From positions 1 to 40,671 of the forward strand of contig JADLGO010000007.1 in NCBI GenBank assembly GCA_020849275.1: a stretch of DNA of 40,671 nucleotides, written 5' to 3'. The notes under the pieces were generated by a model. The model saw only the letters and a list, made by a program, of their open reading frames with translations, searched no databases and had not been told where the DNA came from. The stretch comes from Chthonomonadales bacterium (lineage in GTDB: Bacteria > Armatimonadota > Chthonomonadetes > Chthonomonadales > CAJBBX01). Positions 1 to 40,671 of this stretch are shown in pieces (position 1 is the first letter of the stretch; each line of letters opens with the position of its first letter). The translations under genes and the position numbers were made by a program.

Positions 1-60
1 CCCCCCCCCGGCGCGAAGGCGAGTCAGCCGGCATGGCCGGCACGTCCCGGATGAACGCAT
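1..60 (-). CDS. Possible 5' end of a gene leaving the window
   Basis: An ATG at position 60 reading leftwards is preceded by a good ribosome binding site (GGAGAGG, positions 74-68, 7-nt spacer) and lies about 60 bases downstream of a strong minus-strand promoter. Only about 20 codons are inside the window, starting MRSSGTCRPCRL, so no family can be assigned. The basic start could be an exported-protein N terminus, but that is a guess. A second in-frame-independent ATG at 94 has no ribosome binding site and is less likely. Confidence 0.3.
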   Translation of the reverse strand, partial: MRSSGTCRPCRLTRLRAGGG

Positions 61-119
61 CGCTGCACCTCTCCAGGGAACGCGGCCGCGACATCGGGGG
101 AGAGGCGGCCTCTGCCTGT

Positions 120-148
120 AGTGTACGACCGGTTGCGCCGGGTGTCAA
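120..148 (-). promoter_or_regulatory. Sigma-70-type promoter firing leftward
   Basis: Read on the minus strand, TTGACA (148-143) is followed after exactly 17 bases by TACACT (125-120). This is a near-consensus -35/-10 pair and should start transcription near 113. It would drive the gene cut by the left edge of the window, divergent from the PHP gene at 307. Confidence 0.6.
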
Positions 149-306
149 GGGGGTGATCGCCAGGGTACACCGTGTGACGTGGCGCCCACCGCGCCGGGCT
201 CGCTCCCATGCCTGCCCGCTCGGCCGCGACAGGTATACTCGTAGGCGGGCCGCTGGCCGGCGGAAGGCGCGGCGCACGCCCCACGCACCGCCCCAAGGAG
301 CGACAG

Positions 307-1176
307 ATGCCCGGGATTCTGACCCCCTATCTCGATGACGGATACACGTGGCTGCGGGGGAACCTGCACGCGCACACCACCCTCTCCGATGGCCGGCTCA
401 GCCCGGGAGAGGTGCTCGCCGCCTACGAGCGCGAGGGGTACGACTTCCTGGCGATCTCCGACCACGATCGGCTCGTGCCGCCGGACGACTATCGCGACGC
501 CACCCGGCTCCTGCTTTTGCCCGCCGTCGAGGTGACGGCGCGCGGCCCGCACATGCTGGCGATCGGCGTTCAGTCGATCGTGGAGCCCGACGCCGATCGC
601 CAGCGCTGCATCGAGCAGGCGGCCGGGATGGGCGCCATCACGATCCTCAACCATCCCAACTGGGGCGTCGGCTACAACCACTTCCCGCAGGAGCGCATGG
701 AAGCTCTGCGCGGCTACGCCGGGATCGAGATCTACAACGCCGTGATCGAGTGGCTGGAGGGGAGCGCGCTCGCGCTCGATCGCTGGGACCGGCTGCTGTC
801 TTCGGGTCGGCGGGTGTGGGGCTTCGCCAACGATGACATGCACTGGCCGGAGAACGTGGGCCGTGGCTGGAGCGTGGCGCAGTGCCGCGAGCACACGCCC
901 GCGGCCGTGCTCGAGGCGCTGCGCGAGGGCCGCTTCTACGCCTCGACCGGCGTGACCATCGACTCGGTGCGCCTCGCCAGCGGCGTGCTGGCGGTGGAGG
1001 CGCCAGACGCGCAGCGGATCCGCTTCGTGGGGCGTTGGGGCCGCGAGCTGGCCTTCGTGGACGGGCCGCGCGCCGCGTACCCCATCGGGGGCGGCGAGGG
1101 CGGCTACGTGCGCGCCGAGTGCTATGGGGCCGGGGGACGGACCGCGTGGACTCAGCCGGTGTGGGTGCCGGAGTAA
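307..1176 (+). CDS. PHP-domain metal-dependent phosphoesterase-like protein
   Basis: A 289-aa protein of the PHP (polymerase and histidinol phosphatase) superfamily, which uses clustered His/Asp/Glu residues to bind metals and hydrolyse phosphoesters. Visible motifs are H21-A-H23, then S51-D52-H53-D54, E75 in LLPAVEV, H82, and a later NHPNW, in the order expected for PHP motifs I-III. The start at 307 is chosen because AAGGAG lies 7 bases upstream; the open frame extends to 208 but without a ribosome site. A TATACT at 234-239 could be its -10 but has no convincing -35. No signal peptide is seen, so it is probably cytoplasmic. The last 16 bases overlap the next gene, suggesting co-transcription. 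The substrate cannot be told from sequence. Confidence 0.85.
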   Translation: MPGILTPYLDDGYTWLRGNLHAHTTLSDGRLSPGEVLAAYEREGYDFLAISDHDRLVPPDDYRDATRLLLLPAVEVTARGPHMLAIGVQSIVEPDADRQRCIEQAAGMGAITILNHPNWGVGYNHFPQERMEALRGYAGIEIYNAVIEWLEGSALALDRWDRLLSSGRRVWGFANDDMHWPENVGRGWSVAQCREHTPAAVLEALREGRFYASTGVTIDSVRLASGVLAVEAPDAQRIRFVGRWGRELAFVDGPRAAYPIGGGEGGYVRAECYGAGGRTAWTQPVWVPE

Positions 1177-2384
1177 GCAGGACTCGCGTTCGCCTCGCCG
1201 TGGCGGCGGTCTGGGCGGTCGCGGGGCTCTGCGCGATCGCGGCCGTTCGGGCGCCCGCCGCGCGCCAGGGAGCCAGGCCCATGCGCTGGGAGCGCGTGTC
1301 CAGCCGCGACGGTCAGATTCCGACGCCGCCGGGCGCCGAGCAGCAGACGCTCTGCCTCACGTTGGACGCCGACGGCGACGGCCGCGTCGAGGTGGTCATC
1401 GGTTGCCGCAACCGCGGTCCGGCGCTCGTCTGGTACCGGCGCGTCGCCGAACGCTGGACGGTGCAGGTGATCGAGCCCGAGCCCATCCCGATCGAGGCGG
1501 GCGGCGTCGTATGCGACGTGGACGGCGACGGGAACCCGGACATCATCGCCGGAGAGGACTATCAGGGTTCGCGAGTCTACTGGTGGAGGAACCCGTATCC
1601 GCGGCTCGCGCCCCGCGTGCCCTGGGAACGCCACCTCATCAAGGAGGGCGGCGGAACGCAGCACCACGACCAGATCTGGGGTGACTTCGACGCCGACGGC
1701 CGGCCGGAGCTCGTCTTCTGGAACCAGGGCGCGGGCAAGCTGCTCCGCGCGACCCCACCGGCCGACCCCCGCCAGGGACCCTGGCCGGTCCGCGATCTCT
1801 GGTCCGGCGCCGGGGAGGGCCTGGCGGCGGGCGACGTGGACGGCGACGGTCGGCCCGAGCTCCTGGCCGGCGGCAGGTGGTTCCGGCACGAGGGCGGCGG
1901 CCGCTTCGCCTCGTTCGTCATCGACCCGGAGCAGACCCACCCGCGGATCGCGCTCGGCGACCTGAACGGCGACGGCCGGCTGGAGGTCGTGATGGCCCCC
2001 GGAGACACCGACGGCCGCCTGAGCTGGTACGAGCGGCGAGGTGACGGCGCCCGTCCCACCGACTGGGTGCGCCATGACCTGCTCCCCCAGCCGGTGCGCC
2101 ACGGCCACAGCCTCGCCGTGGCCGACTTCAGCCGCGACGGCCACCTCGACGTGATGTGCGGCGAGATGCGCCGCTGGACCGCCGGCGACGATCACCCGAC
2201 GGCGCGGCTCCGGGTCTTCCTGGGCGACGGGCGCGGCGACTTCACACCCACCGTCCTCTCCACCGGCCTCGGCGTGCACGAGGCGCGCGTGGCCGACGTG
2301 GATGGTGACGGCCGCCCCGACATCGTTGCCAAGCCCTACTCCTGGGACACGCCACGCCTCGACCTCTGGCTCAACCGCCGCTAG
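1161..2384 (+). CDS. Exported VCBS/FG-GAP repeat propeller protein
   Basis: About 407 aa if it starts at the GTG at 1161; GTG 1146 and GTG 1200 are alternatives and none has a clear ribosome site. A hydrophobic N-terminal stretch (VRLAVAAVWAVAGLCAIAA) ending in A-P-A-A looks like a signal peptide. The body carries at least seven calcium-loop repeats: DADGDGRVEV, DVDGDGNPDI, DFDADGRPEL, DVDGDGRPEL, DLNGDGRLEV, DFSRDGHLDV and DVDGDGRPDI. These are diagnostic of VCBS/FG-GAP blades and give a likely seven-bladed beta-propeller outside the cytoplasm, usually a binding or scaffold fold. It overlaps the PHP gene by 16 bases, and its 3' end overlaps the convergent gene at 2371 by 14 bases, leaving no room for a terminator. 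No catalytic residues are evident. Confidence 0.85.
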   Translation: MGAGVSRTRVRLAVAAVWAVAGLCAIAAVRAPAARQGARPMRWERVSSRDGQIPTPPGAEQQTLCLTLDADGDGRVEVVIGCRNRGPALVWYRRVAERWTVQVIEPEPIPIEAGGVVCDVDGDGNPDIIAGEDYQGSRVYWWRNPYPRLAPRVPWERHLIKEGGGTQHHDQIWGDFDADGRPELVFWNQGAGKLLRATPPADPRQGPWPVRDLWSGAGEGLAAGDVDGDGRPELLAGGRWFRHEGGGRFASFVIDPEQTHPRIALGDLNGDGRLEVVMAPGDTDGRLSWYERRGDGARPTDWVRHDLLPQPVRHGHSLAVADFSRDGHLDVMCGEMRRWTAGDDHPTARLRVFLGDGRGDFTPTVLSTGLGVHEARVADVDGDGRPDIVAKPYSWDTPRLDLWLNRR

Positions 2385-5382
2385 AACGCGCCGCCGCGCG
2401 CACGCGCACCATCGCGCACCCGCGCGCCAGCGGCACGCGCAATCGCAGACCCGCCGCCTCACGTCGCCACGGCACACGCCGCCACCCAGCCTCGTCCGGC
2501 AGCAGCGCCTCGCAGATCAGCCCACCGCGCTCCAGGCCGGCCAGCCTCCGGAGCCGCAGCGTAGCCTGACGCGCCGCGCCGCCAAACGTGATCGGCGCCA
2601 CATAGCCCTCCGGCACGCGAAAGAGGTTGGCGAGCGCTGGAGCGGCGCGCGCGGCGTTCGGCTCCAGCACCCACTCGCGTCCGCGCAGGCACTCCAGCAG
2701 CGGGCCGTACGCCAGGTACTGCGCATCGGCCCAGGCGTCCGGCCGGATCGAGTGGTCGTTGCCCGGGAAGGGCGCAGTGGGGAAGACGCCCAGGTGCAGG
2801 TAGCGCTGGAAGAAGCCGTCGGGGGCCGGGCGCAGGTCGTCCGGCGACGATGTCCAGGCGATCACCGACTTGCGCAGCCCCAGGAGCGCTGCGGCGTTGA
2901 GGGCGCCCGGGTACATGCCGAACTCGTCGTAGATGCCGTCGGCCTGGCGCATGAGGTCCAGCCGGCGCACGAGCGTGTTCAGGAACACGACCTTGCCCGC
3001 GCGGTGCATCGATGGGCCGATGCGGCCCATGACCTCGTCCCACGACACCTGGAGGGAGCGCGCCGGCCCCCCGTTCACCCAGCTCACGCCGTCGTCGCGG
3101 CGCAGGTTGTGGTAGCGGGTCCAGTCGGTGCGGTCGATGCAGATTCCGGCCATGGCCGGGGTGCGTTCCAGGTGCCGACGGGCCTGCTCCACCAGGAAGT
3201 CGCGGTAGGCCGGCTCGCCCGGGTCCATCGCCACGGCGCCCTCCCACGAGCCGATGGGGCGCCCGGCCGCGTCGCGGAGCACCGCGCCCTCCAGGCGCCA
3301 CCAGAGGAAACCGTTGGGGTCGCGCCACAGGTCGGCGTCGAGGGCGGCCCTGCCCGGCGGCGGCGCGGCCTGGATGCCGGCGCCGAACTCCGTCACGTTG
3401 AAGTAGGCGAGCACGTGGAAGCCCAGGGAGGCCATCCGCGCGTAGTAGGCGTTCAGCCGGCCCTGCGAGGTCGCCTCGCGCCGGAAGCTGGTCCACTCCT
3501 GCTCGGGCCCCACTGGCGGCAGGAACATGCCCATGTAGGGGAACTCGAAGCTGGCCTGCCAGTTCACGCGAAACGCCATGCGCCTGAGTTTCCTGAGGTC
3601 CAGCTCGCCCTGCCACGAGCTGTAGGCGCCGCACCCGGCCATGTCGCGCGCCGCCGGCACGGCGGGCTCGAAGCTGCGCGGGTAGCGGCGGACGAGCCAG
3701 CCCAGGGCCGCGCGCGGATCCGGGGGGTGCGCCGTCAGGTCGATCGCGAAGCGGACCGGCCGTCCGGCCTCGATGCGATGGTTGGACCGCGAGAGGCAGA
3801 CCATGCCGGCTGCGTCCGTGGCCACCTTCACGTCGAGCAGGCGATCATCGGGCGACTGGACGACGCTGACCGCGCCGCCTCGCGCGGCATAAAGAACGGT
3901 GGCGATGGGCAGCGAGAAGATGTCGGTCGGGTCGAGTGAGTAGCCGTCGACCGGGCTCAGGGGCCGCTCGTGCGCCGCGCCGTACCAGAGGAGCCTGGGC
4001 GCGAAGCGCGCCACCGTGAGCGGATCCGCCCAGCCCGGCGCGCGCGCGGGCCGCGGGTCGGCCCAGGCCGTCCAGAAGCGCGCCTTCGCGGCATCCGGCC
4101 AGCGCAAGGCCGTCTCGATCGGCGTGCTCCACGGGCGGCCCGCGCCGCGGACCTCCACCTCCCACCGCACGCTCGAGCGCGTGGAGAGGAACCGCTCGCG
4201 CAGTCGGCACCGCGCGCCCGTGACGGGGTCGAGCACGCCGCGCTCCGATTCGACGCCGCCGCCGGGCACCGCGCGCAGCCGCGCCGGCCCGGCCACGCAG
4301 CCGGCCAGGCGGGTGGCCCCGCGCACGCCGAGGCGGCCGCCGAGCCGCGGCGAGCGCAACCCGACGAGCGCGCCGTCGGCCCCAATCAGCGCCTCCAGCC
4401 CGCCGCCGCGCACCACGCGCACCGCGCGCGCCGGCGCCTCTGCCGGCACGTGGGGGGCCGCGACCAGGCGGCCGTCGCCCCAGGCCGCGCGCGGCGGCTC
4501 GCCGGAGCCGACCCGATCCACGACGAGACGGAGCTCTCCCGCGCCGGCCAGCGAGACCGCAACGGGGATCGGCGCATCGCCGGCGCGCAGCACCGAGCTC
4601 CGGAACCGCTCACGCCCGTCGACGAGCACTCGCAAGCGCGCCGCGCCGGGGCCGTCGACGGCGGCGGAGGCCTCGAAGCGCGCGTAGCGCCGGCCGAGCG
4701 CGGTGAACAGGACGTCGGCGCCGGCGCGCATGCCCACGCCTTCCCCGAACGAGCGTCCTCCCGCGCGGAGTGGCCCACCATCGGCCGCGCGGTCGAAGCG
4801 AGCGGCGCCCCAATCCGGCCGAACGATCGCCGGGTCGAGCACGGCGATCCCGAGCGCCGCGCGCGGCGCGACAGCCGCCGCGCCGGGGCCGACGATCGCG
4901 GCGTCGCCCCAGTCGGCGTGGTCGCTGTCGATGCCGTCGCCGGCGTCCGTGACGAGCAGGCGCAGCAGACGCACGCCGTCGACCCTCACGTCGACGCGCC
5001 GCGCGGGGTCGCCCAGGCGCATCGTGCCGCTGCGCCAGAGCGTCCGGCCACCGCCGGTCACGACGAACTCGACGCTCGCGGAATGGCCGGCCATCTCGTC
5101 GTCGACGCCCACCCAGGCCACCAGGCGCGCGGGCGCGCCGGAGAGCTCCAGCGTCCAGGCGGAGGCGGCGTGGGTGCCGATGCCGCGCGCGAAGCGGCGT
5201 CCGGCAACGGTGATGGGCCTGCCCTGCACCGAAAGGCGCGCGCGCGGCGCGGCCCAGCCCTGGCGCATGGCGGCGAGATTCAGGGTGTCAAGCCAGCGAA
5301 TGGCCTCGCCCGCGCCGGCGCTGGAGGAGGCCGCCGCCGCGATCAGCAGGCACGCGGCGGCGCCCAGGCGGGCGCGCGTCAC
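2371..5382 (-). CDS. NPCBM-domain protein with glycoside-hydrolase-like region
   Basis: A 1003-aa exported protein. The start is the GTG at 5382, which shares four bases (GTGA) with the stop of the upstream GH127 gene. The N terminus (RLGAAACLLIAAAASSSAGAG) is a signal peptide. Residues about 25-165 match an NPCBM/NEW2 carbohydrate-binding module (RGIGTHAASAW, VGVDDEM, DSDHADWGDAAIV). A second similar module follows (FGEGVGMRAGADVLF). The C-terminal half resembles a TIM-barrel glycosidase: MAGICIDRTDW, GIYDEFGMYPG and the preceding strand motifs place acidic residues where retaining alpha-glycosidase-like enzymes have them. I cannot name the GH family; DUF6259-like or GH36/GH101-like are options. 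Coupling to the GH127 enzyme suggests both act on the same polysaccharide. Confidence 0.75.
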   Translation of the reverse strand: MTRARLGAAACLLIAAAASSSAGAGEAIRWLDTLNLAAMRQGWAAPRARLSVQGRPITVAGRRFARGIGTHAASAWTLELSGAPARLVAWVGVDDEMAGHSASVEFVVTGGGRTLWRSGTMRLGDPARRVDVRVDGVRLLRLLVTDAGDGIDSDHADWGDAAIVGPGAAAVAPRAALGIAVLDPAIVRPDWGAARFDRAADGGPLRAGGRSFGEGVGMRAGADVLFTALGRRYARFEASAAVDGPGAARLRVLVDGRERFRSSVLRAGDAPIPVAVSLAGAGELRLVVDRVGSGEPPRAAWGDGRLVAAPHVPAEAPARAVRVVRGGGLEALIGADGALVGLRSPRLGGRLGVRGATRLAGCVAGPARLRAVPGGGVESERGVLDPVTGARCRLRERFLSTRSSVRWEVEVRGAGRPWSTPIETALRWPDAAKARFWTAWADPRPARAPGWADPLTVARFAPRLLWYGAAHERPLSPVDGYSLDPTDIFSLPIATVLYAARGGAVSVVQSPDDRLLDVKVATDAAGMVCLSRSNHRIEAGRPVRFAIDLTAHPPDPRAALGWLVRRYPRSFEPAVPAARDMAGCGAYSSWQGELDLRKLRRMAFRVNWQASFEFPYMGMFLPPVGPEQEWTSFRREATSQGRLNAYYARMASLGFHVLAYFNVTEFGAGIQAAPPPGRAALDADLWRDPNGFLWWRLEGAVLRDAAGRPIGSWEGAVAMDPGEPAYRDFLVEQARRHLERTPAMAGICIDRTDWTRYHNLRRDDGVSWVNGGPARSLQVSWDEVMGRIGPSMHRAGKVVFLNTLVRRLDLMRQADGIYDEFGMYPGALNAAALLGLRKSVIAWTSSPDDLRPAPDGFFQRYLHLGVFPTAPFPGNDHSIRPDAWADAQYLAYGPLLECLRGREWVLEPNAARAAPALANLFRVPEGYVAPITFGGAARQATLRLRRLAGLERGGLICEALLPDEAGWRRVPWRREAAGLRLRVPLARGCAMVRVRAAARSSGG

Positions 5383-7703
5383 TTCGGTGGCTCGGGGCGC
5401 AGCACGGCGCAGCCGAACACGCCGCCGGCCATGCACCCCGCGTGCGGCACGAAGCGCACCGTCACGCGGCTCTTGCCGCGGGTCAGCTCCGGCGGCAGCG
5501 GGTACTCCACGTCGAAGAGCTGGCCAGGCCTGTCGTGGTTCAGGCTTTGCGTGCCAACCACCGCGCCGTCCACCACGATGTCGAAGGTGCGGGGCGGGTT
5601 GTCGTCGCCCCAGTAGGTGCATACGAGCGTGACGGGCGTATCTGGCGGGACCGCCAGGTCCCAACTCCACCAACCGCCGGGCTCCGCGTGGCGCCAATGC
5701 GAGCCGGCCCAGGGGCCGGAGGCCGTCTTCTCGCCCTTGAGCCCGTGCGCCCGCTCCGACTCGGCCACGTCGGGCAGCACCTCGTCGACGCGGCGGGCGT
5801 CGCGCCGGCGCTTGGCCTCGCGCGCGTCCATCATGGCCCGATGCCGCGCGCTGCCCTCGGCCGCGACGATCCAGTAGACGCCGTAGGGCTCGTTGGTCAC
5901 GCGCTCCAGCGGCACGAAGGTCGTTGCCTCCTCCTGACCTACCGCGCGGAAGGTCAGCGGCCGGCCGGCGACCGGCTCCAGCACCGTTGCGGGCCGCCGG
6001 GCGTCGCCCGTGAGCAGACGCACGCCGCCCTGCACGCGCAGGGGCGCGACCGGGTTCTCGCTCTCCTGCGACGCGGGCGCGACTCCCGGCCCGACAATGC
6101 CGGCAAGCACGATCGGCCCGCAGGCGAAGGCCACCATGTCGGGGTCGTCCGGCATCGGCACGGCGCGCAGCGTCATCGGCAAGGTCAACTCCACGCGATC
6201 CCCATCGCGCCACTCGCGCTCGATCTCCAGATAGGCGCCAGGGCGAGGCGTGCCTGCGGGATTCCCGTTGAGCATGGCGCGGGCACCGGTCGCCCACGCG
6301 GGCACGCGCACCTTCAGCGCCGCGCGCACGGGGCGCCCCGCTCGCACGACGATCGAGGTCGAAGGCTCGTCGGGGAAGCCCGTGGACTGCTCGACGCGCA
6401 GCCCCTTCTCCTCCCAATCCACGGTGGACGAGATGAACAGGTTGACGTACAGGGCGCGGTCATCGTGGAAGTAGATGCTGTCGGCCAGCTTGGCGAAGGA
6501 CTCGATGCCCGTGCCGTAGCAGCACCAGAAGGCGCCCTCCGGCGTGCCGAACCCCTTCGCGTACCCGGTCGCGAGCGGCACATAGTACATCAGCATGCCG
6601 TCGTCGGCGCGCTGGGTGCCCAGGATCCCGTTGAGGAAGGCGCGCTCGTAGTAGTCGGCGTAGGCCGGGTCACCGGTCCAGCGGAAGAGGTAGCGCGTGA
6701 CGCGCAGCATGTTGTAGGTTGTGCAGCACTCCTGGTTGGTGGGTGAGAGCGCCCCTGCCAGGTGGTCGGGGTCGCCCCACGCCTCGCCGTCGGTGCAGCC
6801 GCCGGTCGCGTACGCGCGATGATGCACCACGCGGTCCCAGAAATAGCGGACGATGGTGCGGTAGCGCTCGTCGCCGGTAAGCTCATAGCGGCGCGCGGCC
6901 GCGCAGATCTTGGGGATCTGCGTGTTGGCGTGGATGCGGCTCAGGTTGTCGTGCTCCAGGGCGAGCGGGCCAAGGAACGCCGGCTGGTCGAAGCGACAGG
7001 CGAGCTCGAGGTGGGCGGGGTCGTGGGTCACACCGTACAGATCGTGCAGCGTCTCGGCGATGCCTCCGAACTCCACGTTGAGCAGACGGTCCATCTCCCA
7101 GGTGGTCAGGCGGTCGGCGCGGTGCTTGAAGTAGGCGGCCATGCCCTTGAGCACCTCGAGCGCCTGGCGACTGCCGCACCGGGTGTAGGCGTCGTAGAGC
7201 CCGGCCATGATCTTGTGGATCGTGTAGAACGGGGCCCACGGCGGCCGGTCCATCTTCTCCAGGCGATCCCAGAAGGTGGCGGGGAACGCCGAGAGATAGC
7301 CGCCGCCGAGCGCCTTCTGGCACTCGGCCCAGCCGGCGACGACGCGGTCCACGCGAGCCTTCATCTCCGGGTCCCCGGTGGCCTGGTACATCATCGCGCA
7401 GGCGGAGACGTAGTGGCCGACGAAGTGGCCGCGAACCTCGATGTCGGGCGCCTCCCAACCGCCGAGCGGCTTCGCGCTGGAGGGCAGGCCCGCGTTGAGG
7501 CGAAAGCTGTGCAGCAGGCGCTCCGGGTCGAGCGAGCGCAGGTAGCGGTGGTCGGCCTCCAGGGCCGCGCGGCACGGTCCGCTGGACAGGCGGACCCGCG
7601 TGAGCGGGAAGGGTTGTACCGTCATTCGCGGCTCCCTGTGCCCCGGCGCGGCGCCGGCCGCCGCGCACCAGGCGATGGCGATGCACGCGAGCAGCGTGCG
7701 CAT
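5379..7703 (-). CDS. GH127-type (DUF1680) beta-L-arabinofuranosidase-like enzyme
   Basis: A 774-aa protein with an ATG start and a GAGGAGAG ribosome site. The first about 20 residues (RTLLACIAIAWCAAAGAAPG) form a signal peptide. The body is a full-length DUF1680/GH127 (alpha/alpha)6-barrel. GH127 enzymes use a zinc-bound cysteine nucleophile. The corresponding residues are visible as E325-C326-C327 (in NQECCTTYNM) and W-C394-C395-Y-G; by analogy with HypBA1, C394 would be the nucleophile and E325, C327 and C395 metal ligands. Other family signatures are LGGWEAPDIEVRGHFVGHY and APFYTIHKIMAGLYDAY. The C-terminal 130 or so residues form a beta-sandwich extension. It is translationally coupled to the next gene. 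Likely substrate is an arabinofuranoside, but DUF1680 members vary. Confidence 0.9.
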   Translation of the reverse strand: MRTLLACIAIAWCAAAGAAPGHREPRMTVQPFPLTRVRLSSGPCRAALEADHRYLRSLDPERLLHSFRLNAGLPSSAKPLGGWEAPDIEVRGHFVGHYVSACAMMYQATGDPEMKARVDRVVAGWAECQKALGGGYLSAFPATFWDRLEKMDRPPWAPFYTIHKIMAGLYDAYTRCGSRQALEVLKGMAAYFKHRADRLTTWEMDRLLNVEFGGIAETLHDLYGVTHDPAHLELACRFDQPAFLGPLALEHDNLSRIHANTQIPKICAAARRYELTGDERYRTIVRYFWDRVVHHRAYATGGCTDGEAWGDPDHLAGALSPTNQECCTTYNMLRVTRYLFRWTGDPAYADYYERAFLNGILGTQRADDGMLMYYVPLATGYAKGFGTPEGAFWCCYGTGIESFAKLADSIYFHDDRALYVNLFISSTVDWEEKGLRVEQSTGFPDEPSTSIVVRAGRPVRAALKVRVPAWATGARAMLNGNPAGTPRPGAYLEIEREWRDGDRVELTLPMTLRAVPMPDDPDMVAFACGPIVLAGIVGPGVAPASQESENPVAPLRVQGGVRLLTGDARRPATVLEPVAGRPLTFRAVGQEEATTFVPLERVTNEPYGVYWIVAAEGSARHRAMMDAREAKRRRDARRVDEVLPDVAESERAHGLKGEKTASGPWAGSHWRHAEPGGWWSWDLAVPPDTPVTLVCTYWGDDNPPRTFDIVVDGAVVGTQSLNHDRPGQLFDVEYPLPPELTRGKSRVTVRFVPHAGCMAGGVFGCAVLRPEPPK

Positions 7704-8037
7704 GTTCTCTCCTCTTCCGTCGCGCCCGGTGCGCGGCGCGGGACCTGCCGGCGAGCGAGAGCGGCATCGCCCGGGAGCGGGCTGGCTCGTCCAGCAAGCG
7801 TGGGCCGCGCCTCGACGCGGCGAGTGGTTGGCTCGTCATGCCGATGCCGCGGCGTCGCGCCCGCCTCGCCCTGGCGCTACGCGAGTCCATTTCGGCTGTG
7901 GGCCCCGTCGCACCTGCCGGGTCGCTGTCCGGCGCCGCCCGCGCGCATAGCCGGCGGTCGGCCGGCGAGGCAGGAGGGCGGCGGCGGACGGCGAAACCAG
8001 GGCCGGACGCCGAAGCGTCCCCGGAGGACGACACGCC
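7704..8037. other. Divergent intergenic region, no clear element
   Basis: 334 bases between two divergent carbohydrate genes. It should carry both promoters, yet I see no convincing -35/-10 pair on either strand. The only clear signals are the ribosome sites at its edges: GAGGAGAG for the leftward gene and GGAGGA nine bases before 8038. Open frames crossing it have no recognisable similarity. Confidence 0.5.
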
Positions 8038-10002
8038 ATGCCCCGCCACCTCGCGCTCCTGGCCGCCGCCACGCTCGCCCTGACGCCCGCCGCCTTCGCC
8101 GCCGCGCCGCCAGACCTCCACATCGAGGCGGCCCCCGACGGCACGGGCGCCGTGCTCCGCCGCGGCGGTGTCGCCCTCAACGAGCCCGCCGCCCGCCCGC
8201 TGTTCACCGTGATGTACTCGGACGCGCCGGACATGTGGCAGGCGCGCTCCTGGCGCGAGGTCACGCCGGGCGCGCTGACGGCGCGCTCCGATGGCTCCAC
8301 TGCTACGGTGGAGGCCGCGTCGTTCGGCGGACTGCCCGTGCGCCTGCGGGCCACCGCGCGCGCCGAGACCCGGCGCGGCGAGGTGCGCTGGGCCGTCACG
8401 CTACGCAACGAGGCGCCTGGCACCGTGGTGGGCCTGCGCGGCCCGGCCCTGCGCGGCGTGCGCGACCTGCAGGGCGGCACGCTCTACCTCCCCGACCGGC
8501 CGGGGCAGCGCCTGACGGACCCGTGGTCGGCGCTTGCCAGAGAGCCCTCCACGCTCACCTACCCGGTCCCCGCCTCCATGCAGTTCGTCACATTCGCAGG
8601 CGCCGGCGGGGGCGTGGCCTACCATGTGCTCGACCGGGACATGACGTTCAAGCACTTCGTGCTCGGCGGGCCCGACCGGCAGATCGACGTTCTGCAGTTC
8701 CCGTTCGTCGCGCCCGGCGGCAGGTGGCGTTCGCCGCCCATCGTCTGGCAAGCGCTCGAGGGTGACTGGCACGCCGCCGCCGACCGCTACGGCCAGTGGT
8801 TTCGCTCGTGGGCGCCGGCGCCCCGCATCTCGCCCCAGATCCGCGCCATGCCGTTTGTGAGCGCCGTGGTCATCCGGGCGCGGCCCGTGGAGGATGCCCA
8901 CCTGGAGGATGTTCAGAAGCGCCAGGAGCTGGGCACCTACGCCGGCGCGCTGCCGCGCATGCGCCAGCTCAAGGGGGTCGGCTACGATGGGGTGCAGCTC
9001 GTCGGATGGTTCGGCCGAGGGCACGACACGACCTATCCAGACCACCGGCCCTCGGCGGAGATGGGCGGCGAGACCGGCCTGCGGGCTCTGGTGGACGCGA
9101 TGCACGGCATGGGCCTGCTCGCCTCGTTCTACCTCAACGCCCGGCTCGCCAACCACGACAGCCCGACGCTCGCCGCGCATCCGGAGTGGGAGACCGTGAT
9201 GTCGGGTGGCCAGCGGTGGAGGGAGACCTACGGCGACCAGAGCTTCGCCTTGCTCTGCCCGGCAGCGCCCGGGTTCCGGGAGCACATGCTAGAGGAGGTC
9301 CTGCGCGTGGAGAATGTGTACGGCGGCCAGGGCGTGCAGCTCGACCAGGTGGGCGCGGCGTCGTCGGTGCTCTGCTTCAACCGGGGGCACGGCCACCGGA
9401 CGCCGGCCACAGCCTGGGGCGAGGGCTATCCCCGCATGCTCGCGGACATCCGGCGCGAGGCGCGCCGGGCCGACCCGCTCTTCTGGACGTGGGTGGAGGG
9501 GGCCTGGGAGGGCGCCGGTCCCTACATCGACATGTCGCAGGGCGGCTTCTGGGGCGCCATCCCCGGCGCGCAGCCCTTCCCGCAGCTCTACCGCTACACG
9601 CTGCCCATACACCCGCTCTTCGGCGACGCGCGCATGGGCGGCGTGCCCTACTGGTGCCCGACCGACCTCGCCCGCAACCGGCGCATCTACGCGGCGGCCG
9701 CGCCCCTCTTCTGGAGCATGCGCTTCATGGACGACATCGGCCTCTCCGCCGAGCCGGCCGCCGAGGTCCACTGGTTCCGCGACCGCTCCCGCGCGCTGCT
9801 CACGGCGCACAGCCCGGCGGCGTCCGAGCGCGCGCTGACCCTGCGGCTGGACACGACGGCGCTCGGCCGCCGCACGCCGCCGCGACGCGCGCGGGCCCTC
9901 GCCGCTGGCAATGACGCGCCTGCCCGCGTGGTGGACGGCGCGTTGGAGGTGAGCGTGACGGTGCCCGCCGGTCAGGTGGAGGCCGTGCTGCTGGAGTGGT
10001 AG
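8038..10002 (+). CDS. DUF6259-type glycosidase-like exported protein
   Basis: A 654-aa protein with ATG start and a signal peptide (HLALLAAATLALTPAAFAAA). Residues about 25-250 form a beta-sandwich typical of the region before the barrel in GH36/GH31-like enzymes. The middle is a TIM-barrel: GVQLVGWFGRGHDTTYPD, GLLASFYLNARLANHD, GVQLDQVGAASSVLCFN and ADPLFWTWVEGAWEG. The D in GVQLDQVG and the E in FWTWVEGAWEG are good candidates for the catalytic acids (inference). The layout matches DUF6259-containing proteins, which are uncharacterised relatives of alpha-glycosidases. It is divergent from the GH127 operon, so it may belong to the same polysaccharide-use set. It stops 12 bases before the convergent gene at 10015. 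Confidence 0.75.
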   Translation: MPRHLALLAAATLALTPAAFAAAPPDLHIEAAPDGTGAVLRRGGVALNEPAARPLFTVMYSDAPDMWQARSWREVTPGALTARSDGSTATVEAASFGGLPVRLRATARAETRRGEVRWAVTLRNEAPGTVVGLRGPALRGVRDLQGGTLYLPDRPGQRLTDPWSALAREPSTLTYPVPASMQFVTFAGAGGGVAYHVLDRDMTFKHFVLGGPDRQIDVLQFPFVAPGGRWRSPPIVWQALEGDWHAAADRYGQWFRSWAPAPRISPQIRAMPFVSAVVIRARPVEDAHLEDVQKRQELGTYAGALPRMRQLKGVGYDGVQLVGWFGRGHDTTYPDHRPSAEMGGETGLRALVDAMHGMGLLASFYLNARLANHDSPTLAAHPEWETVMSGGQRWRETYGDQSFALLCPAAPGFREHMLEEVLRVENVYGGQGVQLDQVGAASSVLCFNRGHGHRTPATAWGEGYPRMLADIRREARRADPLFWTWVEGAWEGAGPYIDMSQGGFWGAIPGAQPFPQLYRYTLPIHPLFGDARMGGVPYWCPTDLARNRRIYAAAAPLFWSMRFMDDIGLSAEPAAEVHWFRDRSRALLTAHSPAASERALTLRLDTTALGRRTPPRRARALAAGNDAPARVVDGALEVSVTVPAGQVEAVLLEW

Positions 10003-10014
10003 GCGGGCGGGGGC

Positions 10015-10632
10015 TCAGCCGATGCGCGCGCCGTGGCAGCGGGCGAGCTCCATCGCCTGTTCCACGTCCAGTCGGGCATCGCGGAGGTCGGCGGTTCGGA
10101 GGATGGCGCCGGAAAGCACCGCGCCGCGCAGGTCGGCGCGCGTCAGGGAGGCCGCGTCGAGGTTGGCGCGGGTGAGGTCGGCGCCGCGCAGGTCGGCTCC
10201 GGCCAGGCTGGCGCCGTAGAGGTCGGCCTCCGCCAGCGTCACGTCCCGCAGGTCGAGCCCGCCTAAGTTGCGGTGGCGGAGGTTTGCCCACGACCAGTTG
10301 CCACCCGCGATCGTGACGGCGCTCATGTCGACGTCGACGAAGGAGGAGCCTGCGAGCGAACACAGCTCGAAGCGGGCCAGGAAAAGCCCGGCGCCGTCGA
10401 AGCGGCAGGTGGTGAAGGCCGACTCGCGCAGCACGGCGGCGTTCAGGCGGGCGTTGGAGAAGTCGCACTCCTCGAAGCGGCAACCGACGATCTCGGCCTC
10501 GCCGAGAAAGGCCCCCGCGAACCGGCAGCGCGTAAAGGTGGAGCGCGCCATACGCGCCTCCGCCAGGTCGCGCCCGGCGAAGTCGGCGCCCTCACGCTCC
10601 AGATCCGCCCAGTTCGCCGGCCCGGCCCCCAT
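10015..10632 (-). CDS. Pentapeptide-repeat protein
   Basis: A 205-aa cytoplasmic protein with ATG start and GGAGG seven bases upstream. From about residue 15 to 190 it consists of A(D/N)LXX-type pentapeptides, clearest near the C terminus: ADLYG ASLAG ADLRG ADLTR, then ANLDA ASLTR ADLRG AVLSG. The N-terminal half has looser F-centred repeats (CRFAG, CRFEE CDFSN). Such proteins fold into a right-handed quadrilateral beta-helix. Some (Qnr/MfpA) mimic DNA and protect gyrase, but most have no known role, and nothing here shows gyrase binding. The neighbouring topoisomerase IB remnant is probably coincidental. Confidence 0.9.
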   Translation of the reverse strand: MGAGPANWADLEREGADFAGRDLAEARMARSTFTRCRFAGAFLGEAEIVGCRFEECDFSNARLNAAVLRESAFTTCRFDGAGLFLARFELCSLAGSSFVDVDMSAVTIAGGNWSWANLRHRNLGGLDLRDVTLAEADLYGASLAGADLRGADLTRANLDAASLTRADLRGAVLSGAILRTADLRDARLDVEQAMELARCHGARIG

Positions 10633-10797
10633 CGCTCCGCCTCCCGCACGGCATTGGTAGGTCCGGCGGCGGATCTCCTCCTCCAGGCCCTCGGCAAGGA
10701 CGTGCGGCGACGGGGCTGAGCGCTCGGACGCGGCCGCGCCCAGCAGGCGAGAGCTCCGCCCGCTGCGGCGGACGGGTCGGCGCGCGACGAGTGCGCG

Positions 10798-10825
10798 TTG
10801 ACATCGCCGGGGAATCGGTTATAAT
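10798..10825 (+). promoter_or_regulatory. Promoter of tRNA-Asp
   Basis: TTGACA (10798-10803), a 16-base spacer, then a perfect TATAAT (10820-10825). Transcription should start near 10832, about 30 bases before the mature tRNA. Confidence 0.8.
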
Positions 10826-10862
10826 AGGGGAGCGTGCCGGGCGACCCGGCGCTCGCGTCCCT

Positions 10863-10940
10863 GGGGGTGTAGCTCAGTCCGGTTAGAGCGCCTGCCTGTC
10901 ACGCAGGAGGCCGCGGGTTCAAGTCCCGTCATCCCCGCCA
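10863..10940 (+). tRNA. tRNA-Asp (anticodon GTC), CCA encoded
   Basis: A full cloverleaf can be drawn. The acceptor stem GGGGGTG pairs with CATCCCC (one G-U). The D arm is GCTCAGTCCGGTTAGAGC. The anticodon stem CCTGC/GCAGG encloses the loop CTGTCAC with GTC at 10898-10900, and the T arm is GCGGG-TTCAAGT-CCCGT. The discriminator G is followed by an encoded CCA (10938-10940). Confidence 0.97.
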
Positions 10941-11080
10941 TCGAGGCCCGTGCCCGGGCCGTGGGCTCGTCCCGCGGCGCCCGGCGCGGGCCTCTTCGCG
11001 CGTGGCCCGGCGGAAGTCGCGGGCCGCCCGCGGGAGCGCACGGCCGGAACCGCGCGCCCTCGGCCCGCGCGCCGCTGCAG

Positions 11081-11924
11081 GCCGTCGGTATCGACACGAG
11101 CGGCCGCCTTCAGTACGCGTACAGCCCCGCCTGCGCCGCACGCCGCGAGAAGGGCAACTCGAGCGCGTGGAGCGCTTCGGCGAGCGCCTGCCCTCCCTTC
11201 GCCGCAGGGTCCGCGTCGACATCGACCGCGAGGGCTTCCTGCGCGAGCGCGTCCTCGCCGTCATGCTTCGCCTCATCGGCCAGCCCTGGTTTCGCGTGGG
11301 CGCCGAGAACAGCGTGCAGCGCTACCGCGCCTACGGCGTCACTACCCCCCGCAACCGGCACCTGCGGGCGGAGCCGGGCGGACGGCTCGTCTTTCGCTCC
11401 GTCGGCAAGCACCACGTGGCGCAGCGTCTTGTCATGGTGGACGACGAGGTGGCCTCCCTGGTGATCGCTGTCCGGGATCTGCGCGGCTCGCACCGGTTCG
11501 CCTGCATGAAGGATGCCGTCAGGGTGCTGTCGGTGACCCCCGCTGACGCGAACTCCTACATAAAGGGGCCGACGGGGTCGAGGTCCGGTCGAGGGACTTC
11601 CGTACAGGGGGAGGTTCGCTGCTGGCCGCCGTGGCGCACGCCGAGAGCGGCCCGCCCGACGATAAGACGCTGGCGAACCGGTCCATCAGCCTCGCCATCA
11701 CGAAGGCGTCCGGACGGCTCGGCAAGGCGCCGGCCGTCTGCCAGACCAGCTACGTTCACGCGGCCATGCTGGCGGCGTACGGGTGCGCGATCGACGATCG
11801 GGGCGTGCCGCCGCAGGGAGGAGAGAGGAGGGGCCGCGAGCCGGGGCTGCAGGTGGAGGGAGCGGCTCTGCTGGCGCTGTTCCGCGCCCGCCGTGAGCGG
11901 CCGCAAGCGCCCCCGGCGGCATAG
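11081..11924 (+). pseudogene. Decayed DNA topoisomerase IB
   Basis: Three consecutive reading frames together give bacterial topoisomerase IB similarity. Frame one (to about 11155) has GIDTSGRLQYAYSPACAARR, matching the G-x-LQ-Y-Y-H-P region. Frame two (about 11148-11573) has LERVERFGERLPSLR, IGQPWFRVGAENS, YGVTTPRNRHLR and ADANSYIKG. Frame three (about 11577-11924) has SRDFRTGGG, ESGPPDDKTLANR, RLGKAPAVCQTSYVHAAM and a stop. The tyrosine of TSYVH aligns with the DNA-linking tyrosine, but the usual FRTWAGT has become FRTGGGS and the N-terminal domain before 11081 is unrecognisable. Two frameshifts, a missing start and motif erosion make a pseudogene much more likely than sequencing error alone. 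Bases 10941-11080 and 11925-12096 hold nothing I recognise. Confidence 0.75.
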
Positions 11925-12108
11925 ACCGGACGAGCCGGGCGGCTGAGCCAGGGCCGGGCCGGGCGGCGCCTTCCACCGAACAAAGACCAGGCCGCGCGGC
12001 GTCTTATGCAGGCGGAGAGGCGGCGCGCCAGGCTGCATCGGGCGCCCGGCGCCGCCGGCGGCCCCGCAAGTGCCGAATGCCGCCGCGAGGCGGCGCAAGG
12101 AGGATGAC

Positions 12109-12606
12109 ATGGAGCCTGCCACGCTGCAGGATCTCCTCGTCGAGGAGCTCAAGGACCTCTACAACGCGGAGCAGCAGATGACGACGGCTCTGCCGAAGAT
12201 GATGGACGCGGCTCACTCCCAGCAGCTCATGAACGCGTTCCAGGAGCATCTCTCGCAGACCGACACGCAGATTCGCCGGCTGGACCAGGTCTTCCAAATG
12301 CTGGGCGAGAGCCCGCAGGGCGTGCACTGCAAGGGCATGGCCGGCATCATCGCCGAGGGCGAGGAGCTCGTCACGATGAACCCGGACCCGGACGTACTGG
12401 ATGCCGGCCTGATCGCCGCGGCGCAGCGCATGGAGCACTACGAGATCGCCGCCTACGGCTCCGCCCGCACCTACGCCAAGGAGATGGGCAAGGCGGACAT
12501 CGCCCGCATGCTGCAGGAAACGCTCGACGAGGAGGGCAGCTTCGACAAGAAGCTCACCCGGATCGCCGAGGGCCACGTGAACACGAGGGCGGCGGCGCCC
12601 GTCTGA
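12109..12606 (+). CDS. DUF892 (YciE/YciF-type) ferritin-like protein
   Basis: A 165-aa helical protein. ATG at 12109 is set by AAGGAGG six bases upstream, and a longer in-frame start at 12070 lacks one. LQDLLVEELKDLYNAEQQM is the hallmark N-terminal helix of the DUF892/YciF family, followed by FQEHLSQTDTQIRRLDQVF, CKGMAGIIAEGEEL, RMEHYEIAAYGSARTYAKEMG and ETLDEEGSFDKKLTRIA. Repeated E...H/E pairs on the helices suit a di-metal four-helix bundle. Family members are stress-induced and sometimes encapsulin- or desiccation-linked; the true activity is unknown. It is followed by a large hairpin shared with the convergent gene. Confidence 0.92.
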   Translation: MEPATLQDLLVEELKDLYNAEQQMTTALPKMMDAAHSQQLMNAFQEHLSQTDTQIRRLDQVFQMLGESPQGVHCKGMAGIIAEGEELVTMNPDPDVLDAGLIAAAQRMEHYEIAAYGSARTYAKEMGKADIARMLQETLDEEGSFDKKLTRIAEGHVNTRAAAPV

Positions 12607-12625
12607 CCCGTGCATTGGACGGCGG

Positions 12626-12676
12626 CCCGCGTCCATCTACCCCCCGCGGCCAAGCCGGGGGGTTGGATGGCGCGGG
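12626..12676. terminator. Bidirectional terminator hairpin
   Basis: A long near-perfect inverted repeat exactly fills the gap between two convergent stop codons (12606 and 12677). CCCGCG/CGCGGG, CCATC/GATGG and ACCCCCCG/CGGGGGGT stack with only single-base interruptions around a short loop (CGGCCAAGC region). There is no T tract on either side, which is common in high-GC genomes. Confidence 0.75.
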
Positions 12677-14041
12677 TCAGGGGATCGCCTGCGAGGGGGC
12701 CAGACAGGCGAGGGCCTCGCGAACGAGCGCGGCGGCCGCCTCCTCGGTGGGCGCCTCGGCCACCACACGGATGATAGGCTCCGTGTTGGAGGCGCGCGCC
12801 TGCAGCCAGCGGTCGGGCCATACCACCTTCACCCCATCGGTCTCGTCAACCGTCTCGCCGGCGAAGGCGGCGCGCAGCCGCCGCAGCGCCGGCGCGATGT
12901 CGCGCGCGGCGCAGGCGAGCCTGGCCTTCTCCATCGCGTAGGTCGGGATCCGCTCGCGCATCTCACGGATCGTTCCTCCCTCCCGGGCCAGCGCCTCCAG
13001 GATCATCGCCATGCCCACGAAGCTGTCACGGCACGGGTTGAGCGCCGGCACGATCACGCCGCCGTTGCCCTCGCCGCCCACCGGCGAGCCCAGCTCCAGC
13101 ATGCGCTCCACCACGTTGATCTCGCCGACGCGCGTCCGACAGACGGGGCAGCCGAGCTCGGCGGCCACGTCGTCCACCATTCGGCTGGTGGAGACGTTCA
13201 CCACGACCGGGCCCGGCGAGGCGCGCAGGGCGTGGCGCACCGCCAGCGCCACGGTGCAGTCTTCGCCGAGCGGCACGCCGCGCTCGTCCACGATGGCCAG
13301 GCGGTCGGCGTCGGCGTCCTGCGCGAAGCCGAGGTCGGCGTCCGCTTCGCGCACCGTACGGCACAGGTCGCCGATGTTCTCGGGCAGGGGCTCGGGGTTA
13401 TGCGGGAACGGAAGGTCCGGGTCCGTGTTGATGGCGATGACCTGGCAGCCGAGGTCGCGAAGGAAATCCGGCGTGGCGCGCGAGGCGGCGCCGTTGCAGC
13501 AGTCCACGGCCACGCGGAAGCGGCGCGCCCGGATCGCTTCCACGTCCACGGCGGCCAGGATGGTCTGGCGGTGAAGGGTGAGGGCGGTCTCGTCGCGGCG
13601 AACCTCGGCGATGGAACCGGCCGGGACGCGCGGGAAGACGCCCTGGTGGTAGAGGTCGGTGAGCTCGAAGGCCTGGTTGGGCCGCAGCACGATGCCGTCT
13701 GGTCGGAAGAACTTCAGCGCGTTCCACTCGATGGGGTTGTGACTGGCGGTGATGCAGATGCCGCCGAAAGCGCCGACCTGGCGGATGTGAAACTGCAGCG
13801 CCGGTACCGGCACGATGCCCAGATCGACGGGCGTGCAGCCCACGCTGAGCAGACCGGCGATGGCGGCCTGCTTGACCATATCGCGCGAGGGGCGCGTGTC
13901 GGTGCCGATCAGCACGGGGCCGGCGCCCGCGTAGGTGCCGTAGGCGGCGGCGAAGCTGGTGACGAGCTGCGGCGTCAGCGACTCGCCGACGACCCCGCGC
14001 ACGCCGGAGATGCCGATCTTGAGCGACAGGGGCTTGCGCAT
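12677..14041 (-). CDS. Phosphohexomutase (phosphoglucosamine/phosphomannomutase family), copy 1
   Basis: A 454-aa four-domain alpha-D-phosphohexomutase, which moves phosphate between C1 and C6 of a hexose phosphate via a phosphoserine. All active-site loops are present: GISGVRGVVGE, the phosphoserine loop TASHNP with S100, the metal loop D242-A-D244-A-D246-R, the sugar loop GGEGNGG and the phosphate loop RASNTEP. The ATG at 14041 has GGAGGAG upstream and begins one base after the stop of the copy upstream of it (TGA-T-ATG), so the two are translationally coupled. The substrate (glucosamine, mannose or glucose phosphate) cannot be fixed by eye. Confidence 0.92.
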   Translation of the reverse strand: MRKPLSLKIGISGVRGVVGESLTPQLVTSFAAAYGTYAGAGPVLIGTDTRPSRDMVKQAAIAGLLSVGCTPVDLGIVPVPALQFHIRQVGAFGGICITASHNPIEWNALKFFRPDGIVLRPNQAFELTDLYHQGVFPRVPAGSIAEVRRDETALTLHRQTILAAVDVEAIRARRFRVAVDCCNGAASRATPDFLRDLGCQVIAINTDPDLPFPHNPEPLPENIGDLCRTVREADADLGFAQDADADRLAIVDERGVPLGEDCTVALAVRHALRASPGPVVVNVSTSRMVDDVAAELGCPVCRTRVGEINVVERMLELGSPVGGEGNGGVIVPALNPCRDSFVGMAMILEALAREGGTIREMRERIPTYAMEKARLACAARDIAPALRRLRAAFAGETVDETDGVKVVWPDRWLQARASNTEPIIRVVAEAPTEEAAAALVREALACLAPSQAIP

Positions 14042-14042
14042 A

Positions 14043-15407
14043 TCAGGCTCCTCCGTGGCCGAAGGCGAGCCGCCGGGCCAGGCGCATGGCGTCGTCGAAG
14101 AGCGCGTCCACGCGCTCCTGGGCCTGCGCCTCGGCGATGACACGCAGGAGCGGCTCGGTGTTGGAGGCGCGCACGTGGAGCCAGGCGTCGGGCCACTCCA
14201 CGCGCACGCCGTCGGACCCGTCCGGCGACCGGTCGGAGAAGCGCGCGCGGAAGCCCTCAAGCGCGCGGAACGTCAGGTCGGGCGGGCACTCGATCTCGCC
14301 CTTGCGCATCGCCAGGCGGGGCAGCCGGCCGGCCAGCTCGGCGAGCGGCTCCCCGGTGGCGGCCATCTCCTCCAGCACCATGCCGAGCGTCAGCAGCGCG
14401 TCGAAGGTCATCGTCGTGGGCAACACCGCGACTCCGCCGCATCCCTCGCCGGCCAGAACGGCGCCCTCCTCCAGGCCACGGTCGACCACGTACCCCTCGC
14501 CGACCATGGCGCGCACCACTGTCTGGCCATGCGCGACCGCGACGGCGTCCACCATGCGGGAGGTGGAGAGGTTGGTCACCACGAGGCCGGGCCGGCGCGC
14601 CAGACGATGCTGAGCCGCGAGCGGGAGCGAGTGCTCCTCGGAGAGGGCCACCGCCTCGTGGGTGACGAAGCCGATCCGGTCGCCGTCCACGTTGATGGCG
14701 GCGCCGAGGTCGGCTCGCAGGCATCGCATCAGCGTGGCGAGCTGGCGCATGTTGCGGGCGCTCGGCGCAGGCGGGTGGGCGAACTCGCCGGTGGGCTCCT
14801 CATTGATGGGGAAGAGGGTGCAGCCCAGGCGCTCCATGAGTCGCGCCGCCACGGAGCCGCACGCGCCGTTGCAGAAATCGAGCGCCACGCGGAAGCCGCG
14901 CGCCCGAATCGCGTCGGCGCCGAGGGAGCCCATCAGGTGCTCCAGGTAGCGCTCGAGCACCTCCGGCGCCTCGCCCACCGGCCGGAGCCGCTCCCACGCG
15001 GCGGTCAGGAAGGCGGAGGCGTGGTAGATGTCCAGCAACTCCTCGCTCTTGACGGCGTTGAGCAGCGCGCCGTCCGGGCCGAAGAACTTAAGGGCGTTCC
15101 AGCGCGCGTCGTTGTGGCTGCCGGTGATCGATATGCCGCCGCCGGTGCCGAGCTCGCGAACGCCGAAGGAGACGAGCGGGGTGGGCGCCACGCCCAGGTC
15201 GATCACCTCGCAGCCCGCCGAAAGAAGCCCCGACACCACGGCCGCCCGCAGCATTCCGGACGAGCGCCGCGTATCGCGGCCGATCACTACCGCCCCGCCA
15301 TCGGCCCACGTTCCGAAGGCGCAGGCGAAGTTCACCACCATCTCCGGGGTGAGCGCGTCTCCCACGACCCCACGCACCCAGGACGTCCCGATCTTCAGCT
15401 CACGCAT
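14043..15407 (-). CDS. Phosphohexomutase family, divergent copy 2
   Basis: Also 454 aa and clearly paralogous to copy 1 over its full length (KIGTSWVRGVVGDALTPEMV, SITGSHNDARWNALKFFGPDG, GEGCGG, RASNTEPLLRVIAEA). The phosphoserine S97 is kept. The proline of the usual SHNP is D, and the metal loop reads N239-V-D241-G-D243-R, so the first of three metal-binding aspartates is asparagine. The sugar loop GEGNGG is GEGCGG. It may have altered metal affinity or substrate, or regulate its partner (inference). Ribosome site GGGAGG is five bases before the ATG. Duplication in tandem at equal length suggests an old event followed by specialisation. Confidence 0.88.
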   Translation of the reverse strand: MRELKIGTSWVRGVVGDALTPEMVVNFACAFGTWADGGAVVIGRDTRRSSGMLRAAVVSGLLSAGCEVIDLGVAPTPLVSFGVRELGTGGGISITGSHNDARWNALKFFGPDGALLNAVKSEELLDIYHASAFLTAAWERLRPVGEAPEVLERYLEHLMGSLGADAIRARGFRVALDFCNGACGSVAARLMERLGCTLFPINEEPTGEFAHPPAPSARNMRQLATLMRCLRADLGAAINVDGDRIGFVTHEAVALSEEHSLPLAAQHRLARRPGLVVTNLSTSRMVDAVAVAHGQTVVRAMVGEGYVVDRGLEEGAVLAGEGCGGVAVLPTTMTFDALLTLGMVLEEMAATGEPLAELAGRLPRLAMRKGEIECPPDLTFRALEGFRARFSDRSPDGSDGVRVEWPDAWLHVRASNTEPLLRVIAEAQAQERVDALFDDAMRLARRLAFGHGGA

Positions 15408-15483
15408 CCTGGCCTCCCTGGCGCGCCGAGCCGCGCTCCGCGCGCCCGCCCGCTTCGCGCAGGGCGGCCGCGCCCGGCGCGCG

Positions 15484-16248
15484 CTACTTCGCCGATGGCC
15501 CGGGCCTGGCGAACAGCGAGTCGTCCACGGGCACGTTCACCTTGGCGTCCGTCACCGTCATCACCATCTCGGCGATACCGCCCACGCGAACGCGCGTCTT
15601 GAAGGGCATCTTCAGGGAGCCCACCTTGCGATAGTCGCCCATGTAGCTCTCGGTGGGAAGGACGCCCTGCGGCCCCTCCGTGGTGAGGTCCAGACGCGTC
15701 AGAAGGAAGGTCTTCGCGTCGAAGTACTGCGTGATGGGCTTGAGTCCTCTGGCGATCATGCGCAGCGCGTAGGCGTCGCGACCGTTGACCTTGCGTACCC
15801 CGAGCATCTCGATCCTCTGGTAGATCTGGCGCCACTTCAGCGGCGAGTCCTGCGAGGCGTTCACCTTCAGCAGGGCGAGCTCCTTGCCCCTGAGGGTCCG
15901 CAGGCCGTTGATCGGGTCCTTCGACCAGCCCACCTTGCCGTCAAAGCCCTGCTCCATGTCGCCCATCCCCTGGATGCGCTGGATCGTGTAGAACTTGCCC
16001 GGTTCCCTGGTATAGATCTCGAAGGTCCCCTGAATCCCCTGCGCCGGGATGGACAGCGTCCCCTTGAGCACTGCGCTCTTCGTGCTCGCGTAGGCGGTAG
16101 CGCCCCCGGTGGCCTGGACGAACTTCTGGATCACGGCCTGCGCGCTCAGCTCTGGCGCCGAAGGCTTCCCCGAGGCACGGTTCTGGGCGCCGGCGGCGCA
16201 GGGCGCCAGAAGGCAGGCCAGCGCCAGGACAACGCAGCGTCGTCTCAT
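15484..16248 (-). CDS. LolA-like outer-membrane lipoprotein-sorting family protein
   Basis: A 254-aa exported protein with signal peptide (RRCVVLALACLLAPCAAGAQ). The body (QAVIQKFVQATGGATAY, KGTLSIPAQGIQGTFEIYTREPGKFY, FDGKVGWSKDP, YFDAKTFLLTRLDL, GDYRKVGSLKMPF) has the alternating strand pattern and phrases of LolA/LolB-like half-barrel proteins of the outer-membrane-lipoprotein-sorting group. These bind acyl chains or sense cell-envelope lipids; a true Lol role is not shown. ATG shares four bases (ATGA) with the stop of the S41 peptidase upstream, so the two are coupled, which suggests a joint periplasmic role. Confidence 0.75.
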   Translation of the reverse strand: MRRRCVVLALACLLAPCAAGAQNRASGKPSAPELSAQAVIQKFVQATGGATAYASTKSAVLKGTLSIPAQGIQGTFEIYTREPGKFYTIQRIQGMGDMEQGFDGKVGWSKDPINGLRTLRGKELALLKVNASQDSPLKWRQIYQRIEMLGVRKVNGRDAYALRMIARGLKPITQYFDAKTFLLTRLDLTTEGPQGVLPTESYMGDYRKVGSLKMPFKTRVRVGGIAEMVMTVTDAKVNVPVDDSLFARPGPSAK

Positions 16249-17567
16249 TCCTCTCCTCCCGCGCCGCCGGCCGCCTTCCGCGGGTCGGTCTGGGCCGCGC
16301 GCTCCAGTGCGGCGACGGCGGCTGCCAGAGTCGGGTCCCCCTTCTCCAGCAGCAACCGGCGCGTCAGCTCAACGGGTATGTCGGGTATGACGCCGCGGCC
16401 CTCCAGCAGGATCCCGCCCGGCGTCCTGAAGTCGGCGATCGCATACTGAAGGCGGGCGCCGCCCGGCAGCTTCTCGATGATCGACGGCAGCACCATCCCG
16501 CCCGTCTGGCGCCCCACGACCTTGGCGCGGCCGAGCTCCTGCAGACCGCCGGCCAGCACCTCCGACGTGCTCAGCGACGCCTCGTCGGTCAGAAGGACGA
16601 CCGGCCCTCTGTACGGGTCCGGTAACGGGAAGACCGGGAACCTGACCTGGCCGCGGCGCAGCTTCATCACCCCGAGCGACGCCTGGCGGTTGAGTATCGC
16701 GGCGGCGACGCCGGGCGCCATGGCCCCGAGGCCGCCGAAGTTGCCGCGAAGGTCGATCACGAGGCCCGTGGCGTCGTGCATCGCGGCGATGGCGTGTCGG
16801 ATCGGCTGCAGCACCGGCATCAGGAAGATGCTGAAGCGCACGTAGCCGATGCCGCCATCCAGCCTCCGGCTCTCGAAGCGCGGGACGATGGGCGGCAGCT
16901 CGCCAAAGCGGATCGGCCGGCCATCGGGCTCCCGCCGCTCCAGAGCCGCGCTCGCCTGCGTGCCGCTGCCATCGACCCAGGCGACGCTCACCTTCGTGCC
17001 AGGCGCCCCGGTGAGCCGCGAGTGGGCAGCGATGAAGACCTGAAGCCGCTCGGCGGCCGGCCGAAGCTTGCGGGCGCGGACGCGCTTCAGGATCCCCGCC
17101 GTGGGCTTGCCGTCGATGGCCGTCACCTCGTAACCCGGGCGGATGCCGGCCTCGTCGGCTGCGCCCCCGGGCGCCACCTCGGTCACCACGGCGCGATCCT
17201 CCACGAGCTGCACGGTGAGGCCGGGGTCCGCCGGGCCCGAGGTCTCCTCGTCCTCGGCCGCGTAGGCAGCGGGCGGTAGGATGGCGAAGTGCGACTGCTT
17301 CAGCTCGCCGAGCATCCGCGAGAGCACCGGGTAGAAGGATGCGTCGTCCCTGGCGGCGGCGGCCTTCGGCGCGTAGCGGCGACGGACCGCGTTCCAGTCC
17401 ACGCCGCCGAGCTTCGCGTCGAAGTGGCGCTCCTTCACCCGGCCCCAGACGATGTCGAACACCTGCCGCCGCTGGCGGGCCGTCAGCTCGGCCCGGGCGG
17501 GAGCAAGGCCGGCAGCCAGCCCGAGCAGAAGCGCCAGAAGGGACACCATGCGTGCCATGGAGGTCAC
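16245..17567 (-). CDS. S41-family peptidase with PDZ domain (C-terminal-processing type)
   Basis: About 440 aa with an N-terminal signal peptide (MVSLLALLLGLAAGLAPARA). The start is uncertain: GTG 17567, ATG 17558 and ATG 17549 are all in frame with weak ribosome sites. Residues about 30-110 are the S41 N-terminal helices (VFDIVWGRVKERHFD). A PDZ domain follows (VVTEVAPGGAADEAGIRPGYEVTAI), then the protease core (GIGYVRFSIF, GLVIDLRGNFGG, VVLLTDEASLSTSEVLAGG, KVVGRQTGG). S333 aligns with the catalytic serine of Prc/CtpA. The position of its lysine partner, 25 residues later, is M358, so the usual Ser-Lys dyad is not complete. It may use another base, as tricorn-type S41 members do, or be non-catalytic. 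Confidence 0.85.
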   Translation of the reverse strand: MTSMARMVSLLALLLGLAAGLAPARAELTARQRRQVFDIVWGRVKERHFDAKLGGVDWNAVRRRYAPKAAAARDDASFYPVLSRMLGELKQSHFAILPPAAYAAEDEETSGPADPGLTVQLVEDRAVVTEVAPGGAADEAGIRPGYEVTAIDGKPTAGILKRVRARKLRPAAERLQVFIAAHSRLTGAPGTKVSVAWVDGSGTQASAALERREPDGRPIRFGELPPIVPRFESRRLDGGIGYVRFSIFLMPVLQPIRHAIAAMHDATGLVIDLRGNFGGLGAMAPGVAAAILNRQASLGVMKLRRGQVRFPVFPLPDPYRGPVVLLTDEASLSTSEVLAGGLQELGRAKVVGRQTGGMVLPSIIEKLPGGARLQYAIADFRTPGGILLEGRGVIPDIPVELTRRLLLEKGDPTLAAAVAALERAAQTDPRKAAGGAGGEE

Positions 17568-17664
17568 ACAGCCCTCGCTTTCCCAGTCGTCATGGGCGAG
17601 CGTGCCAGGGTCACGAACGCCCCTTTGGGGTACCGCGTTCCATCGGTCCAGCGTCGCCGGGCGG

Positions 17665-18993
17665 TCATCGCGCGGCGCGCAGGCCGGCGATGTAGGCTTT
17701 CATCTCGTCCTGATGGTTTCTGAGCTGCTCGAACAGGCTGAGCTGCACCCGCGCGCGCGTGCGGTTGAGGTCCGGCGGGTCGGCCGGGCCCAGCTCGAAG
17801 TAGCTGTCGCCGCGCAAGTAGTCCGAGAGGAAGCGCACGCCCAGCTCCAGCGCGATGATCTGGACGGCGTCGACCATCCGCTCGACCTCGGCGTCGGTGA
17901 TGGCGCGGGCCGTGCCGAGGAAGCCCCGGGCTACGGCCCGGAAGATCTCCAGGTCGACGCGAACACGCGAGAGATCCTCCTCCTTCTCGCCGGCCACGTT
18001 CACGAGTGATCGCACCATGTCGCCCCAGTCGGCCAGCCAGGTATGCGGCATGATGGTGTCCAGGTCGACCAGAGCCTTGACCCGCCCGGTGTCGGCGCCG
18101 AACAGGAAGTTGTCGAGCTTGGTGTCGCCATGGATGGCGACGGTGCGAATGCGGGCGGCCTCCATCTCGCGCAGGAGCGTCATGGCGAACTCCTCGTTCT
18201 CCAACGCGAGGTCGATGAAGCGGCGCAGATCGAGGTCACCCACCCGGCAGCGATAGGCGCGAGGCTTCAGGTGCACCAGAAAGTGCCGCTGTGTGCTCTC
18301 GCGCACCACGGGGTCCTGCGGCAGCCAGCGCTCGGCCTGTTCCGGGCCGCGGCTGCCGGCGAGCACGGAGGCAAGCTGATCGTAGTAGACCCGGGTGTCG
18401 CGGTAGCCTGGCAGCGGGCTCTCCAGGCCGGCGGTGTCCATGCCGGCGGTGAGGTCGCCGTAGACGGCGAGGCCGCGGCCGGCCTGCTCGGCGAGCGCCA
18501 GGCGCGCCTCGTGACAGCCGGCGTCGCTCAACCGCTTGTAGGTGCGCGCCTCCGGGATCTTCACCATCAGCCGCCAGACGTTGGCGCCCCGCCGGTCGGT
18601 GAGCGCCAGGTAGGGCTCGCCCTCGTGCGTGGGGATGAGCTCGATCACCTCCCAGCTCTCACCCGCGGGCAGGAGCCCGCGCGCCAGCGAGTCGCGCTGC
18701 GCGCGCATGCAGGCGATCATCGAGGCCATCACGGAGCGCGGCCGGGTGAAGACCTGCTGGTTGATGCGCTGAAGCAGGTACTCGCGCCGCGCGCCCGGCG
18801 GTCCCGCCAGAATGAGGAAGGTGTGCTGGTTGATGTTGCCCTTCTCCGCGAAGTCGAACGCCTCGATGGGGGTGGGCAGGGCGAAGCGGGAGGCGATGCG
18901 CCCGGCCTGGGCCGTCGGGTACTCCACAACGACACGCGCGGCGCGGTCGCGGTCGCGGCGACGAGCCGAGGCCGAGGGGTCTTCACCGGTCAC
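17665..18993 (-). CDS. NahK-like sugar kinase (aminoglycoside phosphotransferase fold)
   Basis: A 442-aa cytoplasmic kinase. The GTG at 18993 is chosen for its AAGGAGG with 7-base spacing; upstream in-frame codons lack one. KGNINQHTFLI then YLLQRINQQVFTRP resemble the start of N-acetylhexosamine 1-kinase (NahK), where G-x-IN-x-T and LQ-x-(I/M)N-x-xVF are typical. The catalytic loop is H288-G-D290-T-K-L-D-N-F and the metal motif D310-L-D312, as in APH kinases. NahK phosphorylates C1 of N-acetylhexosamines. Neighbouring phosphohexomutases in the same direction fit a sugar-phosphate pathway. A choline- or homoserine-kinase-like role is a weaker alternative. Confidence 0.8.
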   Translation of the reverse strand: MTGEDPSASARRRDRDRAARVVVEYPTAQAGRIASRFALPTPIEAFDFAEKGNINQHTFLILAGPPGARREYLLQRINQQVFTRPRSVMASMIACMRAQRDSLARGLLPAGESWEVIELIPTHEGEPYLALTDRRGANVWRLMVKIPEARTYKRLSDAGCHEARLALAEQAGRGLAVYGDLTAGMDTAGLESPLPGYRDTRVYYDQLASVLAGSRGPEQAERWLPQDPVVRESTQRHFLVHLKPRAYRCRVGDLDLRRFIDLALENEEFAMTLLREMEAARIRTVAIHGDTKLDNFLFGADTGRVKALVDLDTIMPHTWLADWGDMVRSLVNVAGEKEEDLSRVRVDLEIFRAVARGFLGTARAITDAEVERMVDAVQIIALELGVRFLSDYLRGDSYFELGPADPPDLNRTRARVQLSLFEQLRNHQDEMKAYIAGLRAAR

Positions 18994-19125
18994 GAGGCGA
19001 CCTCCTTGAGAAGCCGGGCGCGGCGCGCGCCGGGGGGCGCCGGCCATGCGGCCGGTCGGCACGCTCCACCTTTGAGCATACCTCGCCCGGGGCCGGGCCC
19101 GTGCCGTCGGAGGCGGCGCTTCGTC

Positions 19126-19154
19126 TTGACATGGCGCGGCGTCGCCCGTATAAT
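19126..19154 (+). promoter_or_regulatory. Consensus sigma-70 promoter for the prepilin gene
   Basis: TTGACA (19126-19131), exactly 17 bases, TATAAT (19149-19154): a perfect match to the housekeeping consensus at optimal spacing. The start point should be near 19161, leaving a leader of about 255 bases before the prepilin ATG. Expression is likely high. Confidence 0.85.
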
Positions 19155-19416
19155 GCCCGGTGTCCGGCCCGGCGCGCCGGAGCCTCTGGGCGCGCATCGC
19201 GCCGCGGATCGCGCCGGTGCGGCCGACCCCGAGCGTTCCGAGGCCACGGAACCCGGCTTCTCTCAGTGACACGTGACGCCCCGGCGCCGCCGGCCGCCAC
19301 CCTGCGCTCCCGAAGGAGCATGTGCTGATCTAGTGCTGCCTGCACCGACGGACACGCCCGTGACCGCGACGCCGCGGCGGTCCGGCCCCGTCCAACGAGG
19401 AAGGAAGGGAACCCGA
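19155..19416 (+). promoter_or_regulatory. Long structured 5' leader of the prepilin gene
   Basis: About 255 bases of leader with at least two clean hairpins: GTTCCG/CGGAAC (19235-19252, 6-base loop) and GCTCC-CGAA-GGAGC (19306-19319). The second hairpin buries an AAGGAG that precedes a two-codon minimal frame (ATG TGC TGA at about 19320). The gene's own start is served by GGAAGGAAGGGA. I do not recognise a known riboswitch; in particular the conserved c-di-GMP-I core is not seen. Confidence 0.4.
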
Positions 19417-20289
19417 ATGAGCCCTCTCCGATGCTCCCGCCGTGGCTTCACCCTCATTGAGCTTCTCGTGGTGATCGCGATCATCGCCATCCTGGCCGCC
19501 ATCCTCTTCCCGGTGTTCGCCCAGGCCCGTGAAAAGGCGCGCCAGGCCTCCTGCCTCTCGAACATGAAGCAGATCACCCTCGCGACGCTCATGTACACCC
19601 AGGACAACGATGAGGTCTATCACAAGCTCATCAACGTCGGCCTCTACTGGGTACAGACCCCCGAGGCGCCCCGCGCGCGCTACTGGGGCGCCACCGCCTC
19701 GCTCGCCCCCTACATCAAGAGCGTCGGCATCTGGAAGTGCCCCAGCGACTCCGTCGGCCGCGTGCCCTGCGTGTCGGGCTACCCGATGGGCTCCCCGATC
19801 AGCTACTCCTTCACGCACTACCGCCCCATAACCGCCGGCTACGTGAACCAGGACATCACCTTCGGCCTGCACGCCAGCGCGCCGGACGAGAGCTCCCTAT
19901 CCGTGGCGCAGGTGGGTTCGCCGGCCGACACGGCCAACGTGTTCGAGATGTGGGCCGCCACCAGCCAGACCGCCGAGCGCATGGGCTACCTCTATGACGT
20001 GCGCCGCGTCGCGCTGCCCGCCAACGCCGGCCAGCCCACGAACCCCGTCGCCAGTTACCCGGGCACCACGATGGAGGCGACCTGCGGGGGCATCACCTCC
20101 AGCACCTTCGCCGTCTCCATCGGCGTGCACAGCGAGATGACCAACTTCGGCTTTGCAGACGGCCACTGCAAGACGCTGCGGCGCACCGCCCTGATGCCGA
20201 TCCCCTGGCGCAACGATGCCATCACCGCGCGCGCGGCGGCGGGCGCCTCGAACCGCAACCTGCTGCACTGGGACGCCCGCTTCAAGTAA
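19417..20289 (+). CDS. Prepilin-type N-terminal methylation protein (DUF1559-like)
   Basis: A 290-aa type IV pilin-like/pseudopilin protein. It begins [20 protein letters not shown] before F marks the prepilin peptidase site, with E at position +5 as required for assembly, followed by the hydrophobic helix [36 protein letters not shown] follows, a phrase typical of Armatimonadota and Planctomycetota prepilins. The C-terminal domain is a DUF1559-type globular head ending with [12 protein letters not shown], the H/DG motif region of this family. The ATG at 19417 is preceded by a purine-rich ribosome site. Organisms of this kind carry dozens of such genes and individual roles are not known. Confidence 0.92.
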
Positions 20290-20306
20290 ACGCACCCCTC
20301 TCGATG

Positions 20307-20348
20307 GGCGAGGGCCACGCGTCGCACCCGCGGCGCGCGGCCCTCGCC
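20307..20348. terminator. Hairpin between convergent prepilin and MFS genes
   Basis: GGCGAGGGCC (20307-20316) and GGCCCTCGCC (20339-20348) are perfect 10-base inverted repeats around a GC-rich loop. It starts 17 bases after the prepilin stop and could also end the leftward efflux operon. There is no T tract. Confidence 0.6.
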
Positions 20349-20420
20349 GCGTCGGGCGCTCGAGCGCTCGGGGCCCGGCGGATCACCGGACCCTCCTGCC
20401 TGCCGGAGCAGCGGGGATGC

Positions 20421-22028
20421 CTACTCCGACATGTGAGCGGTCGGACGCGCGCCCTCCACCGCGCTCCCCTTCCGGAACAGCAACAGAAGCGGCAGGGCGG
20501 CGATGAAGACCCAGGCGATGACGATGAACGCGTCCTCGAACGCCATCACCGCGGCCTGTGCCCGCACGATCCCGCTCAGCAGCGCCAGCGCCTGCTGACG
20601 GGCCACCTCCAGCGCCGCGCCCTTCGCCATCATCGCCGACTGGAGCATCTGAAGGCGCTCGATGGTCGCCTGATTGTAGAGGCTGATGTGCTCGGAGATC
20701 ACCGCGCTGTGGAACGCCGTGCGGTGGTCCAGGAACGTGGAGAGAAACGCGATGCCGGCGCTGCCGCCGAGCTGTCGAGTCAGGTTGAAGAGGCCGGTGC
20801 CTTCGGCGATCTCGCGGCCGCGCAGGCCGGCAAGTGAGGCGAGCGTCAGCGGAACCCAGATGAACCCCATCGCCGCGCCGCGCACGATGAGCGGCCAGTA
20901 GATCTCCTCCGGGCCCGTGTCCACGGTGAGCGTGCGGAGCATGAGCATCGAGGCGATGAACAGGAGCGCGCCGGCGCCCGTGAGCTTGCGCGCGTCGAAC
21001 ACGTTCACCAGCTTGCCGACCACCGGCATCATGGCGGCCGTCGCCATCGCTCCCGGGAACAGGATCCAGCCGGTCTGCTCGGCCGAGTAGTGGAGGAGCT
21101 GCTGCAGAAAGACGGGCAGGATGAAGATGCCGCCGAAGAGGCCGAAGCCAATGACGGCGCCGAACACGCTGCCCGCGGCCAGGCCGCGGTTCCGCAGCAC
21201 GCGCAGATTGACCGCCGGGTGGGGCGCGCGCAGTTCCCAGACCACGAAAGCGATCAGGCCGACGGCGGCCAGCAGCCCCATCCACTGAATGAAGGCGGAC
21301 TCGAACCAGTCGTTGCGGTTGCCCTCCTCCAGCAGGGTCTGAAGGCAGCCGAGCCCGATGGCCAGCAGGCCAATACCCACGAAGTCGACGCCACCCCTGG
21401 GGCGCTGCTGGTGCGGGGAATCGCGCATGAAGACGATGGTGAGCGCGGTCGCCAGGGCGCCGATCGGCACGTTGATGAAGAAGATCCAGGGCCACGAGTA
21501 GTTATCCGTGATCCAGCCGCCGAGGGTGGGGCCCACCGTCGGCCCGACCATCACGCCGATCCCGTAGATCGCCTGGACCATGCCAAGCTGCTGGGGCGGG
21601 AAGATCTCCATCATCGTAGCCTGCGCCGTCGAGAGCAGAGCAGCGCCGCCCGCCCCTTGCACGATGCGCCAGAGGATGAGCGTGGAGAGGTTGTGGGCCG
21701 TGCCGCAGAAGAACGAGGCCATCGTGAAGAGGACCACGGAGGCGGCGAAGTACCGCTGACGCCCAAACCGGGCGGAGAGCCACCCGGTGAGCGGCAGCAG
21801 GATCACGTTGGCGATGATGTAGCTGGTGGAGACCCAGCCGATCTGCTCCAGCGTGGCACCCAGGGTGCCCATCATGACGGGGATGGCGACGTTGACGATG
21901 CTGGTGTCGATGACCTGCATCAGCGTACCGAGCATGACCGCCGCCAGAACGATCCAGCGAATCGCGCCGCTGTAGCCCTCGTACTCCTCGGAGGGCGCCG
22001 CCGGGGACGCCGTGGCTGTGGCCGCCAA
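20421..22028 (-). CDS. DHA2-family MFS multidrug transporter (EmrB/QacA type)
   Basis: A 535-aa inner-membrane proton antiporter with about 14 hydrophobic helices. The start is a TTG at 22028, supported by GGGGGAGGG seven bases upstream; no ATG or GTG precedes the first helix. Signatures: LGTLMQVIDTSIVNVAIPVM (motif D1 of DHA2), WLSARFGRQRYF (motif A), LILWRIVQGAGGAALLSTAQ (motif B), GPTVGPTLGGWITDNYSW (motif C) and PWIFFINVPIG. It partners the HlyD protein whose stop lies 18 bases upstream, forming an EmrAB-like inner-membrane/periplasm pump. Substrates are unknown but typically hydrophobic drugs. No TolC-type gene is in the window. Confidence 0.93.
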   Translation of the reverse strand: MAATATASPAAPSEEYEGYSGAIRWIVLAAVMLGTLMQVIDTSIVNVAIPVMMGTLGATLEQIGWVSTSYIIANVILLPLTGWLSARFGRQRYFAASVVLFTMASFFCGTAHNLSTLILWRIVQGAGGAALLSTAQATMMEIFPPQQLGMVQAIYGIGVMVGPTVGPTLGGWITDNYSWPWIFFINVPIGALATALTIVFMRDSPHQQRPRGGVDFVGIGLLAIGLGCLQTLLEEGNRNDWFESAFIQWMGLLAAVGLIAFVVWELRAPHPAVNLRVLRNRGLAAGSVFGAVIGFGLFGGIFILPVFLQQLLHYSAEQTGWILFPGAMATAAMMPVVGKLVNVFDARKLTGAGALLFIASMLMLRTLTVDTGPEEIYWPLIVRGAAMGFIWVPLTLASLAGLRGREIAEGTGLFNLTRQLGGSAGIAFLSTFLDHRTAFHSAVISEHISLYNQATIERLQMLQSAMMAKGAALEVARQQALALLSGIVRAQAAVMAFEDAFIVIAWVFIAALPLLLLFRKGSAVEGARPTAHMSE

Positions 22029-22046
22029 CGCTGTGCCCTCCCCCGC

Positions 22047-23660
22047 CTACGGAACCGACACCGTCGCGACGGCCGACATGCCCGCGCGCAGGCGGTCCAT
22101 GCCCGCCTGGCCCGGCTCCAGCGCGACCTTGACCGGGACGCGCTGCACCACCTTCGTGAAGTTGCCCGTGGCGTTGTCCGGCGGGAGCAAGGCGAACGTG
22201 GCCCCGGTGCCGGCGGAGATGCTGTCGACGTGGCCGCGGAACACGCGGCCCGGCACCGCGTCCACGGTCACCTCGGCGGCGCGCCCGGGCCGTATGCCGG
22301 CGAGCTGGGTCTCCTTGAAGTTGGCGGTGACCCACAGGCTCGAGAGCGGCACGAGCGCCATCAGCGGCGCGCCGGGCTGCACGAGGGCGCCGACCTCCAC
22401 GCTCTTCTTGCTGACCCGACCGGCGACGGGCGCGCGGATGCGGGTGTAGCCCAGGCGCAGCTCCGCTTCGTCGAGCGCGGCGCGAGCCTGGGCGATTCGC
22501 GCGGCGGCCTGCGCCTCGGCACTGCGGCTGACGGCAACCTGTCCGGGAGTGGTGCGGGCCTGGGCGAGCTGGCCAACGGCCTGCTGGCGTCGCGCCCGCG
22601 CGGCGCTCACGGCCTGCTCCGAGGCGCGCTCGGCGGCAAGCGCCTGGCCCACGCCGGCGCGCGCGGCCGTCGCCTGCTCCTGCGCGGCCGACACGCCGGC
22701 CTTCGCCTGGCGGATGGCGGCCTCCGCTGCCTCGGTTCGCCGGCGCGCCGCGCTCACGTCGGCGCGCCGGGCGCTCACCGTCGACTCGGCCTGGGCCACC
22801 TGCTGGCGGGCGCTCTCCACCTGCGCGTTCGCCTGGAGGGCGGCCGCCTCGGCCCGGTCGGCCATCTGCTCGCTCACCGCGCCCAGCCCCGCCAGGCCGC
22901 GGTAGCGCGCGGCGTCGCGCTCAGCGGTGTCCGCGGCGGCCTGCGCGGCCTTCTGCACGGCCTGCGCCACCTTCACCGCCGCCTGGGCGGTGTCGACCTG
23001 CGCGCGGGCCGCGGCGACCGCGTCGACGGCCTGCTGGCGGTCCGCGTTGGCCTTCTCCAGTGCGCCGCGCGCGTTGGTAACGCCGGCCCCGGCGGAGGCT
23101 GCCGAGGCGCGCGCGCTCGTGACGACGGCGGCGCTGCGCGCCACCTCGGCGGCCGCGCCGGCCACCCCGCTCTCGGCCTGCCCCACCAGCCCCTGAGCCT
23201 GCACCTGCTGGGCCGTGCCGGTCGCCGCGGTCAGCCCGACGCTGACGCCCGCGCCGCGCGCCTGGGCCCGCGCAGCCTCCAGGTTCGCCCGCGCCTGGGC
23301 GACGGCGGCGCGGTAGGGCGCATCATCGAGCACCACGAGCAGCTCGCCTGGCTTCACCTGCTGGTTGTCCGAGACGAGCACCTGCGTCACGGTGCCGGAG
23401 ACCTGCGGGGCGATCCGCACCAGGTCGGCCGAGACGGAGGCGTTGTCGGTGGAGACGTGCGTGGCGGAGAAGCGCCAGTAGCGGTAGCCGACGACGGTGC
23501 CGATGCCCAGGGCAATGACCGCGGCGATGAGGGCCAGCGGCCTCAGCCACGGGCGCGCCGGCTTCGCGAGAGCGGGCGCGGAGGCGTCGCCGGCTGGCGC
23601 GGCGCCGTTGGCTCCGGCCTCCTCCGCGCTCTGCGGCGATGCGGGTCGTGTCTCGGTCAT
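22047..23660 (-). CDS. HlyD/EmrA-type membrane fusion protein with long coiled coil
   Basis: A 537-aa periplasmic adaptor. An N-terminal cytoplasmic tail of about 35 residues precedes one membrane helix (LRPLALIAAVIALGIGTVVG). A biotinyl-lipoyl half (SADLVRIAPQVSGTVTQVLV, VKPGELLVVLDD) follows, then about 300 residues of Ala/Gln/Arg-rich helical hairpin, the second lipoyl half (TRIRAPVAGRVSKKSVEVG) and a beta-barrel (LWVTANFKETQL). EmrA-type proteins are usually near 390 aa, so the hairpin is unusually long. The ATG at 23660 overlaps the TetR stop by ATGA. The open frame continues to 24080 only as an alternative-frame shadow of the regulator. Confidence 0.92.
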   Translation of the reverse strand: MTETRPASPQSAEEAGANGAAPAGDASAPALAKPARPWLRPLALIAAVIALGIGTVVGYRYWRFSATHVSTDNASVSADLVRIAPQVSGTVTQVLVSDNQQVKPGELLVVLDDAPYRAAVAQARANLEAARAQARGAGVSVGLTAATGTAQQVQAQGLVGQAESGVAGAAAEVARSAAVVTSARASAASAGAGVTNARGALEKANADRQQAVDAVAAARAQVDTAQAAVKVAQAVQKAAQAAADTAERDAARYRGLAGLGAVSEQMADRAEAAALQANAQVESARQQVAQAESTVSARRADVSAARRRTEAAEAAIRQAKAGVSAAQEQATAARAGVGQALAAERASEQAVSAARARRQQAVGQLAQARTTPGQVAVSRSAEAQAAARIAQARAALDEAELRLGYTRIRAPVAGRVSKKSVEVGALVQPGAPLMALVPLSSLWVTANFKETQLAGIRPGRAAEVTVDAVPGRVFRGHVDSISAGTGATFALLPPDNATGNFTKVVQRVPVKVALEPGQAGMDRLRAGMSAVATVSVP

Positions 23661-24292
23661 TCCCCTGTGTTGCCTCCGTCGGCGTTCGCGCCGTTGCGCG
23701 CGGCCGTGCGCGTCCGCAGGCCATCCAGCGCGAGCGCGGCGATCCCCTCGGCGCGCGCCGCCACGGCCTCTCGGTCCCCAAGGTCGCGCCGGCCCAGGCT
23801 GTAGGGCAAGAGCGCGTTCGTGACGAGGACAAGGAGCCGGGCGGCCGCGGCCGGATCGCCCCTGGCGAGCGCGCCGGCGCGCTGTCCCTGCCGGATCACC
23901 TCGGCGAAGACGCCCGCCTCGGCCGCGTGGCTCTCCTCCCGCTGCTCCAGGAGGCTCCTGCGCAGCGCGGCGAGCAGGTCGTCGATGCTCTCCGAGTAGT
24001 CGCTGGCACGATCGAAGCTGAGCAGGACGCGCTCGACCAGCATGCGGCGAAGTCGCGCGACCGGGTTCGCGGCGGAGCACGCGATGGCCTCGAGGGCGGC
24101 GCGGCGCTCGGCCGAGATGCGCGCCACCCAGGCGAGCGCGATCTCCTCCTTGCCGCGGAAGTGCAGGTAGATGGTGGCGCGCGACATGCCGGCCTCGGCG
24201 GCGATGTCCTCCACCGTGGTCTTGCGGTAGCCGTAGCGCCGGAACAGGACCTCAGCGGCGTCCAGGGCAGCCTCGCGGGTCTCGGAGCGCAC
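23657..24292 (-). CDS. TetR/AcrR-family transcriptional regulator
   Basis: 211 aa from GTG 24292, chosen because GGAGGGAGG lies eight bases upstream; ATG 24319 is in frame (220 aa) but lacks a ribosome site. The N-terminal helix-turn-helix is classic TetR: ALDAAEVLFRRYGYRKTTVEDIAAEAGMSRATIYLHFRGKEEI. The remainder is helical ligand-binding/dimer domain. Being first in an operon with HlyD and MFS genes (ATGA overlap to HlyD), it most likely represses its own operon and is released by a pump substrate. A candidate operator lies at the transcription start. Confidence 0.93.
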   Translation of the reverse strand: MRSETREAALDAAEVLFRRYGYRKTTVEDIAAEAGMSRATIYLHFRGKEEIALAWVARISAERRAALEAIACSAANPVARLRRMLVERVLLSFDRASDYSESIDDLLAALRRSLLEQREESHAAEAGVFAEVIRQGQRAGALARGDPAAAARLLVLVTNALLPYSLGRRDLGDREAVAARAEGIAALALDGLRTRTAARNGANADGGNTGE

Positions 24293-24336
24293 CGCCTCCA
24301 CCTCCCTCCGGTTGAACATTTAGACAGAATACGTAC

Positions 24337-24375
24337 GGACGTCCATTGTACCACGCGCGGGGTGGGGAGTGGCAA
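24337..24375 (-). promoter_or_regulatory. Promoter and likely TetR operator of the efflux operon
   Basis: On the minus strand TTGCCA (24375-24370), 19 bases, TACAAT (24350-24345). Directly downstream is the perfect 8-base palindrome GGACGTCC (24344-24337), flanked by GTAC on both sides (24333-24336 and 24348-24351). A repressor bound there would cover the start point. The 19-base spacing makes the promoter modest. Confidence 0.5.
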
Positions 24376-24406
24376 GGCCTGCCGTGGGATCTGGCGAAGG
24401 GGCGGT

Positions 24407-24433
24407 GGCCGCGGCGCCGGGCGTGCCGCGGCC
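24407..24433 (-). terminator. Hairpin after the C45 gene
   Basis: Perfect 9-base inverted repeats GGCCGCGGC and GCCGCGGCC around a 9-base loop, starting 12 bases after the stop of the gene at 24445. It separates that gene from the TetR promoter. No T tract. Confidence 0.6.
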
Positions 24434-24444
24434 GCGTGCGGAGG

Positions 24445-25590
24445 CTACCTGGCGAAGAACGGGTCCGCGAGGGCCCGCTTCAGGTTCAAACGGTGGTAGG
24501 GACGGTCGTAGGCCATCGTGCCCTCGGTCGCGTTCGCCACCCAGAGGTCGGCGGTGCCGGGGCGGAACACGACGGCGTGGAGGCTGCCGGTGTGCAGTTC
24601 CTTCATCAGCCGCTGCGCGGCCGCCACGTCGAGCGCGCCGTACGACCTCAGCAGCCAGTCGCCGACCTTCCTGTTCCAGGCGCTGTCCATGCCCATCGAC
24701 ATGTAGACCAGGCCGGGCTTCGTGCGAAACGGGAGAGTGCCCGGCGTGTAGACACGGCACTGGGAGTGGCTGGTCTGGAGGGCCCGCGTCTGGTTCTCCC
24801 GCCCGGAGGAGAGGCAGTAGAGGAGCGACGTGGTGCGCGGACCGTTCTGCACGAGCTCCACGGCCTCCTTCAGGCTGCGCCCGAACTGCACAGCGTCGCG
24901 CATCACGTAGTTGAGCGGCCGGCCATCGAAGGTGTCGTTGGCCCTGTCCCAGTCGTCACCGATCTCGGACATGGCGATCCCGTTGGCGTTCATGCCGGTC
25001 ACGAGGCCACAGTGCCCGAGCCATCCAACGTTGACGAAGGGCAGGCCACGGTCCGGCTTGCAGACGATCAGGGCCGGGTACCGCTGAATGCCGACGCCGG
25101 TCTCGTAGTCGAGCGCGCGGATCTGGACCAGGTCGCGCCCGCCCGTGGCGTCGGCTGCCGCGCCGAAGAAGGTGCAGTGCCACTCGGAGATGTCCGGGAT
25201 GGCGTGGAAACGTTGCACCTCCTCCAATGGGACGCCCGAGCCGTCGGCCAGGCCGCGCAACTCCTCCAGGTACTCCGGCCGCAGGTAGCGCGAGAAGCGC
25301 TCCCATACGGCGTCGACCTTCTCGGGGGTGTAGCCCATGCCAGCGATCATGCGCTGGGCTACGTCCTGGGCGATGTAGCGCACCTCGTCACGGCAGAGCG
25401 CGCCGTGGGCGTACCCCATCTCGTAGGCCGTGCCACGAAGATAGAGGACGGTGACGGCGTCGGCGCCACTTCCGAGCGTGACCCGCTTGCCGTGCTCGGC
25501 GACATCGACGCCGGCCAGGGCGCGCGGGCCGGCCGCCACGGCGAGCGCGATCAGCGCCAGGAGCCACAGCCTCGATCGGTTCGCAGTCAT
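24445..25590 (-). CDS. C45-family autoproteolytic acyltransferase/hydrolase
   Basis: A 381-aa exported protein of the Ntn-hydrolase superfamily related to acyl-CoA:6-aminopenicillanate acyltransferase. N-terminal signal peptide (LWLLALIALAVAAGPRALA). The propeptide holds YLRGTAYEMGYAHGALCRDEV, a family hallmark. C139 in EWHCTFFGAAADATGG is the expected self-cleavage site and N-terminal nucleophile, followed by RALDYETG and LGHCGLVTGMNANGIAMSE. Typical members cleave or transfer amide-linked acyl groups; the substrate here is unknown. GGAGG stands four bases from the ATG. It has its own promoter at 25659-25687 and a terminator hairpin, so it is a separate transcription unit. Confidence 0.85.
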   Translation of the reverse strand: MTANRSRLWLLALIALAVAAGPRALAGVDVAEHGKRVTLGSGADAVTVLYLRGTAYEMGYAHGALCRDEVRYIAQDVAQRMIAGMGYTPEKVDAVWERFSRYLRPEYLEELRGLADGSGVPLEEVQRFHAIPDISEWHCTFFGAAADATGGRDLVQIRALDYETGVGIQRYPALIVCKPDRGLPFVNVGWLGHCGLVTGMNANGIAMSEIGDDWDRANDTFDGRPLNYVMRDAVQFGRSLKEAVELVQNGPRTTSLLYCLSSGRENQTRALQTSHSQCRVYTPGTLPFRTKPGLVYMSMGMDSAWNRKVGDWLLRSYGALDVAAAQRLMKELHTGSLHAVVFRPGTADLWVANATEGTMAYDRPYHRLNLKRALADPFFAR

Positions 25591-25658
25591 ATCTCCTCCT
25601 TCGGGGCCGGGGCGCCGCGTCGAGCAGGACCGCGCGCCAGCAAGGATCCCCGCTCGCC

Positions 25659-25687
25659 ATTGTCCTACGGTTCGAGCCCGAAGTCAA
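25659..25687 (-). promoter_or_regulatory. Promoter of the C45 gene
   Basis: On the minus strand TTGACT (25687-25682), 17 bases, GACAAT (25664-25659). Expected start near 25652, leaving about a 60-base leader. Confidence 0.6.
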
Positions 25688-25707
25688 GGGCGACACGCGA
25701 CACGCGG

Positions 25708-25736
25708 CCGGCTACGGCGCGACCGGCTACGGCGCG
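25708..25736. repeat. Tandem 15-base duplication over a stop codon
   Basis: CCGGCTACGGCGCG occurs twice in direct tandem (25708-25721 and 25723-25736), separated by one A. The copy on the right contains the TAG stop of the GH172-type gene, and the left copy gives a second in-frame TAG five codons later. It looks like replication slippage. Confidence 0.85.
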
Positions 25737-27703
25737 GGCAGGCGATCCAACGACACCGACACTAGGTCGATCCCCTTGCCGCTCGAGGCGGCGTTGGCGC
25801 CCACCAGCTTCAGCAGCACGCGGTTGGCGCCCGCGCGCATCGGCAGGCGGCCGAGCTCCACCGAGCGCACCTCGGCCGCTGGCGCGTAAAGATCGACATC
25901 CGGACCGGCGGGCGCCTCCTCCCGGTCCAGCCGCACGATGCCGCCGTCCGGCCCGGCGAGCACCTCGGCCAGCACGCGGTAATCCCCGGTGGAGGGCGCC
26001 TCGCACCGCAGGGCGAGGAAGTGGTCGCCGAACACGTCGCTTCCCGTGGCGCGCATGGAGAGAACCCGCACCGTCCGCTCGCCCACCTTCTCCTCGCGCT
26101 TGGTGAGCGTCGCGTTCCCAAACGAGAAGGCGTCGATCGGCACGTTCCAGCCCGTCACGAAGACCACGCGCGCCGGGTCGGTCACCGCGCGCTGCGTGGC
26201 CGGGGGCAACTCACCGGCTCCGCTTGGCGGGCGGTCGGCGTACAGGTAGGTCATGCCCACGTAGTCGGTCGTCAGGGTGTTGCCCTCCGGCGCGTGCTCG
26301 ATGGCCAGGTGCAGGCTGCGCTCGAAGGTGTAAGCATCCGGCAAGAAGAGGCGGAACCCGCCCGTTCGCCCGAGCGGCTTCTCGTAGTCCAGGCACCCGG
26401 CGAGCGGCATGGAGAAGCGGTGGTCCCAGCGACCCGGCACGTCGTACCAACCGCCGTTGAAGAAGTCCTCGGAGCCGGTACCGTGCACGGTCAGGCTGCC
26501 GTCGATGGTGGCCTGGTCGTCGCCCTCGAAGAAGATGGTATTGCCGCCTTCCATGCCCTGCGCCTGCAGGATGGCGCCCACAAGATGGCCGCGCCCCTCG
26601 GCCTTCACGAAGGTGAAGGGAGCGCCGACGCTCGTCGGGTTCTCGCGGCGCCACACCGCGTAGAAGCGCCCCTCGTCCGGCCGGCGAGGCACGTCGACGT
26701 GAGCGACCTCCGCCCTCACGTCGATGGGCTCGCCGTCCGCGCGCTCCGACACGAGCTCGACCCTGGCAGAGCGGTCGAACGGCATTGGGAAATAGCAGTA
26801 GCCAGTGTCGCCGTCCGCTCCCACGAGCAGGGAGCGCGCGGCCGGCTCGCCCCAGGCCGCTCCCAGGAAGTCGCCCACCGGGCAAAGCACCGCCGGCGCG
26901 CGGGCTCCGTCCCACGTGATCCGCAGCAGCACGTCGCGCGCCTTGCCGGCAAGCGCCGCGAGCGGGCCGAGCCGGATCCCCACGATGCGCCCGGCGCGAC
27001 TGGTCTGGTAGAGCGTAACGCGCCTGCCCGGCCCCAGCGTGCGCCGGGCGCGCGCGACCTGCACCCGAGCGCCCTCCGGCGCGCCCCGGGCGCAGAGGTC
27101 CTGGCCCTGCATGCCGAGCAGGTCCCGCGCCGCCGCCAACCGGTCCTCCGCGCGGGCAGCCCATTCGGCGCTGTAGCTCTCGACGTCGGTGCCCGGCGCG
27201 AACGTGGCGTAGTTGATCTGGTAGAACTGCATCCTCGGGCCGCGATATAGCACCTTGCACGCGGAGCGGTAGGGGATCGGCACGTAGCAGAAGAAGCCTC
27301 CGCCCGCGTGGCCGACCAGCGGCCCTCGGAAGGGCGGACGGTTGGCCGTGAACAACTCGCGGAAGCCGATGGTCAGGCGCGGGGTCTCCTCGCCGTCGAA
27401 GTAGAACTCCAGCGGATGGTCGGTGGGCGTGGGGGTCGCAATGCGCTGGATGACGCCGGGGCCACGCATCTCGGCGATCACGAGGGCGTCGCCCTCCTTG
27501 CGCAGGAAGGAGTACTTGCCCGAGAAGCCGTCGTCATTGCCGCCGGTGCGGTCGTAGCTGCTAAAGGAGGCCACGCTGACGGCGCGGTAGCGCGGCAGCA
27601 GGTCGAGGCGGGAGAGCCAGCCCAGGTAGTCGGGCGGCTCGGCGGCGCCGCTGGAGGTGGCGGCGAACCCGACGAGGGCGACGGAGAGCGGCAGCGGGTT
27701 CAA
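25727..27703 (-). CDS. DUF2961/GH172-type glycosidase
   Basis: 658 aa from a TTG at 27703, preferred because AAGGAG sits seven bases before it and the protein then opens with a signal peptide (NPLPLSVALVGFAATSSGAAE). An ATG at 27760 is the alternative and would overlap the upstream stop as TGATG. The DUF2961 double jelly-roll is clear: FSSYDRTGGNDDGFSGKYS, GPGVIQRIATPTPTD, FYFDGEETP, and TGSEDFFNGGWYDVPG with E412, the conserved acidic motif of GH172. GH172 members act on D-fructofuranose or D-arabinofuranose linkages and assemble as trimers or hexamers. A C-terminal 130-residue beta domain is attached. It is the last gene of an operon with a PLP decarboxylase and a serine hydrolase. Confidence 0.88.
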   Translation of the reverse strand: MNPLPLSVALVGFAATSSGAAEPPDYLGWLSRLDLLPRYRAVSVASFSSYDRTGGNDDGFSGKYSFLRKEGDALVIAEMRGPGVIQRIATPTPTDHPLEFYFDGEETPRLTIGFRELFTANRPPFRGPLVGHAGGGFFCYVPIPYRSACKVLYRGPRMQFYQINYATFAPGTDVESYSAEWAARAEDRLAAARDLLGMQGQDLCARGAPEGARVQVARARRTLGPGRRVTLYQTSRAGRIVGIRLGPLAALAGKARDVLLRITWDGARAPAVLCPVGDFLGAAWGEPAARSLLVGADGDTGYCYFPMPFDRSARVELVSERADGEPIDVRAEVAHVDVPRRPDEGRFYAVWRRENPTSVGAPFTFVKAEGRGHLVGAILQAQGMEGGNTIFFEGDDQATIDGSLTVHGTGSEDFFNGGWYDVPGRWDHRFSMPLAGCLDYEKPLGRTGGFRLFLPDAYTFERSLHLAIEHAPEGNTLTTDYVGMTYLYADRPPSGAGELPPATQRAVTDPARVVFVTGWNVPIDAFSFGNATLTKREEKVGERTVRVLSMRATGSDVFGDHFLALRCEAPSTGDYRVLAEVLAGPDGGIVRLDREEAPAGPDVDLYAPAAEVRSVELGRLPMRAGANRVLLKLVGANAASSGKGIDLVSVSLDRLPAP

Positions 27704-27759
27704 GGGCGAGCTCCTTGGGTTGTTGTTGGCGGCGGCGCTTGCGCCGCCCGCCCTCGTCA

Positions 27760-29109
27760 TCACGCCGCCGCGGCGCGGTCGGCGGCACGGTCCAGCGCCG
27801 CCCAGAGGCGGTCCAGCCACGGCAGGTGCTCGGGCTTCATCAGGCAGGAGCGCAGGCAGGTGAGGGTGTCGCGGTCCCACTCCATCGGCCACGGGCCGCG
27901 GAACCAATCCGCCGGCAGGTCGACGAGCGCCAGATGCAGGTCCTCGCGCGCGGCCTCCTCGAAGACGCGGCGGGCCCGCGCGGAGGAGGCGCTCGCGCTC
28001 CCGGCGGCAGCCCCCCACACGACGATGTCCAGTTCCGGCCCCAGGGTGGTCAGGAACCGCCGGTCGCCGCGCAGCCGGGCATGGAGCGCGCGCGCGGCCT
28101 CCAGCGAGCGGTCGAGCCCCCGCGCGAAGGCGCCTCCCGGCGCCAGAGGCAGCAGGCGCTGCGTGGCCCACAGCGCCACCGCCGAGGCGCCCGCCCGCGA
28201 GCACTCCAGACTGATCTCCCCTAGATGCAACTCGGAGGAGGAGAAGTAGGTGTAGGGCGAGTCGTGCTTGTAGACGCAGCCTACGGCAGGATCGCGGAAA
28301 AGGACGCACCCGCAGCCGTAGGGCTGCAGACCGTGCTTGTGCGGGTCCACAACCACCGAGTCCGCCTCGGCGAGCCGGTCGTAGGCGCGGCGGGTCTCCG
28401 GGCTCAGGCCGCTCGCGAGCGCGAAGTAGCCTCCGTAGGCGGCGTCCACGTGCAGGCGAAAGGCGTGGCGGTCGCGCAGCGCGAGGATCTCGGGCAGCGG
28501 GTCGCACGCGCCGATGGCGGTCGTGCCGAGGGTGGCGACCACGGTGCCGATGCCGCCGCGCCGAAGGGCGGCCTCGAGCGCGGCGGGGTCCATGCGGCCG
28601 CGAGGGTCGGTGGGGACCGAGGTGAACGGGACGCCGAGCACGCCGCACAGGCGCGGATGGGTGTAGTGCGCCTGGGCCGAGGCGGCTACCCCGCGGGTGT
28701 CGCTGACCTCGCGGGCCACCCAGAGCGCCTCCAGGTTCGCCATCGTCCCGCCACCGCAGAGGTGGCCCAGGTGGGCCTCCCAGCCGAGCATTCGGGCGAT
28801 GTCGGCCGCGGCCTCCTGCTCCATCGCGGAGCTCGCGCGCCCGCCGTCGAGCGCGTGGTTGTTCGGGTTAAGCCAGAGCGCCAGGGCGTAGGCCAGGCGC
28901 GCCACCGGGTGCGGCGGCTTCAGCATCTGGCCAGCGTAGAGCGGGTGCGCGTAGGGGTAGTTATCGCGCATTCGCGCCGCGGCCTCGGCGAGGACGGGCC
29001 GGAGCGCCGCGACGTCGATGGCCGGCGTGAAGCCGGGCAGAGCCCGGAACCCTTCCTCCATCTGCTCCAGCGCTTCCCGCAGCAGAGGGAGGCTCTCTCG
29101 CTCGAACAT
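27760..29109 (-). CDS. PLP-dependent group II decarboxylase-like enzyme
   Basis: A 449-aa cytoplasmic fold-type I pyridoxal-phosphate enzyme of the aromatic-L-amino-acid/glutamate decarboxylase group. K258 in SVVVDPHKHGLQPYGCG is the Schiff-base lysine. HLCGGGTMANLEALWVARE is the cofactor phosphate-binding region, HVDAAYGGYFAL holds the aspartate pairing with the PLP nitrogen, and LNPNNHALDGGRASSAMEQEA is the N-terminal signature. The ATG has AAGGA eight bases upstream. Its stop is adjacent to the GH172-type gene and 30 bases separate it from the serine hydrolase upstream, so all three are likely co-transcribed. The amino-acid substrate is not predictable by eye. Confidence 0.88.
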   Translation of the reverse strand: MFERESLPLLREALEQMEEGFRALPGFTPAIDVAALRPVLAEAAARMRDNYPYAHPLYAGQMLKPPHPVARLAYALALWLNPNNHALDGGRASSAMEQEAAADIARMLGWEAHLGHLCGGGTMANLEALWVAREVSDTRGVAASAQAHYTHPRLCGVLGVPFTSVPTDPRGRMDPAALEAALRRGGIGTVVATLGTTAIGACDPLPEILALRDRHAFRLHVDAAYGGYFALASGLSPETRRAYDRLAEADSVVVDPHKHGLQPYGCGCVLFRDPAVGCVYKHDSPYTYFSSSELHLGEISLECSRAGASAVALWATQRLLPLAPGGAFARGLDRSLEAARALHARLRGDRRFLTTLGPELDIVVWGAAAGSASASSARARRVFEEAAREDLHLALVDLPADWFRGPWPMEWDRDTLTCLRSCLMKPEHLPWLDRLWAALDRAADRAAAA

Positions 29110-29139
29110 GCGGGGCGTCCTTGCCGAGGCCAGCCGCCG

Positions 29140-30321
29140 CTAGGTCGACGCCTGCAGCGCCGCGAAGGCCCGATCCGTCACGCCGTTGCGCAGCGGAACC
29201 GTCTTCTCGGGCGGCCTGGGCGAGTCCGTGGTGATGAACATCACCGCGCGCCCGTCCGTCATGTCGCCCACGCCGATCACAGTGTCGATGCCGGCGTGGC
29301 CGAAAACGCCGGGCGACGGCCGGCTTCCGAAGCCGAACCAGCCGGGCGTCTGCGCCTCGGGTCCGTCGCCGCGAAGCAGTGGTCCCAGGCCCCAGGGCTC
29401 GTGCGCGGGCGGTTTGCCGGCCGCCCGCGCCGTCTCGATCTCTCGCGCGAACTGCACCGTGTGCACGCGATCCAGCACGTCGCGAGGGATGAGCCGGCGC
29501 GCGCCCCAGGCGCCGCCGTTGAGGTGCAGCCACACCACCTTGAGCGCGTCCGCCGCGGTGCCGAAGCAACCGCCGCCGGGCTGGCCGACGATGCCGAACC
29601 AGGTGTCCAGGTCGGCGGGCGTCTCCGCCGGCTGCGGAGTGAGCGCGGTGAGCGCCTGCTCGCGCGGCAGGCCGAAGGTAAGCGTTGAGGCGCCGATGGG
29701 GCCGAACAGCCGCTCGCGGCAGATCTCCGGCCAGGGCTTGCCCTTGAGCACGCGGCGCGCCGCCTCCGCCGCCACGAACAGGCCGCTGAGCGCGTGGTAG
29801 GCCGTGCGCGAACCTGGCTCCCACTCGGTCGTAGCCGCGCACACCGACCGCACGCCGGCCTGCCATTCCTCTTCGGTGCCGGCGCGACCCAGCGGCGCGC
29901 TCGGGATGCCGGCGGCGTGCGTGAGCAGATAGCGTAGCGTGATCGGCTCCTTGCCGCCGCCAGTGAACTCCGGAATGTAAGCCGAGACGCGCGCGTCGTA
30001 GTCGAGCAGGCCCTCGCCGACGAGCATGGCGATCACCGTGGACGAGACGAGCTTGGAGTAGGAATAGAGCGGATGCGAGACGGCCGGCGTCAGCGGGATC
30101 GCCTTGCCCTTCAGGCCGCGGTAGGTGCCGTCGAAGCGGCGGAACGCGACATCACCGGCGCGCGACGCGATCAACGCCGAGCCGGGGAACACGCCCGCTC
30201 GGCGCTCGCCGTCTAGAAACTCCTTCACCTCGCGCCAGGGGTCCTTGCCGGCCCCGACCGCCGCCCCCGATGCCAGTGCAGCCAACAGCAGCTCCCTCCT
30301 CGACGGACCCCCTCCCGCCAT
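29140..30321 (-). CDS. Serine hydrolase, class C beta-lactamase fold
   Basis: 393 aa from ATG 30321 (AGAGG upstream); a start at 30378 is possible but has no ribosome site. The N terminus GGGPSRRELLLAALASGAAVGAG has the twin-arginine pattern of a Tat signal. S87-Y-S-K90 is the SxxK nucleophile motif. TAYHALSGLF occupies the Tyr-x-Asn position, with alanine or histidine instead of asparagine, and GHAGIDT is the HxG triad. RYLLTHAAGIPSA and LFGPIGAS are typical of the wider esterase/EstB-type group. Such proteins are more often esterases or peptidases than true beta-lactamases. It heads a three-gene operon. Confidence 0.87.
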   Translation of the reverse strand: MAGGGPSRRELLLAALASGAAVGAGKDPWREVKEFLDGERRAGVFPGSALIASRAGDVAFRRFDGTYRGLKGKAIPLTPAVSHPLYSYSKLVSSTVIAMLVGEGLLDYDARVSAYIPEFTGGGKEPITLRYLLTHAAGIPSAPLGRAGTEEEWQAGVRSVCAATTEWEPGSRTAYHALSGLFVAAEAARRVLKGKPWPEICRERLFGPIGASTLTFGLPREQALTALTPQPAETPADLDTWFGIVGQPGGGCFGTAADALKVVWLHLNGGAWGARRLIPRDVLDRVHTVQFAREIETARAAGKPPAHEPWGLGPLLRGDGPEAQTPGWFGFGSRPSPGVFGHAGIDTVIGVGDMTDGRAVMFITTDSPRPPEKTVPLRNGVTDRAFAALQAST

Positions 30322-30546
30322 GGTCTTGCCTCTCTCCCTGCCCGCTCCGAAGTCTCCCGCGCGAGCGGGGCGTCCCACGTGGACGCCCGTGCCCAGCGCT
30401 CACGCCGCGTGTGCCGCCGGGCCGGCGCCGGCGCCGCCCTCCAACCTGGCGCGGCCCTCGCTCCGTTCCGCGCGCGCTCGCCGGTCTCCTCCCCCGCTCC
30501 GGCGCCCGACGGCGACGAGGCGCCGTGAGTCGCGCTCGCCGCCGCC

Positions 30547-30576
30547 TTGACAGGCCGCGCGGGCGCCGCCTACAAT
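30547..30576 (+). promoter_or_regulatory. Promoter of a probably leaderless nucleotidyltransferase mRNA
   Basis: TTGACA (30547-30552), 18 bases, TACAAT (30571-30576). The first base of the ATG at 30583 is the seventh after the -10, where transcription should begin, and no ribosome binding site fits before it. Confidence 0.7.
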
Positions 30577-30582
30577 GCGGGC

Positions 30583-31320
30583 ATGACCGACGCATCTCGA
30601 GCGCGCAAGGCGGTCGTCATGGCCGCCGGCCGGGGCAAACGCCTCGGCAGCCTCACCACCGAGCGCCCCAAGCCGATGCTGCCCGTGCGCGGTCGGCCCG
30701 TGCTGGAGCACATCGTGCGCGGCCTGCTCTCCACGGGACTGGGGGAGATCCTGCTGGTGGTAGGCTACCGTGGCGAGGCGATCGTGGAGCACTTTGGCGA
30801 CGGAGCGGCGCTGGGAGCGCGGATCGCCTATGTGTGGCAGTCGGCGGCCACCGGTACCGGCGCCGCGCTGGCGTGCGGGCGCGAGTTCGCCGCCGGCGAG
30901 CCCGTCCTCGCCGCCTACGGCGACATCCTGACCGACCCCGCCCACTACGCGGCCCTGCTGGCCTCCTATGCCGCCGCTCCCTGCGGCGCCGTGATCGGCG
31001 TCAACTACATGGAGGACCCCTCGGCGGGCGCCGCGGTGTTCCGCGAGGGCGAGCGCGTGACGCGCGTGGTGGAGAAGCCCCCGCCGGGCACGGCGCGCTG
31101 CCACTGGAACGTCGCCGGCGTCAGCGTCTTCGGCCCGGCGGTCTGGCCAATCCTCGACGCGCTCACCCTCTCGCCGCGTGGCGAGTACGAGCTGACCGCG
31201 GCCATCGAGCGGCTCATTCGGACCGGCGCCGGCGTGCGCGCCGTGGAGCTGGGCGGCTTCTGGTCGGACATCGGCACGCCGGCCGCGCTAGCCGAGGCGG
31301 AGCGGCTCTGGACGAGCTAA
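30583..31320 (+). CDS. Sugar-1-phosphate nucleotidyltransferase
   Basis: A 245-aa cytoplasmic enzyme of the NTP-transferase superfamily, making NDP-sugar from NTP and a sugar 1-phosphate. VVMAAGRGKRLGSLTTERPK is the G-rich nucleotide-binding loop with K in PKPMLPV. LAAYGDILTD gives the metal-binding aspartate, VVEKP and CHWNVAGVSVF contact the sugar, and GGFWSDIGTPAALAEAERL is the usual C-terminal signature of MurNAc-1-P uridylyl- or mannose-1-P guanylyltransferase-like proteins. No left-handed-helix domain follows, so it is a short single-domain form. Upstream ATG candidates do not match family starts. It may use product of the phosphohexomutases at 12.7-15.4 kb (inference). Confidence 0.9.
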   Translation: MTDASRARKAVVMAAGRGKRLGSLTTERPKPMLPVRGRPVLEHIVRGLLSTGLGEILLVVGYRGEAIVEHFGDGAALGARIAYVWQSAATGTGAALACGREFAAGEPVLAAYGDILTDPAHYAALLASYAAAPCGAVIGVNYMEDPSAGAAVFREGERVTRVVEKPPPGTARCHWNVAGVSVFGPAVWPILDALTLSPRGEYELTAAIERLIRTGAGVRAVELGGFWSDIGTPAALAEAERLWTS

Positions 31321-31409
31321 CGGCCGGCGCGCGGCGCCCGGAGGATGGCCGCGGGCGAGGGGCCAAAGGCGAGCGCGAGAGCAACCCGCGCAACCACGCA
31401 AGAAACCGC

Positions 31410-31461
31410 TTGTATTCTAGAGTCCGTTATGTTATACTGGCGCGTTCCCAACTTCGGGAAC
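31410..31461 (+). promoter_or_regulatory. Cold-shock gene promoter with 5'-terminal hairpin
   Basis: TTGTAT (31410-31415), 17 bases, TATACT (31433-31438). At the expected start point lies GTTCCC-AACTTC-GGGAAC (31444-31461), a 6-bp stem that would cap the 5' end of the message. The leader to the start codon is about 128 bases, in keeping with cold-shock mRNAs whose leader folding is temperature-dependent. Confidence 0.65.
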
Positions 31462-31572
31462 AGGACCAGTCCAGGCATCCAGGACGAGCGCACCGGGCGT
31501 TAGGCTGCATGGTCGGACAGCTCCTGCCTTTGTCGCAAATGCTTCATGGACCACCTGGGGGTTGCACCGCAA

Positions 31573-31782
31573 ATGTCGAAGGTTGGCACGGTGAAGTGGT
31601 TCAACGCCACGAAGGGGTATGGGTTCATCGCGCAGGAAGGCGGTGAGGACGTTTTCGTTCACTTCAGCGCGATCGAGATGAACGGGTACCGCGAGTTGCA
31701 CGAGGGCCAGAAGGTGCAGTTCGAGGTCGCCGAGGACCCGCGCGGAAAGGGGCTGCGAGCGACGAACGTCGTCGTCGTCTAG
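31573..31782 (+). CDS. Cold-shock domain protein (Csp family)
   Basis: A 69-aa OB-fold nucleic-acid chaperone: [17 protein letters not shown] carries RNP1 (KGYGFI) and [10 protein letters not shown] carries RNP2. [17 protein letters not shown] completes the usual Csp length. ATG 31573 gives the family's normal N terminus ([10 protein letters not shown]); ATG 31546 would add nine unrelated residues. The ribosome site is poor (GGGGG about ten bases upstream). A hairpin at 31812 ends the unit. Confidence 0.95.
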
Positions 31783-31811
31783 ACGGCGCCACTCACGGAC
31801 CGTAGCGGCAT

Positions 31812-31834
31812 GGGCCTGTCGGCCCGGCAGGCCC
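31812..31834 (+). terminator. Terminator hairpin after the cold-shock gene
   Basis: GGGCCTG (31812-31818) and CAGGCCC (31828-31834) pair perfectly around TCGGCCCGG and are followed by the pyrimidine run TCCTCCT. It could also serve the convergent prepilin gene ending at 31862. Confidence 0.6.
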
Positions 31835-31861
31835 TCCTCCTGGGCCGTGGAAGCTCGACCA

Positions 31862-32512
31862 TCAGTTGTTCGGGGCCATGTAGAGCCCGACGATGTCGGC
31901 GAAGGTCCCGGGCGTCAGCTTCACGTGCCCGTCGACGTAGGCGATGTTCTGCGCGCCCAGCTTGCCCCGCGCGTAGACGCTGTTGGTCGTCTCCCCCACG
32001 TGCTCCCCGAGCCCATCGCACACCACCATCGGCTTCGAGGCCGAGCGCCCGATCGCGGCCAACGGATGCTCGCAAACGCCCTGCAGGTCGTTATCGAACG
32101 ACTCGAAGCCCGGCACGTGGCGCCAGCCGTGGGCGCACAGATAGTTGTAGTCGGTGCGGTAGGCGGCCGCCCGGCCAGGCTGCGCGCGCATCGTGGGGCA
32201 GAGGAAGAGGCCCGTGGCGCGCGCGTACGGCCGCAGCAGGTCCACCATCACGATCGGGTGGCCCCGAGCATCGCGGTGGGTTTGCGGAGGGTAGCCGTAG
32301 TAGCCATCGTTGAAGCAGGCGGTGGGGAGGACCTCGTCGGCGTCCTGGGCGTACAGCAGAACCGCCTGGCCGATCTGGCGGAGGTTGGATGTGCAGGCGG
32401 TGCGCCGCGCGGACTCGCGGGCGCGCGCGAACACGGGAAAGAGCAGAGCCGCAAGCACGGCGATGATGGCGACCACCACGAGCAGCTCAATGAGAGTGAA
32501 GGCCCTTCTCAC
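31862..32512 (-). CDS. Prepilin-type N-terminal methylation protein, second copy
   Basis: A 216-aa prepilin from GTG 32512. It starts [28 protein letters not shown] with the basic leader directly before the cleavage site and E at +5. [23 protein letters not shown] follows, then a small head ([25 protein letters not shown]). [17 protein letters not shown] at the end is the DG tail motif of the H-X9-DG group. It is shorter than the copy at 19417 and not closely similar beyond the N terminus. Likely cleaved by a prepilin peptidase not encoded here and displayed through a type IV pilus or type II-like machine. Confidence 0.9.
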
Positions 32513-32533
32513 CGCGCCCTACCCTCCCGATCA

Positions 32534-32713
32534 TCAGAGGCTCGTCACGAGCAGATAGACGGCCATGCCGGCCCCCAGCACGGCCAACGCCCCGGCCACG
32601 CCGAAGGCAAGCGGGAAGCGTGGCGGCTCGCAGGGGTCGCCGCGCCGGACACGCTCCACGAAGAGCGTGTGCCCCCGGGCGGCGATCGCCGTCGCCGCCA
32701 CGCCGAGCCGCAC
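32534..32713 (-). CDS. Possible small two-helix membrane protein
   Basis: An open frame of 59 aa from GTG 32713, between MsrB and the prepilin. It reads RLGVAATAIAARGHTLFVERV, then RRGDPCEPPRF, then PLAFGVAGALAVLGAGMAVY and LLVTSL before a TGA. The second stretch is a convincing membrane helix. VGLALVRLGVAATAIAA just before and across the start could be another, so the true start may lie further upstream. There is no clear ribosome site and no family I recognise with certainty; a DUF202-like protein is one option. Without it, the 298 bases between 32513 and 32810 would be empty. Confidence 0.35.
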   Translation of the reverse strand: MRLGVAATAIAARGHTLFVERVRRGDPCEPPRFPLAFGVAGALAVLGAGMAVYLLVTSL

Positions 32714-32810
32714 GAGTGCGAGGCCGACCCGACGGCACCTTCGGCGCGGCGCCTGCCGTCTCCTCCCGTCGGCGCGGCGCGCCGTCGGCCGTGCCCGGGG
32801 CCTCGCGGGC

Positions 32811-33344
32811 TCAGGGCTTCTTCGGCTCGAACTCCAGACTCACCGAGTTGATGCAATAGCGCTTGCCGGTCGGGTCGGGCCCGTCGTCGAAGATGTGGCC
32901 CAGGTGCCCGCCGCACCGGCTGCAGAGCACCTCGGTGCGGCGCATGCCGTGGCTGTTGTCCTCCTGGAACCTCACCGCGCCCCGATCGGCCGCCTTCCAG
33001 AAGCTCGGCCAACCGCAGCCGGAGTCGAACTTGGCGGCCGAGCCGAAGAGGACCTGCCCGCACGCCGCGCAGCGATAGGTGCCGTCCTCGTGGCTGTTCC
33101 AGAACTTGCCGGTGAAGGGCCGCTCGGTGCCCTTCTCGCGCAGCACGTGGTACTGCTCCGGCGTCAGCTTCTTCTTCCAATCCTCGTCGGTCCGGGGCGT
33201 CTCGGGCTTGCCTTCGGTGGTATGGCTCACGGTTCGCACCTCTCTGGTGGTCGTCATGCTCGTCGGGTGCCGCGCCAAGTTGGTGGCGGGCGAGCAGCCG
33301 CCGGTCAGGATCACGGAAGCGATACAGGCCACGCGCGAGAGCAT
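32811..33344 (-). CDS. msrB: Peptide-methionine (R)-S-oxide reductase MsrB
   Basis: 177 aa including an N-terminal export signal ([19 protein letters not shown]). LTGGC may be an atypical lipobox, suggesting a membrane-anchored periplasmic enzyme. The mature part is a full MsrB domain: [31 protein letters not shown] and [18 protein letters not shown] supply the two zinc CxxC pairs, and C164 in [13 protein letters not shown] is the catalytic cysteine. It reduces the R-epimer of methionine sulfoxide in oxidised proteins. An AGAGGA ribosome site is six bases from the ATG. An internal ATG (MTTTREV) would give a cytosolic form. Confidence 0.95.
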
Positions 33345-33557
33345 GATGAAGTCCTCTCCGCGCCCCGCGGCCCGGGGCGCCCATGTGGGTCCATACGCAC
33401 GCCGCGTGCCCGCGGGCTCCCGCCGCCCCGTGCTGGCGCAGGAGATCGGCGCACTACGAACGAATCGGCATCCGTCCGGCGGGCCGGGTCCCGGCCAGCA
33501 CGAACGAAGGGGCTTGCCGCGCGGCGGGCCCCGCCAACGCCACTACGAGGAAAGCGA

Positions 33558-36344
33558 ATGACCCTACGCGGGAACCCCGGCCGGACGGCGCGCCTCCTGC
33601 CGGTCGCCCTGCTGCTGGCGGCGAGCCTGGCCGCGCAGCGGCCGACGTGCGCCCAGGACGCGGGCGCGCAGACGGCCCCGCTGCCGTCGGGCGTCGAACG
33701 CGTCACCACCGTCGAGGGCATCACCGAGTACCGCCTCGCCAACGGCCTGAAGGTGCTCCTGTTCCCCGATCCCTCCAAGCAGACCGTGACGGTCAACGTC
33801 ACCTACCTGGTGGGCTCGCGCATGGAGGGCTACGGCGAGACCGGCATGGCGCACCTCCTGGAGCACATGCTCTTCAAGGGGACGCCCTCGCACCCGGATA
33901 TCTGGAAGGAACTGACCGCGCACGGGGCCAACGCCAACGGCACGACCTGGCTCGACCGCACCAACTACTACGAGACGGTCCCCGCCACCGACGAGAACCT
34001 GGACTGGGCCCTGCGCATGGAGGCCGACCGCATGGTCAACTCCAGCGTTTCGCGCAAGGACCTCGACAGCGAGATGACGGTGGTGCGCAACGAGTTCGAG
34101 TCCGGCGAGAACGACCCGGGCTCCGTGCTCATGGAGCGCGTGCTCTCCACCGCCTACCTGTGGCACAACTACGGCCACCCCACCATCGGCGCGCGCTCCG
34201 ACATCGAGAACGTCCCGATCGAGCGGCTGCAGGCGTTCTACCGCCGCTTCTACCAGCCGGACAACGCCGTCGTCCTCGTGGCCGGCAAGTTCGACCCGGC
34301 CAGGACCCTCGCGCTCATCAACGAGACCTTCGGCGCCATACCGCGCCCCGAGCGAACGCTGCAGCACACCTACACGGCCGAGCCGACGCAGGACGGTGAG
34401 CGGTCGGTGACGCTGCGGCGCGTCGGCGACGTGCAGATGGTCGACGTCGTCTACCATATCCCGCCCGGCTCCCATCCCGACTTTCCGCCGGTGGACGTGC
34501 TGACCCAGGTGCTCACCGACACGCCTTCGGGCCGGCTTTACAAGGCACTCGTCACGACGAAGCTGGCGACCGACGTGGGCGGGTTCGCTTTCCAGCTTCG
34601 CGAGCCCGGCATCGTCCTCTTTTCCGCCACCGTGCCGAAGGGCAAGTCGCTGGACGCCGCGCGCCAGGCCCTGATCAAGACGGTACAGGCCACGGCGACC
34701 ACGCCGCCCACCGTCGCCGAGGTGCAGCGGGCGAAGTCCCAGCTCCTCAAGAACATCGATCTGCGCCTCAACTCCTCCGAGACGGTCGGCCTGGAGCTGA
34801 GCGAGTGGATCGCGATGGGCGATTGGCGCCTGCTCTTCCTCAACCGCGACCGCCTGCAGAAGGTGACCCCCGCCGACGTGCAGCGGGTGGCCAAGGCCTA
34901 CCTGAAGCCCTCCAACCGCACGGTCGGTCTCTACATCCCGACGGCCAGCCCGGTGCGCGCCGAGATCCCGAAGACACCGGACGTCCAGGCGGTGCTCAAG
35001 GGCTACAAGGGCAGCGCCACCGTGGCCGCCGGCGAGGCATTTGACCCGTCGCCGGCCAACATCCTGGCGCGCACGAAGCGCGAGGCGACGCCGGCCGGTC
35101 TGCGCCTTGCGCTCCTGCCCAAGAAGACGCGCGGCGCGATGGTGCGTGCCCGGCTCGCCTTCCACTTCGGCAACCAGGCCGACCTGCGCGATCGCGACAC
35201 CGCCGCCTCGCTGGCCGGAGGCATGCTCATGCGCGGCACCACCCGGCACACTCGCCAGCAGATCCAGGACGAGCTGGATCGCCTGAAGGCGCGCGTGCAG
35301 GTGGGCGGCGACGCGACCGGCGCCACCGCGAGCATCGAGACGACCGCGTCCAACCTGCCGGCCGTCCTGCGCCTGGTGGCGGAGATCCTGCGGCAGCCAG
35401 CCTTCCCACAGGCTGAGCTCGACGAGCTCAAGCGGCAGACGATCGCCTCCATCCAGGAGCAGAAGAGCGACCCGCAGTCCATCGCCTTCCTGGAGTTTGG
35501 CAGGCACTTCCACCCGTACCCGAAGAGCGACCCGCGGTATGTGCCGACTCCGGAGGAGCAGATCGCGCGCGTGAAGGGGACGACGCTCGCGGACGTCAGG
35601 AAGTTCTACCAGCAGTTCTACGGCGCGCCGCGCGGCGAGGCCGCGGTGGTGGGCGACTTCGACGCCGCGCAGATCACGAAGCTCATGGCCGGCCTCTTCT
35701 CCGGCTGGAAGAGCGCTCACCCCTACGCGCGCATCGAATCGCCCTACGTGGCGATCCCGCCGGAGAGCAAGACCTTCGAGACGCCCGATAAAGCGAACGC
35801 GGTGTTCGTGGCGGCAACGCCCATCCAGATGCGCGATACCGACGCGAACTACCCGGCGCTCCTGGTTGCCAACTACATCCTGGGCGAGGGCGGGCTGAGC
35901 TCGCGCCTTGGCGCGCGGATCCGGCAGAAGGAGGGGCTCAGCTACGGCGTCGGCTCCTTCCTGCAGGTCCCTTCGCTCGACGACAAGGCCGCCCTGGTGG
36001 TCTACGCCATCTCCGCTCCGCAGAACACTGCCAGGGTGGAGGCCGCCGCCAGGGAGGAGATCGCCCGGGCGCGCGAGCAGGGCTTCACGGCCGAGGAGGT
36101 CAAGCGCGCTACGGCCGGCCTGCTCCAGGAGCGCGAGCTCTCGCGCGCCCAGGACGCCGCGCTGGCGGGGAAGCTGGCCTCTTACCGTTTCCTGGGCCGC
36201 ACCGTCGCCTGGGACGCCGACCTGGAGGAGAAGATCCGCTCGCTGACGCCGGAGCAGGTGTCCGCGGCGATGCGGCGGTACGTCGACCTCGCCCGATTCA
36301 CGGTGGTGAAGGCGGGCGACTTCGCCAAGGCGGCCGCCCGGTAG
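33558..36344 (+). CDS. M16-family zinc peptidase, fused two-unit form
   Basis: 928 aa from ATG 33558 with GAGGAAAG just upstream; the open frame extends far upstream without signals. Signal peptide ARLLPVALLLAASLAAQRPTCAQ. The N-terminal M16 unit has the inverted zinc motif H99-L-L-E102-H103 and the third ligand E179 in VVRNEFESGEN, exactly 76 residues on. The second unit (about residue 480 onward, MVRARLAFHFGNQADLRDRD) has no HxxEH and is the inactive lobe. LGEGGLSSRLGARIRQKEGLSYGVGS is the substrate-grasping R-Y type signature. Most bacteria split this pair into two genes; here they are joined. It likely degrades peptides in the periplasm. Confidence 0.93.
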   Translation: MTLRGNPGRTARLLPVALLLAASLAAQRPTCAQDAGAQTAPLPSGVERVTTVEGITEYRLANGLKVLLFPDPSKQTVTVNVTYLVGSRMEGYGETGMAHLLEHMLFKGTPSHPDIWKELTAHGANANGTTWLDRTNYYETVPATDENLDWALRMEADRMVNSSVSRKDLDSEMTVVRNEFESGENDPGSVLMERVLSTAYLWHNYGHPTIGARSDIENVPIERLQAFYRRFYQPDNAVVLVAGKFDPARTLALINETFGAIPRPERTLQHTYTAEPTQDGERSVTLRRVGDVQMVDVVYHIPPGSHPDFPPVDVLTQVLTDTPSGRLYKALVTTKLATDVGGFAFQLREPGIVLFSATVPKGKSLDAARQALIKTVQATATTPPTVAEVQRAKSQLLKNIDLRLNSSETVGLELSEWIAMGDWRLLFLNRDRLQKVTPADVQRVAKAYLKPSNRTVGLYIPTASPVRAEIPKTPDVQAVLKGYKGSATVAAGEAFDPSPANILARTKREATPAGLRLALLPKKTRGAMVRARLAFHFGNQADLRDRDTAASLAGGMLMRGTTRHTRQQIQDELDRLKARVQVGGDATGATASIETTASNLPAVLRLVAEILRQPAFPQAELDELKRQTIASIQEQKSDPQSIAFLEFGRHFHPYPKSDPRYVPTPEEQIARVKGTTLADVRKFYQQFYGAPRGEAAVVGDFDAAQITKLMAGLFSGWKSAHPYARIESPYVAIPPESKTFETPDKANAVFVAATPIQMRDTDANYPALLVANYILGEGGLSSRLGARIRQKEGLSYGVGSFLQVPSLDDKAALVVYAISAPQNTARVEAAAREEIARAREQGFTAEEVKRATAGLLQERELSRAQDAALAGKLASYRFLGRTVAWDADLEEKIRSLTPEQVSAAMRRYVDLARFTVVKAGDFAKAAAR

Positions 36345-36361
36345 GCGCCACGGGCCGGCGG

Positions 36362-36391
36362 CGAGGAGGGAGCCTCGCAGACACCTCCTCG
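36362..36391 (+). terminator. Possible terminator after the M16 gene
   Basis: CGAGGAGG (36362-36369) and CCTCCTCG (36384-36391) form an 8-bp stem with a 14-base loop, 18 bases after the stop codon. No T tract. Confidence 0.4.
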
Positions 36392-36517
36392 TGGATCGAC
36401 GGCCTCGCCGCGCCCGGTTACCGGCGCGCGGCGGGGCCGTCTCTACTGCCAAACGCGCCGTGCCGCCGGACCGTTCGACGCCCGCAGCCGGCGTGCCGGC
36501 CCGCGAAAGGCTCCTCG

Positions 36518-37429
36518 ATGGCGCCCGCCCGCCCGCCCGCGCTCGACGTGCGATGCCCGCCCCTCATCCTCATCGGCATGCACCGCTCCGGCACCACCAT
36601 GGTGGCGAGCATGCTCGCCGAACTCGGCCTCTTCCTGGGCGCCAGCCTCGACGCCAACCACGAATCCTACTTCTTCATGCAGCTGAACCGGTGGATGCTC
36701 GCCACGGCCGGCGCTCGCTGGGACTCGCCGGGCAACTTCGGCTATGTCGCAGGGGACCCCGCTCTCCGTCTGCTGACGGCGCGGTACCTGGCGCTCAGCC
36801 TGGACGCGCCCCGCGTGGCGCGCTACCTGGGCAGGCCGCTCTACCGGCGCTGGCGAACCCCGAGGGCGCTGCCGAACCCCTGGGGCTGGAAGGACCCGCG
36901 CACCACGTTCACGCTGCCGGTCTGGCTGGATCTCTTCCCGGAGGCGCGCCTCGTGCACGTCTACCGCCACGGCGTGGACGTGGCCAGCAGCCTGCGCGCC
37001 GCGCAGGGCCCCCGCGCCGAGGCCATCGCGGCCAGCGCCGCGCGCTTCGAGCGCCGCCGGCCGCTCTACCGCTTCCGGCCGATGCGCTCGGGCTTCGCGC
37101 TCTGGCCGCGCGCGGGAACGCTGGAGGGCTGCTTCTCGCTCTGGGAGGAGTACATGGCGCGGGCGCGCGCGCATGCGGCCGCCCTGGGCGAGCGGGCCAT
37201 CGAGGTCTGCTTCGAGACGTTCCTGGCCGCCCCGGAGCGGGAGCTGGAGCGCGTGGCGCGCTTCGCCGGGCTTCCCGCCGAGGAGGGCCGCATGGCCGAG
37301 GTCGCGCGGCGGGCGCGGCCGGACCGCGCACTCGCCTACCGGCGCGACGCGGAGCTGCTCGCCTTCGCGGCCAGCGTGGACGAGCGGCTGGCCCGCTTCG
37401 ACTACCGCGCCGCGCCCGCCGCCGGCTGA
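36518..37429 (+). CDS. Sulfotransferase-family protein
   Basis: A 303-aa protein of the P-loop sulfotransferase family, which transfers sulfate from PAPS to a hydroxyl or amine. PLILIGMHRSGTTM (residues 15-28) is the 5'-phosphosulfate-binding loop. GWKDPRTTFTLPVWLDLFPEARLVHVYRHGVDVASSL is the 3'-phosphate region with its conserved R and S, and CFETFLAAPERELERVARFAGL is the family's C-terminal helix. The ATG has AAAGG seven bases upstream. No transmembrane helix is visible. Sulfated extracellular polysaccharide or glycopeptide is a plausible target but nothing nearby proves it. Confidence 0.88.
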   Translation: MAPARPPALDVRCPPLILIGMHRSGTTMVASMLAELGLFLGASLDANHESYFFMQLNRWMLATAGARWDSPGNFGYVAGDPALRLLTARYLALSLDAPRVARYLGRPLYRRWRTPRALPNPWGWKDPRTTFTLPVWLDLFPEARLVHVYRHGVDVASSLRAAQGPRAEAIAASAARFERRRPLYRFRPMRSGFALWPRAGTLEGCFSLWEEYMARARAHAAALGERAIEVCFETFLAAPERELERVARFAGLPAEEGRMAEVARRARPDRALAYRRDAELLAFAASVDERLARFDYRAAPAAG

Positions 37430-37518
37430 CGCCGTGCCCTCCTGCCCGATCCTGCCTTTCCGTTCCCAGGCGGCGGCGTCGAGCTCCACCGTGCAAACCC
37501 GTCCGGGAGGCTTACGAC

Positions 37519-37690
37519 GTGAAACAGGTCACCATCGAGAACCCGGTCATCAACTCCCCTTTTCGTGAAACCGCAGAGGCATTTCCGGTTCACCGGTACT
37601 GGCATCACCGATGAGATCGTCGAGGGCCGCAGGATCAGCTCCTACTTCATCCCGGTGGCCCCGCCCAAGGGTGATGCCTGCATACTCCTG
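37519..37690 (+). pseudogene. 5' fragment of a BPTD_3080-type restriction endonuclease
   Basis: GTG 37519 with GGGAGG upstream opens VKQVTIENPVINSPFRE, the characteristic N terminus of BPTD_3080-family (type III-like, helicase-nuclease) restriction enzymes. The frame then shifts by one: PQRHFRFTGTGITDEIVEG and RRISSYFIPVAPPKGD continue the family sequence in the next frame from about 37576. Similarity is lost near 37690 and that frame stops at 37738. A full protein would be near 900-1000 aa, so only the first 50-60 codons remain, frameshifted. The matching methyltransferase N terminus lies at 40086. Family assignment is from memory of the motif, not a search. Confidence 0.65.
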
Positions 37691-37756
37691 CAGGATGGGC
37701 GCTGGCTCGCTGTGTCCTTTGAGGTGACGAATCCTTGAAGGAGAGGAGCCAACGCC

Positions 37757-38120
37757 TTGAAGAAAGTGGCACCGTCCAGCCATTTGGGGCAAGAAGTCGC
37801 GCGATTGCTCACGCCGGGACGGCGGCAGGAGGAGTCTGGCGCAGCGGGCGAGTTGGTTCGCCTGGCGGCTCGCCTGGTGTTGCAGGAGGCCCTGGAGGCG
37901 GAGCATGCGAAGTGTCTGGGCCGTGACCGCTACGAGCGGGTTCGTAATCCGCAGGAGGAGTCGGTTCGTCCGAGTGCCTACCGCAACGGCTATGAGCCAG
38001 CGAGTGTGCGCACGGCCGAGGGGCTGCTTTCGGTTTCGGCGCCGCGGATCCGTGGGTCCGAGGAGCCGTACCGTTCTGGTCTGTTGGCCTTCTTGGGCGG
38101 GAACACGGACGTTGTCACGA
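37757..38120 (+). mobile_element. IS256-family transposase, N-terminal fragment
   Basis: From a TTG with AGGAG upstream, about 120 codons resemble the N terminus of mutator-type IS256 transposases: RLVLQEALEAEHAKCLGRDR, YRNGYEPASVRTAEGLLSVS and APRIRGSEEPYRSGLLAFLG. Similarity ends near GGNTDVV. The catalytic DDE domain is absent, so it cannot transpose. The reading frame continues without a stop into the IS21 fragment. I did not find terminal inverted repeats. Confidence 0.75.
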
Positions 38121-38133
38121 GCCGGGCTAGACT

Positions 38134-38430
38134 AGACCAGTTGTTGTCGGGCTATCAAGACCACCCCGTAGCCGGGCAATGTAGACCACTTTGGGGCGCT
38201 GCGGCGGTTGCCATCGACCGCTTCCATCAGCCACCCGTCGGGTGGAGGTGGGAGCAGATGGAGCGACTGGACTTGGACCTCATCCGTGACATCGTGTACC
38301 GGCTGCGCAACAGCCACACCGAGCGCGCCATCGCCAGGGACCTTCGCCTGGCGCGAGAGACCGTGCGCCACTACCACGCGATCGCGCGCCACAGCGGCAT
38401 CTGGGCGGTCGGGTACCGTCCCGCGTCTGG
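38134..38430 (+). mobile_element. IS21-family left-end and IstA N-terminal fragment
   Basis: Three copies of AGACCA(G/C) lie 24-25 bases apart (38134, 38158, 38183), like the multiple terminal repeats of IS21 elements. ATG 38258 with GGAGGTGGGAG upstream opens MERLDLDLIRDIVYRLRNSH and TERAIARDLRLARETVRHYH, the helix-turn-helix start of an IstA transposase. Similarity fades after ARHSG (about 38402). No DDE domain and no IstB follow. The frame is open with the IS256 fragment upstream and runs out of frame over the start of the next gene to 38497. Confidence 0.7.
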
Positions 38431-38448
38431 ACGTGGAGGACTGAGCAC

Positions 38449-40083
38449 ATGGCATACGAGCAGGTTACGTTACGTGAACTGGTCGATCGGTCGGTAAAGC
38501 ACGCCTGGAGCATCCCGGAGTTCCAGCGAGGTTTCGTCTGGAAGAGCACGCAGGTGCGCGATCTGGCGGAATCCCTCTGGCTGGACTATCCCATCGGGTC
38601 GCTGCTCGTCTGGAAGAGCCGCGCAGACGCGGAGGAACAGGTGGCGGTCGATGCCCAGCGCCCGGGCCTGTGGGTCGTCGATGGACAGCAGCGCACGACC
38701 GCCATGTGCATCCTGTTCGGGCGCAAACCGTACTGGTGGCCGGACGCGGGCGAATGGAACAGGACGCTCAAGAGGTATGACATCCGGTTTGACGTGCACA
38801 CCAAGGAACCGCCGTTCTTCTGGGTGGCGAACGCCGCCATCAAGCAGATGAAGGGCAGTCGCTATGTTCCGCTCTCCCGGCTTGTGGTCGTCGATACGGA
38901 GAAGGAGGCCGATCAGAGGACGCTGATGGAGCTGGCGAAGACGATCAAGCTCGAAGGACTATGCGATGGTATGGATGCAATGGAGGTCTACACGCGTCTT
39001 GATCGCGTCCGAAAGATTCGGGACAAGGAAATCGTCACAGTCGCGATCGATCATGAGCTAGAGGACGTGGTAGAGATCTTCTCTCGTCTGAACAGCAAGG
39101 GAACGCGGGTTACCGAGGCAGACATCTATCTCGGCGTGGTGGCGGCTCACAACCCAGGATGGGTGCGTGACATCTTCCTCCCTCACCTGAAGATGCTGGC
39201 TGAAGCCGGATTCGATCTGAACCCCAACCTACTCTTCCGCACCCTCACCGGGGTCGGAGCCAAGAAGGTGCGCTTCAAGGAGATTCAGGAGACCTTCTGG
39301 GACTCTGCCCGGGTCAAGGACGCCTGGGAGCGTACCTGGAATGCGTGGCAACGGCTGATCAGCCGATTCCGCGACCACGGCATTCTGAGCAATGAGATCA
39401 TGCCGACCGAGGCCGCGCTGGTCATAATGGTCAGTCTGATAGACAGGTTTCAGGACCAATCCGACTTCGATGCCACACTCTACTGGTTCGTGCAAGCGTC
39501 CCGGTTCGGCCGCTATAGCGGCTCCGGAGCCACCTCCCTGGAAGAAGATCTGAAAGACGTACAAGAAGCAGGCAGCCAGAAGGAAGCCCTGCGGAGATTG
39601 CTCCGAAGATTCGAGCACGCAAGGCCAATCCAGCCCGAAGATTTCCTGCGTGACTACACTGACAGCCGATTCGGGAGGTTCATGCTCTATCTCATGGCCT
39701 ATCGCCGTGAGGCCCTCGACTGGGACGAGCACAGCCATCGCATCGGCTATGAGGGAGTTCAGGCGCTCGCCAGTTTTCGCCCACAGTTTCATCATATCTT
39801 CCCGAAGAAGTATCTGGAAGGCCACGTGGACGATGATCTTGTGAACGCTCTGGCGAACGTGGCGGTCATTGGTCCGGGCATCAACATACGGATCAGCTCG
39901 AAGACCCCGCTGGACTACGTGAGCCGCTACAGGATCACGGATGAGAAGCTCACTCAACAGTTCATCGACCCCAACTTTGCGAACGTCCAGTTTGCCGCAT
40001 ACCCATCCTGGCTCCAAGAGCGCGCAGAGGCGCTCTCCGAATATGCCAACGCGCTTCTGGGGACTCTGAAGGGGTCACTCTAG
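38449..40083 (+). CDS. DUF262/HNH protein, GmrSD-like nuclease
   Basis: A 544-aa apparently intact protein. ATG 38449 has GGAGG nine bases upstream. Residues about 5-230 are a DUF262 (GmrSD N-terminal) domain: SIPEFQRGFVWKSTQVRDLA, LDYPIGSLLVW, WVVD78-G-Q-Q-R82-TT (the nucleotide-handling DGQQR motif) and VVEIFSRLNSKGTRVTEADI. Near the C terminus F-H448-H449-I-F-P-K-K-Y-L matches the H-I-x-P metal-beta-beta-alpha (HNH) motif of DUF1524. In GmrSD these parts make a type IV, NTP-dependent nuclease that cuts glucosylated phage DNA. Base composition and codon choice are visibly lower in GC than the rest of the window, so it was probably acquired by transfer. It sits between remnants of a restriction-modification system and IS fragments. 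Confidence 0.88.
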   Translation: MAYEQVTLRELVDRSVKHAWSIPEFQRGFVWKSTQVRDLAESLWLDYPIGSLLVWKSRADAEEQVAVDAQRPGLWVVDGQQRTTAMCILFGRKPYWWPDAGEWNRTLKRYDIRFDVHTKEPPFFWVANAAIKQMKGSRYVPLSRLVVVDTEKEADQRTLMELAKTIKLEGLCDGMDAMEVYTRLDRVRKIRDKEIVTVAIDHELEDVVEIFSRLNSKGTRVTEADIYLGVVAAHNPGWVRDIFLPHLKMLAEAGFDLNPNLLFRTLTGVGAKKVRFKEIQETFWDSARVKDAWERTWNAWQRLISRFRDHGILSNEIMPTEAALVIMVSLIDRFQDQSDFDATLYWFVQASRFGRYSGSGATSLEEDLKDVQEAGSQKEALRRLLRRFEHARPIQPEDFLRDYTDSRFGRFMLYLMAYRREALDWDEHSHRIGYEGVQALASFRPQFHHIFPKKYLEGHVDDDLVNALANVAVIGPGINIRISSKTPLDYVSRYRITDEKLTQQFIDPNFANVQFAAYPSWLQERAEALSEYANALLGTLKGSL

Positions 40084-40085
40084 CC

Positions 40086-40362
40086 ATGGCGGGCAAAGCG
40101 AAGCAGAGCGACACGCCGATCGACATCCTGAAGCACCAGCAGAAGCGCGTCAACATCCCCACGAACGAGCTGCGCGACTTCGTGGCCGAAGAGGAAGCGA
40201 CACCGGGCAAGGTGCTCTGCCCGCGTGATCCCTCGCTGGACCCGCAGCTTGTCTTGAAGGGCAATGATGAGTAGGACTGCGCAGACCTGGAGGCGCCGGT
40301 CGTTCCCGTCTACATGCAGGAGAGGATCCAGCCAGGGGCGATCGTCGGGAACCCGCGCTCCC
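40086..40362 (+). pseudogene. 5' fragment of a site-specific DNA methyltransferase (Mod-like)
   Basis: Two bases after the DUF262 stop, an ATG opens 62 codons (MAGKAKQSDTPIDILKHQQK, RVNIPTNELRDFVAEEEATP, RDPSLDPQLVLKGNDE) that match the N terminus of the adenine methyltransferases paired with BPTD_3080-type nucleases. TAG at 40272 interrupts, yet the same frame continues as DCADLEAPVVPVYMQERIQP-GAIV, exactly the expected next segment, with the stop at a position usually Gln. After about 40362 similarity ends. None of the SAM-binding or catalytic D/N-PPY motifs remains. It is therefore a truncated pseudogene, although the 62-aa peptide could still be made. Confidence 0.7.
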
Positions 40363-40584
40363 GGGCCGGCAAGGAGCGCCCCGCCGGGCGGCCCCTCCGC
40401 GGCGCCCGACGACGCTCGCGCCGCCCCCTGAGACGTACCCCTCCGCGTGGGCTTCCGACCCCTCCCGCGCGTTCGGCGCCGCTGCACACTTGGAGACGAT
40501 AGCGAGCGAGACGGTTACGGACGCGGCGAGCGCGCGGACGGGTCGCGCCAGGAGCCCGCTGCGGGGTCGGCGACGGGCCCCCTC
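40363..40584. other. Intergenic region, nothing recognised
   Basis: The GC content returns to the level of the host DNA near 40330. I see no gene, promoter or clear hairpin before the minus-strand stop at 40585. Confidence 0.4.
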
Positions 40585-40671
40585 CTACGGCCCCACGTCC
40601 ACCACCGCCAGCAGGTTCACGCCCCAGCGCCGGCCGTCGGCCGAGGTCCAGAACGGCACGTCGCCGTTCGC
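40585..40671 (-). CDS. 3' end of a gene cut by the right edge
   Basis: Read from the window edge on the minus strand: ANGDVPFWTSADGRRWGVNL then LAVVDVGP and a TAG stop. Only the last 28 residues are visible, so no family can be named. The strand-like WTSADGRRWGV would suit a C-terminal beta domain of an exported protein, but that is a guess. Confidence 0.5.
   Translation of the reverse strand, partial: ANGDVPFWTSADGRRWGVNLLAVVDVGP

What the first reader, a model, noticed from the sequence alone, without database searches (positions are those of the whole stretch)
37519..40362. Wrecked restriction-modification island with a surviving GmrSD-like nuclease
The N terminus of a BPTD_3080-type nuclease and the N terminus of its usual partner methyltransferase flank an apparently intact DUF262/HNH gene. 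Both R-M genes are reduced to their first 50-90 codons and are broken further by a frameshift and a stop codon, whereas the nuclease between them is uninterrupted over 544 codons. The intact gene may have been kept by selection, possibly as a stand-alone type IV system, after the methyltransferase-dependent system was lost.
Basis: partly seen in the sequence, partly recalled or inferred. Interest (0 to 1): 0.7.

Follow-up and report, generated by a model that had tools for sequence, protein, structure and literature searches.

The report
Restriction-modification relic keeping its type IV nuclease
A horizontally acquired bacterial defence cassette has lost its two restriction-modification genes, but a third gene between them, predicted to cut phage DNA that carries protective chemical modifications, is still intact and probably still works alone; a second, independently broken cassette in an unrelated bacterium shows the same pattern.

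Summary
37519-37738 encodes the N terminus of a BPTD_3080-family restriction endonuclease (frameshifted, truncated). 40086-~40343 encodes the N terminus of its type III-like methyltransferase (one TAG, truncated). Between them 38449-40083 is an uninterrupted 544-codon GmrSD-family (DUF262 + HNH) gene. The intact order REase-DUF262-Mod exists in an Anaerolinea MAG (L014; 69% identical DUF262), and plasmid loci show that the REase-Mod junction is a variable cargo slot.

Modification-based restriction was therefore not lost from the host.

The nuclease keeps all but one diagnostic GmrSD-family residue and 144 of 149 columns invariant in its relatives; its best structural match is BrxU. Close relatives often stand alone. 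Chelativorans (L009) shows an independent relic: broken REase, intact DUF262, truncated Mod.

Best reading: a BrxU-like type IV, modification-dependent nuclease that travelled as cargo in an R-M operon and still functions alone. Selection since the decay is supported, not proven. New member of a known kind.

The parts
37519..37738 (+). Remnant of a BPTD_3080-family restriction endonuclease gene: first about 60-75 codons, frameshift around 37562-37569, read ends at TGA 37736-37738
37757..38131 (+). IS256 (Mutator) transposase N-terminal remnant, truncated
38180..38413 (+). Probable IS21-type remnant: TG-starting left end and IstA N-terminal helix-turn-helix (from 38258), truncated. Weak support
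   Evidence: NCBIfam transpos_IS21 E 0.016 on profile positions 5-30; terminus by inspection
38435..38440 (+). GGAGGA, likely ribosome-binding site 8 nt before the nuclease ATG
   Evidence: sequence; no sigma-70-like promoter found
38449..40083 (+). Intact GmrSD-family gene, 544 aa: ParB/Srx-like NTPase domain (DUF262; QR 26-27, S42, DGQQR 78-82, FxxxN 211-215), helical linker, HNH domain (HHIFP 448-452, N470, N479)
40086..40343 (+). Remnant of the type III-like site-specific DNA methyltransferase gene: about 89 of about 920 codons, TAG at 40272-40274, truncated into host DNA
   Evidence: GC step

Best explanation
This is the relic of a horizontally acquired REase-DUF262-Mod cassette. Shown: the gene order, the truncations, the IS remnants, the foreign composition, and an intact nuclease with the family motifs. 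Inferred: the nuclease is a BrxU-like type IV enzyme. Its N-terminal ParB/Srx-like domain binds and hydrolyses NTP at the DGQQR pocket, and this controls a C-terminal HNH domain that cuts incoming DNA carrying modified bases (by analogy modified cytosines). It needs neither Mod nor REase, so losing them did not disable it, and it has probably been kept because it still restricts modified phages. It would complement the host's other restriction-modification pair on contig C24, which would target unmodified DNA.
For: Intact template L014. DUF262 also lies with these genes in L082 (Mod-DUF262-REase), L083, L007 and L016. Stand-alone close relatives without these partners nearby: L003, L004, L005, L010, L080; more distant ones L081, L085, L086. 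Island GC 0.59 versus 0.715 for the contig, with no close homologs in the phylum, fits lateral arrival. All 26 aligned relatives share P23, Q26, R27, S42, DGQQR, F211, N215, H449, N470 and N479. Structural best match BrxU, Z 22, then SspE/DndI at Z about 11. Retention: 144 of 149 columns invariant in 11 relatives kept, the five changes mild. Zero lesions in 1632 nt versus two in about 408 nt of remnant, P 0.008-0.018. Invariant positions lost: remnants 6/30 versus nuclease 5/123, p 0.008; with closer relatives 11/63 versus 25/277, p 0.067. Independent relic L009.
Against: No expression or activity data and no recognisable promoter. The second retention test is only borderline, and the REase remnant taken alone keeps 21 of 22 invariant positions apart from its frameshift. 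Relic loci were found through the nuclease itself, so relics in which the nuclease also died would be missed. In two other genomes the DUF262 match is split between frames (L011, L012), so the gene can be lost, or those MAGs carry errors. Substrate is unknown. The residue before the catalytic His is H448 where BrxU has D474, which BrxU needs.
Confidence: 0.68

Rival explanations
1. The whole island is dead or dying. The nuclease gene has simply not been hit yet, because the cassette arrived and broke recently.
For: No promoter found. At a neutral divergence of 0.01 or less, an intact frame would survive by luck about one time in five or more. The REase remnant is still well conserved apart from the frameshift.
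Against: Two lesions in about 408 nt of remnant predict about eight in the nuclease gene. The Mod remnant has lost 10 of 41 conserved positions, several radical. Both IS remnants are heavily truncated, so the island is not very young.
Confidence: 0.22
2. The nuclease is SspE- or DndI-like: it reads an epigenetic mark made by a partner, now supplied by the second Mod on contig C24, rather than marks on phage DNA.
For: SspE and DndI are the next structural neighbours. The genome still has a Mod of the same family. The gene repeatedly sits in operons with Mod genes.
Against: BrxU matches far better (Z 22 versus 11-12). Stand-alone relatives have no such Mod or REase nearby, and several carriers have no BPTD_3080 match at all (G293, G294, G299, G301). 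SspE and DndI read phosphorothioate, not methylation (PMC10952713, PMC11662687).
Confidence: 0.08
3. Assembly chimera, or chance frames unrelated to R-M.
For: The contig ends 300 bp after the Mod remnant, and composition changes sharply at both island edges.
Against: Highly significant homology to all three genes of a known operon, in the right order and orientation. The breaks are an internal stop, a frameshift and IS remnants, not one join. Assembly 99.9% complete with 0.7% contamination.
Confidence: 0.02

Closest known systems
BrxU (PDB 7P9K/7P9M; HEC-05), type IV enzyme embedded in a BREX island (PMC8565348)
   Same: Single chain with N-terminal DUF262 NTPase and C-terminal HNH domain; QR, S42 and DGQQR aligned; carried inside another, methylation-based defence locus
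   Different: Only about 17% identical; HHIFP in place of DHIYP; embedded in a BPTD_3080 R-M locus, not BREX; substrate untested
TgvAB embedded in the VPI-2 type I R-M cluster; RloF in Campylobacter type I R-M (PMC11411939, PMC4619093)
   Same: GmrSD-family genes inserted inside an R-M operon, thought to complement it
   Different: Type I host operon; TgvAB is a two-protein system; host operon intact there, broken here
GmrSD / Eco94GmrSD (PMC4619093, PMC4437046)
   Same: Domain order and motifs DGQQR, H-x-x-P, N, N
   Different: Pfam GmrSD_C only weakly matched; substrate untested
SspE / DndI
   Same: DUF262 + HNH architecture, similar fold (Z about 11-12)
   Different: No phosphorothioation genes seen beside it; weaker structural match
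BPTD_3080-family R-M (NF046055 REase + site-specific Mod), e.g. plasmid pAQ5 of Picosynechococcus
   Same: Source of the two remnants; variable gene slot between REase and Mod
   Different: Here both genes are broken; none of the six plasmid loci inspected is annotated with DUF262 in the slot

Membership tests
GmrSD-family type IV restriction enzymes | DUF262/GmrSD_N domain with DGQQR motif | tested here: met
   Pfam PF03235 E 3e-27; DGQQR 78-82 in 26/26 relatives
GmrSD-family type IV restriction enzymes | C-terminal DUF1524 / His-Me finger (HNH) domain | tested here: met
   Pfam PF07510 weak, below cut-off, but the model matches the BrxU C-terminal domain and Cas9 HNH domains over about 404-522, and the profile aligns HHIFP, N470, N479 with BrxU DHIYP and its Asn residues
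GmrSD-family type IV restriction enzymes | D/E before the catalytic His (BrxU D474, required in BrxU) | tested here: not met
   H448 here and H in 25 of 26 aligned relatives; BrxU D474A is inactive. A branch-wide substitution, not decay of this copy; HH pairs occur in other HNH nucleases (own knowledge). For this reason I call it a GmrSD-family relative that probably works like BrxU, not a proven type IV enzyme
GmrSD-family type IV restriction enzymes | Cleaves modified DNA only, NTP-stimulated | not testable with these tools
   needs biochemistry
BPTD_3080 R-M system (remnants) | REase over NF046055 cut-off next to a site-specific Mod | tested here: not met
   Remnant hits NF046055 at E 0.031, 12 bits: a relic, not a functional member. 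Relationship shown by direct alignment
PDC-M55 (PADLOC candidate system) | Component C together with its partner components | tested here: inconclusive
   Nuclease hits PDC-M55C at 1e-22 but HEC-05 better at 7e-29; partner genes of the intact L014 locus hit MTase_III and REase_III models
SspE/DndI | Works with a phosphorothioation cluster | not tested
   No ssp/dnd search was run across the genome

The most novel reading that the evidence does not exclude
A DUF262-HNH branch (HH in place of DH) forms an itinerant type IV module that loads into the REase-Mod cargo slot of BPTD_3080 systems, spreads with them and then outlives them as a stand-alone defence gene. R-M operons would then act as delivery vehicles that seed genomes with type IV enzymes, seen twice independently in the relic state (window and Chelativorans).
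Probability: 0.3. Interest if true: 0.6.

Novelty: new member of a known kind. Interest (0 to 1): 0.38.

Why it matters
It is a readable intermediate in the life of a defence island: the R-M pair is gone and the type IV cargo remains. If the nuclease is active, this shows that embedded type IV enzymes are autonomous and can be what selection keeps, and it suggests how stand-alone GmrSD genes arise. The claim is directly testable with one gene in a laboratory strain.

Tried and rejected
Viral-contig scans with two DUF262 queries found no relative. Plasmid and phage collections hold mostly distant DUF262 (best full-length plasmid matches below 30%), so no close relatives for dN/dS. No close homolog among 397 genomes of the Chelativorans order other than Chelativorans itself, and only one further genome at about 55% among 396 of the Anaerolinea class. 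No Rfam match around the island. No convincing target-site duplication. I considered that the tail of the REase remnant (37670-37735) might be the REase C terminus, i.e. an internal deletion; alignments to plasmid homologs make it a decayed continuation of the N terminus instead. For the IS21 stretch, and the first protein used the wrong frame and are discarded; the correct frame is. An empty-site comparison failed: the left-flank sulfotransferase gene has one strong homolog (45%) in 12 relatives and none in the same family. The host's phylum was not identified.

Full report
What is there. The window is the whole of contig C7 of a 4.8 Mb genome. From 37519 to about 40343 lies a stretch of lower GC (REase remnant 0.587, nuclease 0.588, Mod remnant 0.651) between host DNA at 0.73 and 0.78. 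It contains, all on the + strand: an REase remnant, an IS256 remnant, a probable IS21 remnant, an intact DUF262-HNH gene and a Mod remnant.

The remnants. The L014 REase (NF046055, 1234 bits) matches the window in two frames, joint E 2e-13; five intact REases agree, and the frame ends at TGA 37736. Mod homology begins just after the nuclease stop and runs for about 89 residues with one TAG. IS256 is supported by Pfam and by annotated relatives; IS21 only weakly.

The intact locus. Anaerolinea L014 reads REase 294-3350, DUF262 3340-4974, Mod 4976-7732, with overlapping or adjacent ends; its DUF262 is 69% identical to the window's. In six plasmid BPTD_3080 loci the REase-Mod junction holds nothing (Nostocales, P. 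avellanae, Chondrocystis), a UPF0175/DUF3368 pair (pAQ5), or a hypothetical gene (Methylomagnum, Rhizobium): a variable cargo slot. DUF262 also accompanies these genes in L082 and L083 (Mod first), in L016 from an archaeal MAG (Mod-REase-DUF262) and in L007 (REase, CBS-domain anti-phage protein, DUF262). In L002 it sits between an SNF2 helicase and a type III Mod. Other close relatives have neither partner nearby.

A second relic. Chelativorans (L009/L090) carries REase residues 8-97 and 491-670 with an internal TGA, an intact DUF262 (57% identical) and Mod residues 2-174. Its breakpoints differ from the window's, so the decay is independent. Both relics were found through DUF262, so this is suggestive, not a rate.

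The nuclease. A 26-sequence alignment keeps P23, Q26, R27, S42, DGQQR, F211, N215, H449, P452, N470 and N479 in all members. The AlphaFold model (pLDDT 86) matches BrxU best (Foldseek E 1e-13; VIA-align Z 22), then DndI and SspE (Z about 11-12); the C-terminal part alone matches Cas9 HNH domains. The rmsd over the whole chain is large (about 17 A), as expected if domain orientation differs from the BrxU dimer. BrxU D474, which BrxU needs for cleavage, is His in this branch; colicin-type HNH nucleases also use an HH pair (own knowledge), so I read this as a variant rather than a defect. It is the only GmrSD_N gene in the genome.

Is it under selection? Three indirect tests. (a) Of 149 columns invariant in 11 relatives, the window keeps 144, with mild changes. 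(b) Two lesions in about 408 nt of remnant predict eight in the nuclease; none are seen, P 0.008-0.018 allowing for the small count. (c) Conserved positions lost: 6/30 in remnants versus 5/123 (p 0.008), and with closer relatives 11/63 versus 25/277 (p 0.067), the signal coming from the Mod remnant. Together these favour retention, but no close homolog exists for a proper dN/dS.

The rest of the genome. Contig C24 holds a Mod (867 aa) and a BPTD_3080 REase (over the family cut-off, no internal stop), 35-40% identical to L014's and without DUF262 between them. The host therefore still has an apparently intact R-M pair of this family, and the nuclease, if active, must tolerate its methylation.

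Comparison with the known. GmrSD-family genes inside R-M or BREX loci are established: BrxU, HEC-05/06, RloF and TgvAB (PMC8565348, PMC11411939, PMC4619093). I found no paper mentioning BPTD_3080 in the library. The finding is a new member of a known kind, made more interesting by its relic state.

Noticed in passing
own genome contig C24, 95047-100430 (L060): Second BPTD_3080-type Mod + REase pair in the same genome, apparently intact, without DUF262 between the genes
   Followed up: partly
L009 5062-8326 (Chelativorans petroleitrophicus): Independent relic with broken REase, intact DUF262 and Mod cut at its DPPY motif
   Followed up: yes
L011 1235-2696 and L012 4896-6451: DUF262 match split between frames in two MAGs: gene decay or sequencing error
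   Followed up: no
L007 4681-5952 and L011 2883-4034: Similar protein next to DUF262 in both; the L007 copy matches the DS11 CBS-domain anti-phage family NF053863 and lies between REase and DUF262
   Followed up: no
L083 2731-4680: AAA_21 ATPase gene between Mod and DUF262 in a BPTD_3080 locus: further cargo in the same slot
   Followed up: no
L014 8154-9443: HEC-01A / MAD3-like AAA ATPase just downstream of the intact REase-DUF262-Mod locus
   Followed up: no
L095 9109-9853 (plasmid pAQ5): UPF0175/DUF3368 pair, toxin-antitoxin-like, in the REase-Mod slot
   Followed up: no
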